Shown: piece after piece, positions 1 through 64,000 of the stretch
How the letters are laid out: each line of letters starts with the position of its first letter
How positions within the stretch are numbered: position 1 is the stretch's first letter
Source: Caulobacter sp. FWC2
GTDB lineage: Bacteria; Pseudomonadota; Alphaproteobacteria; Caulobacterales; Caulobacteraceae
NCBI RefSeq assembly: GCF_002742625.1
Contig: NZ_PEBF01000001.1
Coordinates: forward strand, 4,960,001 to 5,024,000
DNA: 64,000 nt
Direction: 5' to 3'
Program-made: the position numbers and the translations under genes
The notes under the pieces: model-generated
The model's database searches: none
What the model was told of the DNA's origin: nothing
Seen by the model: only the letters and a program-made list of their open reading frames with translations

Positions 1-1253
1 AGCGCCACGGACGCAATCAGCTTGTTGTCCTTGAACGAAGATGCCTTGGCCGCGCCAGACGAGTCTTGCTTCAGGTAATTGTACGTCAGGAACAGGCCGA
101 CGCGACGGTTCAGCAGATAGGCCGCCGTCGCCGAGACGTTGTCGCGCTTGTCGCTGCGATCCACGCCCTTGTAGTTGTCCTTGCCGTGGGTGTAGGCGCC
201 AGACAGCAGGACGTTACGCAGCAGTTCGTGGTCGATCGTGGCGCCGATATTGTTGGAAATGAAGCCCGCCGAACCCGTGGCGGTCGACTCTTCGATCGTG
301 CGCGAACCGTTCAGGCCGACGGTCGTCAGCTGGGTCGGAAACCACTCCAGGCGCCCCGCCGCGTTGAAACCGCTGATGCTCTTGTAGAGCGCACTCTTGT
401 CGTAGGACTGCTTCATGTAGCCGACCTGGAGGTCACCACGCACCAGATCGGACGCCTCGAAGTTGGCGCCGACACCCACAACATAGCCGTCCGACGAGCG
501 ATCCGTGGCGCCTTTGATGTCGTAGTCGCGCTTGTTGCCCGTGGCCGTCGCATAGACCGCCGTATCCGGACTGACCGCGTACTCGGCCTTGGCGCCGTAG
601 GACAGTTCGTTGCGATCCCGCGTGTTCTGATTGAATGCAGCGCCCTGATCTTTGTAGTTGAAATCCTTGTCGTCCAGGCGGCCCGTCAGGCGCAGACGAT
701 TGAATTCCTTCACCGCGGTCAGGTTGGTGGTGGTGATGTTGTACTTGACCGGCTTGGGCGTCGCACCGGCGGGTGTACCAGCCGTGATGGCCGAACGCGG
801 TTCGATCAGATTCTGGTACTGGGCAGAGCCCGAAACGTTCGAGCCGCGCACCACATCAATGCGGCCGTTCGCAGCGAGTGTGTATTCTTGGGTGTTCTCG
901 GTCTTTTGATCGCCATAGCGAACCACATTGCCGCCGGCGAAGAAGCCGAGCGCGTTGCGCGACCAGTTCGAACGAACGGCCAGCTCCGGCTTCACGCGCC
1001 AGATGTTGTCGTCAATCTTACCCGCCGCCACGGCGTAGATATTGTCGTTATGTTCGAGATCGACGGTCACGCGCGGGTAAAGCGTGAAACCGCCGGCCTT
1101 CTGACCGCTCGCCTCGTAGTCGGGTCGCGGGCGCTGACGAACGGAAACGTTCTTGTCGCGCTTGAAGTTTGAACCGAGATCCTGCGCCTGAACAGCTTGT
1201 GGCGCGGTCAACGCGATACAGGCCGCAATGGCCGAGCACGTCAGAAGTCGCAT
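1..1253 (-). CDS. Outer-membrane beta-barrel protein (BBP2/VpsM-like), partial
   Basis: The gene starts at ATG 1253 and runs off the left edge; 417 codons are visible and the C-terminus is missing. A Shine-Dalgarno-like GGTGGGGA lies a few bases upstream. Residues 1-23 form a signal peptide ending in VQA. The mature part has alternating polar and hydrophobic strands, many aromatic girdle residues and repeated strand-turn units, as in the putative beta-barrel porin 2 family (VpsM-like) found with exopolysaccharide export genes. Inferred role: outer-membrane step of polysaccharide secretion. The secreted Ala-rich gene lies 67 bases upstream on the same strand, so the two may be co-transcribed. 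GC content is low for this window (31 of 60 bases in the line starting at 601). Barrel class is fairly secure; the polysaccharide role is inferred. Confidence 0.75.
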   Translation of the reverse strand, partial: MRLLTCSAIAACIALTAPQAVQAQDLGSNFKRDKNVSVRQRPRPDYEASGQKAGGFTLYPRVTVDLEHNDNIYAVAAGKIDDNIWRVKPELAVRSNWSRNALGFFAGGNVVRYGDQKTENTQEYTLAANGRIDVVRGSNVSGSAQYQNLIEPRSAITAGTPAGATPKPVKYNITTTNLTAVKEFNRLRLTGRLDDKDFNYKDQGAAFNQNTRDRNELSYGAKAEYAVSPDTAVYATATGNKRDYDIKGATDRSSDGYVVGVGANFEASDLVRGDLQVGYMKQSYDKSALYKSISGFNAAGRLEWFPTQLTTVGLNGSRTIEESTATGSAGFISNNIGATIDHELLRNVLLSGAYTHGKDNYKGVDRSDKRDNVSATAAYLLNRRVGLFLTYNYLKQDSSGAAKASSFKDNKLIASVA

Positions 1254-1320
1254 AGCTTAATCCCCACCAGCAGGCGGTCGCCGCGCGTCGAGGCGCGCCA
1301 ATCCGCCCGAATTTCAAATC

Positions 1321-1917
1321 TTAGCCGCAATAGGTCGCGATCACGCCCGCACAAGGGTCGAACACCGCCGGGGCAACCGTCGTCTGACCGCCCGAACCCG
1401 GAGGATTTGCCGTCGGAGGGTTGACCAGGTTGGGCGCGTCGCCCGTCGTCGTCGACGCGGTGATGATGGCGTTGATCTGCGCCACGACAGCGGCCCCAAC
1501 CGCCGGCGGAACGGCGCCCGCCGCAACCGCGTCGTTGAGCGCGGCGCTGACGATGGACACCGGCGCCCCTGCGGCGATTGCCGCCTGCATGGCGGCCGCG
1601 ACGGCGCTTTGGAGAATCGCGGACTGCTTCGCCTTGGCGGCGTCAACCTTATCCTGCGCGGCCTTTTTCTGGGCGGCGGTCGCGTTGGCTGGAAGCGCGT
1701 TCAAGGCGGCCTGAGCATCAGCGCCTTCCTTCTGAGCATCCACGAACGGTTGCGACTTGGTCGCATCCGTCACGGCCTTGGCGATCTGCGCTCGCACTTC
1801 AGCCCGCGTCGGCGCGGCGGCGTTCGCCACCGACAGGATGGTAATCGAACCCATCGAAAGCGGGGCAATCGCCATGATGGCGCCAAGCATCAAGGCGCGG
1901 ATGCGGTTAGAAGCCAT
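1321..1917 (-). CDS. Secreted Ala-rich hypothetical protein
   Basis: A 198-residue protein. ATG 1917 is chosen because GGAGGGAG lies just upstream at about 1923-1930; an in-frame TTG at 1932 would overlap that ribosome binding site. Residues 1-34 look like a signal peptide ending near ANAA. The mature protein is dominated by Ala with regularly spaced Lys, Asp and Gln, which suggests helices up to about residue 160. A Pro/Gly/Thr linker and a Cys-containing tail ending in CG follow. No known family recognised. Its position directly upstream of the beta-barrel gene suggests a periplasmic or surface partner, but that is inference. Confidence 0.7.
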   Translation of the reverse strand: MASNRIRALMLGAIMAIAPLSMGSITILSVANAAAPTRAEVRAQIAKAVTDATKSQPFVDAQKEGADAQAALNALPANATAAQKKAAQDKVDAAKAKQSAILQSAVAAAMQAAIAAGAPVSIVSAALNDAVAAGAVPPAVGAAVVAQINAIITASTTTGDAPNLVNPPTANPPGSGGQTTVAPAVFDPCAGVIATYCG

Positions 1918-2272
1918 GATTGCTCCCTCCAATTGAACGGCGTCCCTTAGGACAACGTATATAAATGCTCTAGCCCGGATAAGGTGGTTTCGCCTTTTCC
2001 CGGCTACACCGTTCCCCGGAGATCACACTCAAGATGCGATCTAAACGTGAACACCACCTGGCCGATGGTTAGACTAGGAATGTGACGCGCGTATCGCTGT
2101 GCAGCAGACACACAGATGATCTGCTGAGTGTATGGTTAGGCTTAAACAACCATGTGCAGGCGCTAATGGCAATGCTGCACTGCGAGAATCTATGGATAAT
2201 GCCGAGAATCTGACCGCTTTCGCGCAGCACGCGACTAAGTCGTCCGAATATTCCGCAGTGATCGGATCAAGA
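1918..2272. other. Structured intergenic region with small repeats
   Basis: A 355-base gap with no convincing gene. It holds a 7-base inverted repeat (CAGCAGA 2102-2108 with TCTGCTG 2120-2126), a 6-base inverted repeat (ATGGTT 2132-2137 with AACCAT 2148-2153), and a direct repeat CGAGAATCT at 2183-2191 and 2203-2211 spaced exactly 20 bases. Both direct-repeat copies contain GAATC, a GANTC site of the CcrM methylase type. On the minus strand GCTAGAGC at about 1968-1975 resembles a Caulobacter -10 element for the Ala-rich gene, but I see no matching -35. It probably carries that gene's promoter; a small RNA is possible. Confidence 0.4.
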
Positions 2273-3340
2273 CTAGGCGGCGGCGACCGCTACGACGGGA
2301 ACTTGCCGCCGCTGAACCAGACATCCGTACCAGCCCAGGCCGGCATAGGTTTCGTAGCCGGGCGTCAGCGCGTAGCCGACCGTGATGTCGCCGTCGGCGT
2401 AGCTGCCCATCGCGCCACTGGAGATATCCAGCGGGAAGATCTCGGTCAGGACGCCGTGATTGTCGGAAGAGGCCAGGACTCGGCCCTTCTGGTCCAGAAG
2501 CAGGACACGCGAGCGGCCGCGCTCCTCGGACGTCAGGCGAACCCCATCCACCACGGCCTGGGCCTGGGGCCGCCAGTCGAAATGGACGCCTAGCACGCCC
2601 AGGATCTTGCCCTTGGCCTGACCGCCCTCGCGAATGGCCGTGGCGTAGGTGGCGACAGGCGCGTCGCCCAGGGCGCGGGCCTTTTCGATGTCGCAGGCCA
2701 CGAAGTCGTCGCCGGTGGAAGTGCGCATGCCATCGCGGAACCACTTGGCGTCGGCGACGGACTGGCCGATGACGCCGGGATACTTGCCGGGCCGGCCGTT
2801 GGCGACCACTCGTCCCTTGGTGTCGCAGATCCATAGGTCGAGATAGACGGTGTAGGCGTCGAGGATCACGCCCAGGCGCTCGCTGGCGTAGCGGCTGGCG
2901 CCGGGATCGGCGTCCGCCAGGCAGGCGACCACGGCGGAGTCCGTCGCCCACCAGCGGACGTCGCAGGTGCGTTCATAGAGATTGCGGTCGACGATTTCGA
3001 TGGCGTTCAAGGCCAGATCGGCCAGGCGCTGGCCGCGCATGTGGCCCAGGATCGCTCCGCCGATGGCCGACAGCTCGTCGAGATCGGCGCGCACCTGGCT
3101 CTCCAGGGCGGCCGCCACGGCGTCGATTTCGGTGGAGATCTTTTTGAATTCCTCGGCGACGATGGCGAAGCCCTTGCCGGCCTCCCCGGCGCGCGCCGCC
3201 ACGATCAGCGCGTTGATCGACAGCATCTTGGCCGCGCGATTGACCCGGGCGATTTCACCGATCTTCTCGCCCGCCACACTGGACAGACGCTCAGACAAAT
3301 CCAGGATCCGTTCAGGACGAAGACTGGCGTCTTGTTCCAT
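2273..3340 (-). CDS. Soluble methyl-accepting-chemotaxis-like protein with Cache-like sensor
   Basis: A 355-residue protein from ATG 3340 (an in-frame TTG lies at 3361). Residues 40-70 carry the conserved tip of the chemoreceptor signalling hairpin (AARAGEAGKGFAIVAEEFKK), the part that contacts CheA and CheW in the family. The order is unusual: the short signalling hairpin is N-terminal, and the rest (about 100-335) resembles a Cache sensor domain, with the order reversed relative to ordinary receptors. There is no signal peptide or transmembrane segment, so it should be cytosolic. The usual long methylation helices are missing. It could be a soluble receptor or a diverged signalling protein outside chemotaxis. 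It lies downstream of gyrB, separated from it by a strong terminator. Confidence 0.75.
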   Translation of the reverse strand: MEQDASLRPERILDLSERLSSVAGEKIGEIARVNRAAKMLSINALIVAARAGEAGKGFAIVAEEFKKISTEIDAVAAALESQVRADLDELSAIGGAILGHMRGQRLADLALNAIEIVDRNLYERTCDVRWWATDSAVVACLADADPGASRYASERLGVILDAYTVYLDLWICDTKGRVVANGRPGKYPGVIGQSVADAKWFRDGMRTSTGDDFVACDIEKARALGDAPVATYATAIREGGQAKGKILGVLGVHFDWRPQAQAVVDGVRLTSEERGRSRVLLLDQKGRVLASSDNHGVLTEIFPLDISSGAMGSYADGDITVGYALTPGYETYAGLGWYGCLVQRRQVPVVAVAAA

Positions 3341-3461
3341 CACAGGTAAGCCCCCACGCAAAACTTCCGTCTAATCGACTCACTCTACGCAAGATGACGC
3401 CCTCGTCATCGTCGCGCGATGACACCCTGGGCCACACCCAAACCGCGACGGGCTTCGGTAA

Positions 3462-3501
3462 CGAGAAAACGCCGGAACGCCCGTGATTTGGGCGCCCGGC
3501 G
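3462..3501 (-). terminator. Rho-independent terminator of gyrB
   Basis: Read on the minus strand just after the gyrB stop: an outer stem CGCCGG/CCGGCG (3496-3501 with 3470-3475), an inner GCGCCC/GGGCGT stem and an AAATCAC loop, followed by TTTTCTCGTT. Stem plus U-tract is a classic intrinsic terminator. Confidence 0.8.
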
Positions 3502-3529
3502 CTTAAAAAGCATCGCCTTCTATTGCGAC

Positions 3530-7155
<3,626 letters not shown>

Positions 7156-7191
7156 GGCGCGTTCTTAAGCGGTGTCGCCGGCCGAAGCTAC

Positions 7192-7563
7192 TCAGCCCAT
7201 CTTGTAGCCGCAGAGCTTGTTGCCATCCAGGTCGCGGAAATAGGCGAAATAGACCTTGGGCATCCGCGCGCCCGGCGCGCCCTCGTCCGTGCCGCCCAGC
7301 TCCAGCGCCTTGGCGTGGAAGGCATCGACCTCCTCGACCGTATCGAAAGCGAAGCCGCCCATCATGCCGTTGCCGATGCAGGCCGGATTGCCGTCGTACG
7401 GACCCAGCACCCCGAACATGCAGCCATCACCACGATAGAGGCGGCCGCCGGACGGGTGCTCGAACAACGGCTTCATGCCGATCGAGCCCAGCAGGCCGTC
7501 ATAGAAGGCCTTGGCCTTCTCCAGGTCGTTCGAGCCGACCGTCACGTAGTTAATCTTAGCCAT
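7192..7563 (-). CDS. VOC (glyoxalase/bleomycin-resistance fold) family protein
   Basis: A 123-residue single-domain vicinal-oxygen-chelate protein. ATG 7563 is chosen because GGGAGG lies five bases upstream; GTG 7569 would overlap it. The fold signature is clear: INYVTVGSNDLEKAKAFYDGLL at the N-terminus and FAYFRDLDGNKLCGYK at the end. The usual metal-binding His of strand 1 is Asn5, and the usual Glu near the C-terminus is Cys118, so classical metal-dependent chemistry is doubtful. The substrate is unknown. It is placed between dnaN and recF and is probably the first gene of a VOC-recF-gyrB transcript. Confidence 0.85.
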   Translation of the reverse strand: MAKINYVTVGSNDLEKAKAFYDGLLGSIGMKPLFEHPSGGRLYRGDGCMFGVLGPYDGNPACIGNGMMGGFAFDTVEEVDAFHAKALELGGTDEGAPGARMPKVYFAYFRDLDGNKLCGYKMG

Positions 7564-7699
7564 GAGCACCTCCCGTTTTCTTGGAAAACGGACATTAGCG
7601 CGCTTATAACCAATCGCAATATGACCCTACGGCAGAGGGCGTCGTGGGCAATGTCGACCCCCGCCCCACGATGCCTCCGCAGTGCGCCAGACAGCAGAA

Positions 7700-7717
7700 C
7701 GGGCGCCGAAGCGCCCG
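7700..7717 (-). terminator. Terminator hairpin after dnaN
   Basis: Perfect 7-base stem CGGGCGC/GCGCCCG with a four-base loop (TTCG when read on the minus strand), 30 bases beyond the dnaN stop. Only a weak T-rich stretch follows (GTTCTG). It separates dnaN from the VOC-recF-gyrB unit. Confidence 0.65.
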
Positions 7718-7747
7718 CTCTTCGTTCCTCAGGACTCCATCGCGAGA

Positions 7748-8866
7748 TCAGACCCGCAGCGGCATCAGCACGTACTTCACGCCCGGGTCGACCGGATCGA
7801 CCACCAGGGTCGGGCTGGCCGGGTCGGCGAAGCGGAACTCGGCGATCGGTCCGCCGATCTGGCCGCAGACGTCCAGCAGGTAGCGGGCGTTGAAGCCGAT
7901 CTCGAAGGGCTCGCCGTCGTAATCAACCTCGACCTCTTCCACGGCCTGGCCGGCTTCCATGTTGCGGACGGTCAGGGTGATGCGGCCCGGCTCGATGGCC
8001 AGCTTCACAGAACGGCTCTTCTCGGCCGAGATGGTGGCCACCCGGTCGACAGCCTTGGCGAACAGGTCGTTGTCCAAGGTCAGGATCTTGGCGTTGTCGC
8101 GCGGGATGACGCGCAGATAGTCCGGGAAGGCGCCGTCGATGACCTTGGACGTCAGGGCGGCCTGGCCAAACTCGAAGCGGACCTTCTGGGGCGAAAGCTG
8201 CAGGTCGACCGTCTCGCCGGCCGATTCCATCAGGCGGCGGGCTTCTGCGATGGTCTTGCGCGGGATGATCACGCCCGGCAGGCCGGCAGCGCCTTCCGGC
8301 GCCGGCATCTCGGCCAGGGCCAGGCGGTGGCCGTCGGTGGCCACGGCGCGCAGCTTGGTCTCTCCGCCTTCATTGACCGTGTGGACGTAGAGGCCGTTCA
8401 GGTAATAGCGGGTCTCTTCGGTCGAGATCGCGAAGCGGGTCTTGTCGATCAGGCGGATCAGCTCGTTGGTGTCGACCGCGATCCGGCTGGAGAGGCCGTC
8501 GCTGCTCATCACCGGGAAGTCGCCGGCCGGCAGCACCGGCAGGTTGAAGCGCGAGCGGCCCGCCTGGATCACCAGGCGCGGATCGTCGCCGCTGAAGCTC
8601 AGCGAAACGTCGGCGCCGTCGGGCAGCTTGCGGACGATTTCATACAGGGTGTGGGCCGGCGCCGTGATCTGGCCGGGCACGTCGATCTGGGCGAAGCCCT
8701 CGTCGATGATCTCCATGTCCAGATCGGTGGCCGAGAAGGACAGGCGATCGCCCTCGGCCGACAGCAGGATATTCGACAGGATCGGAATGGTGTTGCGCCG
8801 CTCGACGACGCTCTGCACGTGACTCAGCGCCTTCAGGAGCGCCGCCCGTTCGATTGTAAGCTTCAT
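7748..8866 (-). CDS. dnaN: DNA polymerase III beta subunit (sliding clamp)
   Basis: Ring-shaped processivity clamp that tethers Pol III and other clamp-binding proteins to DNA. The 372-residue protein is close to the usual length of about 366. It starts at ATG 8866 with MKLTIERAALLKALSHVQSVVERRNTIPILSNIL, the typical clamp N-terminus, and ends in the conserved YVLMPLRV, part of the hydrophobic cleft that binds clamp ligands. All three clamp domains are present without gaps. Hairpin terminators lie on both sides (after grpE and after dnaN), suggesting a separate transcript. Confidence 0.98.
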   Translation of the reverse strand: MKLTIERAALLKALSHVQSVVERRNTIPILSNILLSAEGDRLSFSATDLDMEIIDEGFAQIDVPGQITAPAHTLYEIVRKLPDGADVSLSFSGDDPRLVIQAGRSRFNLPVLPAGDFPVMSSDGLSSRIAVDTNELIRLIDKTRFAISTEETRYYLNGLYVHTVNEGGETKLRAVATDGHRLALAEMPAPEGAAGLPGVIIPRKTIAEARRLMESAGETVDLQLSPQKVRFEFGQAALTSKVIDGAFPDYLRVIPRDNAKILTLDNDLFAKAVDRVATISAEKSRSVKLAIEPGRITLTVRNMEAGQAVEEVEVDYDGEPFEIGFNARYLLDVCGQIGGPIAEFRFADPASPTLVVDPVDPGVKYVLMPLRV

Positions 8867-8964
8867 AGTCCGGTCCAGATCGTGCGGGCTGAACGCAAGG
8901 AATCGCCCGCTACCCCCGTTGAGAATGGACCGCCGACATTATCGCAAAGCGCGGAGGGCGAAAG

Positions 8965-8991
8965 GGGGCGCGCCCGTCATTCGCGCGCCCC
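8965..8991 (-). terminator. Terminator hairpin after grpE
   Basis: 9-base perfect stem GGGGCGCGC/GCGCGCCCC with a 9-base loop, 31 bases beyond the grpE stop on the minus strand, followed by CTTTCGCC. A strong hairpin with a short U-tract. Confidence 0.65.
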
Positions 8992-9021
8992 GCGGTCCGA
9001 AAAACGAAGCTTTCGGCCTCG

Positions 9022-9657
9022 TCAGGCCTTCTGGTCGAACGAACCGCCCGAGCTGTCGCCGTCCGCGCCGGCGCCGGCATACGGATTGGCGGCCGCCGAG
9101 GGCTCGTTGGCGGAGGGGCCGGTCGAGCCCTTAGCCGCCACGGCGACCATGGCCGGACGCACCAGGCGCCCCATCAGCTCGTAGCCGGCCTGCAGCACGG
9201 TGATCACGCCGCCGGCGGCGACGTCGGTCGCCGGCTGCTCCATCACGGCCTGGTGCAGGTGCGGATCGAACTTCTCGCCCTTGGCCGGCGCGATCTGCTT
9301 GAGGCCATTGCGTTCGAAGGCGCCGAGCAGCTCCTTCTCGGTCATCTCGACGCCGATGATGAAGTTCTTCACCGCCGCGTCGGTCGAGTCCTTGGGGCTG
9401 TGGGCCGTGGCGCGCGACAGGTTGTCGGCGACGCCCAGCAGGTCGCGGCCGAACTTCTGGATCGCGTAGGCGCGGGCGTCGTTCATCTCGCGCTCGGCGC
9501 GGCGCTTGGTGTTCTCCGCCTCGGCGGCGTAGCGCAGGGCCTGCTCCTTGAGCGCGGCCACTTCCAGCTGCAGCGCCGCGATCTCCTGCGACGCATCGCC
9601 AAAGTCTTCCGCGCCCTCGAAGGCGATGTCTTCAGCCGGCGTTTGCTCGTCGGTCAT
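9022..9657 (-). CDS. grpE: Nucleotide exchange factor GrpE
   Basis: Cytosolic cochaperone that releases ADP from DnaK. The protein is 211 residues. An acidic N-terminus is followed by a long helix with heptad character (about 23-75, with EAENTKRRAEREM), which mediates dimerisation. The C-terminal beta-wing shows the GrpE signature GEKFDPHLHQAVMEQP and VITVLQAGYELMGRLVRPAMVAV. The Gly/Ala/Ser-rich tail after about residue 180 is low-complexity. It starts 12 bases after hrcA on the same strand, so hrcA-grpE is one operon. dnaK and dnaJ are not in this window. Confidence 0.97.
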   Translation of the reverse strand: MTDEQTPAEDIAFEGAEDFGDASQEIAALQLEVAALKEQALRYAAEAENTKRRAEREMNDARAYAIQKFGRDLLGVADNLSRATAHSPKDSTDAAVKNFIIGVEMTEKELLGAFERNGLKQIAPAKGEKFDPHLHQAVMEQPATDVAAGGVITVLQAGYELMGRLVRPAMVAVAAKGSTGPSANEPSAAANPYAGAGADGDSSGGSFDQKA

Positions 9658-9669
9658 CTCGTACAGTCC

Positions 9670-10746
9670 TTATCCATCCATCATCCGTCCGAGCACCCGG
9701 GCGGTGTAGTCCACCAACGGAATGACTCGGGCGTAGTTCAAACGCGCGGGCCCGATCACGCCGATCGCGCCCAGCACCTTCTGTCGGCCCGTCATATAGG
9801 GCGCCGCGATCACCGAGGAACCCGAAAGCGAAAAGAGCCGCGTCTCCGCTCCGATATAGATGCGCACGCCCTCGGCGTCACGGACGTCGTCCAGCAGGCC
9901 GATCAGCTGGCCCTTCTGCTCCAGGTCGTCGAACAGCTGGCGCACGCGGTCGATGTCCTCGCGGGCCCGAGCGTTGACCAGGAGGTTCCCCTGCCCTCGC
10001 ACGATCAGCGAGCGGGCGTCGCCCTCGCCGCCGCTCCAGGCGGCCAGCCCGTCCTCGACCAGGCGGGCGGCGGTCTCGTCCAGCTGGCGACGGGCGATGT
10101 CCAGCTCGCCGCCCATCTCGCTGCGCGCCTCGGACAGGGTGCGGCCGCGCAGGCGGGCGTTGAGGAAGTTGCTGGCCTCCTGAAGCGCCGAGGGCGTCAC
10201 GCCGGGAGCCTGGCGCATCAGCCGGTTCTCGACCTGGCCGTCCTCGAACACCATGACCGCCAGCACCTGGCCGCCGCCCAGCGGCACGAACTCCACATGC
10301 TTGACCCCGCCTTCGCGGACGGGGGTGACGACGATGCCCGCCCCGCCGGCCAGGCCGGAGAGGATGGACGAGGCCTCGCCCAGGGCTTCCTCGAACGAGC
10401 GCCCCTTCACGGCCAGCCGCGCCTCGATGGCGCGCTTTTCCTCTTCGCCGATGTCGCCGACTTCCAGAAAGCCGTCGACGAACATCCGCAGGCCCGCGTG
10501 GGTCGGCATCCGACCGGCGCTGGTGTGAGGGGCGTCCAGCAGGCCCAGTTGCGCCAGGTCCTGCATGGTGTTGCGGATCGACGCCGGCGACAAAGCCAGG
10601 CCGCCCTTGGAAATGGTGCGCGACCCGACCGGCTCGCCGGTCTCCAGGTACGACTCCACCACCCGGCGGAAGATATCGCGGGCGCGGCTGTCCATCTCGC
10701 CAAGACCAGGCGCGGGGACGATCGGACCAGGGAAGAGATGCGTCAT
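9670..10746 (-). CDS. hrcA: Heat-inducible transcription repressor HrcA
   Basis: Represses chaperone genes through CIRCE elements; GroEL keeps it folded. The protein is 358 residues. The N-terminal winged helix (about 20-90) contains [27 protein letters not shown] and [18 protein letters not shown]. The rest is the GAF-like and dimerisation region, including the conserved [20 protein letters not shown]. It is co-directional with grpE and divergent from rph. I found no complete CIRCE (TTAGCACTC-N9-GAGTGCTAA) in the upstream gap, so autoregulation through CIRCE is not supported here. Confidence 0.97.
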
Positions 10747-10832
10747 GTTCTAAAAGGCCATGAGGGGCGTGTCGTTTGGGACCCGGTCGGCGGACAAAAG
10801 CGGTCGGCCTCTTTCAACCGCGCCTCGCAATA

Positions 10833-10860
10833 GGATAAGCGGCCTGACACACACATTCAA
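10833..10860 (-). promoter_or_regulatory. Candidate sigma-73 type promoter for hrcA-grpE
   Basis: On the minus strand, TTGAAT (10860-10855), 14 bases, then GCTTATCC (10840-10833). This resembles the Caulobacter housekeeping pattern TTGACGS-N10-14-GCTANAWC, with mismatches in both boxes. It sits about 90 bases upstream of hrcA. Confidence 0.35.
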
Positions 10861-10895
10861 AGCCCCTCCCTTTTCTAAAGACCGGAGTTTCTAGC

Positions 10896-11612
<717 letters not shown>

Positions 11613-11728
11613 CGGCCGCCGTCCTTCCCGCAAGAAGAACGGGGTGGCCGCGCCATCCCGTTCGGGCCGCACTTGCCGGAACGGGGTAACGGTCCCAGAT
11701 TCCAGATCCAAGGATTCAGGAGTTCTGC

Positions 11729-12706
11729 GTGACCACCCCGTTCGAAGGCCATGAAGTCGAAGCCCGCCTGCGCCCGTCGGCGGAGGCCTATCGCTTCGAC
11801 CTGGACCAGGCGCTGGCCTCTATGGTGGCGCTGGAAGCGACCGTCCCGCCCGACGCCTATACGGCGGGCATCCTGGGGACCGAGCGCGTCGGCAATGGCG
11901 TGGTCATCGGCCCCGGCGGCCTGGTGCTGACCATGGCCTATCTGATCACCGAGGCGACGGATGTCATCCTCACCCGCAACGACGGCCGCCGCGTGCCGGC
12001 CCACGTGCTGGGCCTGGACGTTCGTTCCGGCCTGGGCCTGGTCCAGGCGCTGGAGCCGCTGGACCTGCCGGTCATGACCATCGGCAGCGCCAAGGACCTG
12101 GACACCGGCGACGCGATCATCGCCGCCGGCGCCGGCGGCCGCGCCCACGCGGTGGCCGGCAAGGTCCTGGCCCGCATGCCGTTCGCCGGCTACTGGGAAT
12201 ACCTGCTGGACGACGCCATCATCACCGGCCCGGCCCATCCGCACTGGAGCGGCGCGGCTCTGATCGGCCCCAAGGGCGACCTCGTCGGCCTCGGCTCCCT
12301 GACCCTGGAAGGCCGCGACAACGAAGGCCTGGCGCGGCCGATCAACATGTTCGTGCCCGCCGAGCTGCTGCCGCCGATCCTGGATGAACTGGCCCGCGGC
12401 CGCAGCCCGCATCCGCCGCGGCCGTGGCTGGGCGTCTTCGCCCAGGAGATGGACAGCCACGTCGTCATCGTCGGCATTTCGCCCAAGGGTCCGGCCGCCC
12501 GCGCCGAGCTGAAGGCTGGCGACCTGATCCTGGCCGTCGACGGCATGCCGGTCTCGACCCTGTCCGAATTCTACGAAACGATGTGGAGCCTGGGCGACGC
12601 CGGCGTCGGCGTGCCCCTGAAGGTCCTGCGCGAGGGCGACGCCTTCGAGGTCGAGATCCGCTCGATGGACCGCGCCAGCCTGCTGAAGAAGCGGCGGCTG
12701 AATTGA
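11729..12706 (+). CDS. DegP/HtrA-like protein with PDZ domain, catalytically degenerate
   Basis: A 325-residue protein from GTG 11729, with AGGAG seven bases upstream. It has the two-part layout of HtrA proteases: a trypsin-like domain (about 50-220) and one PDZ domain (about 230-315, with GPAARAELKAGDLILAVDGM). The active site is broken. Where HtrA has TNNHVV this has TMAYLI (His replaced by Tyr71). Where HtrA has the catalytic Asp before LA this has Gly101. Ser174 is kept, but in HWSGAA rather than GNSGG. There is no signal peptide, so it should be cytoplasmic. Probably a pseudoprotease acting as a binding or scaffold protein; that role is inference. Confidence 0.85.
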   Translation: MTTPFEGHEVEARLRPSAEAYRFDLDQALASMVALEATVPPDAYTAGILGTERVGNGVVIGPGGLVLTMAYLITEATDVILTRNDGRRVPAHVLGLDVRSGLGLVQALEPLDLPVMTIGSAKDLDTGDAIIAAGAGGRAHAVAGKVLARMPFAGYWEYLLDDAIITGPAHPHWSGAALIGPKGDLVGLGSLTLEGRDNEGLARPINMFVPAELLPPILDELARGRSPHPPRPWLGVFAQEMDSHVVIVGISPKGPAARAELKAGDLILAVDGMPVSTLSEFYETMWSLGDAGVGVPLKVLREGDAFEVEIRSMDRASLLKKRRLN

Positions 12707-12736
12707 TGCCCCTCGCCAAATGATGAGAGCCGCCCA

Positions 12737-13522
12737 ATGAAAGGCCCGTGGGACCAACCCGACGCGCCCCCGCCGGCGGTCAGGTCAACGCCGCAAGGAG
12801 TCCCGCGTCATCGGCTCTGGCTGTGGCTAGGGCTGCTAGCCGCCATCGGCGCCTTGGCCTTCGCGCTCTGGCGCGCCTTTCCCGAGGCGATGCGGACCGG
12901 CGACGACAAGGCTGACCTCGTCTACCAGATCGGCGTCGTGGTGCTGGTCTCGACGGCGCTGCTGCGCGGCCTGCAGGGCTCGATCGGCCAGCACCTGAAA
13001 TATGTCGCGATCTGGAGCGGGATCATCGCGGTCCTGGCGCTGGGCTACGCCTACCGCGCCGAGCTGGCCGAGGTCCCGCAAAGGCTCAAGCTGGCCTTCA
13101 ATGTCGGCACGCCCGTAGCCGTAGGCGAGCGCACCCTGGTCGTCCCGCAAGGCGAAGGCGGCCACTATGTCGTCGACGGTCTGGTCAACGGCCAGCGCGT
13201 GCGGTTCATGGTCGACACCGGCGCGACCGAGACCGTGCTCAGCCCCGACGACGCCCGCCGCCTGGGCATTCCCCTCGACACCTTGAACTACGGCTATGAG
13301 ACCGAGACCGCCAACGGCAAGGGCTATTCGGCCGCCTATGACGCCACCAGCCTGGAGATCGGCTCGATCAAGCTCGAGGGCTTCCGGGTGATGATCAACA
13401 AGGCGCCGATGAATGGCTCGCTGCTGGGGATGAGCTTCCTCAAGCGCCTGGACGCCTTCGAATTCCGCGACCGCCAGATGATCCTGAAGTGGCGCGAGGA
13501 CGAGAAAGGGCGCGCCGTCTAG
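12737..13522 (+). CDS. Membrane-anchored retropepsin-like aspartic protease
   Basis: A 261-residue protein with three hydrophobic segments (about 27-46, 61-78, 90-106), then a soluble domain carrying a single aspartic-protease motif VDTGATETVLS (Asp160-Thr-Gly). It ends in the family feature LLGMSFLKRLDAFEFRD. This matches the single-domain clan AA proteases of alphaproteobacteria, which act as dimers in the periplasm. Caulobacter PerP, which cleaves PodJ, belongs to this group, but I cannot say this gene is perP. It lies 30 bases after the DegP-like gene, so two protease-fold proteins may share a transcript. The ribosome binding site is weak. Confidence 0.85.
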   Translation: MKGPWDQPDAPPPAVRSTPQGVPRHRLWLWLGLLAAIGALAFALWRAFPEAMRTGDDKADLVYQIGVVVLVSTALLRGLQGSIGQHLKYVAIWSGIIAVLALGYAYRAELAEVPQRLKLAFNVGTPVAVGERTLVVPQGEGGHYVVDGLVNGQRVRFMVDTGATETVLSPDDARRLGIPLDTLNYGYETETANGKGYSAAYDATSLEIGSIKLEGFRVMINKAPMNGSLLGMSFLKRLDAFEFRDRQMILKWREDEKGRAV

Positions 13523-13530
13523 GCGCGCCC
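13508..13530. terminator. Bidirectional terminator between convergent genes
   Basis: Perfect 9-base stem GGGCGCGCC/GGCGCGCCC around GTCTA, overlapping the stop codon of the retropepsin gene. Read on the minus strand it is followed by TTTCTCG, so it also suits the convergent gene at 13545-13868. Confidence 0.7.
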
Positions 13531-13544
13531 TCCCGCGAATTCGC

Positions 13545-13868
13545 CTAGCGCGGCTGCGGCGGGGCCACCCAGCCGTCGGCGTTGTCGATATAGGCCTTCC
13601 GGCTGACCTTGTCGTAGAGGCAGAGCTTGGCGTTGTTGGAGCCGCGCGAGCGGTCGGAGACCAGCACCGCGACCTTACCGACGCGGTCGTCGAAGCCGAT
13701 GATCGGCGACGGCCGGGCGTTCCTGTAGCCCGAGGCGGCGACGCAGCTGCGGGTGACCCGCTGGTTGAACTCGGCCCAGGCGCCCGGGCTGGAGGCTTGG
13801 GCGGAGGCGGCGGCCGCGAGGGCGCCGACGGCGAATACAGAGGCGAAGATTACGCGAGTCACGGTCAA
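13545..13868 (-). CDS. Small secreted hypothetical protein
   Basis: A 107-residue protein starting at TTG 13868 with GGGA eight bases upstream; GTG 13862 is an alternative. Residues 1-24 are a clear signal peptide ending in ASA. The mature part of about 80 residues has two Cys (in RSCVAAS and KLCLYD) that could form a disulfide, and a basic Pro-containing C-terminus. No family recognised. It converges on the retropepsin gene. Confidence 0.7.
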   Translation of the reverse strand: MTVTRVIFASVFAVGALAAAASAQASSPGAWAEFNQRVTRSCVAASGYRNARPSPIIGFDDRVGKVAVLVSDRSRGSNNAKLCLYDKVSRKAYIDNADGWVAPPQPR

Positions 13869-13952
13869 TTTGCTGTTCCCAGGATGTCGAGGCGCCCCCG
13901 CCTCCCCCTTGAAACGCCTTGCCCCGTCGGCGGTTTCGTCGCGCGAGCCGAA

Positions 13953-14192
13953 CTAGCCCTCGTCTTCGTCGTCATGCCCGCCAGCCGGACCATATTCGAA
14001 GGTCAGCAGGTCGCCGGGCTGGCATTGCAACTCGCGGCACAGGGCGTCCAGGGTCGAGAACCGGACGGCGCGGGCCTTGCCGGTCTTCAGGATGGAGAGG
14101 TTGGCGATCGTCACCCCCACGCGGTCGGAGAGCTCGGTCAGCGACATACGGCGGTCGAGCAGCACGCGGTCGAGGTTCACGCGGACAGGCAT
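13953..14192 (-). CDS. Small Cro/C1-type HTH regulator (YozG-like)
   Basis: A 79-residue DNA-binding protein. Helix-turn-helix: MSLTELSDRVGVTIANLSILKTGKARAVRF, followed by STLDALCRELQCQPGDLLTFE, typical of the short XRE regulators paired with DUF2975 membrane proteins. The tail is acidic (HDDEDEG). It starts 16 bases after the DUF2975 gene on the same strand and is the last gene of the cassette. In similar pairs the regulator is thought to control its own operon; the palindrome at 15053-15067 is the best candidate site, by inference. Confidence 0.88.
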   Translation of the reverse strand: MPVRVNLDRVLLDRRMSLTELSDRVGVTIANLSILKTGKARAVRFSTLDALCRELQCQPGDLLTFEYGPAGGHDDEDEG

Positions 14193-14208
14193 GCAGGATC
14201 GCTCCGGT

Positions 14209-14742
14209 TCAGATCGTGAGTTCGGCTTCGCGACGAAGGCGGGCGCCCTCGCGGAAGACCTCGGCCAGGACGAAGACGACCAGCACCGAGAACCAGGCGG
14301 TCAGGGTGAAGCTGTCGTCGATGACCTTGGCCTTGGGGGCCAGCCAGCGGGCCATGCCCGAAAAGACGTACCGCCCGACCTCGAGGCCCGCCAGGACGAG
14401 GCCGATCAGGCGCAGGCGGACGACATTGTCGGGGTGGAAGGGGTCGCCGGCCGTCAGGGTGGCGAAGATCTTGCGCAGGCGCTCGACAATGACCATCCAG
14501 CCGCCCAGAAGCAGCGCCCAGGCGGCCAGGGCGCCGGCGAACAGGGGTCCATCGCGGCTGATGGCCTCGACGGCGTCGCTGATCGGCAACATCGAGGCGA
14601 GAAGTTCGGGGTTGAAGCTGAACAGCAGGGCGACCAGCGTGAACAGCGACAGCAGACTGACAAAGATCCACAGGCCGACGTAGATCACGTCGAGGATGAT
14701 CTTCAGAAAACTCGATACGGAGCCTGGGCCCAAGGCGCGCAT
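14209..14742 (-). CDS. DUF2975 family membrane protein
   Basis: A 177-residue protein with four hydrophobic segments (about 12-42, 67-87, 107-130, 143-163). The region RLRKIFATLTAGDPFHPDNVVRLRLIGLVL is the family hallmark, with GDPFHPDN between helices 2 and 3. Function is unknown; the family is regularly encoded next to a YozG-like HTH gene, as here. The upstream gap of 95 bases separates it from the 38-residue membrane peptide on the same strand. Confidence 0.88.
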   Translation of the reverse strand: MRALGPGSVSSFLKIILDVIYVGLWIFVSLLSLFTLVALLFSFNPELLASMLPISDAVEAISRDGPLFAGALAAWALLLGGWMVIVERLRKIFATLTAGDPFHPDNVVRLRLIGLVLAGLEVGRYVFSGMARWLAPKAKVIDDSFTLTAWFSVLVVFVLAEVFREGARLRREAELTI

Positions 14743-14836
14743 GGCTGCTTCCCCCCGACAGCAACGCTAAGCAAATTGCCCCGCGTCGCGGCGGGCGTCA
14801 AAAAACCCAGTCTCGGCTCTGAAACCCTTACGCCGC

Positions 14837-14953
14837 CTAAAGCGTCTGCACCACGAAGGCCACGGCCGACACCGGCACGGCCACGAGAAGCGCGGCGGTG
14901 ATGACGGTCATGAGGACCTTGTCGGCGATGCGGAACAGGCGGGCGGCGGACAT
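14837..14953 (-). CDS. 38-residue single-pass membrane peptide
   Basis: A small open frame from ATG 14953 to TAG 14837, with a weak GGA ten bases upstream. It encodes MSAARLFRIADKVLM followed by one hydrophobic helix (about residues 13-36) ending in QTL. The basic N-terminus then hydrophobic span predicts one membrane segment, N-terminus inside. It lies on the same strand just upstream of the DUF2975-HTH pair and downstream of the palindrome at 15053-15067, so it may be the first gene of that operon. Short length keeps confidence moderate. Confidence 0.5.
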   Translation of the reverse strand: MSAARLFRIADKVLMTVITAALLVAVPVSAVAFVVQTL

Positions 14954-15052
14954 CGGGTTTTCCAGTTTGGAGACGTGGACGGGGTCGAGCCATTTCGGCC
15001 TCTATCCACAGCTCAACAGATAGAGCGCGATTCCGGTTCCGCCAATGTCGTT

Positions 15053-15067
15053 TATCGAGAAACGATA
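15053..15067. promoter_or_regulatory. Palindromic operator candidate TATCG-N5-CGATA
   Basis: Perfect inverted repeat TATCG-AGAAA-CGATA. A second repeat, TCGTTT/AAACGA (about 15049-15066), overlaps it. It lies about 100 bases upstream of the small membrane peptide and about 120 bases upstream of rdgB, so it could serve either direction. The likeliest reader is the HTH regulator at 13953-14192 (inference). Confidence 0.5.
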
Positions 15068-15188
15068 TTAAACTCTGGTAATGATGCACGGTCGCGCGGG
15101 ACAGTTGCCGTTGGGTCACAGTGGTGTCGACGGCGGTCGTCAAGGCGCGGTAAGGAAGCGCTTCGGAGTGCGTTTAGGGAGATGTCGG

Positions 15189-15791
15189 ATGGCGCTGAAG
15201 CTTGAACCGGGCGCGAAGCTTGTGCTGGCCACCCACAACCCCGGCAAGGCCCCCGAGATCGCCGCCCTGCTGGACGGCCGCTTCGAGATCATCACCGCCG
15301 GTCAGCTGGGCCTGCCCGAGCCCGACGAGACCGAGAGCACCTTCGTCGGCAACGCCCTGCTGAAGGCCCGCCACGCGGCCGACCGCTCGGGCTTGCCGGC
15401 CCTGGCCGACGACAGTGGCCTGTCGGTCAAGGCGCTGGACGGCGCGCCGGGCATCTTCTCGGCCCGCTGGGCCGGCCCCTCCAAGGATTTCGTCACGGCC
15501 ATGCAGAATGTCGAGACGCGGTTGGAGGAGATGGGCTCCGACGACCGCGCGGCCTGGTTCACCTCGGCCCTGGCCGTCGCCTGGCCGAACGGTCCGGCCC
15601 TGGTGGTCGAGGGTCGTGTCGACGGGACCCTTGTGTTCCCCGGTCGCGGGACGCGCGGCTTCGGCTACGATCCGATCTTCATGCCCGAAGGCGAGACTAT
15701 GACCTTCGGCGAGATGGAGCCGGCCGCCAAGGACGCTATCAGCCACCGCGCCCGCGCCTTCGCCAAGCTGAAGGCGGCGCTGTTTGACTGA
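15189..15791 (+). CDS. rdgB: RdgB/HAM1 non-canonical purine NTP pyrophosphatase
   Basis: Hydrolyses dITP, ITP and XTP to monophosphates, keeping deaminated purines out of nucleic acids. The protein is 200 residues. ATG 15189 is chosen because GGGAG lies about eight bases upstream and the N-terminus matches the family. Motifs: [46 protein letters not shown] and the C-terminal [10 protein letters not shown]. Its last eight bases overlap hemW, so the two are probably translationally coupled. Confidence 0.96.
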
Positions 15792-16938
15792 TCCCTCCAG
15801 GGCCGCGCTGGGCGTCTATGTCCACTGGCCGTACTGCGCGCGCATCTGCCCCTATTGCGACTTCAACGTCGTGCGCGATCGGGGCAAGACCGACGAGCAG
15901 GCGGCGCTGGCCGACGCCATCGTGGCCGACCTGGAAGCCCAGCGCGCCCTGACCGGTGAGCGAACCTTGCTTTCGATCTTCTTCGGCGGCGGCACCCCTT
16001 CGCTGATGGACCCCGTCCAGGTCGCCCGGGTGATCGACGCCGCCAAGCGCCTGTGGTCGCCGGTCGCCGACCTGGAGATCAGCCTGGAGGCCAACCCGAC
16101 CGATGCAGAGGCCGATCGGTTCAAGGCCCTGGCCGACGCCGGGATCCAGCGCCTGTCGCTCGGCGTCCAGGCGCTGGACGATGAGTCCCTCAAGGCCCTG
16201 GGCCGCAACCACGACGCCGGCGCGACGCGGCGGGCGATCACGGCGGCCACCAAGGCCTTCCCGCGCCTGTCGATCGACCTGATCTACGCCCGCCCCGGCC
16301 AGACCGACGCGGCGTGGCGCGCCGAACTTTCCGAAGCCATCGCGCTCGGCCCCGAGCACGTCTCGCCCTACCAACTGACCATCGAGGCGGGCACCGCCTT
16401 CGACCGCGCCGTCGGGCGCGGGACGCTGGTCGTGCCCGACGAGGACCTGGCCGCCACCCTGTTCGAGACCACCCAGGAGATCCTGGAAGCCGCCGGCTTC
16501 GACGCCTACGAGGTCTCCAACCACGCCAAGGGCCAGGCCGCCCGCTCACGGCACAACCTCGTCTACTGGCGCGGCGTCGACTATGTCGGCGTCGGCCCTG
16601 GCGCTCACGGTCGCCTCGCCCTGCCCGAAGGCCGCGCGGCGACCGTCGCCCACCGCGCCATCAAGGACTATGTCGCCGCCGTGGCCGAGACCGGCGTCGG
16701 CTTCGCGCGCGAGACCCTGACCCCCGAAGAGGCCGCCGAGGAGCGCCTGGTTTTGGGCCTGCGGATCGACGACGGCGTCAGCTTCGACGAAATGACCCCG
16801 CTGGGCCTGACTCCTGACCTGCCCAAGGTCCGTGACCTGGTCGAAGCCGGCCTGCTGGTCGACGATCGCAACCGATTGCGCGCCACCCGCGCCGGCCGCC
16901 TGGTGCTGGATCGGCTGACAGGCGCGCTCGCGACCTGA
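15784..16938 (+). CDS. hemW: Radical SAM protein HemW
   Basis: Heme chaperone of the radical SAM superfamily, related to HemN but without coproporphyrinogen oxidase activity in studied members. The protein is 384 residues from TTG 15784, overlapping the end of rdgB. The 4Fe-4S binding cysteines are Cys18, Cys22 and Cys25 in [17 protein letters not shown] near residue 70 contributes to SAM binding, and the HemW core blocks [18 protein letters not shown] and [12 protein letters not shown] follow. The C-terminal HemN-type domain ends in RLVLDRLTG. Often annotated as oxygen-independent coproporphyrinogen oxidase, but its short N-terminus fits HemW better. Confidence 0.93.
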
Positions 16939-16974
16939 TATGGGTTCATTCCGCCGACCAAAGGACACTGAGCG

Positions 16975-17847
16975 TTGAGCCGTCAGCTACCCCCGCCAGC
17001 CCTGTCCGACGCGCCCCTGGCGCCCGGCCTCTATCTGGTGGCGACGCCGATTGGCAACCTGCGCGACATCACCCTGCGGGCGCTGGACGTGCTGGCCGCC
17101 TGCGACGTTCTGCTCGCCGAGGACACCCGCGTCACCGGCAAGCTGCTGGCGGCCTATGCCATCAAGACCAAGCTGGAACGCCACGACGAACACGTCGCCG
17201 AACGCGCCATCCCGCGCATCCTGGAACGGCTCGAGGCCGGCGAGCGGGTGGCCCTGGTCTCGGACGCCGGCACCCCGATGGTCTCCGACCCCGGCTACCG
17301 CCTGGCCAAGGAAGCGATCGCCGCCGGTCATCCGGTGATCCCGATCCCCGGCGCTTCCGCCGCCCTCGCGGCGCTCACCTTGGCCGGCCTGCCGACCGAC
17401 CGCTTCCTGTTCGCCGGCTTCCCGCCGCCCAAGAGCGCGGCGCGGCGGACCTTCTTCGAGGAATTCGCCAGCACCCGCGCCACCCTGATCTTCTACGAAG
17501 GCGCCTCGCGGGTCGACGACTGCCTGGCCGACATGGCCGCCGTGTTCGGCGCAACGCGCCCGGCGGCCGTGTGCCGCGAGCTGACCAAGCTCTATGAGAC
17601 CTGCATTCGCGGGCCGCTCGCCGAACTGGCCGCCGACCCGCGCTTCGCCGCGCCCAAGGGCGAGATCGTCATCCTGGTGGGTCCCGGGGCCGAGGAACTG
17701 GCCACCGCCGACGACGCCGAGGCCGCCCTGCGCGAGGCCATGGCCCGCCTGCCCCTGGGCGAGGCCGCCTCCGAGGTCGCCAAGGCGCTGGGCCTGTCCC
17801 GCAAGGACCTCTACCGCCAGGCGCTGGCCCTCAAGGAAGAGAGCTGA
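16975..17847 (+). CDS. rsmI: 16S rRNA (cytidine-1402-2'-O)-methyltransferase
   Basis: SAM-dependent methyltransferase that, with RsmH, modifies C1402 in the decoding centre of 16S rRNA. The protein is 290 residues from TTG 16975. Signature blocks: LYLVATPIGNLRDITLRAL, LLAEDTRVTGKLL, ALVSDAGTPMVSDPGYRL and PIPGASAALAALTLAGLP. The C-terminal extension (LGLSRKDLYRQALALK) is the usual small HTH-like tail. Its stop codon overlaps the yraN start by one base. Confidence 0.97.
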   Translation: MSRQLPPPALSDAPLAPGLYLVATPIGNLRDITLRALDVLAACDVLLAEDTRVTGKLLAAYAIKTKLERHDEHVAERAIPRILERLEAGERVALVSDAGTPMVSDPGYRLAKEAIAAGHPVIPIPGASAALAALTLAGLPTDRFLFAGFPPPKSAARRTFFEEFASTRATLIFYEGASRVDDCLADMAAVFGATRPAAVCRELTKLYETCIRGPLAELAADPRFAAPKGEIVILVGPGAEELATADDAEAALREAMARLPLGEAASEVAKALGLSRKDLYRQALALKEES

Positions 17848-18254
17848 TGGTCGCCGGCGCCCGACCGGCCAAGGCTCGCCAAGCTCGGGGTGCGGCCGCG
17901 CGCAAGCTCGGCCGTCGGGCCGAGGTGGTGGCGGCCCTGTGGCTGATGGCCAAGGGCTACCGCATCCTGGGCTTCCGCCTGGCCACGCCGCTGGGCGAAA
18001 TCGACCTGCTGGCGCAACGCGGCAAGGTGCTGGCCGTTGTGGAGGTCAAGCAGAGGACGACGATCGAGGACGCCCTGGACGCCGTGACGCCGACCCAGCG
18101 CGACCGTCTGCGCCGCGCCGCCGCCCATCTCAGCGCGCACCGCCTGGCGCTGCGTGACCTGTCCGTGCGTCTCGACCTGATCGCACTGGCGCCCGGCCGC
18201 GCGCCGCGCCACCTCGCCAACGCCTGGCCCGATGGTTTTGGGGCTGGGGCGTGA
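17847..18254 (+). CDS. yraN: YraN/UPF0102 family protein
   Basis: A 135-residue protein with a nuclease-like core resembling Holliday-junction resolvases. The motif GEIDLLAQRGKVLAVVEVKQR gives the acidic Asp and the Glu-x-Lys expected of the fold; cellular role is unproven. It starts at ATG 17847 inside the rsmI stop (TGATG). The rsmI-yraN pairing is conserved in many proteobacteria. Basic N-terminal extension of about 20 residues. Confidence 0.92.
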   Translation: MVAGARPAKARQARGAAARKLGRRAEVVAALWLMAKGYRILGFRLATPLGEIDLLAQRGKVLAVVEVKQRTTIEDALDAVTPTQRDRLRRAAAHLSAHRLALRDLSVRLDLIALAPGRAPRHLANAWPDGFGAGA

Positions 18255-18255
18255 C

Positions 18256-19071
18256 ATGACCCGCGACGAGGCCGAAGAGATCCTGACCAAGGCCGGCGAA
18301 GGACCCGACGCGGGCTTCCCGCTGTTCGAGGCGGCCCTGGCCTGCGCGGTTCACGACGACCCCAGCCGCGACACAGGTCCGGCGCTCGACCTGGCCCGGG
18401 ACGCCGCCGAGCGTCTGCGCCGCCGGGCCGAGAACGAGTCGCCCGAAGAGGCCGTGGCCGAGACCCTGGCCGGCGACCTGCGCCTGACCGGCGACGTCCT
18501 GACCTACGACCACCCCGACAACGCCGACGTCATCGCCATCGCCGAGCGCCGCAAGGGCCTGCCGGTGGCCCTGGGCGTCTTCTACCTGCACGCCGCCCGT
18601 CAGGTCGGGCTGGAGCTCCACGGCGTCGACTTCCCCGGTCACTTCCTGCTGCGCATCGAGACCGAGGAAGGGCCGCTGGCGCTGGACCCCTTCAGCGAGG
18701 GCCGGGTGGTGCTGCCGTCCGAGCTGTCGCGCCGGGCCCTGCGGACGGGCCTGATGCCCGACGTGGCCTCGCGGCTGGAACTGCTGATGGCGCCGATCTC
18801 GGACCGCGCCGTGCTGATCCGCCTGCAGAACAACATCTTCGCCCGCGCCCAGCAGGCCCGCGACTGGCCCCGGGCCGAGCGCTCGGCCCTGCGCCGCGCC
18901 CTGCTCAACCCCGCCGACCACCGCCCCTGGCTGGACGTCGCCGCCGCCCGCGAGGGCCAGGGCGCCCTGGCCGGCGCCCTGCAGGCCCTCTCGCGCGCCC
19001 AGACTTTGGACGGCGGCGCGGCCATCGCGGCCCGGGCTCAGCGGGAACGGGTGAGGCTGCGGTTGAACTGA
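18256..19071 (+). CDS. SirB1/transglutaminase-like family protein
   Basis: A 271-residue protein. ATG 18256 is chosen because it follows the yraN stop by one base with GGGGCG upstream; an earlier in-frame ATG at 18232 lies inside yraN. The core ERRKGLPVALGVFYLHAARQVGLELHGVDFPGHFLLR matches the SirB1 family (a transglutaminase-like fold). A TPR-like C-terminal part follows (QQARDWPRAERSALRRALLNPADHRPWLDVAA). Biochemical role unknown. It is in line with rsmI and yraN, then gshB 73 bases on. A small hairpin (CCCCGT-TGG-ACGGGG, 19081-19095) follows it. Confidence 0.88.
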   Translation: MTRDEAEEILTKAGEGPDAGFPLFEAALACAVHDDPSRDTGPALDLARDAAERLRRRAENESPEEAVAETLAGDLRLTGDVLTYDHPDNADVIAIAERRKGLPVALGVFYLHAARQVGLELHGVDFPGHFLLRIETEEGPLALDPFSEGRVVLPSELSRRALRTGLMPDVASRLELLMAPISDRAVLIRLQNNIFARAQQARDWPRAERSALRRALLNPADHRPWLDVAAAREGQGALAGALQALSRAQTLDGGAAIAARAQRERVRLRLN

Positions 19072-19144
19072 CTTCACCTACCCCGTTGGACGGGGGAGGA
19101 AGAACGCCTAACTAAGCCGTCGCTACAGAACCCCAGGAGCCCCC

Positions 19145-20098
19145 ATGTCGCTGCGAGTCGCCGTCCAGATGGATCCCGTCCTGGGGATCAACATCGACAC
19201 CGACACGACCTTCCTGATGATGATGGAAGCCCAGGAACGCGGTCATAAGCTGTGGGTCTACACGCCCGACAAGCTGTCGCAGGAAGATGGCCGCGTGTTC
19301 GCGCGCGCCCAGTCCCTGGAGCTGTCGGCCGTCCACGGCGCGCACGCCAAGCTGGGCGAGAGCGTGATCCTAGACATGAAGGACGACATCGACGTCGTGC
19401 TGATGCGCCAGGACCCGCCGTTCGACATGGCCTACATCACGGCCACCCATTTCCTGGACAAGATCCATCCCCACACCCTGGTGGTGAACAACCCGACCGA
19501 GGTGCGCAACGCGCCCGAAAAGCTGTTCGTCACCGACTTCCCCGGCGTGCAGCCGCCGACCCTGATCACTTCGGACCACGAGGCGATCTACGATTTCCGC
19601 GCCCGCCACGGCGACATCGTGCTGAAGCCGCTCTACGGCGGCGGCGGCTCGGGCGTGGCTCGTCTGCTGGCGGATGATCCCAATCTCGACGCCCTGCTGG
19701 AACTGCACGCCATGATCGGCCGCGAGCAGGTCATCGCCCAGAAGTTCGTGCCCGCCGTCAGCAAGGGCGACAAGCGCGTCCTGCTGGTCGACGGCGAGCC
19801 GGTCGGCGCGATCAATCGTGTGCCCGCGACGGGCCAAGTCCGCTCCAATCTTCGCGTCGGCGGCCGCGCCGAGGCGGTAGACCTGACGGCCCGCGACCTG
19901 GAGCTCTGCAAGATCATCGGTCCCGAGCTAAAGCGCCGTGGACTGATCTTTGTCGGCATTGACGTGATCGGCGAGTACCTGACGGAAATCAACGTCACGT
20001 CGCCTACGGGCGCGCAACAACTCAAGCGCTTTACGGGCGTCAACGCCGCAGCGGTACTCTGGGATCGAATTGAGGAGATCCGCCGCGTCGGTGGGTAA
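19145..20098 (+). CDS. gshB: Glutathione synthetase
   Basis: ATP-grasp ligase that joins gamma-glutamylcysteine and glycine. The 317-residue length matches E. coli GshB (316). CAGGAG lies upstream of ATG 19145. Conserved blocks: [55 protein letters not shown] and the metal/substrate end [21 protein letters not shown]. No upstream glutamate-cysteine ligase is visible. Confidence 0.97.
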
Positions 20099-20128
20099 CT
20101 CTACGGAAAGGCGTTCTTTTCCCGAAAC

Positions 20129-20143
20129 GTTCGTTTTTCGTTC
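20129..20143 (+). promoter_or_regulatory. LexA (SOS) box of alphaproteobacterial type
   Basis: GTTC-GTTTTTC-GTTC, an exact match to the GTTC-N7-GTTC operator of alphaproteobacterial LexA. It abuts the candidate -35 box of the comM gene, so bound LexA would block transcription. Confidence 0.7.
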
Positions 20144-20167
20144 TTGCTCCATTTCAGCGGCTATGCT
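20144..20167 (+). promoter_or_regulatory. Candidate sigma-73 promoter of comM
   Basis: TTGCTC (20144-20149), 10 bases, then GCTATGCT (20160-20167), close to the Caulobacter pattern TTGACGS-N10-14-GCTANAWC. It starts directly after the LexA-type site and lies 39 bases upstream of the comM start. Confidence 0.5.
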
Positions 20168-20206
20168 GTGACTTGTGGATAAATCAAATATCCGCAAGGG
20201 GTTAGG

Positions 20207-21751
20207 ATGGCGGCCAGGGTGGTCACGGTCGCGTTCGAGGGCGTGGAGGCCCGGCGCGTCGATGTCGAGGTGCAGCTGACCACGGGACAGCAGGTCTTCG
20301 TCATTGTCGGCCTGGCCGACAAGGCCGTCGCCGAGAGTCGCGAGCGGGTGCGCGGGGCCTTCGCGGGCCTTGGCCTGTCGTTGCCGGGCAAGCGCATCGT
20401 CGCCAACCTGGCGCCGGCCGACATGCCCAAGGAGGGCACGCACTTCGACCTGCCGATCGCCCTGGCGGTGATGTCCGCGATCGGCGTGATCCCGATGGAC
20501 GCCCTCGACGGCTGGGCGGCGATGGGCGAGCTCTCGCTGGACGGCCGCATCGTGCCAGCGGCGGGCGCTTTGCCGGCGGCGATGGCGGCGGGCGCCATGG
20601 GCCTGGGCCTGATCTGTCCGGAAGCCTCCGGCCCCGAGGCGGCCTGGGCCGGCGAGACGCGGATCCTGGCCCCGCGCTCCCTGGTGTCGCTGATCAACCA
20701 CTTCCGGGGCAGCCAGATCCTGTCCGCCCCGGCGCCCGGTCCGATCGTCGAGGGCGAACGCCCCAAGGACCTGCGCGACGTCAAGGGCCAGGAGCAGGCC
20801 AAGCGGGCGCTGGAGATCGCCGCCGCCGGCGGCCACAACCTGCTGTTCGTCGGCCCGCCCGGCTCGGGCAAGTCGATGCTGGCCCAGCGCCTGCCGGGAC
20901 TCCTGCCGCCGCTGAGTTCCAAGGAGCTGCTGGAGACCTCGATGGTCCATTCGGTGGCGGGCCTGATCGCGCGCGGCGCCCTGACCCGCGACCGGCCGTT
21001 CCGCAGCCCGCATCACAGCGCCAGCATGGCCGCCCTGACCGGCGGCGGGCTGAAGGCCAAGCCCGGCGAGGTGTCGCTGGCGCACAACGGCGTGCTGTTC
21101 CTCGACGAGCTTCCCGAGTTCGGCGTCCAGGCCCTGGACAGCCTGCGCGCGCCGCTGGAGACGGGCGAGGTGATGGTGGCCCGCGCCAATGCCCACATCC
21201 GCTACCCGGCCCGGGTGCAGCTGGTGGCGGCCATGAACCCCTGCCGCTGCGGTCACGGCGGGGCCGGACGGGGCGCTTGCGGCAAGGCGCCCCGGTGCCA
21301 GCGCGACTATCAGGGCCGGGTCTCAGGCCCGCTGATGGACCGCATCGACCTGGCCGTCGACATGCCCGCCGTCACCGCCGCCGACCTTTCCCTGCCGCCG
21401 CCTGCCGAAGGCTCGGCCGAGGCCGCCGCGCGGGTGGCGAGGGCGCGGGCGCTGCAGCAGGACCGCGCCGACGCCCTGGAGGTCGCTGACGGCCTGAACG
21501 GGCGGGCCGAAGGCGCTTTCCTTGAGAAGATCACCGCCCTCGACACGCCCGGTCGCGCCCTGCTGGCCCAGGCCGCCGAAGCCGGCCGGATCAGCGCCCG
21601 TGGCTGGACCCGCACCCTGCGCCTGGCCCGCACCATCGCCGACCTGGAAGGCGCCGACGCCGTCCGCCGCGTCCATGTCGCCGAGGCCCTGGCCTATCGG
21701 CGGACCACGACGCCGGGAGAAGAAAGCTTCGCGCCGATGACCCGCGTTTGA
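20207..21751 (+). CDS. comM: ComM/YifB family Mg-chelatase-like AAA+ ATPase
   Basis: A 514-residue AAA+ protein. In naturally competent bacteria ComM is a helicase that promotes branch migration during integration of incoming DNA. The N-terminal domain has the Lon-type fold (VFVIVGLADKAVAESRERVRGAF). Walker A is GPPGSGKSMLAQRLPG, Walker B VLFLDELPEF, and a Cys-rich insert AAMNPCRCGHGGAG follows. The C-terminal Mg-chelatase-like domain ends in ADAVRRVHVAEALAYRR. The LexA-type site upstream suggests induction by DNA damage. Confidence 0.93.
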   Translation: MAARVVTVAFEGVEARRVDVEVQLTTGQQVFVIVGLADKAVAESRERVRGAFAGLGLSLPGKRIVANLAPADMPKEGTHFDLPIALAVMSAIGVIPMDALDGWAAMGELSLDGRIVPAAGALPAAMAAGAMGLGLICPEASGPEAAWAGETRILAPRSLVSLINHFRGSQILSAPAPGPIVEGERPKDLRDVKGQEQAKRALEIAAAGGHNLLFVGPPGSGKSMLAQRLPGLLPPLSSKELLETSMVHSVAGLIARGALTRDRPFRSPHHSASMAALTGGGLKAKPGEVSLAHNGVLFLDELPEFGVQALDSLRAPLETGEVMVARANAHIRYPARVQLVAAMNPCRCGHGGAGRGACGKAPRCQRDYQGRVSGPLMDRIDLAVDMPAVTAADLSLPPPAEGSAEAAARVARARALQQDRADALEVADGLNGRAEGAFLEKITALDTPGRALLAQAAEAGRISARGWTRTLRLARTIADLEGADAVRRVHVAEALAYRRTTTPGEESFAPMTRV

Positions 21752-21787
21752 CCGCCCGTTAAGCCGCGCCCGGTAACCTTGATCTTC

Positions 21788-23335
21788 ATGAGCGAACAGA
21801 AACCCGGCGTCACGCCCGAGCAGCTGGCCACCCTGAGCCACGAGTTCCGCACCCCGCTGAACGGCGTGCTGGGCATGGCGCGCCTGCTGGAAAACACCAA
21901 GCTGACGGCCGAGCAGCGGTCCTATGTCACCGCCCTGCGCGAGAGCGGCGACCATCTGCTGTCGCTAGTCAATGACGTGCTGCACTTCGCCCGCCTGGGC
22001 GCGGCCTCGATCGAGCTCAGCCTGACCCCGGTCGATATCGAGGGTCTGCTGCGCCAGGTCGCCGAGCTGATGAGCCCGCGGGCCCACGAGAAGGGCATCG
22101 AGATCGCCTGGGCCGTGCCGACGCCCCTGCCGACCATCCAGGCCGACGAAGGCCGCCTGCGCCAGATCCTGCTGAACTTCGCCGGCAACGCGGTGAAGTT
22201 CACCGAGGCCGGCGGCGTACTGTTGACGGCGACCGCCACCCCGCCCCCGCAGGGAGAAGAGGGGGGCCGCATCCGCTTCTCGGTCGCCGACACCGGCCCC
22301 GGGGTCGCACCTGAGGCCCGGCAGCGGATCTTCGACGCCTTCGTCCAGACCGACATCACCCACGCCACCCAGCTGGGCGGCGCGGGCCTGGGCCTGGCCA
22401 TCGTGGCCACGCTCACCAAGGCCATGAACGGCGAGGTCGGGGTCGGCGGCGAACTGGGCCAGGGCGCCGAGTTCTGGTTCGAGGCGCCCTTTGAGTTGGC
22501 CGCTCCCGCCGTTCGGGCGGCGCCGCTGGACGGTCGCGCCGTCGCCATCGCCTCGCCCAACGCCATCGTCCGCACCGCCACCGCCCGCCAGATCGAGGCC
22601 GCCGGCGGCCGCGCCTTCGCCGCCGTCGACATCGCCTCGGCCCTGTCGGGCGCGCCGGCCGACGCCGTGCTGCTGATCGACGCGGCGCTGTCGGGGCCGC
22701 GCGGCGCCCTGAAGCCGCCGGCCGGCCGCAAGGCCGTGGTGTTGCTGACCCCGGAACAGCGCGACCGGATCGAGCCCCTCAAGACCGCCGGCTTCTCGGG
22801 CTATCTGATCAAGCCGCTGCGCGCCGCCTCGCTGGTCGAGCAGGTGCTGCGGGCCGGGACCACCGAGACGGCCGCGACGGAAGAGCCCGCCCACGACGAC
22901 CGCATCGCCGGGGCCGTCGCCCAGGGCGTGCGCGTGCTGCTGGCCGAGGACAATCCGATCAACGCCCTGCTGGCCCGCACCCTGCTGGAGCGCGAAGGCT
23001 GCAAGGTCGACCGCGTCGCCGACGGCGAGCAGGCCGTGGCCGCCGCCTCGGCCGGGGCCTATGACCTGATCCTGATGGACCTGCGGATGCCCGGCATGTC
23101 CGGCGTCGAGGCCGCCAAGGCCCTGCGCGCCAAGGGCGTGGCCTCGCCGATCGCCGCCCTGACCGCCGACGCCTTCGACGAGGACAAGCGCACCTGCCTG
23201 GCCGCCGGCATGGACGACTTCCTGGTCAAACCCCTCACCCAAGAGGCCCTGCGCGACGCGCTCAAGCGCTGGACGACAGGGGGGGTCTCCAGCGGCTGGA
23301 CGAAAACCGCGACGCGAGCCAAGGTCGCCGGCTAA
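21788..23335 (+). CDS. Cytosolic hybrid histidine kinase with pseudo-receiver and receiver domains
   Basis: A 515-residue protein from ATG 21788. Domain order: HisKA with the phospho-acceptor in SHEFRTPLNG (His18); HATPase with NAVKF, DTGPGV and GGAGLGLAIV; a diverged receiver-like domain (about 245-360); a complete receiver (LLAEDNPINALLART, phospho-Asp in LILMDLRMPGMSG, Lys in DFLVKPLTQ). There is no sensor domain, signal peptide or membrane segment. The middle domain keeps an Asp (LLIDAALSG) and a Lys (YLIKPL) but lacks the acidic pair that binds Mg, so it is probably a pseudo-receiver. Input signal and partners are unknown. Confidence 0.92.
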   Translation: MSEQKPGVTPEQLATLSHEFRTPLNGVLGMARLLENTKLTAEQRSYVTALRESGDHLLSLVNDVLHFARLGAASIELSLTPVDIEGLLRQVAELMSPRAHEKGIEIAWAVPTPLPTIQADEGRLRQILLNFAGNAVKFTEAGGVLLTATATPPPQGEEGGRIRFSVADTGPGVAPEARQRIFDAFVQTDITHATQLGGAGLGLAIVATLTKAMNGEVGVGGELGQGAEFWFEAPFELAAPAVRAAPLDGRAVAIASPNAIVRTATARQIEAAGGRAFAAVDIASALSGAPADAVLLIDAALSGPRGALKPPAGRKAVVLLTPEQRDRIEPLKTAGFSGYLIKPLRAASLVEQVLRAGTTETAATEEPAHDDRIAGAVAQGVRVLLAEDNPINALLARTLLEREGCKVDRVADGEQAVAAASAGAYDLILMDLRMPGMSGVEAAKALRAKGVASPIAALTADAFDEDKRTCLAAGMDDFLVKPLTQEALRDALKRWTTGGVSSGWTKTATRAKVAG

Positions 23336-23369
23336 AGGCGAGGGCGCTTCTCCTCGCAGGGGGATCGCC

Positions 23370-25055
23370 ATGACAGACGCCACACCACAGGAGAAGAAGA
23401 CCCTTCTCCAGACCCTCGCCTTCTTCGGCGAGCGGCGCAGCCTGGTGATGCTGGGCCTCGGCTTCGCGTCGGGCCTGCCTTACATGCTGATCTTCGACAC
23501 CCTGTCGCTGTGGCTGCGCGATGCGGGCCTGTCGCTGGCCGTGATCGGCTTCTTCAGCCTGGCCACCCTGTCGTTCTCGTTCAAGTTCCTGTGGGCGCCG
23601 CTGATCGACCGCACCAAGATCCCGGTGCTGCACGGCCTCGTGGGCCATCGCCGCGCCTGGATGCTGGCCTGCCAAGCCGTGATCATCCTGGGCCTGCTGG
23701 CGATCTCCGGCATCAATCCCGCGACGAACCTGCCGCTGATGGCGCTGGTCGCGGTGATCGTCGGCTTCACCACCGCCACCCAGGACATCGTCATCGACGC
23801 CTGGCGCATCGAGGTCGTCGACACCGAGCGCCAGGGCCAGATGGCCGTGGCCGTGCAATGGGGCTATCGCGGCGCGATGATCATGGCCGGCGCCGTGCCG
23901 CTGCTGCTGGCCGAGCGCTTCGGCTGGAACATCTCGTACCTGGCCATGGCCGTGGCCATGAGCGTGGGGGTGATCGCCACCCTCATGGCGCCGCGCGAAC
24001 AGGCCCATACGATCCGCGAGATCCACACCGGCGGGGTCGTCCAGCCCAAGGCCCTGGAGATCGGCGAATGGCTGGTCCGCCTGGCCATCCTGCTGGTCGG
24101 CGCCCTGCTGGTCGGCTCTGGCCTTTCGGGCGACGCCAGCCTGCTGTCGAAATTCGCGGGCGGCGAGGCGCTGGAGGCGGCCTGGAAGGCCAAGCCCAAC
24201 GGCGTCTGGCTGCAGTTGGCGGGGGTGGTCGCGGGCCTGGCCGTCGTGATGATCGCCGCCTGGCCGATCCCCAAGGTTCCCACCAAGCCCGGCGTCTATC
24301 TGTCGACCGCCCTCGGCGCGCCGCTCAAGGAATTCCTGACCCGCTTCGCCGGGGTCGCCGGCCTGATCCTGGCGACGATCTGCGTCTATCGCGTCTCGGA
24401 CTTCGTGCTGAACATCATGAACCCGTTCTACCGCGACATGGGCTTCAGCCTGACCGAGATCGCCGAGATCCGGAAGGTGTTCGGCATCATCGCCTCGATG
24501 CTCGGCGTGTTCCTGGGCGGGGTGATCGTCGCGCGCTTCGGCCTGATGAAGGCGCTGATCATCGGCGCCTTCGCCCAGCCGATCAGCAATCTGATGTTCG
24601 CGGTGCTGGCGATGAGCGGCCACAACACCGGCATGCTGTTCGCCTCGATCTGTATCGACAACCTGGCGGGCGGCGTCGCGGGGACGGCGCTGATCACCTA
24701 CATGTCCAGCCTGACCACGGCCGGCTTCACCGCCACCCAGTACGCCTTGTTCGCCTCGCTCTATTCCCTTCCCGGCAAGCTGATCGCCTCGCAGTCGGGG
24801 CGCATCGTTGAGGGCTCGGCTGTGGCGGCCGAGCACGGCGGGATCACCGCGCCGTTGAAGGCCCTGTTCACCCGCCTGCCGCCCGAGAGCTTCACCGCCG
24901 CCGGCGCCAAACTGGGCGTCAGCGGCCCGGCCATGGCGGCGGGCTATACGGCGTTCTTCATCTACACGGCCCTGATCGGCGTCGTGGCCATCGTGCTGTC
25001 GTTCCTGGTGGCGGCGCGGCAGAAGCCGGTCGAGGCCGAGGCGACGACGGCTTAG
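23370..25055 (+). CDS. ampG: AmpG-family muropeptide permease
   Basis: Major-facilitator transporter that imports anhydro-muropeptides for peptidoglycan recycling; in many Gram-negatives it also governs beta-lactamase induction. The 561-residue protein has about 14 hydrophobic segments and is longer than a 12-helix MFS protein, as AmpG is. Family blocks: GFASGLPYMLIFDTLSLWLRDAG, KFLWAPLIDRTKIPVL, GHRRAWM, ATQDIVIDAWRIE and DNLAGGVAGTALITYMSSL. It lies 34 bases downstream of the hybrid kinase, so the two may be co-transcribed. The beta-lactamase link is not visible here. Confidence 0.93.
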   Translation: MTDATPQEKKTLLQTLAFFGERRSLVMLGLGFASGLPYMLIFDTLSLWLRDAGLSLAVIGFFSLATLSFSFKFLWAPLIDRTKIPVLHGLVGHRRAWMLACQAVIILGLLAISGINPATNLPLMALVAVIVGFTTATQDIVIDAWRIEVVDTERQGQMAVAVQWGYRGAMIMAGAVPLLLAERFGWNISYLAMAVAMSVGVIATLMAPREQAHTIREIHTGGVVQPKALEIGEWLVRLAILLVGALLVGSGLSGDASLLSKFAGGEALEAAWKAKPNGVWLQLAGVVAGLAVVMIAAWPIPKVPTKPGVYLSTALGAPLKEFLTRFAGVAGLILATICVYRVSDFVLNIMNPFYRDMGFSLTEIAEIRKVFGIIASMLGVFLGGVIVARFGLMKALIIGAFAQPISNLMFAVLAMSGHNTGMLFASICIDNLAGGVAGTALITYMSSLTTAGFTATQYALFASLYSLPGKLIASQSGRIVEGSAVAAEHGGITAPLKALFTRLPPESFTAAGAKLGVSGPAMAAGYTAFFIYTALIGVVAIVLSFLVAARQKPVEAEATTA

Positions 25056-25069
25056 GCATCGTGCGTGAT

Positions 25070-25149
25070 CCTCGTCCTTCGACAAGCTCAGGATGAGGAT
25101 CATGGCCGGTTCATTGGAAACCTCATCCTGAGCCTGTCGAAGGGCGAGG
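25070..25149. repeat. Paired inverted repeat, type 2, between convergent genes
   Basis: Two 29-base arms (25070-25098 and 25121-25149) in inverted orientation; I count 27 of 29 matching positions. Core: CTTCGACAAGCTCAGGATGA. Each arm also has CCTC/GAGG ends. Located between ampG and the convergent protease gene. A related copy lies at 27905-27982. Confidence 0.9.
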
Positions 25150-25161
25150 TTTCGGTCCCGC

Positions 25162-25995
25162 CTAGACCTTCAGGCACACCACCTGGGCCACGCGGAGGTC
25201 GCGGCGCAGGCCGTCGGCCACGCGGCCGTAGTTCTCGGTGGTGATCGGCTCGCTCGGCGCGAATTCGGACGGGCTGGGCCGGCGGTGCGGGCCCAGCAGG
25301 GTCTTCAGGGTCTCGGGCGCGGTCGTGTAGATGCGGCCGCGACGCGGGGCCTCGGCCACCGTCACCCCGATCACCCGCCCGGCGCCGTCGAGGGCCGGCG
25401 AGCCCGAGAGGCCGGCCAGGGTGCCCTTCAGGCTGTCGGTGCGACCGACCTCGGCCCAGACCAGCACGGGCTCGGTGCGGGCCCCGCGACCGTGGACGAC
25501 CAGGTTCTCGCGGCCCAACAGGCGCGAGGCGGCCTCGCCCGGATGGCCTTGCGGGAAGCCTGGATGATAGGCGCGCGCGCCCCGGCGCAGCGGGGCGTCC
25601 AGGCCCAGCGGCACGGACGGCGCCCCGCCTTCGGTGGTCAGGATGGCGGCGTCGGCCTTGGGGTCGACATGGATCTTGGCCGCCACGCCGCGACCGTCAG
25701 CCACGACGATGGCCGCCTGCTTGCAGCCGTCGACCACGTGGCGCGCGGTCAGCCACGTGCCGTCGTCGCCGACCGAGAAGGCCGTGCCCGAGCCGGGCTC
25801 GGGCTTTTCGGGGACCTGGACCACGATCGACGGATCGAACGGCGAGGACGGCCCCAAGGGCAGCCCCTCTTCGCCCGGCACCGGCGGCGGCGGCGGCGGC
25901 GCGTCCGAGCGCTCCTGCCGGCCGACGGCGACGATCAGCAGGGCGCTGACGGCGGCGGCGTAGACCAGCCAATCGGGAAGCTTGGGGAAATGCAC
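25162..25995 (-). CDS. Membrane-anchored trypsin-like serine protease
   Basis: A 277-residue protein. One hydrophobic segment (about 8-25) is followed by a Pro-rich linker (SDAPPPPPPVPG), then a trypsin-like domain with an intact triad: His86 in TARHVVDGC, Asp115 in KADAAIL, Ser197 in LAGLSGSPALDG. No PDZ domain, unlike DegP. The protease domain should be periplasmic, tethered to the inner membrane. It starts 25 bases after the DUF350 gene on the same strand, so a membrane protein and an anchored protease form an operon. The substrate is unknown. Confidence 0.85.
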   Translation of the reverse strand: MHFPKLPDWLVYAAAVSALLIVAVGRQERSDAPPPPPPVPGEEGLPLGPSSPFDPSIVVQVPEKPEPGSGTAFSVGDDGTWLTARHVVDGCKQAAIVVADGRGVAAKIHVDPKADAAILTTEGGAPSVPLGLDAPLRRGARAYHPGFPQGHPGEAASRLLGRENLVVHGRGARTEPVLVWAEVGRTDSLKGTLAGLSGSPALDGAGRVIGVTVAEAPRRGRIYTTAPETLKTLLGPHRRPSPSEFAPSEPITTENYGRVADGLRRDLRVAQVVCLKV

Positions 25996-26020
25996 TGTAA
26001 GGTCCCCCGACCGTGTCGGC

Positions 26021-26449
26021 TCAGCCGGCCACGGCGGCGGCGAGGATCAGGGCGGTGGCCAGCTTGGCGCCGACAAGCAGGGCGGCGGCGGCGACTTCGC
26101 CCTCGTGGATCCGCTCGGGCAGGCCCTGCAGCACCATGTCGGTGACGCGGAACACCAGCAGCTGCACGGCGATGGTCGCCGCGCCCCAGATGACGATCTC
26201 GACCACCGAGGTCGAGGCGGTCAGCGAGATGGCCAGCGGAATGGCCAGGCCGACCATCACCCCGCCCAGCGACAGGGCGGCGGCCGAATTGCCCTCGCGG
26301 ATCAGGGTGATTTCCTTGTGCGGGGTCAGCATGGCGTAGAGCGCCGTCCCCAGGATCAGCATGACCAGGGTCACGCTGGCATGCAGCAGGGTGACCGGAA
26401 AGCCGGTGGCGAAGGCCTGGACCTCGGGCGACTGGAGCTGGGACGGCAT
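26021..26449 (-). CDS. DUF350 family inner-membrane protein
   Basis: A 142-residue protein with four hydrophobic segments (about 18-42, 56-80, 81-106, 118-141), matching the DUF350 (UPF0719/YjfL) family. Function is unknown. A conserved-looking loop LTPHKEITLIREGNSAAALSLGG joins helices 1 and 2. It is the first gene of the pair with the anchored protease. The upstream gap to rlmN (26450-26559) should hold its promoter, but I see no convincing boxes. Confidence 0.82.
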   Translation of the reverse strand: MPSQLQSPEVQAFATGFPVTLLHASVTLVMLILGTALYAMLTPHKEITLIREGNSAAALSLGGVMVGLAIPLAISLTASTSVVEIVIWGAATIAVQLLVFRVTDMVLQGLPERIHEGEVAAAALLVGAKLATALILAAAVAG

Positions 26450-26559
26450 GGACGCGAACTACCCCGATGAACTTGCGGCCCCCTGACTAACACGGGTCGA
26501 CAAGTTTTGCGTAGAGGGCGCCCGCGTCGGGGGAGTTGTCGGCGACTTTTTGGGGGCCG

Positions 26560-27810
26560 CTAAGCCGCCTCGTCCTCGTCATCATCCGACAGCATGCCGG
26601 CCATGGCCGCCATCGACAGCTTGCGCATCGCCGAGGCGCGAACCTTCTCGCTCTCGCTCTTCAGCTGGCCGCAGGCGGCGAGGATGTCGCGGCCGCGCGG
26701 GGTGCGGATCGGCGAGGAGTAGCCGGCCTTGTTGAGGATCGCGGCGAAGGCCTCGATCGTCGACCAGTCCGAGCACAGGTAATCGCTGCCCGGCCAGGGA
26801 TTGAACGGGATCAGGTTGATCTTGGCCGGGATGCCCTTGATCAGCTTGACCAGGGCGCGAGCCTCGTCGGGGCTGTCGTTGACGCCCTTCAGCATGACGT
26901 ACTCGAAGGTCACGCGGCGGGCGTTGGACAGGCCCGGATAGGCGCGAATGCCGGCCATCAGCTCGGCGATCGGGTACTTCTTGTTCAGCGGCACCAGTTC
27001 GTCGCGCAGGGGATCGTTGGTGGCGTGCAGGCTGATCGCCAGCATGGCCTGGGTCGTATTGCCCAGCTTTTCCAGCATGGGCACGACGCCCGAGGTCGAG
27101 ACCGTGATCCGGCGACGCGAGATGCCGATGCCCTCGTTGTCGCTGATGATCTCGATGGCGTCGGCCACCTGGCCCAGATTGTACAGCGGCTCGCCCATGC
27201 CCATGAACACGATGTTCGAGAGCACGCGGTCTTCCTTGTCCGACGGCCATTCGGCCAGGTCGTCCTTGGCCACCTGGACCTGGGCGACGATCTCGGCGGC
27301 GGTCAGGTTGCGAACCAGCGGCTGGGTGCCGGTATGGCAGAAGCTGCAGTTCAGGGTGCAGCCGACCTGGCTGGACACGCACAGGGCGCCGGCGCGGCCG
27401 ACGCCGGGGATGTAGACGCTTTCGACCTCGATGCCCGGGGCCATGCGGATCAGCCACTTGCGGGTGCCGTCCTTCGACACCTGGCGCTCGACGATCTCCG
27501 GGCGATTGAGCACGAAGGTCTCGGCCAGGCGGGCTCGGGTCTCCTTGGCGACGTCGCTCATCAGCGCGAAGTCGGTGACGCCGCGATGGTGCATCCAGCG
27601 GAAGATCTGGGTGGCGCGCATCTTGGCCTTGCCGTGCTCAACCACGCCGCTCTCGACCAGGGCCGCGACCAGCTGCGGACGCGTCAGGCCCGAGAGGTTG
27701 ACCGGCGGCTTAGTGACGGCGGGGGCGGGCGCGGCGTCGGTGGAGACGCGCGACAGGTCTAGGGTGACGCTCAAGGGGGTGTCCGGATGCTCGGGGATCG
27801 AGGCGGACAT
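26560..27810 (-). CDS. rlmN: Dual-specificity RNA methyltransferase RlmN
   Basis: Radical SAM enzyme that makes 2-methyladenosine at A2503 of 23S rRNA and A37 of some tRNAs. The protein is 416 residues. ATG 27810 is chosen (GGGA upstream). Cluster cysteines are in [12 protein letters not shown], and the mechanistic Cys is in ILAACGQL near the C-terminus. The SAM region is [11 protein letters not shown]. An N-terminal extension of about 35 residues and an acidic C-terminal tail (SDDDEDEAA) exceed the E. coli form. Confidence 0.97.
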
Positions 27811-27904
27811 ATAGCAGGTCCCGGCCGGTTTTCCAAAACGAGCGGCGTGCGACAAGCGGCCCCGCCCGGAGTTTACCCGCGGGCCGACTTGGTCGGACCC
27901 GTGG

Positions 27905-27982
27905 GACAGGCTCAGGGTGAGGCCGACTGCAAGGCCACGGTTCCAACCGAAAACCTCATCCTGAGCTTGTCGAAGGACGAGG
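27905..27982. repeat. Paired inverted repeat, type 2, left arm shortened
   Basis: Right arm 27954-27982 is nearly identical to the right arm at 25121-25149 (CCTCATCCTGAGCTTGTCGA core). The left arm (27905-27923) keeps only the inner part (GACAGGCTCAGGGTGAGGC). Located upstream of rlmN and just beyond the 3' end of the SDR gene. Confidence 0.85.
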
Positions 27983-27992
27983 TTTTCGCGCC

Positions 27993-28793
27993 CTAAACCT
28001 TGCGGAAGCGGCTTCCCTGGCTGGCCATCAGGGCCAGGGCCCAGTCATCCGGCACGATCTTGGCGATCGCCGCGATAGCCTTGTTCGGCGCGCCAGGGAC
28101 GCAGATCGAGCGGTTGGCCTCGGCGGCCTCGTAGCCCGCGGCGGCGACCTCATCGGCGCCCAGCCACATCCATTCCGGCACACCCTGACTGACTTGGCCG
28201 CGCGTGCCGTTGACGTCGTGGAACTCCGAATAGGTGAAGCCGGGGCACAGCGCCGAGACGTGGACGCCGGTCGCCAGGTTCTCCAGGTGCAGGCTCTGGG
28301 AGAACTTGACGAGAAAGCCCTTGGTCGCCGCGTACAGTGTGTGGCCGGCCGCGCCGGGGACCAGGCCCGCCAGCGAGGCGACATTGACGATGCGGCCGAA
28401 CTTCCGCTCGACCATGCCGGGCAGCACCTTGTGGGTCATGCCGCAGACGCTGGTCAGCATCAGCTGCAGGAAGGCCGCCTGGTCGGCCCAGGTGGTGGAG
28501 TCGTAGGTCCCCGGCAGGCCATAGCCGGCGTTGTTGACCAGGGCGTCGACCACCCGGCCCTGCTCGGCGATGGCGGCCAGCACCGTGTCGACGCCGGTCG
28601 GCTCGGCCAGGTCAGTGGGGATGGCGTAGGCCTCGACGCCCGAACGCAGCTTGATCTCGGCGGCCAGGCCCTCAAGGCGGTCGGCCCGGCGCGCGGTCAG
28701 GGCCACGTCATAGCCGTGGCTGGCGTAGATGCGGGCGGAGGCGGCCCCGATGCCGGCGGAGGCGCCGGTGATCAGGGCGAGGCGGCGAGCCAT
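27993..28793 (-). CDS. Short-chain dehydrogenase/reductase
   Basis: A 266-residue NAD(P)-dependent oxidoreductase of the classical SDR type. Cofactor loop GASAGIG at residues 10-16, NNAG at about 89-92, catalytic Ser in VNVASLAG and Tyr-x3-Lys in YAATKG. The C-terminal part ([29 protein letters not shown]) resembles the DltE-like SDR group. Arg34-35 after beta strand 2 (TARRADRL) suggest a preference for NADPH. Substrate unknown. Confidence 0.9.
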
Positions 28794-28883
28794 GCTGGGG
28801 TGATCCGGAAGAAGACAAAACGTCGCCGGAGACGAGCACGGCCCGCGATTTGGTTCAAGCAGCCCTGGAATTTAGGGGGGTGG

Positions 28884-28920
28884 AAGAGGCGCGCCAGCTC
28901 GGCTGGGCGGCGCGCCTCTT
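28884..28920 (-). terminator. Terminator hairpin after the flavodoxin-like gene
   Basis: 12-base perfect stem AAGAGGCGCGCC/GGCGCGCCTCTT with a 13-base loop, 50 bases beyond the stop of the flavodoxin-like gene. A CTCTTCC stretch closes it on the minus strand; no long U-tract. Confidence 0.6.
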
Positions 28921-28970
28921 CGGGGCCGCGGTCAGGGAGGGAGACCACCGCAGCCTTGGGGCCTGTTGGT

Positions 28971-29579
28971 TTAAGCGGCCTGCTCGAGCTCGGCGGCCTG
29001 GGCGCCGGCGGTCCACCGGACAGCGGCCTTGGCCACGCGCTCGCCCAGCAGGCGGGCGGTCTCGCGATCACCGGCCGGCGGGGTCACGTCGGTCGAGGCG
29101 TTATCCGACTGGGCGGCTAGGCCGATGAACGAGCCGACGCGGTTCAGGGTGTCGGGGCCACGCTCGGCGGCGGTCACGTTCGGCGGGGCGATGCCCAGGT
29201 TGATCCAGTTCATGCCGTGCTGGGCCGCCAGGATGGTCAGGCTGGCCAGGGCGTGGGCCTTGTCGCCGGCGAAGCTGTGCGAGTTGGTGAAGCCGGCGGC
29301 CAGCTTGTCTTTCCAGGCGCCCGTGAAGAAGGCGCTGGCGGTGGCGTCGGCGAACACTTTGAACACGCCCGAGACGTCGCCCATGTAGGTCGGGGCGCCG
29401 AACACGACGGCGTCGGCCTTGGTGATCTCCTCGATCAGCGGGGCGAAGTCCTGGCCGGCGCTTTCGATCTTCAGCAGAACGGGCGTCTGGCCGGCGTCGC
29501 GGACGCCCTCGGCGACCTTGTCGGCGAGGACGGCGGTGTGGCCGTAACCGGAATGATAGACGATGGCGACGGTGGTCAT
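28971..29579 (-). CDS. Flavodoxin-fold NAD(P)H:quinone oxidoreductase (WrbA-like)
   Basis: A 202-residue protein with the FMN-binding pattern of the WrbA/NQO group: YHSGYGHTAVLADKVAEG at the phosphate-binding loop and FGAPTYMGDVSGVFKVFAD at the isoalloxazine loop. Probably reduces quinones by two electrons, protecting against redox stress. Two palindromes lie directly upstream, and an Rrf2-type regulator is encoded 170 bases further up on the same strand; together they suggest redox- or quinone-responsive control (inference). Confidence 0.85.
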   Translation of the reverse strand: MTTVAIVYHSGYGHTAVLADKVAEGVRDAGQTPVLLKIESAGQDFAPLIEEITKADAVVFGAPTYMGDVSGVFKVFADATASAFFTGAWKDKLAAGFTNSHSFAGDKAHALASLTILAAQHGMNWINLGIAPPNVTAAERGPDTLNRVGSFIGLAAQSDNASTDVTPPAGDRETARLLGERVAKAAVRWTAGAQAAELEQAA

Positions 29580-29617
29580 TGGAAATCCCCGGATCTGAGA
29601 TCTGGCTTGAATGGCGG

Positions 29618-29637
29618 CCGTTTCGAAACTGAAACGG
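29618..29637. promoter_or_regulatory. Palindromic site upstream of the flavodoxin-like gene
   Basis: Perfect 7-base inverted repeat CCGTTTC-GAAACT-GAAACGG, 39 bases upstream of the ATG at 29579. It also contains the 10-base palindrome GTTTCGAAAC. An operator candidate. Confidence 0.5.
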
Positions 29638-29642
29638 TAGCG

Positions 29643-29652
29643 ATTACGTAAT
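29643..29652. promoter_or_regulatory. 10-base palindrome ATTACGTAAT
   Basis: A perfect palindrome five bases from the previous site and inside the gap between the Rrf2 and flavodoxin-like genes. A second operator candidate, plausibly bound by the neighbouring Rrf2 protein. Confidence 0.45.
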
Positions 29653-29749
29653 GCCGCTCAGCGGACTCGCTAGAGGATCAGCAACAACACCGGATGCAAT
29701 TTTTCTGCGGGTCGAATTTAGCGCGGCTGATAGCCCGGGCCGACGACGC

Positions 29750-30190
29750 TCAGCAGGGCTCGATGGCCGCGTGGGCGCCATGCAGCAGGTCGGCGACGGT
29801 GATCTGGCCCAGGCGGTCGTGCGCCGCGCGGTCGGCGGCGGTGATGGCGGCGCGGACGGCGTCGGGGATCTTCTCGCCGACCGGGCAACCCTTGACGCCC
29901 TTGGGCGCCACGCCGAGATGGGCGCAGCCGTTGACGGCCTTCAGCACGACGTCGAGCGTAATGGTGTCCGCCGGCTTCAGCAGCCAGGCGCCGCCATTGG
30001 CCCCGGCCCGCGCGCCGATCAGCCCGGCCTTGCCCAGCATGGCCGTGACCCGGCGCACCACGACCGGATTGGTCGGGACCGAGGCGGCCAGTTCGGCGCT
30101 GGCCACGGCGCGGTCAGCCGAAAACGCCTGCTTGTGAGCCAAGTAGGCGAGGGCATGCGCTGCGACGGGAAATTTCTGGCTGTCGGACAT
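29750..30190 (-). CDS. Rrf2 family transcriptional regulator
   Basis: A 146-residue winged-helix regulator. ATG 30190 is chosen because GGTAGAG lies just upstream; the longer open frame is not Rrf2-like. The DNA-binding part includes ASAELAASVPTNPVVVRRVTAMLGKAGLIGARAGANGGAWLLKPADTITL, typical of Rrf2. Two Cys in the middle (NGC and KGCPVG) are 12 residues apart and a third is at the C-terminus. That is not the IscR/NsrR cluster spacing, so it looks more like a YwnA-type thiol or redox sensor. Probable target: the flavodoxin-like gene downstream. Confidence 0.88.
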   Translation of the reverse strand: MSDSQKFPVAAHALAYLAHKQAFSADRAVASAELAASVPTNPVVVRRVTAMLGKAGLIGARAGANGGAWLLKPADTITLDVVLKAVNGCAHLGVAPKGVKGCPVGEKIPDAVRAAITAADRAAHDRLGQITVADLLHGAHAAIEPC

Positions 30191-30390
30191 CTCTACCGGG
30201 GAACGTAAGGTGGCCGCCCGCGCGTTCAACTGCAAATCGTTGCGAGCCCGAAGCAAATCTCGCCCAAGGCAAGAACCCGGGGCGACGTCGGGTGATGATT
30301 GTACCCGTCGCGGTTTGGGTGTATCGCGCCGCGCTTGATCGCGATATGGGTCGGCTCCAGGCGTTGTGCGTGGGCGCCCGGAGGGATTGA

Positions 30391-32412
30391 ATGGCTTCCG
30401 AAGCCCCCGGCGCTTCCACTTCCGCCAATGCATCCGGTTCGGATTGCACGCCCGCGTCCAACGACATCCCTCATCAGGACGGCGGTCCGCCGAACGGCGG
30501 TGGTCACGGCCCTAACGTGAAGGGGCACGGCTTCTTTGCGTTGGCCCTGGGATCCATCGGTATCGTCTTCGGCGATATCGGCACCAGTCCGCTCTACGCC
30601 TTCAAGGAAGCGCTGGCCGCCGCAGCCCATGACGGGGTGACGCGCGGCGAGATCTTCGGCGTGGTGTCGCTGGCGATCTGGGCGCTGATCCTGATCGTGA
30701 CCCTGAAATATGTTGTCTTCATCATGCGCGCCGACAACAAGGGCGAGGGCGGGGTGCTGTCGCTGATGGCCCTGGCTCAGCACGCCATCGGCCGGCGGAC
30801 CACCCTGGTCTTCGCCCTGGGCGTCGCCGGCGCGGCGCTGTTCTACGGTGACGCGGTGATCACCCCCGCCATGTCGGTGCTGTCCGCCGTCGAGGGCCTG
30901 CGCACCATTCCAAGCCTTGAGCACGGCGTGACCAACCAGGTCGTGCTGCTGATCGCGACGGTCATGCTGCTGGGCCTGTTCTTCATCCAGAGCCGCGGCA
31001 CAGCCAAGGTCGGCGCGCTTTTCGGCCCGATCTGCGCGGTGTGGTTCCTGTCGATGTTCGCCCTCGGCGCCTGGCACCTGGCCTCTTATCCGACGATCCT
31101 GCAGGCGATCAGCCCACACCACGCGGTGCAGTTCCTGGCCCATCACGGCATGGCGGGCTTCGTCGTGCTGGGCGCGGTCTTCCTGACCGTGACGGGCGCG
31201 GAAGCCCTGTCGGCCGACATGGGCCATTTCGGGCGCTGGCCGATCCAGGCGGCCTGGAACTTCTTCGTCCTGCCCTGCCTGATCATCAATTATCTGGGCC
31301 AAGGCGCCTTCGCCCTGGCCACGTTCGACGCCACCGTGGCGGTCGGCAAGCCGTTCCCCGAGCTGAACTGGTTCTTCGAAATGGCGCCGGAAGTCCTGCG
31401 CCTGCCTCTGGTGCTGCTGGCCGGCGCGGCCACGGTCATCGCCAGCCAGGCTGTGATCACCGGCGCCTTTTCCCTGACCCAGCAGGCCATCCAACTGGGC
31501 CTGCTGCCGCGCATGGACGTCCGCCGCACCTCCGAAACGCAGTCGGGCCAGATCTTCGTGCCGCAGCTCAATACGATGCTGCTGGTCGGGGTCATGGCCA
31601 TCATGCTGACCTTCCAGACCTCGTCCGCCCTGGCTCACGCCTACGGGCTGGCGGTGACCGGCACCATGGTGGTCACCACCTGCATGGCCTTCATCGTCAT
31701 GCGCCGCCTGTGGAAGTGGAGCCTGCCCGCGTCGCTGTGCTTCCTCATTCCGTTCATGGCGCTGGACCTGACCTTCCTCAGCGCAAACGCCCTGCGCTTC
31801 TTCACCGGCGGCTGGCTGCCGGTGCTGATCGGGGCCGCGCTGTTCACGGTCATGGCCACCTGGGTGCAGGGCAGCCAGATCCTGACGAACAAGACGCGTC
31901 GCGACAGCGTCCCGCTGGGCGACCTGATGGAGATCCTGCGCGCCCGCGCCCCGCACCGCGCGCCTGGCACGGCGATCTTCCTGACCTCCGACCCGGACAT
32001 GACCCCGGTCGCGCTGATGCATAACCTCAAGCACAACAAGGTGCTGCACGAGCGCAACGTCATCCTGACTGTCCGCACGGCCGATACGCCCCGCGTCGCC
32101 GAGGACGACCGGGTCAAGATCGAGAAGGTCAACGACGACTTCAAGAAGGTCATCGTCAACTACGGCTTCATGGAAAGCCCGAACATTCCCAAGGCGCTGG
32201 CGGTCTGCCGCAAGCAGGGGCTGAAGTTCGACATCATGGCCACCAGCTTCTTCCTGGGGCGTCGCTCGATCATTCCGTCGGCCAACAGCGGCATGCCGCT
32301 ATGGCAGGATCGGCTGTACATCTACCTGATGAGAAACGCCGCCAACCCGACGGACTTCTTCAAGATCCCGCCCGGCCGCGTCGTCGAGCTGGGCGCTCAG
32401 GTCACCGTCTAA
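30391..32412 (+). CDS. kup: Kup-type potassium uptake transporter
   Basis: Constitutive K+ importer of the inner membrane (KUP/HAK/KT family). The 673-residue protein starts at ATG 30391 with GGAGGGA upstream. A hydrophilic N-terminus of about 48 residues precedes the family block ALGSIGIVFGDIGTSPLYAFKEAL. About 12 membrane helices follow, with MRADNKGEGGVLSLMALA and FYGDAVITPAMSVLSAVEG, then a soluble C-terminal domain (about 520-673). In the gap upstream, ATCGCG-N11-CGCGAT (30322-30344) is a weak palindrome. Confidence 0.96.
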   Translation: MASEAPGASTSANASGSDCTPASNDIPHQDGGPPNGGGHGPNVKGHGFFALALGSIGIVFGDIGTSPLYAFKEALAAAAHDGVTRGEIFGVVSLAIWALILIVTLKYVVFIMRADNKGEGGVLSLMALAQHAIGRRTTLVFALGVAGAALFYGDAVITPAMSVLSAVEGLRTIPSLEHGVTNQVVLLIATVMLLGLFFIQSRGTAKVGALFGPICAVWFLSMFALGAWHLASYPTILQAISPHHAVQFLAHHGMAGFVVLGAVFLTVTGAEALSADMGHFGRWPIQAAWNFFVLPCLIINYLGQGAFALATFDATVAVGKPFPELNWFFEMAPEVLRLPLVLLAGAATVIASQAVITGAFSLTQQAIQLGLLPRMDVRRTSETQSGQIFVPQLNTMLLVGVMAIMLTFQTSSALAHAYGLAVTGTMVVTTCMAFIVMRRLWKWSLPASLCFLIPFMALDLTFLSANALRFFTGGWLPVLIGAALFTVMATWVQGSQILTNKTRRDSVPLGDLMEILRARAPHRAPGTAIFLTSDPDMTPVALMHNLKHNKVLHERNVILTVRTADTPRVAEDDRVKIEKVNDDFKKVIVNYGFMESPNIPKALAVCRKQGLKFDIMATSFFLGRRSIIPSANSGMPLWQDRLYIYLMRNAANPTDFFKIPPGRVVELGAQVTV

Positions 32413-32425
32413 GAGATATCCCGGC

Positions 32426-32788
32426 ATGGAAACGACCCTGCGCGTGCTGGGCGACGGTCTGTCGATCGCCGCCCTGGCCATTATCGCCGCCACCGCCCAG
32501 GGCGCGTGGAAGCAGATCCCCAAGGACACCGCGATCCCGATGCTTTGGAGCCGCGATGGCAAGCCGACCGTGAGCGCGCCGAGGGCCGTCGGACTGCTGG
32601 CCATCCCGCTGGTCTCGGTCGTCGTGATGCTGTCGTTTACCGCGACCCAGGCGACGTTCACCGACGATCCGATGCAGGCGATCATCATCTTCCTGGTCCG
32701 CGCCACGCTGGGCGCCAGCCTGGCCCTGAGCCAGCTTTTCCACCTGCGGTTCGTCATGAAGACGTTGCAGGAAGAGGGTCAGCTTTAG
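32426..32788 (+). CDS. Small membrane protein, DUF1648-like
   Basis: A 120-residue protein with three hydrophobic segments (about 8-26, 54-75, 85-104). The sequence IPMLWSRDGKPTVSAPRAVGLLAIPLV between helices 1 and 2 resembles the DUF1648 (SdpI N-terminal) signature, where a short loop with Trp and Gly precedes a second helix. It lies 13 bases after kup and is probably co-transcribed. Function unknown; a link to K+ uptake is only positional. Confidence 0.7.
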   Translation: METTLRVLGDGLSIAALAIIAATAQGAWKQIPKDTAIPMLWSRDGKPTVSAPRAVGLLAIPLVSVVVMLSFTATQATFTDDPMQAIIIFLVRATLGASLALSQLFHLRFVMKTLQEEGQL

Positions 32789-32883
32789 GGGGCGGCCACG
32801 GCCACCCCTATTTGCCCTTGACCCGCGTCGCCTTTCGCCGTTGAAGGCGCGCGACTTTGTGTTTCTCCGAAAGGACCCCGCCC

Positions 32884-34110
32884 ATGGCCGACAAGTCCGT
32901 GAAGAAGGTCGTGCTCGCCTATTCGGGCGGCCTCGACACCTCGATCATCCTCAAGTGGCTGCAGACCGAGTACGGCGCGGAGGTCATCACCTTCACGGCG
33001 GACCTTGGCCAGGGCGAAGAGATCGAACCGGCGCGCGCCAAGGCGCTGGCCGCCGGCGTCAAGCCCGAGAACATCTTCATCGAGGACGTGCGCGAGGAAT
33101 TCGTCCGCGACTTCGTGTTCCCGATGTTCCGCGCCAACACGGTCTATGAAGGCCAGTACCTGCTGGGCACCTCGATCGCGCGCCCGTTGATCGCCAAGAA
33201 GCAGATCGAGATCGCCCGCAAGATGGGCGCCGACGCCGTCAGCCACGGCGCGACCGGCAAGGGCAACGACCAGGTCCGTTTCGAGCTCGGCTATTACGGC
33301 CTGGAACCCGACATCACCGTGATCGCTCCCTGGCGCGAGTGGGACTTCAAGTCCCGCGAAGCCCTGCTGGACTTCGCCGAGAAGCACCAGATCCAGATCA
33401 CCAAGGACAAGCGCGGCGAGGCGCCTTTCTCGGTCGACGCCAACCTGCTGCACAGCTCGTCGGAAGGTAAGGTCCTGGAAGATCCGGCGGTCGAGGCCCC
33501 CGAGTTCGTCCACATGCGCACCATCGCTCCCGAGGATGCGCCGGATCAGCCGACCGTCATCACCATCGACTTCGAGAAGGGCGACCCGGTCGCCATCGAC
33601 GGCGTGGCGATGAGCCCGGCGACGCTGCTGACCAAGCTGAACGAGCTGGGCCGCGACAACGGCGTCGGCCGCCTGGACCTGGTCGAGAACCGCTTCGTCG
33701 GCATGAAGTCGCGCGGCGTCTACGAGACCCCGGGCGGCACGATCCTGCTGGCCGCCCACCGCGGCATCGAGAGCATCACGCTGGACCGCGGCGCCATGCA
33801 CCTGAAGGACGAGCTGATGCCGAAGTACGCCGAGCTGGTGTACAATGGCTTCTGGTTCACCCCGGAGCGCGAGATGCTGCAGGCCGCCATCGACTACAGC
33901 CAGCAGAAGGTCGCCGGCCAGGTGCGCGTGAAGCTCTACAAGGGCAATGTCACGGTCATCGGCCGCAGCAGCCCCTACTCGCTGTACGACCAGGACCTGG
34001 TCACCTTCGAGGAAGGCAAGGTCGCCTACGACCACCGCGACGCCGGCGGCTTCATCAAGCTGAACGCCCTTCGCCTGCGCGTGTTGGCCAAGCGCGACAA
34101 GCGCGGCTAG
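32884..34110 (+). CDS. argG: Argininosuccinate synthase
   Basis: Joins citrulline and aspartate using ATP in arginine biosynthesis. The protein is 408 residues. ATG 32884 has AAAGGA upstream; an earlier in-frame start would add a non-homologous stretch. The ATP-binding P-loop is AYSGGLDTS near residue 12. Substrate-binding blocks: [21 protein letters not shown] and [10 protein letters not shown]. argH is not in this window. Confidence 0.98.
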
Positions 34111-34114
34111 CGAC

Positions 34115-34849
34115 ATGGCGGCAACGAGAGACGTTGCTGCTTACCTACCGGCCGCCGCGATCGGGACGATCGCGGTGTGCCTGTCGATCGTCGGACACGA
34201 GACGATCGGCCATGGCGGCGCCTGCCTCGCGGCGGGCGGCCATGTCACTCTGCTCAATATCGTCGACTTCCGCTGCAGCCTGGCGCGGCCGGGGATCGAT
34301 CTGGCGGGTACGGTCGGCAACCTCGTGCTGGTCCTGGCCGGCCTGATCCTGGCGTGGCCCCGGTCCGCCAGCGGAGCGCGCCTGCTGGGTCTGGCGCTGT
34401 TCGCCTTCAACGCCTTCTGGATCGCCGGCTACCTGATCTATGCGGGCGTGCTGAACGTCGGCGACTGGGTCTATCCGGCCGAAACCTTCGTGCCGGGCCT
34501 GCCCTGGCGGCCGATCGCGGTCGTGATCGGGGTCGGACTCTATGCCCTGACCATGAACCGCATCGCGGTCCTCACGCCGCCCGCGGCCGCGCGTCCGCTG
34601 AGAACCGCCTATGTCGCTGGAGCGATGGCCACGGTGCTGGCCGCCGCGCTCTACGCCCCGGCGCGCGGTCACGTCATCCAGGCGGCGGCGATCGAGATCG
34701 GCCTGGCGTCGCTGGGGCTATGGTTCGCCGTCCGCCGGGCGCGGGGCGCGGGCGACTGGACGTCGCCGACCTCACGGGTCTGGACCGTGGTGGCGCTGAT
34801 CCTGTTCATCGCCGTCGCGGCGATCCAGGGACCTGGCCTGCCGCGCTAA
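34115..34849 (+). CDS. Multi-pass membrane protein with HETIGH motif
   Basis: A 244-residue protein with six or seven hydrophobic segments. Near the N-terminus, VGHETIGHGGACLAAGG resembles the zinc site of M50-type membrane metalloproteases, but with one extra residue (HE-x3-H instead of HE-x2-H). Whether it binds metal is uncertain. It starts five bases after argG and may be translated from the same mRNA. No confident family; the protease resemblance is tentative. Confidence 0.65.
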   Translation: MAATRDVAAYLPAAAIGTIAVCLSIVGHETIGHGGACLAAGGHVTLLNIVDFRCSLARPGIDLAGTVGNLVLVLAGLILAWPRSASGARLLGLALFAFNAFWIAGYLIYAGVLNVGDWVYPAETFVPGLPWRPIAVVIGVGLYALTMNRIAVLTPPAAARPLRTAYVAGAMATVLAAALYAPARGHVIQAAAIEIGLASLGLWFAVRRARGAGDWTSPTSRVWTVVALILFIAVAAIQGPGLPR

Positions 34850-34858
34850 GCTCGACCT

Positions 34859-35059
34859 TCACACCCGGTTGTACGGATAGCGATCCCGGATGATCCGCTG
34901 GAAGAACCGCCCCTTCGACGGCGCGCGCAGGAAGGCCTGGCTGATCCGCTCGGGGACGCCGACATAGACGTACTCGTCGCCGTCGTGGAACGTGACGAAT
35001 AGCTTGCCGTGTTCGGGGGTGTAGTCGATCTCGGCGATCGCCGTGGAGTCCACACGCAT
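34859..35059 (-). CDS. KTSC domain protein
   Basis: A 66-residue single-domain protein. ATG 35059 has GGAGG nine bases upstream. The sequence is a complete KTSC domain: STAIAEIDYTPEHGKLFVTFHDGDEYVYVGVPERISQAFLRAPSKGRFF, a small beta-rich fold also found attached to some lysyl-tRNA synthetases and phage proteins. Function is unknown. It converges on the HETIGH gene with nine bases between stops and is divergent from the MAPEG gene. Confidence 0.88.
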   Translation of the reverse strand: MRVDSTAIAEIDYTPEHGKLFVTFHDGDEYVYVGVPERISQAFLRAPSKGRFFQRIIRDRYPYNRV

Positions 35060-35250
35060 AGCTTCAAGCCTCCGCGAATGAGGATCGTCAGACTTAGGAG
35101 CGAATGAGCGCCGGGAGGGTTCCCGGAGCGCTCCGCGCGGCGAAGGCGACGCCCTTTGCTCTAGGCGCTGGCGGGAGGCGTGCAAACTCAGGGCGAATAC
35201 GGCTAGGGTTTCCCCCGAAGCGGCATGAGTCCGCGGGAGGAACACAAGAG

Positions 35251-35658
35251 ATGCATCAGTCCCACGCGCTCGTGGCCATCGTCACCCTGGTCTCGCTGCT
35301 GGTCTATGCCTGGATGATCTTCCGGATCGGCGGGGCGCGGCGGCGCTCGGGCATCGACGCCCCGGCCATGACCGGCCACCCCGAGCTGGAGCGCCATCTG
35401 CGCGTTCAGGCCAACACCGTCGAGTGGCTGGTCATCTATCTGCCGTCGCTGTGGTTGTTCGCGATCTACTGGAACGACCTGATCGCCGCCGCGCTGGGCG
35501 TCGTCTGGATCATCGGCCGGATCGTCTACGCCCTCGGCTACGCCGCCGACCCGAAGAAGCGCGAGGTCGGCTTCATCATCCAGGCCCTGGCCACCGCCGT
35601 CCTGCTGTTCGGCGCCCTGGGCCGGGCGGTCTACGTTCTGGTGGTGATCGGGAACTAG
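35251..35658 (+). CDS. MAPEG family membrane protein
   Basis: A 135-residue protein with four hydrophobic segments, from ATG 35251 with GGGAGGAA upstream. MAPEG signature: HLRVQANTVEWLVIYLPSLWLFA, with the Arg-x-x-Ala-Asn-x-x-Glu pattern that binds glutathione, and GRIVYALGYAADPKKR. In eukaryotes this family includes microsomal glutathione transferases; bacterial substrates are unknown. It is followed at once by a LysE-type exporter. Confidence 0.9.
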   Translation: MHQSHALVAIVTLVSLLVYAWMIFRIGGARRRSGIDAPAMTGHPELERHLRVQANTVEWLVIYLPSLWLFAIYWNDLIAAALGVVWIIGRIVYALGYAADPKKREVGFIIQALATAVLLFGALGRAVYVLVVIGN

Positions 35659-35701
35659 CTTGAGCTTGGAAGGCCATGGCGCGGCGGACTATACCCGCGC
35701 C

Positions 35702-36334
35702 ATGGACCACCTGCCCGTCGATCCCGCCCGCTATGGCGCCTTCCTGGTCGCCATGTTCGTCATGGCCATCACGCCAGGGCCTGCCAACCTGTTCGCCATC
35801 GCCACAGGCATGGAGCGCGGCAAGGGGGCGGCGCTGATCAGCGTCGTCGGCATGAACACCGCCACCCTGGTCTGGTTCACCGGCTCCGCCCTGGGTCTGG
35901 GCGCGCTGATCCTGGCCTTCCCCAAGGCGTTCCACATCCTGGCCTGGGCCGGCGCGGCCTATCTGGTCTGGCTGGGCCTGAAATCGCTGTGGGCCGGTAT
36001 CAAGAACGTTGAGAGCCACGCCACGGCCACGGTGCGGGCGGGACGTTCGGCCTTCCTCGACGGCTTCATGGTCCAGATCGCCAATCCGAAGATCCTGCTG
36101 TTCTTCTCGGGGGTGCTGCCGCCGTTCCTGGACATCAAGCGGCCTCTCGCCCCGCAGCTGATCATGTTCGCCTGCGCCACGATCGGCATGGACCTGATCA
36201 GCATGTCGTCCTACGGCTTGGGCGGGGCCGCCTTGTCGACCCGGATGAACGAGCCCGGCTTCCGCCGCGGCTTCGCGATCCTGGTTGGCATCCTTCTGAT
36301 CACGGCGGCCGTACTTATCTTGTCCAGAGGCTGA
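35702..36334 (+). CDS. LysE/RhtB family exporter
   Basis: A 210-residue protein with six hydrophobic segments. ATG 35702 is chosen; a TTG at 35660 would add 14 residues and cannot be excluded. Family blocks: AMFVMAITPGPANLFAIATG and FMVQIANPKILLFFSGVLPPF, typical of exporters of amino acids or related metabolites. It lies 43 bases after the MAPEG gene. A hairpin (GTTTCGCC/GGCGAAAC, 36338-36373) follows the stop. Confidence 0.9.
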   Translation: MDHLPVDPARYGAFLVAMFVMAITPGPANLFAIATGMERGKGAALISVVGMNTATLVWFTGSALGLGALILAFPKAFHILAWAGAAYLVWLGLKSLWAGIKNVESHATATVRAGRSAFLDGFMVQIANPKILLFFSGVLPPFLDIKRPLAPQLIMFACATIGMDLISMSSYGLGGAALSTRMNEPGFRRGFAILVGILLITAAVLILSRG

Positions 36335-36431
36335 ATAGTTTCGCCGCCGCATCAAACTGCGCCTTGGCGAAACCACAAAGCCCCGCCAGAGTTGTCCTAA
36401 GTACCAAGGACTCCGCTTGAAGGAGCAGCTC

Positions 36432-37025
36432 ATGTCCATGAAGAAGGTCGCCATCGCCGCGGCGCTGGTCATCGCGGCCGGCCTCTCGGCCTGCGCCACG
36501 CCTACGCCATACCAACCCAGGATGTCCGCCAGCTCGACCGCCGGCGGCTTCTCCGAGCAGAAGCTGGAAGGCGACCGCTATCGCGTGTCGTTCGCCGGCA
36601 ACAGCCTGACCTCGCGCGATACGGTCGAGCGCTATCTGCTCTATCGGTCGGCCGAGCTGACCGTGCAGCAGGGCTACGACTGGTTCGAGACCGCCGACCA
36701 CCGCACCGACAAGACCTCGCGCTCTTACGTCGAGCCCGATCCGTTCATGCGCCCGGGCTTCGGCTACGGCTACCCGTACGGCTACTGGCGCCCGGCCTGG
36801 CGTTACTACGGCGGCGCGTACGGCTGGCGCAGCTGGGACCCCTTCTGGGGGGACCCCTTCTTCGCCGACCGCGCCCAGATCCGCACCGTCGAGCGGTTCG
36901 AGGCCGGGGCCGAGATCGTGATGCACAAGGGCAGGAAGCCGGAAGGCGACCCGCGCGCCTACGACGCCCGCGAGATCATGAGCAACCTGGCCAGCGCCAT
37001 CCAGCGCCCGGTTCCGGGTAAGTAA
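36432..37025 (+). CDS. CC0125/CC1285 family lipoprotein
   Basis: A 197-residue protein from ATG 36432 with AGGAGC six bases upstream. It has a lipoprotein signal peptide with lipobox LSAC (Cys21). The conserved core follows: DRYRVSFAGNSLTSRDTVERYLLYRSAELTVQQGYDWF. A Tyr/Trp/Gly-rich stretch (about 112-138) precedes the end. This matches the lipoprotein family named after Caulobacter loci CC0125 and CC1285. Probably anchored in the outer membrane; function unknown. Confidence 0.88.
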   Translation: MSMKKVAIAAALVIAAGLSACATPTPYQPRMSASSTAGGFSEQKLEGDRYRVSFAGNSLTSRDTVERYLLYRSAELTVQQGYDWFETADHRTDKTSRSYVEPDPFMRPGFGYGYPYGYWRPAWRYYGGAYGWRSWDPFWGDPFFADRAQIRTVERFEAGAEIVMHKGRKPEGDPRAYDAREIMSNLASAIQRPVPGK

Positions 37026-37033
37026 GAAAAGCG

Positions 37034-37139
37034 CCCTTCCCCCTTGATGGGGGAAGGGTCGGGGATGGGGGTGATGCGGCGGTTCCGCTTCATCGCCCCT
37101 ACACCCCCACCCAACCCTCCCCCATCAAGGGGGAGGGCT
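37034..37139. repeat. Paired inverted hairpins (type 3), bidirectional terminator
   Basis: Left hairpin CCCTTCCCCC-TTGAT-GGGGGAAGGG (37034-37058), followed on the minus strand by CGCTTTTCTT. Right hairpin CCCTCCCCC-ATCAA-GGGGGAGGG (37115-37137), followed on the plus strand by CTTTTTATT. The two are inverted copies between convergent genes; each terminates one strand. Confidence 0.85.
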
Positions 37140-37151
37140 TTTTATTGCGCC

Positions 37152-37934
37152 TTAGCGCGGCGCCATGCGGATGCCGCCGTCGAGGCGCACGTCCTCGCCG
37201 TTGAAGTAGTCGTTGGTGATCATCGTCAGGGCCAGGTGGGCGTACTCCGCCGGGTTCCCCAGGCGCTTGGGGAACGGCACCGAGGCGGCCAGGCCCGCCT
37301 TCACGGCTTCCGGCGCGCCGTTCATCAGCGGGGTGTTGAAGATGCCCGGCAGGATGCAGTTGACGCGGATGCCTTCGCTCATCAGGTCGCGGGCGATCGG
37401 CAGGGTCATGCCGACGACGCCGCCCTTGGACGCAGAGTAGGCCGCCTGGCCCATCTGGCCATCTTCTGCCGCGACCGAGGCGGTGTTGACGATCGCGCCG
37501 CGCAGGCCGTCTTCCAGCGGCTCCAGGTCCAGCATGCCCTTCGCCGACTTGGCGATGCAGCGGAACGTACCGACCAGGTTGATCTGGATGATGCGGTCGA
37601 AGGCGTCGAGCGGGAAGTGCTTGGTCTCGCCGGTGGCCTTGTCGCGGCCGGCGGTCTTGGCCGCGTTGCCGGTGCCGGCGCAGTTCACCAGGATCCGCTC
37701 CTGGCCGTGGGCGGCGCGGGCCTTCTCGAAGCCGGCGTCGACATCGGCGTCGGACGTGACATTGACCTTGCAGAACACGCCGCCGATGTCCTTGGCGACG
37801 GCTTCGCCGGTGGCTTCGTTCATGTCGAAGATGGCGACCTTGACGCCTTGGGCGGCCAGGGCGCGGGCGGTGGCCTCGCCGAGGCCCGAAGCGCCCCCGG
37901 TGACGACGGCGGCGACGGTGTTGTCGAGTTTCAT
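37152..37934 (-). CDS. SDR, 3-hydroxyacyl-CoA dehydrogenase type 2-like
   Basis: A 260-residue NAD-dependent SDR. ATG 37934 has GAGGGA upstream. Cofactor loop TGGASGLGEA, acidic Asp after strand 2 (IFDMNE, favouring NAD), NCAGTGNAAKT, catalytic Ser in VNTASVAAEDGQ and YSASKGG. The sequence around GRDKATGETKHFPLDAFDRIIQINLVGTF is characteristic of HSD17B10-type enzymes, which oxidise 3-hydroxyacyl-CoA in fatty-acid or branched-chain degradation. Divergent from the DUF1232 gene. Confidence 0.9.
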   Translation of the reverse strand: MKLDNTVAAVVTGGASGLGEATARALAAQGVKVAIFDMNEATGEAVAKDIGGVFCKVNVTSDADVDAGFEKARAAHGQERILVNCAGTGNAAKTAGRDKATGETKHFPLDAFDRIIQINLVGTFRCIAKSAKGMLDLEPLEDGLRGAIVNTASVAAEDGQMGQAAYSASKGGVVGMTLPIARDLMSEGIRVNCILPGIFNTPLMNGAPEAVKAGLAASVPFPKRLGNPAEYAHLALTMITNDYFNGEDVRLDGGIRMAPR

Positions 37935-37989
37935 GGACGTTTCCCTCAGCTTTGCGTTTAGGATCGCTGTTGAGCAAGGGTTTAAACCG

Positions 37990-38400
37990 ATGAGCCGCGA
38001 CGCCAAACCGTCCCCCGACGTAAACGTCAACGAAGTCCTGGATCCGGCCAAGGCGCTGGTTCCCGCCACGGTGCAATTGAACGAGGAGCGGGTCGAGAAG
38101 GGTTTCCTGCCCAAGATCCGCCGGATGGCGACCAAGGTGCCGTTCGCCGCCGACGCCCTGTCGGTCTGGTGGGCTGTCCGCGATCCGGAAACGCCGACGG
38201 CGGCCAAGGGTATGATGCTGGCGGCGCTGGCCTATTTCGTACTGCCGACCGACGCCATTCCCGACATCCTGCCCGTCATCGGCTTCACCGACGACGCGGC
38301 CGTGATCGCGGGCCTGATCGCCATCCTCGGCAAGACGCTGAAGCCGCGCCACAAGGAGGCCGCCCAGGCCTTCCTGCAGCGCCTGTCCGACGACGCCTGA
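37990..38400 (+). CDS. DUF1232 (YkvA-like) membrane protein
   Basis: A 136-residue protein. The DUF1232 core is AAKGMMLAALAYFVLPTDAIPDILPVIGFTDDAAVIAGLIAILGKTLKP, with the typical PxDxIPDxxPxxGxxDD pattern and one or two membrane helices. The N-terminus (1-55) is soluble and charged. Function unknown. Divergent from the SDR with 55 bases between starts; the next gene follows 14 bases on. Confidence 0.9.
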   Translation: MSRDAKPSPDVNVNEVLDPAKALVPATVQLNEERVEKGFLPKIRRMATKVPFAADALSVWWAVRDPETPTAAKGMMLAALAYFVLPTDAIPDILPVIGFTDDAAVIAGLIAILGKTLKPRHKEAAQAFLQRLSDDA

Positions 38401-38414
38401 GCCCGGAATTCGCC

Positions 38415-38900
38415 ATGCCCATACTGCCTGCCCTGATGCTCGCCGCCGCCCTGGCCCAGAGCGCGGCCCCGCCGACCGCCGACGCCGAGGACAAGGCCGT
38501 TCTGGCCACGGCCCAGGCCTTCTTCGACGGCATGGAAAAGGCCAACCCCGACGCCCTGCGCGCCCTCGTGCTGCCTAACGCCCAATTCCTGTCCGTGCGC
38601 GAGCAGGCCGACGGGAGCGTCAAGCTGAACCGCGTCACTTTCGAGGACAGCTTCGGCAAGTCCATGACCCCCGGCGTCAAGGAATGGATGTGGTCGCCGG
38701 TGATTATCCGCCGCGGCGCCCTGGCCACCGTCACCGCCCCGTACGAGGTCAGCAAGGACGGCAAGACCCTGCACTGCGGGATCGACATCTTCACCCTGGT
38801 CAAACAGACCGATGGGGCCAAGGGCGACGGCGCCTGGAAGATCGCTAGCGTCAGCTGGACGGCGGAACCCGGCGCCTGCCCGGAACTGCGGAAGCTCTAA
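38415..38900 (+). CDS. Secreted NTF2/SnoaL-like protein
   Basis: A 161-residue protein with a signal peptide (about 1-17, cut near AQS). The rest resembles the NTF2/SnoaL-like fold: DKAVLATAQAFFDGMEKANPDALRALVLPNAQF at the start and DGAWKIASVSWTAEPGAC at the end. Two Cys (HCGID and GACPE) could pair in the periplasm. Many such domains are small-ligand binding or enzymatic; no activity can be assigned. Its stop overlaps the stop of the convergent GNAT gene. Confidence 0.75.
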   Translation: MPILPALMLAAALAQSAAPPTADAEDKAVLATAQAFFDGMEKANPDALRALVLPNAQFLSVREQADGSVKLNRVTFEDSFGKSMTPGVKEWMWSPVIIRRGALATVTAPYEVSKDGKTLHCGIDIFTLVKQTDGAKGDGAWKIASVSWTAEPGACPELRKL

Positions 38901-39418
38901 CCCACCCGAAACCGCAGCAACGAGCCGTTCCAAAGGTCGTCGTCGCGGTCCTCCTCGACGAGGTCACGGACGCCGGGATAGCTCGCCGCCGCCTGCCGCC
39001 AGAAGGCCAGGGCGCCGACGTTGCGACGAACCACCGCCGCCTCCCAGAGGCCCCAGGCGGTGCCGAACAGCGCGTGGGCGGCGGCCAGGCCCACGCCGCG
39101 TCGGCGGTGCTTGCGAACGACAAAGAACTCGGCCACCGCGCGGTCGATCGGAGTCGCCGAGTGGGCGACGTCGTTGACCAGGGCGAAGCCGACCGGCAGG
39201 CCCTTGATCCGGAACAGCCAGGCCTGGCGCGTCGGGTCGGTCCAGTAGGTTTCCAGACCGGGATAGTCGGAATAGCGACCGTCCGGCTCCAGTTCGCCCT
39301 CGACCTCGCGGTCGAACCAGAGTTCCGAGAAGTCGTGGATGTAGAGCTGCATGAGGTTGGCGACGATCGACGCCGCCTCGGGGCCGGCCTTGGAGACGAC
39401 GAGATCCGCGCGGCTCAC
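38897..39418 (-). CDS. GNAT family N-acetyltransferase
   Basis: A 173-residue protein from GTG 39418. The acetyl-CoA binding loop is RKHRRRGVGLAAAHALF (Arg/Gln-x-x-Gly-x-Gly/Ala type), after the core strand AVAEFFVV. Substrate unknown. There is no good ribosome binding site at the GTG, which overlaps the TGA of a 24-codon upstream frame by the pattern GTGA; translation may depend on that upstream frame. Confidence 0.85.
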   Translation of the reverse strand: MSRADLVVSKAGPEAASIVANLMQLYIHDFSELWFDREVEGELEPDGRYSDYPGLETYWTDPTRQAWLFRIKGLPVGFALVNDVAHSATPIDRAVAEFFVVRKHRRRGVGLAAAHALFGTAWGLWEAAVVRRNVGALAFWRQAAASYPGVRDLVEEDRDDDLWNGSLLRFRVG

Positions 39419-39489
39419 CGGGAGGTCTCGATGATCGCTGGCGGCCCGCCGTCCCGGACCTGCCCTATCGGCGTCATCACGATCGACAT
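39415..39489 (-). CDS. 24-residue upstream ORF or gene remnant
   Basis: Open frame from ATG 39489 to TGA 39415 with a strong GGAGG seven bases upstream of the ATG. The peptide begins MSIVMTPIGQVRDGG. The stop overlaps the GTG of the acetyltransferase gene in another frame. It could be a leader peptide that couples translation, or the remnant of a gene; the MTPIG start recalls TsaA/TrmO-like proteins, but too little is present to claim it. Confidence 0.4.
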   Translation of the reverse strand: MSIVMTPIGQVRDGGPPAIIETSR

Positions 39490-39547
39490 GGCGTTTCCTC
39501 CGTGTGCGACAGGTTGTCGCGGCCGAACTTCAGCCTAAGTTGGGAGG

Positions 39548-40729
39548 ATGATCGAAGCCCTGCTCTCCAAAATGATCAAGACCGGCGATTTCACGGCGCA
39601 CCTGCCGGGAGGTCGCGTCGTCAAGGCGGGGGACGGCACGGGGCCGTCGGTGGCCATCCGGATCAACAGCCGGGGGCTTCGCCGGCTGGCCAATCCCAGC
39701 CTGGGCCTGGGCGAAGGCTACATGGAAGGCGACATCGTCTTCGAACAGGGCTCGATCTCGGACCTCCTGACCATCGTCGGCGAAAGCGGAGGCCGCAAGC
39801 CCAAGCGCGGCTCGGCCTTCACCCGCTTGCGCAAGGCGCTGAAGCGGCGGGTGCAGCAGGTCAACGATCGCGTGGCCTCGCGCAAGAACGTCTCGCATCA
39901 CTACGACCTGTCGAACGACCTCTATCGCCGGTTCCTCGACATCGACATGCAGTACAGCTGCGCCTATTTCGAGCGTCCGGACATGACGCTGGAAGAGGCC
40001 CAGGCCGCCAAAAAGGCCCTGATCGGCCGCAAGCTGCTGATCAAGCCGGGCATGAAGACGCTCGATATCGGCTCGGGCTGGGGCGGGCTGTCCATGACGC
40101 TGGCCCAGGACTTCGGGGCCCAGATGACGGGCGTGACCCTGTCGACCGAACAGCTGGCCCTGGCCAAGGAACGCGCCGAGAAGGCGGGACTGGCCGACAA
40201 GACCGACTTCCGCCTGACCGACTATCGCGACCTCAATGAGACGTTCGACCGCATCGTCTCGGTCGGCATGCTGGAACACGTCGGCGCGCCGAACTTCCGG
40301 ACCTATTTCGAGACCATCGCCAAGCTGCTGGACGAGGACGGCGTGGCCCTGGTCCACTCGATCGGCAAGATGCACGGGCCGGGCGCGACCAACGCCTTCA
40401 CCCAGAAATACATCTTCCCCGGCGGCTATATCCCCGGCCTGTCGGAGATCGTCACGGCCATCGAGCAGGCCGGCCTTTGGATCACCGACGTCGAGATCCT
40501 GCGCTTGCACTATGCCGAGACCTGCCGGATCTGGCGCGAGCGGTTCATGGCCGATCCGGACATCCCGACGATGTTCGACGCGCGGTTCCGGCGGATGTGG
40601 GAGTTCTATCTGGCGGGCGCCGAGCTGGGCTTCCGCCACGGCGGCCACATGGTCTTCCAGATCCAGCTGGCCAAGAAGCGGGACGCCACGCCGCTGACCC
40701 GGGACTATCTGCTGAAGGCGGCGGGGTAG
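39548..40729 (+). CDS. Cyclopropane-fatty-acyl-phospholipid synthase-like methyltransferase
   Basis: A 393-residue SAM-dependent enzyme of the Cfa/CmaS family, which adds a methylene bridge to unsaturated acyl chains of membrane lipids. An N-terminal lipid-interacting part (about 1-105) precedes NVSHHYDLSNDLYRRFLDIDMQYSCAYFE. SAM-binding LDIGSGWGGLSMTLAQ, then VGMLEHVG and the active-site region HSIGKMHGPGATNAFTQKYIFPGGYIPGLSE. Length is close to E. coli Cfa (382). Exact modification is not certain. Confidence 0.93.
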   Translation: MIEALLSKMIKTGDFTAHLPGGRVVKAGDGTGPSVAIRINSRGLRRLANPSLGLGEGYMEGDIVFEQGSISDLLTIVGESGGRKPKRGSAFTRLRKALKRRVQQVNDRVASRKNVSHHYDLSNDLYRRFLDIDMQYSCAYFERPDMTLEEAQAAKKALIGRKLLIKPGMKTLDIGSGWGGLSMTLAQDFGAQMTGVTLSTEQLALAKERAEKAGLADKTDFRLTDYRDLNETFDRIVSVGMLEHVGAPNFRTYFETIAKLLDEDGVALVHSIGKMHGPGATNAFTQKYIFPGGYIPGLSEIVTAIEQAGLWITDVEILRLHYAETCRIWRERFMADPDIPTMFDARFRRMWEFYLAGAELGFRHGGHMVFQIQLAKKRDATPLTRDYLLKAAG

Positions 40730-40733
40730 CCCC

Positions 40734-40857
40734 CAACACCGCTTATCCCCGCGAAAGCGGGGACCCAAGCCGAGGCAGTGGACTAGGGCTGGACCGCGCC
40801 ACCAACCGAAAGCCAGCTTGGGTCCCCGCTTTCGCGGGGATGAGCGGATTGTGTTGG
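40734..40857. repeat. Paired inverted repeat, type 1
   Basis: Arms at 40740-40770 and 40816-40847, inverted, each with a hairpin CCCCGC-GAAA-GCGGGG or its complement and flank ACCCAAGC. Short outer extensions (CCAACAC and GTGTTGG) lengthen the pairing. Located between the cyclopropane-synthase-like gene and the permease. Confidence 0.9.
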
Positions 40858-40923
40858 TTGAATCGCATGGCTATTAGCGCCACTCGAAAGACCGCATCGG
40901 CGGCCGACTAGCCGAGAGCCGCC

Positions 40924-42327
40924 ATGGCCCCGTTCCGCGCCGCCGACCTCCTCCGCCGCAAGCCCGTCGCCCAGGTTCTGGGCGAGCATCCGCCCGAGCA
41001 CCTGCCGCGCACGATCGGCCTGTTCCAGTTGACCATGCTGGGCGTGGGCGCCACGATCGGCACCGGCATCTTCGTGGCCCTGACCACCGCCGTACCGGCG
41101 GCGGGTCCGGCGGTGATCCTGTCGTTCGTGCTGGCCGGGATCACGGCGGCCCTGACGGCCCTGTGCTACGCCGAGCTGGCCTCGACCATCCCGGTGTCGG
41201 GCTCCTCGTACTCCTACGCCTACGCCACCCTGGGCGAGTTCGTCGCCTTCATCGTCGGCGCGTGCCTGCTGCTGGAATACGCCGTTTCCGCCTCGGCCAT
41301 CGCCGTGGGCTGGGGCCAGTATCTGAACGAGATGCTGGTCGACCTGATCGGCGTGAAGATGCCCGACGCCATCGCCAAGGCGCCGGGCGCGGGCGGGGTG
41401 TTCAACCTGCCGGCCGTGGTGCTGGTCGGGGCCTGCATGGTGCTGCTGCTGCGCGGGGTGAAGGAGTCGACGACGATCAATGCCATCCTGGTGGTGCTGA
41501 AGCTGCTGGTCCTGCTGTTCTTCGTGGTCATCGCCTTCAGCGGCTTCCACGCCGGCAACCTGACGCCGTTCATGCCGATGGGCGTGGCGGGCGTGGGCGC
41601 GGCCGCCTCGTCGATCTTCTTTTCCTATATCGGCATCGACGCGGTCTCGACCGCCGGCGAGGAGGTCAAGGACCCGCGCAAGACCCTGCCGCTGGGCATC
41701 GTGCTGTCCCTGCTGATCGTCACGGCGGTCTACATCCTGGTCGCCCTGGCCGCCGTCGGGGCCCAGCCCTGGACCGCTTTCAAGGGCCAGGAAGCCGGCC
41801 TGGCGGTGATCCTGCGCAACCTGACGGGCCAGGCCTGGACCTCGCTGATCCTGTGCGTCGGGGCGATCGTGTCGATCTTCTCGATCACCCTGGTGGTCAT
41901 GTACGGCCAGACGCGGATCCTCTACGCCATGAGCCGCGATGGCCTGCTGCCCAAGGTGTTCCAGCGCCTGCATCCCAAGACCCGCAGCCCGGACCTCAAT
42001 ACCTATATCGTGGCAGCCTTCATCGCCGTGCTGGCGGCCTTCGTGCCGCTGGACGTGCTGGTCAACCTGACCAGCATGGGCACCCTGATCGCCTTCGCCA
42101 TCGTCTCGCTTGGGGTAATCATCCTGCGCCGAACCCAGCCGGATCTGCCGCGCGGCTACCGCGTACCGCTCTATCCGGTCGTGCCGGTGCTGAGCGTGGC
42201 GTTCTGCGGGTATCTGATCGTCGGACTGCCGCTGGATACGTGGCTGCTGTTCGCGGTGTGGGTGGCGGCGGCCTGCGCGATATACTTCGGGTATTCGCGG
42301 AAGAACTCCATGCTTAATCTGGCCTAA
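40924..42327 (+). CDS. APC family amino acid permease
   Basis: A 467-residue transporter with 12 hydrophobic segments. The first helix carries GVGATIGTGIFVALTTAVPAAGPAVILSF, the substrate-binding signature of the amino acid/polyamine/organocation family. ELASTIPVSGSSYSYAYATLGE follows, then FFSYIGIDAVSTAGEEVKDPRKTLP in helix 6. The pattern is that of cationic-amino-acid-transporter-like (YfnA/CAT) permeases. Substrate not certain. Confidence 0.92.
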   Translation: MAPFRAADLLRRKPVAQVLGEHPPEHLPRTIGLFQLTMLGVGATIGTGIFVALTTAVPAAGPAVILSFVLAGITAALTALCYAELASTIPVSGSSYSYAYATLGEFVAFIVGACLLLEYAVSASAIAVGWGQYLNEMLVDLIGVKMPDAIAKAPGAGGVFNLPAVVLVGACMVLLLRGVKESTTINAILVVLKLLVLLFFVVIAFSGFHAGNLTPFMPMGVAGVGAAASSIFFSYIGIDAVSTAGEEVKDPRKTLPLGIVLSLLIVTAVYILVALAAVGAQPWTAFKGQEAGLAVILRNLTGQAWTSLILCVGAIVSIFSITLVVMYGQTRILYAMSRDGLLPKVFQRLHPKTRSPDLNTYIVAAFIAVLAAFVPLDVLVNLTSMGTLIAFAIVSLGVIILRRTQPDLPRGYRVPLYPVVPVLSVAFCGYLIVGLPLDTWLLFAVWVAAACAIYFGYSRKNSMLNLA

Positions 42328-42336
42328 CACCAAAAC

Positions 42337-42367
42337 CGCTCATCCCCGCGAAAGCGGGGACCCAAGC
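42337..42367. repeat. Type 1 repeat, left arm of the pair around the GIY-YIG gene
   Basis: Contains CCCCGC-GAAA-GCGGGG followed by ACCCAAGCT; the inverted partner is at 42745-42776 on the other side of the GIY-YIG gene. The hairpin also lies between the convergent permease and GIY-YIG genes. Confidence 0.9.
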
Positions 42368-42386
42368 TGAGTTGGCGCGATAGGAC

Positions 42387-42680
42387 TCAGCAGTTCAGTG
42401 TCTCGGAGAGATCGGCCCAAGTGGGGTTCAGGGTCTCGATCAATTGGATTTTCCAAGCGCGGTTCCACTTCTTGATCTGCCGCTCGCGCGTGAAAGCTCC
42501 CTCCCGCGTTTCGCCCATCTCGTACCAGACGAGCCGATCAACGCCGTACTTCGAGGTGAAGCCCTTGCGGAGCTTCTGCTGATGCTCCCAGATGCGACGC
42601 GCGAGGTCGTCGGTATGGCCGCAGTAGAGCGTGCCATAGGGCCTACTGGCCAGCAGGTAGACGCAGAACATCTTGTCCAT
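42387..42680 (-). CDS. GIY-YIG domain protein (UPF0213-like)
   Basis: A 97-residue single-domain protein from ATG 42680. GIY-YIG nuclease pattern: CVYLLASRPYGTLYCGHTDDLARRIWEH, with Tyr8, the LYCG variant of YIG and Arg at about 29. TREGAFTRERQIKKWNR carries the Glu region of the UPF0213/YhbQ-like group. Activity of this small group is poorly known. The gene is bracketed by inverted type 1 repeats (42337-42367 and 42745-42776), so the unit resembles a small mobile or repeat-linked cassette. Confidence 0.9.
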   Translation of the reverse strand: MDKMFCVYLLASRPYGTLYCGHTDDLARRIWEHQQKLRKGFTSKYGVDRLVWYEMGETREGAFTRERQIKKWNRAWKIQLIETLNPTWADLSETLNC

Positions 42681-42744
42681 GATCGCGCTCGCTTTGAGAA
42701 CACATCATGAACATACGCCAGCCACACTCGCAACAGGAGATTCG

Positions 42745-42776
42745 GCTTGGGTCCCCGCTTTCGCGGGGATGAGCGG
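42745..42776. repeat. Type 1 repeat, right arm of the pair around the GIY-YIG gene
   Basis: Inverted copy of 42337-42367 (GCTTGGGTCCCCGCTTTCGC core), upstream of the GIY-YIG start and just beyond the glmS stop. Confidence 0.9.
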
Positions 42777-42809
42777 CGTTTGTTGATGCGGGTGGAGCGG
42801 TTAGCGCCC

Positions 42810-44630
<1,821 letters not shown>

Positions 44631-44790
44631 GGGCCATGATCCCTTGTAGAACGCGTCGACAGGATTATCCCTAGCCGCGCGAGGATTTCGAAGTCGGCCT
44701 TTAGCACTCGCTCAAGGCCGTCTCCCGTAAATCTGCATTTCGGATCGTTTCGCGGTCCGACGATGGCTTCAAAGAGACGACAAAGCGACC

Positions 44791-46137
44791 ATGAGCAAGC
44801 GCGCCTATTTCGGCACCGACGGCATCCGGGGCCAGGCCAACAAGCATCCGATGACCGCCGAGGTCGCCCTGCGCGTCGGCCTCGCCGCCGGCAAGCTGTT
44901 CCGCTCGCAGGACGAGCGCCGCCACCTGGTGGTGATCGGCAAGGACACCCGCCTGTCGGGCTACATGATCGAGCCCGCCCTGGTCGCGGGCCTGGCCAGC
45001 GTCGGCATGGACGTGCGGCTGTTTGGCCCCCTGCCCACCCCGGCCGTGGCCATGATGACCCGCTCGATGCGCGCCGACCTGGGGATCATGATCTCGGCCA
45101 GCCACAACGATTTCGCCGACAACGGCATCAAGCTGTTCGGTCCCGACGGCTACAAGCTGTCCGACGCCCAGGAGCTGAAGATCGAGGCCCTGATGGACGA
45201 GGGCCTGCAGGAAGGCCTGGCCGCCCCGCGCGACCTGGGTCGCGTCAAGCGCATCGACGACGCCCAGGCCCGGTATATCGAGATCGTCAAGGCGACCTTC
45301 CCGCGCCACATGAACCTGTCGGGCCTGCGCGTCGTCATCGATTGCGCCAACGGCGCGGCCTACAAGGTGGCGCCCGAGGCCCTGTACGAGCTGGGCGCCG
45401 AGGTGTTCCCGGTCGGCGTCACCCCGAACGGCACGAACATCAACGCCGAGTGCGGCTCGACCCATCCCGAGGCGATGGCCAGGATGGTCCGCGAATACCG
45501 CGCCGACATCGGCATCGCCCTGGACGGCGACGCCGACCGCCTGGTGATCTGCGACGAGAAGGGCGTGGTCGTCGACGGCGACCAGATCATGGCCATCATC
45601 GCCACGGCCCTGGCCAGCGCCGGAAGCCTGAAGGGCGGCGGCGTCGTGGCCACCGTGATGTCGAACCTGGGCCTCGAGCGCCAGCTGAACGGCCTGGGCC
45701 TCTCCCTGGAACGCACCTCGGTCGGCGACCGCTACGTCATGCAGCGGATGCGCGAGGGCGGCTTCAACCTGGGCGGCGAGCAGTCGGGCCACGTGATCCT
45801 GTCGGACCTGTCGACCACGGGCGATGGCCTGATCGCCGCCCTGCAGGTGTTGGCCGTGATGGTCCAGACCGGCAAGCCGATGAGCGCGCTCGGCCGTCAG
45901 TTCGAGCCCGTGCCGCAGCTGCTGGAAAACGTCCGCTTCGCCGGCGGCAAGCCGCTGGAGAACAAGGCCGTGAAGGAAGCGATCGCCGACGGCGAGAGCC
46001 AGCTGAACGGCGCCGGCCGCATCGTCGTGCGCGCCTCCGGCACCGAACCGCTGATCCGCATCATGGCCGAGGGCGACGACCCGGCCCTGGTGAAGAAGGT
46101 CGTGAAGTCGATCGTGACGGCGGTGAAGGCGGCTTAG
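44791..46137 (+). CDS. glmM: Phosphoglucosamine mutase
   Basis: Converts glucosamine-6-phosphate to glucosamine-1-phosphate for cell-wall and LPS precursors. The 448-residue protein starts at ATG 44791. Phosphoserine loop [17 protein letters not shown] (Ser104), metal loop DGDADR, sugar-binding GEQSGHVI and phosphate-binding [12 protein letters not shown]. Divergent from glmS with 160 bases between starts, so the two pathway genes may share a control region. Its stop overlaps that of the convergent DUF6065 gene. Confidence 0.98.
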
Positions 46138-46880
46138 GCCCCTACCTTCGGGGCCTTCATCCGCCGCTTGTTGACGTGGTGGCTGGGGGCCTCGGCGTTG
46201 ATCTCTTCCGGGTACTCGCCCTTGAAGTAGAAGCGCTGCCAGGCCTCTTTGGTGGCCTCCGGGTCGCGCTTGAAGATCAGCTTGTTGAACTCGCTGCGCT
46301 TCTCGGCCCAGACGTCGTACTGGCGACGCAAATCCGCGTTGGAGTTCATCGAGCGGATCACCGGCTGGAAAGCCTCCATCGGCTTGTCCTGGATCGGCAT
46401 GATGAAGCAGAAGGTCTCGCCCTTCTCGAACCGCACCGTGCCCGGCCGCGTGAACATCCAGTTCATCGTGAAGGGGAAGGGCAGCCAGTCGGTCTCGATC
46501 ACGCCGGCCAGCGGCTGGATGCCGTCCTTGATGTGATTGGGCGGCCCCATGGTCATCAGCGACCAGCCCGGCGGCGTGCGGAACAGATAGCCGGTGTGGA
46601 AGGTCACCACGCCCCGGGTGAAGTGCGACTTCACGAAGTCGGTGAAGCCCGGATACGGATGGTCGGGCTGGAACTTGATGCACTCCTGGTGCGCCCCGCC
46701 GTCCCAGCTCATCGAGAAGCCGACCGGGCAGAGGATGTCCCAGCCGGTGGTGTTGGCCATGGTCAGCGGCAGGCAGCGATAGGGGTGGCGGTCGGCGAAA
46801 TGATCCATCCACGCCCGCTGCGGGCGGCCCGGCACGATATCCGGCGGACGGTTCTCGGTGGGATAGCACTCCAGTTCCAT
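46134..46880 (-). CDS. DUF6065 family protein
   Basis: A 248-residue protein from ATG 46880. It begins [18 protein letters not shown], followed by [31 protein letters not shown], the recognisable start of DUF6065. [57 protein letters not shown] and [13 protein letters not shown] follow. Soluble, no signal peptide. Function unknown; the beta-rich central part with conserved Trp, His and Asn could be a cupin-like or enzymatic fold, but that is a guess. Convergent with glmM, overlapping by four bases. Confidence 0.82.
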
Positions 46881-46979
46881 GCCGGCCTTCGTCCTTGTCT
46901 TCCTACCCTGATCGTCAGGTCTAGCGCTCGCGAGGCGAGGCCGTCCAGCGTCCAAACCAACGCCATACATCCACCCGAT

Positions 46980-47099
46980 CTCCCCGGCGAAAGCCGGGGC
47001 CCAGATCGAACCCAGAGCGCGCGTTGATTTGGCTGGGAAGAAGGGCGTGATCACCCCGGTCTCCCAGGATGAATCTGGGCCCCGGCTTTCGCCGGGGAG
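46980..47099. repeat. Paired inverted repeat, diverged type 1
   Basis: Arms CTCCCCGGC-GAAA-GCCGGGG (from 46980) and the inverse CCCCGGC-TTTC-GCCGGGGAG (to 47099), with CCCAGAT flanks. Same layout as type 1 with the stem changed from CCCCGC to CCCCGGC. It fills most of the 269-base gap between two divergent genes, so promoters here must be short or inside the repeat. Confidence 0.85.
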
Positions 47100-47149
47100 A
47101 GCGGAATTTGGAATTGGAAGCAGGGGCCAGGCCCCTTAAACAGCCTCGC

Positions 47150-47656
47150 ATGAAGACCCGAACCGACCTCTTCGCCTTCTTCGACGCGCACGGCGTGAAG
47201 CACTCGACCCTTGACCACCCGCCGGTGTTCCGCGTCGAGGAGGGGCTGGAGATCAAGGCCGCCCTGCCGGGCGGACACACCAAGAACCTGTTCCTCAAGG
47301 ACGCCAAGGGCCAGCTGTGGCTGATCTCGGCCCTGGGCGAGACCACGATCGACCTCAAGCGCCTGCACACGGTGATCGGCTCGGGCCGGCTGTCGTTCGG
47401 CCCCGAGGCGATGATGATCGAGACCCTGGGCGTGACGCCGGGCTCGGTCACCGCCTTCGGCCTGATCAACGACACCGAGCGGCGGGTGCGTTTCGTGCTG
47501 GACAAGGCCCTGGCCGACAGCGACCCGGTGAACTTCCACCCCTTAAGCAACGACGCCACCACGGCGGTGTCGCAGGCCGACTTCCGCAAGTTCCTGGCGG
47601 TGCTGGGGATCGCGCCGATGATCGTGGATTTTGAGGCGATGCAGGTAGTGGACTAG
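47150..47656 (+). CDS. Prolyl-tRNA editing protein (YbaK/ProX family)
   Basis: A 168-residue free-standing editing domain that removes wrongly attached amino acids (typically Ala) from tRNA-Pro. ATG 47150 is chosen by homology. Signature: [18 protein letters not shown] N-terminus ([15 protein letters not shown]), [14 protein letters not shown] with the conserved Lys, [16 protein letters not shown] and [13 protein letters not shown]. This fits ProXp-ala (PrdX) better than YbaK proper. No linked prolyl-tRNA synthetase. Confidence 0.92.
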
Positions 47657-47663
47657 CCCCAAT

Positions 47664-47773
47664 CCGCTCATCCCCGCGAAAGCGGGGACCCAAGCGGATT
47701 TTCGGGGTGCTGCTCGGTCGTGATCTCGCCTGCGGACTCGGTTTGGGTCCCCGCTTTCGCGGGGATGAGCGGG
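47664..47773. repeat. Paired inverted repeat, type 1
   Basis: Arms at 47664-47695 (CTCATCCCCGCGAAAGCGGG core) and 47751-47772 (inverted). Nearly identical to the copies at 40740 and 42337. Located between the editing-protein gene and cnoX. Confidence 0.9.
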
Positions 47774-47867
47774 TAATGGATCGTGCGACCAAGACATTGC
47801 GCCTCGCCCCTTGAAGGACCATCTTGCGGCTTCGAGCGTTCCCACCTTGAGTACACGAGAGACACCG

Positions 47868-48764
47868 ATGCTGATCGGCGAGAAGCCCGCGACCTCCACC
47901 ACGAGCGAGCACATCAAGGACGGTACGGACGCCAGCTTCATGGCCGACGTGATCGAGGCCTCCAAGACCCAGCCGGTCATAGTCGACTTCTGGGCCACAT
48001 GGTGCGGCCCGTGCCGCCAGCTGACGCCCGCGCTCGAAAAGGTCGTCAACGCCGCCAAGGGCGCGGTGAAGCTGGTCAAGATCGATGTCGACGCCAATCC
48101 GGGCTTCGCCGGCCAGCTGCGCGTGCAGTCCATCCCGACGGTCTACGCTTTCGTGGATGGGCGTCCGGTTGACGCGTTCCAGGGCGCCCTGCCCGAGAGC
48201 CAGGTCAAGGCCTTCGTCGAGAAGCTGGGCGGCGCGGGCGGCCCCAGCGCCATCGACGACCTGATCGCGCTGGGCAAGGAATCGTTGGAGATCGGCGACA
48301 TCGGCGGCGCGGCCCAGGCCTTCGCCCAGGCCCTGCAGACCGATCCCGAGAACATCAAGGCCCTGGGCGGCATAGCGCGCGCCTATCTGCTGGGCGGCGA
48401 CATGGAAGGCGCGGCCGAGGTCGTGGCCATGGCCCCCGCCGACGCCAAGGACCCGGACCTGGACGCCGCCCGCGCCGCCCTGGCGCTGGCCCAGGACGCG
48501 CCGTCCGAGACCGCCGCCTTCGAACAGCGGCTGGCCGCCGATCCCGACGACCACGAGGCCCGCCTGGAGCTGGCCAAGGCCCTGGCCGGGACCGGGCGGC
48601 TGCAGGAGGCGGCCGACCACCTTCTGGCCATCATCGCCCGCGACCGTGCCTGGAACGACGATGCGGCCCGCAAGCAGCTGCTGACGGTGTTCGAGGCCGC
48701 CGGACCGACCTCCGAGGTCGCCAAGCAAGGACGGCGGAAGCTGTCGTCGATCCTGTTCAGCTAA
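47868..48764 (+). CDS. cnoX: CnoX-type thioredoxin-TPR chaperedoxin
   Basis: A 298-residue cytosolic protein: an N-terminal thioredoxin domain (about 20-125) and a TPR-like helical part. The active site is WCGPC (Cys46, Cys49). In E. coli CnoX (YbbN) it is inactive, whereas Caulobacter CnoX is reported to keep an active thioredoxin. CnoX protects proteins from oxidation and passes them to GroEL. The start is chosen at ATG 47868; earlier in-frame TTG codons exist. It is followed by LonN-domain and Trm112-like genes. Confidence 0.9.
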   Translation: MLIGEKPATSTTSEHIKDGTDASFMADVIEASKTQPVIVDFWATWCGPCRQLTPALEKVVNAAKGAVKLVKIDVDANPGFAGQLRVQSIPTVYAFVDGRPVDAFQGALPESQVKAFVEKLGGAGGPSAIDDLIALGKESLEIGDIGGAAQAFAQALQTDPENIKALGGIARAYLLGGDMEGAAEVVAMAPADAKDPDLDAARAALALAQDAPSETAAFEQRLAADPDDHEARLELAKALAGTGRLQEAADHLLAIIARDRAWNDDAARKQLLTVFEAAGPTSEVAKQGRRKLSSILFS

Positions 48765-48831
48765 ATCTGGCAGCCGAAAGTGGCTGCCGGTTTCGGCGGC
48801 CGCCAAGCCGAGAAGGAAAGAGGAGCAAGGG

Positions 48832-49512
48832 ATGCAGGGGAACTACCGAAAGCTCGGTGACCTTCCGCTGGTGATCCCGGTGTTCCCGCTGGACGGGGTC
48901 CTGCTGCTGCCCGGCGGGCATTTGCCGCTGAACATCTTCGAACCGCGCTATCTGAACATGCTGGACGACGCCATGTCGGGCGAGCGGATCATCGGCATGG
49001 TCCAGACCCGTCCGCCGCCCGCCGGCCAGACCGAGGACCCGCATCGGCCCATGCTGGCCCCCGTCGGCTGCGCCGGCCGGGTGACCAGCTTCGCCGAGAC
49101 CAGCGATGGCCGCTACCTGGTCACCCTGACCGGCGTCTGCCGATTCAGGACTGGCGACGAACTGCCGGTGCGCACCCCCTATCGCCAGATCCGCGCCGAT
49201 TTCGCGCCTTATGAATCCGACCTGCGCGAGGACCAGAGCGGCGCCCGCACCGCCGCCGACATCGACCGCCTGCTGGGCGCCCTGCGCCGCTATCTCGACC
49301 ACCGGGGCCTGGCCATCGACTGGACCGACGCCGAGAGCGCGCCGTCCGACGCCCTGATCAACAGCCTGGCCATGGCCCTGCCCTTCGACCCGATGGAAAA
49401 GCAGGCCCTGCTGGAGGCCGAGACGATCTTCGAACGCAAGGCGACCCTGACGACGCTGCTGGAGATCGATGCGGCCTCGGGCGACGATGACGAACCGCAC
49501 TCTATTCAATAG
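48832..49512 (+). CDS. LON substrate-binding-domain protein
   Basis: A 226-residue protein matching the Lon N-terminal domain alone, without ATPase or protease parts: LPLVIPVFPLDGVLLLPGGHLPLNIFEPRYLNMLDDAM at the start, then GCAGRVTSFAETSDGRYLVTLTGVCRFR. C-terminal helices follow (DALINSLAMALPFDPMEKQALLEA). Role unknown; in several alphaproteobacteria it sits beside the thioredoxin-TPR gene, as here, suggesting a shared protein-quality role. Confidence 0.9.
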   Translation: MQGNYRKLGDLPLVIPVFPLDGVLLLPGGHLPLNIFEPRYLNMLDDAMSGERIIGMVQTRPPPAGQTEDPHRPMLAPVGCAGRVTSFAETSDGRYLVTLTGVCRFRTGDELPVRTPYRQIRADFAPYESDLREDQSGARTAADIDRLLGALRRYLDHRGLAIDWTDAESAPSDALINSLAMALPFDPMEKQALLEAETIFERKATLTTLLEIDAASGDDDEPHSIQ

Positions 49513-49537
49513 GCAAAGGGGCCAGTAGACACAGCCC

Positions 49538-49753
49538 ATGACCCAAGACGCCCCCGCCCCCCCTTCTTCGAATTCTGGCATCGACGTCGACCCGCGCCTG
49601 CTGGAAGTGCTGGTGTGCCCCGTGACTCGCGGCACGCTGGAATATGATCGCGCCAAGGGCGAACTGATCAGCCGCTCGGCCAAGCTAGCCTATCCGATCC
49701 GCGACGGCGTGCCGATCATGCTGCCGGAAGAGGCGCGGGAGCTGAGCGAGTAG
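49538..49753 (+). CDS. Trm112-like UPF0434 family protein
   Basis: A 71-residue protein with the UPF0434/YcaR core [20 protein letters not shown] and [23 protein letters not shown]. Related eukaryotic Trm112 is a zinc-binding partner of methyltransferases. Only one Cys is present here (in LVCP), so zinc binding is doubtful. The N-terminal Pro/Ser stretch is variable. It follows the LonN gene by 25 bases. Confidence 0.93.
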
Positions 49754-49767
49754 GGGCGACTCTAGAT

Positions 49768-49881
49768 GCTCCCCCGCGATGCGGGGGAGCTGTCACGGAG
49801 TGACTGAGGGGGCCAATGCGGCCTCGTTCCAGCTCGCCCCCTCCGGCCCTCTGGGCCACCTCCCCCGCGACGCGGGGGAGG
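49768..49881. repeat. Paired GC-rich hairpins (type 4)
   Basis: Left: GCTCCCCCGC-GAT-GCGGGGGAGC (49768-49790). Right: CCTCCCCCGC-GAC-GCGGGGGAGG (49859-49881). Both are perfect 10-base stems; the spacer holds complementary GC-rich segments (GAGGGGGC and GCCCCCTC). Located between the convergent Trm112-like and UbiH-like genes, so a likely bidirectional terminator. Not the same core as types 1-3. Confidence 0.85.
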
Positions 49882-49885
49882 ATCT

Positions 49886-51142
49886 TTAAAGACTCACGCC
49901 CCGCAGCAGCTTCGGCAGATCGCCCACGCCGCCGCCGGCCTCGTGCATGAAGAACCGACGCGCCGGCGCGATCCGATTGACCAACGCCATCCCCGCCCCA
50001 CGCGCGACGCGCATCAGCGGATTGTCGTTCGAGAAGATCCGCACGAAGGCGTCGAAGGCCAGGGCGTTGGTCACCGTGTCGAACCGGCGCCAGCGGGCGA
50101 AGCGCTCCAGCACCGCCTCGGCGCCGATGTCCTCGCCATTGCGCACCGCCTCGACCAGCACTTCCGCCAGAGCTGCGGCGTCCTTCAGGCCCAGGTTCAA
50201 GCCCTGCCCCGCGATCGGGTGCACGCCATGGGCGGCGTCGCCGATCAGGGCCAGGCGCGGGGCGGTCATTCGCTCGGCCAGCAGCAGCGACAGCGGATAG
50301 ACGAAGGTCGGCCCCTCGATCGTCACCGCACCCAGGAACTCGCCGAACCGGCGCATCAGGTGGGCGTGGAACGCCTCCGGCGAGGCGTTGCGCAGGGCCT
50401 CGCCGCGCGCCGTGCTCTCGGTCCAGACCAGGCTGGCGCGGTTGTCGGTCAGCGGCAGGATGGCGAACGGGCCGCTGGGCAGGAAATATTCGTGCGCCAC
50501 GCCCTCGTGCGGGCGCTCCATGCGCACGGTGCAGACGACGCCGGACTGGCCATAGCCCCAGCCGATCTCGCCGATACCGGCCGCCCGGCGCAGGACCGAA
50601 CCGCGCCCCTCGGCGCTGACCGCCAGCGGGGCCGACAGCACGCGGCCGTCCGACAGGGTCAGTTTCGCGCCCCCCGCCTCGACCGTCAGGGCCTTGGCCG
50701 CCATCGGCGCGATGACGGGGATGCCCTTGTCGATCACGGCCTGGGACAGGGCCGCGCGGATCTGGCGGTTCTCGATCAGATAGCCCAGCGGCTCGCCGTC
50801 GATGCGGCCGGAGATCTCGCTGCTGTCGAACCGCAGGAAGGCCGGCGAGGGCTTGCGGGCCGCCGCGCCGGGCGTGCGGCCGTCCGTGACCAGGATCTGC
50901 TCGATGCGCTGGGCGTGGGGGGCCAGGGCCTTGCCCGCCCCGATCGCGCGCCACTGGCGGAAGCTGGAATAGGCGATCGCCGAGCTACGCCCGTCGAAGG
51001 TCGGAGCCAGCTGGGCCTCGAACGGCTGGGGGTCGACCAAGAGTGGCCGGAGGCCACCCGAGGCCAAGGCAAGAGCCAGGGTGGAGCCGGCCATGCCGGC
51101 GCCGGCGATGATGACGTCAGCATCGTGGACGGAAGCGCGCAT
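49886..51142 (-). CDS. UbiH/UbiF/COQ6-type FAD monooxygenase
   Basis: A 418-residue flavoprotein hydroxylase, probably of ubiquinone synthesis. FAD-binding GAGMAGSTLALALASGGL near the N-terminus, the family Arg in TFDGRSSAIAYSSFRQW, and the GD motif GDAAHGVHPIAGQGLNLGLKDA. Family members hydroxylate the quinone ring at C1, C5 or C6 (UbiI, UbiH, UbiF, UbiL). The sequence alone does not tell which position is used, so no symbol is given. No other ubi genes nearby. Confidence 0.9.
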   Translation of the reverse strand: MRASVHDADVIIAGAGMAGSTLALALASGGLRPLLVDPQPFEAQLAPTFDGRSSAIAYSSFRQWRAIGAGKALAPHAQRIEQILVTDGRTPGAAARKPSPAFLRFDSSEISGRIDGEPLGYLIENRQIRAALSQAVIDKGIPVIAPMAAKALTVEAGGAKLTLSDGRVLSAPLAVSAEGRGSVLRRAAGIGEIGWGYGQSGVVCTVRMERPHEGVAHEYFLPSGPFAILPLTDNRASLVWTESTARGEALRNASPEAFHAHLMRRFGEFLGAVTIEGPTFVYPLSLLLAERMTAPRLALIGDAAHGVHPIAGQGLNLGLKDAAALAEVLVEAVRNGEDIGAEAVLERFARWRRFDTVTNALAFDAFVRIFSNDNPLMRVARGAGMALVNRIAPARRFFMHEAGGGVGDLPKLLRGVSL

Positions 51143-51188
51143 GGCGGGGATATGGGCGCGTGCGACCGAGGCTGTCCAGACCGCGCGG

Positions 51189-51884
51189 CTACTTAGCGTC
51201 CGCGTAGGGGGCCTTGGCGTCCTGGCGGACCAGGCCGCGCGTGGCGTCGCCCACGCCGATCAGCACGAACTGCACCGCCAGGGCGCAGAGGATGAGGCCC
51301 AGGACCCGCACCACGATGCTCATGCCGATCCGGCCCAAGGCCTTGCTGATCAGCGGCGAGGCCCAGAACACCGCCACCATCACCAGCGACACCGCCGAGA
51401 TCACCGCCACGCCCAGGCCCAGGCCCGCCCAGCCGAACGGCTTGGCCTCGGCGGCGTAGATGATCACGGTCGAGATCGCGCCCGGACCGATCAGCAGCGG
51501 CATGGCGAACGGCACGATCAGCCGCTCGAAGCGCTTCTGGGCGTAGACCCGCGCCGACTGCCCCTCGATGCCCTCGGCCGCGTCGGCGAACATGGTGGTG
51601 AAGTCGTCGCGCAGCATGTCCAGGCCCAGAATGAACAGGATGACGCCGCCGGCGATGCGGAAGGCCGGCATCGAGATTCCGAAGAAGGCCAGCAGCCCCA
51701 CGCCCGTGAAGAAGAAGAAGATCAGGAAGGCGGCGACGAACAGGCCGATATAGACGGCCACCATCCGCCGGCCCGCCGCGGCCGCGCCCAGGGTGGCGGC
51801 GGCGAACAGCGGCACGTTCCCGATCGGGTCGATCAGGGCGAACAGAGCGACGAAGAAGTTGACGGCGAGTTTGGCCTCGGTCAT
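51189..51884 (-). CDS. MarC family membrane protein
   Basis: A 231-residue protein with six hydrophobic segments. Family pattern: FFVALFALIDPIGNVPLF near the N-terminus and PFAMPLLIGPGAISTVIIY in the middle. Function is unknown; the early link to multiple antibiotic resistance was not upheld in E. coli. A cytoplasmic loop (about 92-120, FADAAEGIEGQSARVYAQKRFERL) is longer than usual. Divergent from pyrF. Confidence 0.93.
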   Translation of the reverse strand: MTEAKLAVNFFVALFALIDPIGNVPLFAAATLGAAAAGRRMVAVYIGLFVAAFLIFFFFTGVGLLAFFGISMPAFRIAGGVILFILGLDMLRDDFTTMFADAAEGIEGQSARVYAQKRFERLIVPFAMPLLIGPGAISTVIIYAAEAKPFGWAGLGLGVAVISAVSLVMVAVFWASPLISKALGRIGMSIVVRVLGLILCALAVQFVLIGVGDATRGLVRQDAKAPYADAK

Positions 51885-51968
51885 TCGACGTCCTTACCTT
51901 TCAACGCGCCGGATCCGCGCCCTTCCTAGGGCGGACGATCGCGCGCGCCAACCCCTGGGGGCAAAGAC

Positions 51969-52670
51969 ATGACCGCCGATCCGCGCCTGATCGTTCCGCT
52001 GGACCTGCCCACCGTCGACGACGCCCGCGACATGGTCCAGCGCCTGGGCGACGCGGTGTCGTTCTACAAGATCGGCCTGGAGCTGCTGGCCAGCGACGGC
52101 ATGGCCCTGGCCCACGAGCTGAAGGCCTCGGGCAAGTCGATCTTCCTCGATTGGAAACTGCACGACATCGGCGCGACCGTGGAGCGCTCGGCGCGCGTCC
52201 TGGCCCACAGCGGCTGCGACCTGCTGACCGTCCACGCCGAGCCGCAGGTGATGACCGCCGCCGTCAAGGCGCGCGGCGACTCGAGCCTGAAGATCCTGGC
52301 GGTGACGGTGCTGACCAGCCTGACCGACGCCGACCTCATCGAGATGGGCTACGCCTTCGGGGCCCGCGACCTGGTCGAGCGCCGGGTGCGCCAGGCGGTC
52401 GAATGCGGGGTCGACGGCATCGTCTCCAGCCCCCACGAAGCCGCCCTGGCCCGCGAGATCGCCAACGCGGCCGGGCGCCCGGACTTCCTGATCGTCACCC
52501 CCGGCGTGCGCCCCTTCTGGTCGGCCAAGAACGACCAGGCCCGCGCCGCCACGCCCGAGGCCGCCATCCGCGCCGGCGCCAGCCACCTGGTCTGCGGCCG
52601 CCCGATCACCGCCGCCAACGACCCGCGCGAGGCGGCGCTGAAGGTGGTGGCGGAGATCAGCGGGTTGTGA
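51969..52670 (+). CDS. pyrF: Orotidine 5'-phosphate decarboxylase
   Basis: Last step of UMP synthesis. The 233-residue length is standard. N-terminal LIVPLDLPTVDDARDMVQRLGD, catalytic Asp-x-Lys-x-x-Asp in FLDWKLHDIGATVERS and phosphate-binding VTPGVRPFWSAKNDQARAATPEAAIRAGASHLVCGRPIT. Divergent from marC; an LMW-PTP-like gene follows four bases on. Confidence 0.97.
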   Translation: MTADPRLIVPLDLPTVDDARDMVQRLGDAVSFYKIGLELLASDGMALAHELKASGKSIFLDWKLHDIGATVERSARVLAHSGCDLLTVHAEPQVMTAAVKARGDSSLKILAVTVLTSLTDADLIEMGYAFGARDLVERRVRQAVECGVDGIVSSPHEAALAREIANAAGRPDFLIVTPGVRPFWSAKNDQARAATPEAAIRAGASHLVCGRPITAANDPREAALKVVAEISGL

Positions 52671-52674
52671 AGAC

Positions 52675-52998
52675 GTGAACGTCCTCTTCGTCTGCAGCCA
52701 GAACAAGCTGCGCAGCCCGACGGCCGAGCAGGTGTTCGCCAAATGGCCGGGGATCGAGGTCAGCTCCGCCGGCCTCGACGACACCTGCGGCAATCCGGTG
52801 ACGCCCGAGGACCTGGAATGGGCCAACCTCGTGCTGGTCATGGAGCATGCGCATCGCAACAAGCTGTCACGCCGCTTCAAGCCCCACCTGAAGAATGCCC
52901 GCGTGATCGTGCTGGGTATCCCCGACGACTACGAATTCATGGATCCTGAACTGGTGCGGATCCTGGAGGCCAAGGTCCCGCCGTTCCTGCGGCGCTAG
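52675..52998 (+). CDS. Low-molecular-weight protein tyrosine phosphatase-like protein
   Basis: A 107-residue protein from GTG 52675. The phosphate loop VCSQNKLRSPTAE has the required Cys-x5-Arg (Cys7, Arg13). It is shorter than typical LMW-PTPs (about 150), ending at LEAKVPPFLRR. The usual DP catalytic loop near the C-terminus is replaced by IPDDYEFMDPELV, which may supply Asp. VMEHAHRNKLSRRF is the family's central helix. It follows pyrF almost directly and is likely co-transcribed. Activity is not certain. Confidence 0.85.
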   Translation: MNVLFVCSQNKLRSPTAEQVFAKWPGIEVSSAGLDDTCGNPVTPEDLEWANLVLVMEHAHRNKLSRRFKPHLKNARVIVLGIPDDYEFMDPELVRILEAKVPPFLRR

Positions 52999-54672
52999 CT
53001 ATTTCACCACCAGCGCCACGCCGCGCGCCCGCGGATCCGCCTCCGGCACGGGCGTGCGACCCACCACCTGGATCGCCTCCATGTCGCCGCTGAAGTCCTC
53101 GACCCACGTGTAGCCGCGCGCCTCCAGCGCCGTCTTGAGGGCGGCGGAGGGCGGGGCCGAGGGCTCGTAGAAGATCACGTTCTCCGGCAGCAGCTGATGG
53201 TGGAAGCGCGGGGCTTTCTGGGCCGCCTTCAAGGTCAGATCGTAGTCGTAGACATTGGCCAGAACCTGGAACACCCAGGTGAAGATCCGCGAGCCGCCCG
53301 GCGTGCCGATGACCATGGCCGGCTTGCCGTCCTTGACCAGGATCGTGGGCGTCATGGATGACAGGGGCCGCTTGTGGGGCGCGATGGCGTTGGCCGACCC
53401 GCCGACCACGCCGAACATGTTGGGCGCGCCGGGCTTGGCCGAGAAGTCGTCCATCTCGTCGTTGAGCAGGAAGCCCGCCCCCTCGACCACCACGCCCGAG
53501 CCGAACCAGCCGTTCAGCGTATAGGTGTTGGAGACGGCGTTGCCCCACTTGTCGACGATCGAGAAGTGGGTGGTCTGCGGCTTCTCCAGGCCCGGGACCA
53601 CCGCCTTGGTCGGCGAGGGCTTGTCCGGATCGACCTCGCGCGCGCGCCGGGCGACATAGGCGGGGTCGATCAGGTTGGAGACCGGGACCTTCACGAAGTC
53701 GGGGTCGCCCAGATATTCCGCGCGGTCGGCATAGACCCGCTTTTCGATCTCCGCCAGCAGGTGGATGTACTGCGGATCATTGAGGCCCACGCCTTTGAAC
53801 TTCGGCGCCAGATCCTGCTTCATCAGCAGCATCTGCATCAGGGCGACGCCTCCCGAGCTGGGCGGCGGGGCGGTGATGACGTCGTAGCCGCGCCACTTGG
53901 CGGTGACCGGCGCGCGCCAGACGGCCTTGTAGCCCGCGAGGTCGGCCTTGGTGATCAGGCCTTTCACCGAACCGCGCCCCATCTGGGCGACGATCAGGTC
54001 GGCGGTCTTGCCCTCATAGAACGCCTTGTCGCCGCCCTTGGCGATCCGCTCCAGCGTGGCGGCCAGCTCCGGCTGCTTGAACATCGTCCCGGCCTGCCGG
54101 GGACCGAAATAGGCGCGGAAGTTGGTCTTGGCGAACGGCGGCGGAACCTCGCCCGTCAGCATGCCGGCGAACTGGGCGTTCACTTCGAAACCCTCGCGGG
54201 CGTAGCGGATGGCCGGGGCCAGGACCCGCGCCCAGGGCAGCTTGCCGAAGCGCTTGTGGGCCATGGCCAGGCCCCGCACCGTGCCCGGCGTGCCGGCCGC
54301 GAGGTTGCCGTACAGCGACAGGCCCTCCACTGGCTCGCCGTCCTTGCCCAGGTACATGTCGGCCGAGGCCGCCGCCGGGGCCGTCTCGCGGTAGTCGAGG
54401 AAGTAGGGCTTGCCGTTAACGTACAGCGTCATGAACCCGCCGCCGCCCAGGTTGCCGGCCTCGGGATAGGTGACGGCCAGGGCAAAGCCCGTCGCCACCG
54501 CCGCGTCGACCGCATTGCCGCCGGCTTTCAGGATCTCCTCCGCCGCCAGCGCCCCATAGCGGTCCGGCGAGGCCACGGCCCCGGCGGTAAGCGCCGGAAC
54601 CGCCTTGGCCGGCTTGGCGAGAGCGGGGGGCGCGAACAGCAGCAGGGCGGTCGCGAGGAACTTGGCGATCAT
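52999..54672 (-). CDS. ggt: Gamma-glutamyltranspeptidase
   Basis: Secreted N-terminal-nucleophile hydrolase that cleaves gamma-glutamyl bonds, including glutathione. The protein is 557 residues. ATG 54672 is chosen; TTG 54678 with GGAGA eight bases upstream is also plausible. A signal peptide spans about 1-19 (ending ALA). Autoprocessing occurs before the Thr in PQTTHFSIVDKWGNAVSNTYTLN, separating the large and small subunits. GYDVITAPPPSSGG is the other signature block, and KRPLSSMTPTIL holds the substrate Ser pair. Periplasmic. Confidence 0.95.
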   Translation of the reverse strand: MIAKFLATALLLFAPPALAKPAKAVPALTAGAVASPDRYGALAAEEILKAGGNAVDAAVATGFALAVTYPEAGNLGGGGFMTLYVNGKPYFLDYRETAPAAASADMYLGKDGEPVEGLSLYGNLAAGTPGTVRGLAMAHKRFGKLPWARVLAPAIRYAREGFEVNAQFAGMLTGEVPPPFAKTNFRAYFGPRQAGTMFKQPELAATLERIAKGGDKAFYEGKTADLIVAQMGRGSVKGLITKADLAGYKAVWRAPVTAKWRGYDVITAPPPSSGGVALMQMLLMKQDLAPKFKGVGLNDPQYIHLLAEIEKRVYADRAEYLGDPDFVKVPVSNLIDPAYVARRAREVDPDKPSPTKAVVPGLEKPQTTHFSIVDKWGNAVSNTYTLNGWFGSGVVVEGAGFLLNDEMDDFSAKPGAPNMFGVVGGSANAIAPHKRPLSSMTPTILVKDGKPAMVIGTPGGSRIFTWVFQVLANVYDYDLTLKAAQKAPRFHHQLLPENVIFYEPSAPPSAALKTALEARGYTWVEDFSGDMEAIQVVGRTPVPEADPRARGVALVVK

Positions 54673-54793
54673 GCGCAAGGGGTGTCTCCGGCGGCGAGAC
54701 GACCACGCTAGCCGATACGGTTCGCGGAACAATGGTTCTTGACGGCCTCTTCGCCCTGGTTTTGCTGATCGGCGCGCTTTGTGGAGAAACGCC

Positions 54794-55210
54794 GTGAAGA
54801 GCACCCGCCCCGAGGACGTCGGCGTTCCCGCCTCCATCCTGATCGACCGCGCCATCGCCGCGCTACCCGACTGGCGCGGCCAGACCCTGGCCCGTCTGCG
54901 CGCCCTGATCCTGGACGCCGATCCGGACGTGGTCGAGGACTGGAAGTGGGGCAAGCCGGTCTGGTCGCACGACGGCCTGATCTGCACCGGCGAGGTCTAC
55001 AAGGCCGTGGTCAAGACGACCTTCGCCCACGGCGCGGCGCTGGACGACCCGACCAAGCTGTTCAATTCCAGCCTGGAAGGCAATGTCCGCCGCGCCATCG
55101 ACTTTCCGCAAGGCGCCGAGATCCCGGCCGAGGCTTTCAAGACGCTGTTCCGCGAGGCCGTGGCCTTCAACGTGGCCAAGGCCAAGGCCAAGCCGAAGAA
55201 GAAGACGTGA
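54794..55210 (+). CDS. DUF1801 domain protein
   Basis: A 138-residue protein. GTG 54794 is chosen because GGAGA lies seven bases upstream; TTG 54779 is an alternative. DUF1801 core: LPDWRGQTLARLRALILDADPDVVEDWKWGKPVWSHDGLICTGEVYKAVVKTTFAHGAAL, with the conserved Trp-x-Trp-Gly-x-Pro. C-terminal Lys-rich tail. Function unknown; members are common small proteins of soil bacteria. A -35-like TTGACGG lies at 54739, but no matching -10 is seen. Confidence 0.88.
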   Translation: MKSTRPEDVGVPASILIDRAIAALPDWRGQTLARLRALILDADPDVVEDWKWGKPVWSHDGLICTGEVYKAVVKTTFAHGAALDDPTKLFNSSLEGNVRRAIDFPQGAEIPAEAFKTLFREAVAFNVAKAKAKPKKKT

Positions 55211-55217
55211 AGCGCGT

Positions 55218-58200
55218 TTAGACCTCCAGATCCTCCGCTGACCGGCGCCGCGCGTTCAGGCGACGGGCCAGCAGGGCGCCGCCGATGAACAGCGCGCCGA
55301 CGGCCAGGAACGAGGCCGCGCGCGTAACGCCTTCCAGCCGCGCCAGGTCGAACCCCACCACCTTGGCCGCCGTGAACAGCAGGGCCGCCAGGCCCGCCCA
55401 GCGCAGGACGATGTCCTTGCGCGCCGCGCCCAGCCCCAGCACCGCCAGACCGAACACCGCCCAGAGCGCCGAGAAGGTCCAGGTCTCCAGGCCCGCGTTT
55501 CCCGTGGCCGCGTGCATGTCGCCGCCGTGGAAGACGTAGCGGATCAGCAGGGTCAGCAGCACGAACAGCGTCCCGACCGCCATCGCCAGGGCGGTCCTGT
55601 CAAACGGTCGGTCCGCGCGCCTCAGGCCCAGCATCGCCCCCGCGCCCAGGCCGTAGAGGCCAAACAGCAGCAGCGCCGCGCTGAACGGAGCCAGCGGCTG
55701 GCTCATCGGCCCCCACCAGGGACTGGCGCGGACGCCGAACACCAGGCCGGCGACGATCAGCGCCAGCCAGCCGAAGACGGGGCCGACCCGAGCCAGCCAG
55801 GCGGCGCCGGCGCGGCCGGCCAGGCTGGGCGCGCTCAGTTGACGAGCGGCGAGCAGGGCGAGGAGCGCATAGGCCGCCCCCTCGGCCCGGCCGATCGGCG
55901 CAGGGCTCATCACCGCGCCGTGGAAAAGGTGGCGCAGCGCCAGCACGGCCCACAGCAGGGCGAAGAGCGGGATGGCCAGGACCCACGTCTTGGTCCAGCG
56001 ATCCTCCGCCGGCCGCCGCCGCCAGGCGATCGCCGCGAGCAGGCCGGCCGGCGCCAGATAGGACAGGAGCAGGGTGTTCAGCACCGGCGGTCCGGCGGGC
56101 GCCTCGCCCATGCCCCACCAGGGGTTCCAGACCAGGCCTTGCAGCAGCACCCCGTGCGCGACGCCCAGGCTGACCACGATCACCGTGCGCCAGCGCGTGA
56201 TCGGACCGTCATCAGGGCGCTGGCGCAGCACCAGCAGCAGGCCCGTGCTCAGCAGCATCAGGGTGCGCAGCGAGGCCTCCAGCAGGCCGTCGCCGCCCTG
56301 ATCGCGTGGTCCCGCCATGACGACATGCAGGGCCGCGAACAGCGCCAGCAGCACGATCAGCAGGCCGGTCGCGCGTTGGGCCTCGACCTCGTTGCGGACG
56401 CTCTCGCCGCCGCCCTTCCAGATCAATGCGGAGGATGTGGCCAGCAAGCCGGCCTCCACGGCGCTGACCGCCAGCAGCGTCTCCGGCGGCAGACGCCCGT
56501 CCAGGGCCGCGCCGATGAAGTCCGGGCGCATCATGGCGATGAACGCGATCAGGCCGCCCACCACGCTGGCGGGGGCCAGGCCTCGCCAGGGCAGACGCCA
56601 GGCGGCGACGGCCAGGGCGAGGGCGGCCAGGCCGAAGGCGGCGGGCTCGAAGCGCGGCGCGACGGCGGCGTGCACGGCCAGGAAGGCCATCTCAGCCGCG
56701 GCCGCCAGCCATAGCGCCAGGCCTCGGTCCGTCGAAGCCTGTTCGACCCGTCGCGCGATCAGAACCGCCGCGCCGAACAGGGCCGCCGCCAGGACCGCGG
56801 CCGGCGCCCAGCCGAGGTCGATCTTCGCCGCGTGCAGGATCGGCCAGGTCAGGCTGGCCAGGATCGCCACGCCGATGCCGCCGATGGCCAGGACGCGCGT
56901 GCGCTCGATGGCGGGGAGGCCCAGCGCCAGCCAGAGCGCGATCGCTGGAATCAAGGCGGTCTGGGCGTAAAGCCATGGCAGCTGCGCGGCAAAGGCGGGG
57001 GCGCGCACGGCGATGACCATGGCCAGGAGTTGGCAGAGGATCGCCATGCCGACGGGCAAGGCGAACAGGCCAGGGCGGATCATGTCCCGGAGGGCCAGGG
57101 CGGCCGCCAGGACGATGAGAAACCCCGACACCAGGATGGCGATCGGCATCTGTCCCGCCGCGACCGGGGCCGAGAACCAGGGGCCGACCGACGCCAGGGT
57201 GGCCAGCACCAGCGCCAGGGCGGGCAGACCTTGGAAGTCGCTTCCGGCGGGATCCCCCGTGTCGTCGGGCCGGAAGCGGCGTCGCCACAGCGTCGCGGCG
57301 AACGGCCCGGCGGCGGCCAGGATCTGGATGATCGCCGCCGGAAGGATCTGGTGTTGGGCCAAGGGGACGCCGCTGAGCAGCAGCAGGCCGACGATCGTCG
57401 CGCCGCCCGCCTTGCCCCACAGGCGCAGGGCCGAGATCGAGAACCCCGTCGCGCCGATCAGCCCCGCATAGGCCGTCAAGGCCAGCGGCGACCAGTCCGG
57501 CAGGCCGGTGAAGGCGGGCGTCAGTACGGCGCCGACCATGGCCACCAGGGCCAGGGGCTCGCCGTGTCGTAGTGACAAGCCCAGCAAGCCCAGCGAGACG
57601 CCGGCGGCCAGAACGGCGGCTAGGCCTAGAGGGATCAGGTGATAGAGCCCGTGGGCCGCACAGATCGCGCCGTACAGGGTGACCGCCCCCGCCCCGGCCG
57701 AGACGGCGGCGGCCAGCAGGTGGCGACCGCCGACGACCGACGGCGCCTGGCGCAGGATCCACTCGCTGGCGCCCAGCATCGCCGCGCCCAGGATCACGGC
57801 CAGGGCGATGCGGAATTCGGGAATGAACAGCCCGCGCTGGGCGGCATAGGCCACCAGCAGCAGGCCGCCCAGCGCCAGACCGCCGCCGCCGATCCAGGCC
57901 AGGCCGTTCTCGGACAGCCACGTGGAGACCGACTCGCGGTTGATCCTGGGTGGCGGTAGGGACGCGGCCGCAACGCGGGGCGCCTGTGCGAGCTCGGGTG
58001 TCGGAACCCTGGGCTGGACAGGTTCAGGGACGGCTTTCGGCTCAAGCGCAGGCGGGGGCGCCGCCATCCGCTCGGCGATCGCCGAGGTTTCCGCTGGCGG
58101 CGGGACGGGCTCGAGGGCCACGCGCGGCGCGGCGTCGGCGGCGTCCAGCCGCCGCTCGAGCTTCCGGATCTGCTGGCCCTGTCGATAGATCCAGGCCCCC

Positions 58201-58226
58201 AGAGCCAGGATCACAAGCCATTCCAT
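55218..58226 (-). CDS. DUF2339 large polytopic membrane protein
   Basis: A 1002-residue protein. The N-terminus has one hydrophobic segment, a short coiled coil (QQIRKLERRLDAADA) and a Pro/Ala-rich linker to about residue 100. More than 20 hydrophobic segments follow, starting at ENGLAWIGGGGLALGGLLLVAYA. This is the DUF2339 layout. Function is unknown. The C-terminal RRLNARRRSAEDLEV is basic and cytosolic. Long GC-rich reading frames on the opposite strand here are not genes. Confidence 0.9.
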   Translation of the reverse strand: MEWLVILALGAWIYRQGQQIRKLERRLDAADAAPRVALEPVPPPAETSAIAERMAAPPPALEPKAVPEPVQPRVPTPELAQAPRVAAASLPPPRINRESVSTWLSENGLAWIGGGGLALGGLLLVAYAAQRGLFIPEFRIALAVILGAAMLGASEWILRQAPSVVGGRHLLAAAVSAGAGAVTLYGAICAAHGLYHLIPLGLAAVLAAGVSLGLLGLSLRHGEPLALVAMVGAVLTPAFTGLPDWSPLALTAYAGLIGATGFSISALRLWGKAGGATIVGLLLLSGVPLAQHQILPAAIIQILAAAGPFAATLWRRRFRPDDTGDPAGSDFQGLPALALVLATLASVGPWFSAPVAAGQMPIAILVSGFLIVLAAALALRDMIRPGLFALPVGMAILCQLLAMVIAVRAPAFAAQLPWLYAQTALIPAIALWLALGLPAIERTRVLAIGGIGVAILASLTWPILHAAKIDLGWAPAAVLAAALFGAAVLIARRVEQASTDRGLALWLAAAAEMAFLAVHAAVAPRFEPAAFGLAALALAVAAWRLPWRGLAPASVVGGLIAFIAMMRPDFIGAALDGRLPPETLLAVSAVEAGLLATSSALIWKGGGESVRNEVEAQRATGLLIVLLALFAALHVVMAGPRDQGGDGLLEASLRTLMLLSTGLLLVLRQRPDDGPITRWRTVIVVSLGVAHGVLLQGLVWNPWWGMGEAPAGPPVLNTLLLSYLAPAGLLAAIAWRRRPAEDRWTKTWVLAIPLFALLWAVLALRHLFHGAVMSPAPIGRAEGAAYALLALLAARQLSAPSLAGRAGAAWLARVGPVFGWLALIVAGLVFGVRASPWWGPMSQPLAPFSAALLLFGLYGLGAGAMLGLRRADRPFDRTALAMAVGTLFVLLTLLIRYVFHGGDMHAATGNAGLETWTFSALWAVFGLAVLGLGAARKDIVLRWAGLAALLFTAAKVVGFDLARLEGVTRAASFLAVGALFIGGALLARRLNARRRSAEDLEV

Positions 58227-58314
58227 GTCGTGCGTCCCGTCCGGCGAATTGAGCGGCCCCGCCTTGGTATGCGAGGACGGTGCTCAATGAAACCTTAAGT
58301 CGCAGGCCGCGCCC

Positions 58315-58746
58315 TCACCCCAGCTCCAGCGCCCGCAGCACCGCGAACTGGTCGTAGTAGGGCCGCTCGCAGATGATCTTGTCGCTGCCGGACGCGAACT
58401 CGAAGCTGGCGGCCATGCGGATGCGGAAGGCCTTGCCGGTCGGCTCGACCGTGCGGCCGGGGATCTTCAGCGGCCCCAGATGCGTGCCGGTCAGCCAGAA
58501 CTCGACCAGCACCGTGTCGCCGGCGTGGGCGATGGCGATGACCTCGTTGCCCTGGTCCGGGAACGGCGTGCGCGAGGCGGCGAAATAGCCGCGCACGGCG
58601 GCCTCGCCGTCGAACACCGCGCCGCCGCCGTGCATCTCGTAGCGCGGATGCTCGAAAGTGGCGATCACCGCGTCCCAGTCGTGGACGCACTCCAGCGCCA
58701 TGTGGTCGCGCACCACCTGGATGCGGCGTTCAGCAAGGTCTTCCAA
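58315..58746 (-). CDS. SnoaL-like/NTF2-like polyketide-cyclase-type protein
   Basis: A 143-residue soluble protein from TTG 58746 with GGGAG upstream. SnoaL-like pattern: RDHMALECVHDWDAVIATFEHPRYEMHGGGAVFDGEAAVRGYFAASRTPFPD, then VEFWLTGTHLGPLKIPGRTVEPTGKAFRIRMAASFEF. The His and Asp residues of the pocket are present. Members range from cyclases to dehydratases or simple binders; the substrate is unknown. The gap to the DUF2339 gene is 88 bases. Confidence 0.85.
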   Translation of the reverse strand: MEDLAERRIQVVRDHMALECVHDWDAVIATFEHPRYEMHGGGAVFDGEAAVRGYFAASRTPFPDQGNEVIAIAHAGDTVLVEFWLTGTHLGPLKIPGRTVEPTGKAFRIRMAASFEFASGSDKIICERPYYDQFAVLRALELG

Positions 58747-58784
58747 GACGTTCGCTCCCTTTGTTTCAGAGGAGCCTGACAGCC

Positions 58785-59030
58785 TCAGAAGTCGACCGCC
58801 ACGCCCTTCTTCTCCCAGTCGCCGAAGCGAGTCGGCTCGGGGCCCTCGCGGCCGCCCTTTTCCAGCGGCAGGGCGGCGGCCTCTTCAGCGGCGCGGCGGG
58901 CGGCGGCCTCTTCCAGCGCGCGGCGGGCGGCGGGGCTCAGAGCCTTGCCCGGCGCGGCGCCGGGGACTTCGCCAGGGAGATCGGAAGCGGCGATTTCAGG
59001 CGGCGCGGACGGGTTGGACGGCTCGGACAT
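58785..59030 (-). CDS. DUF1674 (SdhAF4-like) protein
   Basis: An 81-residue protein. The conserved C-terminus GGREGPEPTRFGDWEKKGVAVDF is diagnostic for DUF1674, the family of succinate dehydrogenase assembly factor 4, which helps flavinated SdhA join SdhB. The N-terminal half is Ala/Glu-rich and variable. No sdh genes are nearby. Divergent from rsmB. Confidence 0.93.
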   Translation of the reverse strand: MSEPSNPSAPPEIAASDLPGEVPGAAPGKALSPAARRALEEAAARRAAEEAAALPLEKGGREGPEPTRFGDWEKKGVAVDF

Positions 59031-59121
59031 GGGTGGATTCTAGCATTTTTCGTCCGTCTCGCCGCGCGATTTTTCCGCAAGACGCTTGCGCTCGCCCTTG
59101 CCTTTGGGGCACGGCGGGGCG

Positions 59122-60408
59122 GTGACTCAAGAACTGAACGACGGCCTCCCCGCCCGGGAAGCCGCCCTGACCCTGATCGACGCGGCCCTCTCGCGCCGCG
59201 GCGGCATCGATGAAGCCGCCTCCGCCAACGGTTTCCGCTTCCTGGAGCCGCGTGAGCGGGCCTTCGCGCGCGCCCTGGCCATGGCCGTGCTGCGCCACCT
59301 CGGCCCCATCGACCGCGCCCTGGCCGCCAAGCTGCAGAAGGCCCCGCCGGACCGGGTGATGCACCTGCTGCGCCTCGGTGCGGCCCAGGCCTTCTATCTG
59401 GAGGTCCCGGCCTTTGCCGCCGTGGCCACCTCGGTCGAGCTGGCCGGGGCCAACAAGGCCAGCCGTCCGTTCAAGGGGCTGGTCAACGCGGTGCTGCGCG
59501 GCCTGCTGCGCGATCCGCCGCCGACCAACGATCCCACCTTGCTGGCCCCGCCCTGGCTCTATTCGCGCTGGGTGGCCGCGTTCGGCGAGGCGACGGCCCG
59601 CGAGATCGCCAGTCAGATCGCCCTGGAGCCCGCCACCGACCTCTCCCTGAAGCCCTCCGCCGACGCGGCCGTGCTGGCCGAAGCGCTGGAGGCCGAGATC
59701 CTCGACGGCGGAACCCTGCGCGTGCGCCGCAAGGGCGATGTCGCCGCCTGGCCGAACTTCGAGGACGGGACCTGGTGGGTGCAGGACGCCGCCGCCGCCA
59801 TCCCCGCCCGCCTGCTGGACGTCAAGGCCGGCGACAGCGTGCTCGACCTCTGCGCCGCGCCCGGCGGCAAGACCCTGCAGCTGGCCGCCGCCGGCGCGAG
59901 CGTCGTGGCCCTGGACCGCTCGGCCGCGAGGCTCAAGCGTGTCGCCGAGAACCTGGAGCGCATGGGCCTGACCGCCGAGATCGTCGCCGCCGACGCGGCC
60001 GCCTGGGAGGACGCGCGCACCTTCGACGCCATTCTGCTGGACGCCCCTTGCAGCGCCACCGGCACCTTCCGCCGCCATCCGGACGTGCTGTGGGCCGCCC
60101 GCCCCGGCGACGTGGCCAGCCTGGCCGGCGTGCAGTCGAAGATCCTCGACAGCGCCGCCGACCGCCTCAAGCCCGGCGGCCGCCTCGTCTACACCGTGTG
60201 CTCGCTCGAGCCGGAAGAGGGCGAGGCCCAGGTCGAGGCCTTCCTGGCGCGCCGCAAGGACATGGCGCTGGAGCCGATCACCGCCGGCGAAGGCGGGTCT
60301 CCCGAGGCCAGCCTGACCGCGCGCGGGACCCTGCGCCTGCTGCCGCATCAGCGCGACGGCGGCCAGGACGGCTTCTTTGCCGCGCGGTTTCGTAAGGCGA
60401 CAGCCTAG
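59122..60408 (+). CDS. rsmB: 16S rRNA (cytosine-967-C5)-methyltransferase
   Basis: SAM-dependent methyltransferase of C967 in 16S rRNA. The protein is 428 residues. GTG 59122 is chosen; an upstream TTG at 59086 would add 12 poorly conserved residues. An N-terminal NusB-like helical domain (about 12-145) precedes the Rossmann domain with LDLCAAPGGKTLQLAAAG. The two cysteines of the C5 mechanism are in LDAPCSATGTFRRHPDVLW and VYTVCSLEPEEGE. rpe follows 39 bases on. Confidence 0.95.
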   Translation: MTQELNDGLPAREAALTLIDAALSRRGGIDEAASANGFRFLEPRERAFARALAMAVLRHLGPIDRALAAKLQKAPPDRVMHLLRLGAAQAFYLEVPAFAAVATSVELAGANKASRPFKGLVNAVLRGLLRDPPPTNDPTLLAPPWLYSRWVAAFGEATAREIASQIALEPATDLSLKPSADAAVLAEALEAEILDGGTLRVRRKGDVAAWPNFEDGTWWVQDAAAAIPARLLDVKAGDSVLDLCAAPGGKTLQLAAAGASVVALDRSAARLKRVAENLERMGLTAEIVAADAAAWEDARTFDAILLDAPCSATGTFRRHPDVLWAARPGDVASLAGVQSKILDSAADRLKPGGRLVYTVCSLEPEEGEAQVEAFLARRKDMALEPITAGEGGSPEASLTARGTLRLLPHQRDGGQDGFFAARFRKATA

Positions 60409-60424
60409 GCGGATGACAGATTAA

Positions 60425-60444
60425 CCTGGGACGGTTATCCCAGG
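60425..60444 (+). promoter_or_regulatory. Hairpin covering the rpe ribosome binding site
   Basis: Perfect 7-base stem CCTGGGA-CGGTTA-TCCCAGG ending three bases before the rpe ATG. The Shine-Dalgarno-like AGGA (60442-60445) overlaps the 3' arm, so folding would hide it. Confidence 0.5.
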
Positions 60445-60447
60445 ACC

Positions 60448-61107
60448 ATGACCGCGCCGCTTATCGCCCCCTCGATCCTCGCCTCCGACTTCGCCAAGCT
60501 GGGCGAGGAAGTCGCCGCCATCGAGGCGGCCGGCGCCGACTGGGTCCATGTCGACGTGATGGACGGCCATTTCGTGCCCAACATCACGCTCGGCCCCGAC
60601 ATCGTCAAAGCCATCCGGCCGCACGCCAAGATCCCGTTCGACGTGCACCTGATGATCAGCCCGGCGGACCCATACCTGGAAGCGTTCCGCGCCGCCGGGG
60701 CCGACCTGATCAGCATCCATCCCGAGGCCGGTCCGCACCTGCACCGTTCGCTCAAGCACATCCGCGAGCTGGGGGCCAAGGCCGGGGTGGTGTTCAACCC
60801 GTCGACCGGCCTGGACCACGTCGAGTGGATCCTGGAGGACGTCGACCTGCTGCTGGTCATGTCGGTCAATCCCGGCTTCGGCGGCCAGAGCTTCATCCCC
60901 GGCCAGCTGCGCAAGGTCGAGGCCCTGCGCAAGCTCGTGGACAAGGCCGGTCTCGACATCATCATCGAGGTCGACGGCGGCGTGACCCCGGCGACCGCCC
61001 CGCAATGCGTCGCGGCGGGCGCCACCGCCCTGGTCGCCGGCTCGGCGGTGTTCAAGGGCGGTCCAGCCACCTATGCCGACAACATCCGCGCGCTGAAGGG
61101 CGGCTGA
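60448..61107 (+). CDS. rpe: Ribulose-phosphate 3-epimerase
   Basis: Interconverts ribulose-5-phosphate and xylulose-5-phosphate in the pentose phosphate pathway. The 219-residue length is standard for this TIM barrel. Metal-binding His and Asp in WVHVDVMDGHFVPNIT, His in FDVHLMI, catalytic Asp in EVDGGVTPATAP. FNPSTGLDH and VNPGFGGQSF are further family blocks. The start codon sits directly after the hairpin at 60425-60444, so translation may depend on opening it. Confidence 0.97.
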   Translation: MTAPLIAPSILASDFAKLGEEVAAIEAAGADWVHVDVMDGHFVPNITLGPDIVKAIRPHAKIPFDVHLMISPADPYLEAFRAAGADLISIHPEAGPHLHRSLKHIRELGAKAGVVFNPSTGLDHVEWILEDVDLLLVMSVNPGFGGQSFIPGQLRKVEALRKLVDKAGLDIIIEVDGGVTPATAPQCVAAGATALVAGSAVFKGGPATYADNIRALKGG

Positions 61108-61116
61108 CCCCAAGCG

Positions 61117-62844
61117 ATGGCCGTCAAGCGTTCCGCCAGCGGCTCGAAGTTCCCCGCGTCTAGACGCGGCGGCGTCCTATGGGAGGCCATCGGCGCCGAG
61201 CTGTCCGGCCACGTCGCCCGCGAGTGGTACGGCTCGGGCCCGCATCGCCTGCTGATCGCCTTCCCGCGCCCCGAAGGCCTCTCCGCCCGGCCGCATGAGC
61301 CGCGTCCGGTCGATCCCGAGCATGGCAAGAAGATCCTGGCCGGAACCCTGACCCTGGACGGCGGCGCCCTGCGCCTGGGTCCCGACGGCGACCCGTTCGA
61401 CACCGCCAGCCCCTCGCGCCGCTTCGCCGTCAGCCTGCACCGGTTCGACTGGCTGCCGGACCTGGCCGCCGCCGGCTCGGACGGCGCCCGCCGCTCCCTG
61501 CGGCTGATCGACGACTGGCGGCGGGTGTTCGGCAAGTGGAACGCCTTCTCGTGGAGCCCCGAGTGCCTGGAGCGCCGGGTCTTCCACCTGGCCTGCGCCG
61601 CCAAGACCCTGGCCGCCGAGGGCAGCGACGCCGAGATCGCCGACCTGACCCGCGACCTGGCCCGCCAGGCCCGCCACCTGGTCGAGATCACCGCCGCCCC
61701 CGCCCGCATCCTGGAGCGCGCCGCCGTCGCCACGCTGGCCGGCTGCGTCCTGGCCGGCAAACCGGGCGAGCGGCTGATCGACAAGGGCCTCAAGGCCCTG
61801 CTGCGCCACCTCGACAGGATGGTGCTGGCCGACGGCGGCCACGCCACGCGCTCGCCCGAGGCCGGGGTCGAGCTCTTGTTCGACCTCTTGACCCTGGACG
61901 ACGCCCTGGGCCAGCGCGGCCGGCCCAGCCCCGAGGCCCTCTCGCGGGCCATCGACCGCCTGTCGAGCGCCGCGCGGTTCTTCACGCTGGGCGACGGGCA
62001 CCTGGCGGCCTTCCATGGCGGCGAGGCGATCGCCCAGCCACGCATCGCCGCCGCCCTGGCCCACGACGACGCCGGCCCGCGCCCGCTGAACGCCGCCCCG
62101 CACAGCGGCTATCACAAGATGATCGGCGGCAGCATCGAGCTGATCGCAGACTGTGGCCCGCCCCCGGCCGGCCCCTTGAGCGTCGCGGCCTGCGCCCAGC
62201 CGGCCGCCGTCGAGATCGTCTGCGCCAAGGACCGCCTGATCACCAGCTGCGGCTGGAGCCCCGAGGCCACCGGCGCCAACGCCTTCCGCCTGTCCGACGC
62301 AGCCTCGACCGTCTCGGTCGGCGACGGCTCGGCCGGCCGGCCGCTGTCGGGCTTCCGCGCCAAGGCCCTGGGTCCCTGGCTGGTCGACGGCGCCCTGCAG
62401 GTCGAGGCCAAGCGCCACGACGACGTCGGCGGGGTGTGGCTGGACATCGTCCACGACGGCTGGCGCCATGTGGGCCTGCAGCACGCCCGCCGCCTGTTCC
62501 TCGACGCGGTCAATGACGAGCTGCGCGGCGAGGACAGCCTGACCCCCTTCGCCGGCCCCGCCGACCCCAATGGCCCGCGCCGCTACCTGCCGTTCGCGGT
62601 GCGCTTCCACCTGCACCCCGAGGCCCGCGCCTCGATCGCCCGCGACGGCAAGAGCGTGCTGATCCGGGGACCCAGCAACATCGGCTGGTGGCTGCGAAAC
62701 GACGCCGTCGACGTCGAGATCGCCCCCACCGCCCACTTCGACCACGGCCTGGCCCGCAAGGCCGGCCAGATCGTGCTGAAGAGCCAGGTGCGCCCGGAAG
62801 TCGGGGCCAAGATCCGCTGGAAACTGACCCGGGCGGAGGGGTAG
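61117..62844 (+). CDS. Heparinase II/III family protein
   Basis: A 575-residue protein. The N-terminal half is an alpha/alpha toroid (about 80-310, with RLIDDWRRVFGKWNAFSWSPECLERRV). The C-terminal half is a beta-sandwich with the family signature APHSGYHKMIGGSIELIADCGPP and the conserved block KRHDDVGGVWLDIVHDGWRHVGLQHARRLFL. Family members cleave uronic-acid polysaccharides; no signal peptide is seen, so the substrate and compartment are uncertain. It follows rpe by nine bases. In many alphaproteobacteria purH comes next; here other DNA intervenes. Confidence 0.88.
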   Translation: MAVKRSASGSKFPASRRGGVLWEAIGAELSGHVAREWYGSGPHRLLIAFPRPEGLSARPHEPRPVDPEHGKKILAGTLTLDGGALRLGPDGDPFDTASPSRRFAVSLHRFDWLPDLAAAGSDGARRSLRLIDDWRRVFGKWNAFSWSPECLERRVFHLACAAKTLAAEGSDAEIADLTRDLARQARHLVEITAAPARILERAAVATLAGCVLAGKPGERLIDKGLKALLRHLDRMVLADGGHATRSPEAGVELLFDLLTLDDALGQRGRPSPEALSRAIDRLSSAARFFTLGDGHLAAFHGGEAIAQPRIAAALAHDDAGPRPLNAAPHSGYHKMIGGSIELIADCGPPPAGPLSVAACAQPAAVEIVCAKDRLITSCGWSPEATGANAFRLSDAASTVSVGDGSAGRPLSGFRAKALGPWLVDGALQVEAKRHDDVGGVWLDIVHDGWRHVGLQHARRLFLDAVNDELRGEDSLTPFAGPADPNGPRRYLPFAVRFHLHPEARASIARDGKSVLIRGPSNIGWWLRNDAVDVEIAPTAHFDHGLARKAGQIVLKSQVRPEVGAKIRWKLTRAEG

Positions 62845-62849
62845 CGCCG

Positions 62850-63134
62850 ATGGGCTTCGACCGAAGGCCGCCGCTGGACCCGGGCCGGGCGCGGCAGGCG
62901 CCGGAATACACGGCCGACGAGGTGTCCGAGGTTTTTGACGCCCTAACGGCGGACGCGCCGGAGATCCTGGCGGTGCTGGCGCGGGAGGCGCGGGAGCCGG
63001 GGAGCGTGGCGGCGGGGGACTATGACGACGCCTACGACCGGATGCTGACGTACCTGTTCGAGCGGGGGTACGTGCACACGCATATCGAGATGGCGATGGT
63101 GTTTCGGGCGGTGCGGGAGAGGGTTGGGGTTTAG
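62850..63134 (+). CDS. Small hypothetical protein with unusual codon use
   Basis: A 94-residue soluble protein from ATG 62850; GGAGGGG lies about 11 bases upstream, over the heparinase-like stop. Acidic and helical by composition (PEYTADEVSEVFDALTADAPEILAVLAREAREPG, then YDDAYDRMLTYLFERGYVHTHIEMAMVFRAVRER). No family recognised. Codons strongly prefer G at position three (GCG, CGG, GGG), unlike the C-ending neighbours, pointing to a different origin or recent acquisition. Confidence 0.65.
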   Translation: MGFDRRPPLDPGRARQAPEYTADEVSEVFDALTADAPEILAVLAREAREPGSVAAGDYDDAYDRMLTYLFERGYVHTHIEMAMVFRAVRERVGV

Positions 63135-63214
63135 CGGGCTTTAGTGGCTGTTGTCGGATGAGCCGCCTGATGAACGGTGGTCGACCAGCCCAAGGCCGAA
63201 CAGCAGCTATGCTC

Positions 63215-63226
63215 TCACGATCGTGA
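63215..63226. promoter_or_regulatory. 12-base palindrome upstream of the winged-helix-like gene
   Basis: TCACGATCGTGA is a perfect 12-base palindrome about 107 bases before ATG 63333. A GC-rich hairpin (about 63270-63290, GGGG-ATTG-CCCC core) lies between it and the start. Both sit in the 198-base gap 63135-63332, which otherwise holds a low-complexity ACACC-type stretch. Confidence 0.4.
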
Positions 63227-63332
63227 TTGGCCCACACACCACACACCACAAAGAACAACACGAGCACATGTGGGAGGGGATTGCCCCCACGCGAGAGAGG
63301 CGCCATCGTGCTTGCACACGAGGGATTCTCCC

Positions 63333-63827
63333 ATGAACGACTTCATCCTTGCTGCAGAGAATGAGTTGGCCAGTATCGGGTTGGCAAAGATGCAGCTCGA
63401 GATGAAGGAAAGTCAGCTCAGGTTGCTCATCTCTCTCTATAGAGCTGACCCGACATACGTCCCCCCGATGCGGTCACAATTCGCCCCATCGCTTGAGCCG
63501 AAAAAGATCAACCGACCGATCAATAAGGATCGCGAACACGCCCTTTCGTTGGCAGCAGAGGCCATTAAGGGGCGACGAGCCCCGACACGGACCGCCGAAA
63601 TCTACGAAATCATTGAGCCTCTGGGTGCGAAAATCGGCGGTGCCGAGCCGAAGAGTAACCTCAGTGCAATGCTGCACCATTCGCCGCTATTCCGCTCCCA
63701 CGGACGACGAGGCTGGACCTTGGCTGAGGAAAATATCGTCCTTGAAGACGATGACGATGGCGATGACGAAGGCACAGCGCTCGACTTCTCGGAGCCGACA
63801 ACGGAAGACGACGATTCGATTGCATGA
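63333..63827 (+). CDS. Winged-helix (HARE-HTH-like) hypothetical protein
   Basis: A 164-residue protein from ATG 63333 with GAGGGA seven bases upstream. The N-terminus (1-38) is helical. The middle (about 65-131) reads NKDREHALSLAAEAIKG, then TAEIYEIIEPLGAKIGG, then a short NLSAMLHHSPLFRSHGRRGWTL block. This resembles HARE-HTH winged helices, which link DNA-binding or restriction-type modules. The C-terminus is a long acidic tail (EDDDDGDDEG). The gene is clearly less GC-rich than its neighbours (33 of 60 bases in the line starting 63421). Likely accessory; role unknown. Confidence 0.65.
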   Translation: MNDFILAAENELASIGLAKMQLEMKESQLRLLISLYRADPTYVPPMRSQFAPSLEPKKINRPINKDREHALSLAAEAIKGRRAPTRTAEIYEIIEPLGAKIGGAEPKSNLSAMLHHSPLFRSHGRRGWTLAEENIVLEDDDDGDDEGTALDFSEPTTEDDDSIA

Positions 63828-63863
63828 CGCCCAGCGAAGCGCTGAAGACGCCAGAAACGAAAA

Positions 63864-63888
63864 CGGCCCACGTCAGAGACGAGGGCCG
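63864..63888 (-). terminator. Hairpin with U-tract on the minus strand
   Basis: CGGCCC-A-CGTC-AGA-GACG-A-GGGCCG forms a long stem with an inner stem. On the minus strand it is followed by TTTTCGTTTC, a good intrinsic terminator; on the plus strand there is no U-tract. It lies 36 bases after the winged-helix-like gene. Confidence 0.6.
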
Positions 63889-63995
63889 CTCGTGCATTGA
63901 ATGAGGCCGGGAAACGGCGACTTCCAAAGCCGGTCAGAGGGCAAGAAGCTCGCACGCCCTGGTCATTTTGACAACCCATGCAAGGAGCATCCCGC

Positions 63996-64000
63996 ATGGA
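63996..64000 (+). CDS. Start of a gene running off the right edge
   Basis: ATG 63996 preceded by AAGGAG (63982-63987) at normal spacing. Only the start codon and two further bases are inside the window, so the product is unknown. It is on the same strand as the winged-helix-like gene, 168 bases on. Confidence 0.45.

Follow-up and report, generated by a model that had tools for sequence, protein, structure and literature searches.

The window analysed here is a stretch of 64 kb from the genome of Caulobacter sp. FWC2. It carries a 97-codon gene for a GIY-YIG nuclease (42387-42680, minus strand), located in the spacer between two convergent ORFs, 40924-42327 and 42810-44630, which we take from the look of their sequences to be permease-like and glmS-like, respectively. 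A short palindromic repeat (REP) lies on each side of the gene. The left REP (42336-42367, plus strand) consists of an outward tag CCGCTC, a hairpin CCCCGC-GAAA-GCGGGG and a tail ACCCAAGC, and sequence comparison identified the right REP (42745-42776, minus strand) as its inverted copy. The original prediction of a 97-codon GIY-YIG gene between inverted repeats was thus correct, except that the arms, given there as 31 nt, form a perfect inverted repeat of 32 nt starting at 42336. With ungapped extension, the match covers 42329-42370 and 42742-42783 at 90%. The whole REP-GIY-REP unit spans 441 bp (42336-42776); it has an edge-to-edge match at another locus in a relative, and its site is empty in two other genomes. 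Among 612 windows of equal size from the rest of the 64 kb, none had a bracketing inverted repeat with a score of at least 20, indicating that the bracketing of the GIY-YIG gene is not due to chance.

The encoded protein is a member of the GIY-YIG nuclease superfamily. Its sole Pfam match is PF01541 (58.5 bits, the cut-off being 22.6), and an NCBIfam search with it returned no match. Residues Y19, G21, R29 and E82 are invariant across 27 aligned sequences, the Tyr, Arg and Glu among them being presumably the catalytic residues of the GIY-YIG domain. AlphaFold gave a high-confidence model (mean pLDDT 93.8), whose top Foldseek match, the only entry under E 0.001, is the UPF0213 protein 1zg2 (E 1.9e-4). 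Weaker matches follow, to Slx1 entries (from E 0.005 upwards) and to the nuclease domain of UvrC (from E 0.2 upwards). According to the titles of its structure entries, Slx1 processes branched DNA; purely by analogy, an activity of this type would fit a hairpin or cruciform target. The dN/dS ratio of the window gene was 0.07 and 0.11 against two relatives, and it ranged from 0.03 to 0.15 in 19 out of 20 chosen pairs of family genes, the remaining pair being saturated. These low values indicate that purifying selection has kept the family protein working. Some family copies among the Caulobacter genomes contain in-frame stops.

Bracketing in other genomes was assessed with a motif-free test, in which an inverted repeat flanking the gene has to score at least 20. 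Family relatives were retrieved at E 0.001 or better in 66 out of 75 Caulobacter genomes, although the weakest matches may be other GIY-YIG genes. Forty Caulobacter loci, fetched with flanks of about 8 kb and not including the window gene itself, were chosen by hand rather than at random, comprising 30 listed matches from genomes of at most three contigs, the second gene copy of Caulobacter sp. FWC2 and nine others. Nineteen of the 40 were bracketed, compared to 4 out of 1880 sliding windows. Control genes, obtained with a simple longest-first ORF caller and tested with their own flanks, were bracketed in 1 out of 372 cases at these loci, and in 0 out of 89 when restricted to genes of 240-480 nt. 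A contig search seeded with the single window protein gave 570 matches, from the best 80 of which 11 were dropped because no more than 300 bp separated the gene from the end of its contig. Among the 69 named loci that were kept from these best 80 of 570 matches, 39 were bracketed, compared to 2 out of 1514 windows, 0 out of 198 other genes and 0 out of 70 genes of 240-480 nt. Bracketing by inverted repeats is thus a frequent feature of the family. The inverted match was better than the direct one in 13 of the 19 bracketed Caulobacter loci (direct better in six) and in 27 of the 39 bracketed named loci from the best 80 of 570 matches (direct better in nine, three tied). A direct match sometimes outscores the inverted one because REPs are near-palindromic and often paired on one side.

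Bracketed records labelled as Chloroflexi, Nitrospinae, Bacteroidales, Planctomycetota and cyanobacterium were also found (L152, L154, L158, L162, L186 and L175), the first five of which are MAGs, so that their taxon labels may be wrong. In a draw from the whole phylum, 30 loci were fetched, and after exclusion of the window itself and four loci with short flanks, 14 of the remaining 25 were bracketed. A plasmid collection contributed six loci from 35 records: those of Neisseria gonorrhoeae, Azospirillum, Aeromonas and Sphingobium were bracketed, the Rhizobium locus had no bracket by the inverted-repeat test, and the Planktothrix locus carries repeats of the GTCATTCTGAG type to either side, yet was unbracketed by the same test. 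On the Azospirillum lipoferum plasmid (L105, 3001-3294), the REP-flanked GIY-YIG gene is located within a suf gene cluster, where sufB and sufC are its neighbours. The Neisseria gonorrhoeae record (L104, NZ_CP119140.1) is filed as a plasmid, but at 2.17 Mb it looks chromosome-like. Six out of seven loci on viral contigs were bracketed, while the seventh scored 16. A gene for a terminase large subunit or a portal protein was present within about 750 bp in the five of these seven loci that were scanned (10 ORFs); our guess is that contigs L288, L290, L292, L293 and L294 perhaps carry alphaproteobacterial clusters resembling gene transfer agents, rather than being free phages. Three further small GIY-YIG genes, retrieved by Pfam search from the same Caulobacter genomes, were unbracketed. 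The association between this GIY-YIG family and REPs is real and strong, and it reaches well beyond the genome of Caulobacter sp. FWC2.

To characterize the repeats themselves, we used a tagged-hairpin detector, which in its final version found a REP within 300 bp of 39 out of 59 Caulobacter family genes, compared to 46 out of 1880 control windows. The 59 genes comprise the 40 loci described above and 19 of the 30 loci of the 75-genome search, after removal of the window itself and ten duplicates. A strict version gave 33 out of 59 against 40 out of 1880, and a loose first version, which matched on both sides of 120 out of 1880 control windows, was discarded. By the strict detector, no REP was found at seven out of seven UvrC loci, a small control to be read against the background of 40 in 1880 windows. 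The remaining 20 of the 59 family genes had no REP detected within 300 bp, and the occurrence in relatives of the gene without repeats, which the original prediction had named as evidence against itself, is therefore partly borne out.

The REPs were assigned to three classes by length, namely A (25 nt), B (27-28 nt) and C (33 nt and more). More than one REP was present at 30 of the 39 REP-bearing loci, and classes were mixed at none of these 30. Classes B and C carry the tags GTCAT or GTCTT, while the class A tag is GCTC in Caulobacter, including the window, and in some other Alphaproteobacteria, and CGTC in others. In 63 out of 88 distinct 25-mers near genes (75 out of 132 loci), the hairpin arms pair at no fewer than 5 of 7 positions, whereas arm-shuffled 25-mers reached this number of pairs in 40.7 cases on average and in 50 at most; the starts of these 63 are GTC in 30 and CTC in 33. 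The class A hairpin shows base changes on both sides of pairs while pairing persists.

When mapped onto the protein tree of the 59 genes, REP class required only three changes (the minimum being two), compared to a mean of 15.1 for shuffled labels, none of 200 shuffles reaching a value as low as three, albeit the class boundaries were set after the repeats had been seen, so that the test is not blind, and near-copies also favour it. Class A occupies one side of a branch with support values of 99/97, while classes B and C require two changes each. In several genomes two lineages coexist, each with its own REP class: A and B in G005, G010 and G015, and B and C in G045 and G048. The same applies to Caulobacter sp. 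FWC2, with class A at the window gene and class B at L064 (G000:C1:3020635-3020910). The latter is the second small GIY-YIG gene of the genome, belongs to the other lineage and is accompanied by a class B REP pair on just one of its sides. The gene-adjacent REP type is multicopy for classes A and B in Caulobacter sp. FWC2, A in G010, C in G033, and B and C in G045. No further copies of the class B REPs of G010 were found among the places listed, with a search pattern that needs a tail absent from at least one of them. At the protein level, positions 5, 22, 24, 59 and 63 fully separate the 22 class A proteins from the 17 class B/C proteins, and positions 4, 58, 60 and 67 nearly do so. Since REP class agrees with protein lineage, it is very probable that each nuclease recognizes REPs of its own class.

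The REP of the window is also dispersed in the genome without the gene. A pattern search detected 26 exact copies of its core, TCCCCGCGAAAGCGGGGA, 24 of which make up 12 plus/minus pairs, the other two being partnered by copies with one and two mismatches. All 14 resulting inverted pairs are ordered plus then minus. Their spacing, start to start, is 41-190 bp in 13 pairs and 409 bp in the pair enclosing the GIY-YIG gene; the 190-bp pair owes its length to a nested pair of another REP type. The 12 pairs compared have different interiors and share an outward-facing edge, CCGCTC or a near variant of it, at each end. Within the window, the two gene-free close pairs of the same repeat that had been predicted are indeed present, at 40739-40770/40816-40847 and 47664-47698/47738-47772, and both are REPIN-like. 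The first pair (40739-40847) is missing from five out of seven genomes with the same neighbours (own included), and has a counterpart pair in one of the six others (G038). At the second site (47664-47772), there is no pair in six out of eight such genomes (own included), and one of the seven others (G061) has a class-B-like pair. An origin of the gene-free pairs by internal deletion of the nuclease unit is unsupported, as their interiors share, by eye, merely the first few bases.

Other repeats occur in the same genome. Repeat comparison revealed at 46975-47104 of the window an inverted pair of a variant REP, with the stem CCCCGGC/GCCGGGG and the same overall anatomy. A class B pair lies nested within a class A pair at G000:C1:950096-950309 (L225), an apparent insertion of one repeat unit into another. 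A different palindromic repeat, of the CCTCATCCTGAGCTTGTCGAAGGACGAGG type, is present in three copies at window positions 25063-25149 and 27954-27989.

Joint gain or loss of gene and repeats across Caulobacter had been proposed as a check. Two complete REP-rich genomes (each a single contig, 99% complete) speak against an obligate coupling of the two: hairpin matches number 147 in G012 and 84 in G072, but neither genome has a small GIY-YIG gene, the single GIY-YIG match in each being in a frame of UvrC length. Among 75 Caulobacter genomes, the number of GIY-YIG genes and that of hairpins were correlated with rho 0.26 (p 0.024), and after dropping eight incomplete genomes with 0.17 (p 0.18, 67 genomes). 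We rejected the idea that GIY-YIG number drives REP number, given the weakness of this correlation. Hairpins were fewer in genomes without a family match (median 17, n=9, of which four are under 84% complete) than in those with one (median 72, n=66; p 0.007).

Positions 42332-42775 of the window align at 78% with a copy in genome G013 (L049), and the long match ends at the outer REP edges. That copy is located at 1.85 Mb, whereas glmS of the same genome is at 0.14 Mb, that is, at an unrelated locus. The permease-glmS neighbourhood is kept in 10 out of 21 genomes examined (own included), and the content of the spacer varies among them. It is empty in G061 (12 bp) and G025 (10 bp). A gene-free REP pair occupies it in G038 and a single class C REP in G013, and in G064 it consists of 44 bp without a REP. 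Other sequence is found there in G012 (1288 bp; L274 / L082), G011 (591 bp) and G015 (263 bp), and an eleventh genome, G016, has a spacer of 675 bp. In G020, the spacer holds the unit in the opposite orientation, which could be due to an independent insertion or to an inversion between the arms. In G034 (L068) and G004, a family gene lies within 260 bp of glmS, and both are bracketed (score 24 in G004). Neither a target-site duplication nor a joined product was observed, and the comparisons yielded no exact junction. These comparisons suggest that the GIY-YIG gene and its REPs probably move as a unit. The chances that this movement is driven by the unit's own nuclease appear to be even, and part of it could be explained by inversion or recombination between REPs. 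The RAYT-like part envisaged for the small nuclease gene in the original prediction is well supported as an association, as seen in the bracketing, the agreement between class and lineage, and the whole-unit movement.

Small GIY-YIG nucleases called Ssn are reported (Chenal et al., Nat Commun 2025) to cut ssDNA at a repeat of which Neisseria has hundreds of copies, and many Ssn homologues are said to cut their own sequences. The window protein shares 58.1% identity over 89% with an N. gonorrhoeae ORF, which we assume to be the published Ssn, and the Ssn report probably covers the window enzyme as well. Our preferred reading, to which we give a probability of roughly 0.65, is that the window contains a compact mobile REP-GIY-REP unit, whose nuclease recognizes its own REP type, in a partnership similar to that of RAYTs with REPs but built on an unrelated nuclease. 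The repeat would be a tagged hairpin of the CGTC REP type, with an outward tag CGTC or GCTC, a stem-loop and a CCCA/TCCA tail. Acting on single-stranded or extruded DNA, the nuclease would recognize its own REP by the tag, loop and tail, and would cut at the outward tags, or at the hairpin, of its own REP class; this cutting is proposed on the basis of the fold and of the report on the Neisseria relative. New copies could then arise via repair or strand insertion of a REP pair that has been released or copied, either alone or together with the gene. Short gene-free REP pairs would be non-autonomous relatives, now or formerly reliant on such a nuclease, as REPINs are on RAYTs.

A different role for the same activity is possible, though considerably less probable. 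The protein could be a host-serving nuclease, involved in genome maintenance or in modulating DNA uptake, that cuts ssDNA at REPs, as the Neisseria Ssn nuclease, the model for this idea, reportedly does at its repeats. Gene-side REPs would then have a role in regulation or in sequence exchange, and movement of the locus would be due to homologous recombination between REPs and not to transposition of its own. The strong purifying selection on the family protein is in line with such a role, as is the 58% identity to an N. gonorrhoeae ORF that is itself bracketed by CGTCATTCCCGCGCAGGCGGGAATC repeats, and REPs at the edges would allow recombination to move or flip the gene. However, the patchy presence at the site among relatives looks more like that of a selfish element, some genomes manage without any small GIY-YIG gene, some copies have in-frame stops, and several paralogues coexist in a genome, each beside its own REP class, all of which fits a host function less well.

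We consider it improbable that the gene is a passenger, carried by REPs that another transposase (e.g. RAYT or IS200-type) moves and playing no role in their movement. CGTC REPs have been suggested to be perhaps mobilized by other transposases, according to Di Nocera et al. (2013, PMC3733652), but one gene family rather than an assortment of passengers is bracketed here, other genes being bracketed in 1 out of 570 cases across the two sets (the named set coming from the best 80 of 570 matches), and REP class follows protein lineage. Finally, such hairpins are common in these Caulobacter genomes, so that abundant intergenic hairpins or plain terminators might flank a small intergenic gene by chance; this is refuted by the counts for other genes of 240-480 nt, which were bracketed in 0 out of 89 and 0 out of 70 cases, against 19 out of 40 and 39 out of 69 for the family (the latter from the best 80 of 570 matches).

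Returning to the mobile REP-GIY-REP unit, a broader proposal, which in our view could equally well prove right or wrong, is that the CGTC REP superfamily does have dedicated enzymes, hitherto missed, in the GIY-YIG nucleases. The units would be autonomous elements of the ssDNA type and the dispersed pairs their non-autonomous copies, and the design of a nuclease plus a tagged hairpin pair would have evolved twice, with HUH nucleases (RAYT/GTAG) and with GIY-YIG nucleases. If true, a cognate nuclease would explain the origin of many intergenic hairpins, the RAYT/REP partnership would have a second, independent counterpart, and REP mobility would become testable in Caulobacter. The family would also be a source of small repeat-specific nucleases with natural specificity classes, positions 5, 22, 24, 59 and 63 being candidate specificity positions. 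Should the Ssn report name neither CGTC REPs nor movement, then the identity of the REPs, the agreement between lineage and class, and the mobile unit would be additions to it; otherwise the window locus would be a further example of a kind already described.

Among known systems, Ssn resembles the window locus in that it reportedly combines a small GIY-YIG protein with a multicopy cognate repeat, and the Neisseria homologue is bracketed by CGTC-type repeats. The window repeat is likewise multicopy and adjacent to the gene, and is probably the cognate target. By profile and model, UPF0213, UvrC and Slx1 appear to share a superfamily or fold with the window protein; UvrC differs in having no REP at any of seven loci (strict detector, small control).

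With regard to the repeats, Di Nocera et al. (2013, PMC3733652) describe CGTC REPs in five phyla, with no dedicated transposase reported, as prevalent in Alphaproteobacteria, and list C. crescentus among the CGTC-positive species; the term GIY-YIG does not occur in that text. Nor did a term search of RepRanger (2025, PMC12306157) retrieve GIY-YIG or RAYT, and a literature search, judged mostly from titles, found no paper linking GIY-YIG to REPs. The repeats described here share with the CGTC REP superfamily the stem-loop, the CCA-type tail and the pairs in opposite orientation (PMC3733652), while the tag agrees in part, as the class A tag here is GCTC, not CGTC. Class A REPs have a 4-nt loop, an ACCC/ATCC tail and paired arms, which fits the stem-loop expected of CGTC REPs (4-5 nt loop, CCA-type tail), and, as expected of these, they occur in many copies and in pairs of opposite orientation. 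RAYTs with their GTAG REPs and REPINs differ in two respects: the window nuclease is a GIY-YIG rather than an HUH/Y1 tyrosine enzyme, with PF01541 as its sole Pfam match and a GIY-YIG-like model in place of the HUH motif and Y1 catalytic tyrosine that define RAYTs, and the tag here is CGTC or GCTC, not GTAG. The likeness lies in the arrangement, since in both cases a small nuclease gene sits between short tagged palindromes and many inverted pairs lack the gene, and at the window locus, as in a RAYT/REPtron, the gene is flanked by palindromes that are dispersed in the genome.
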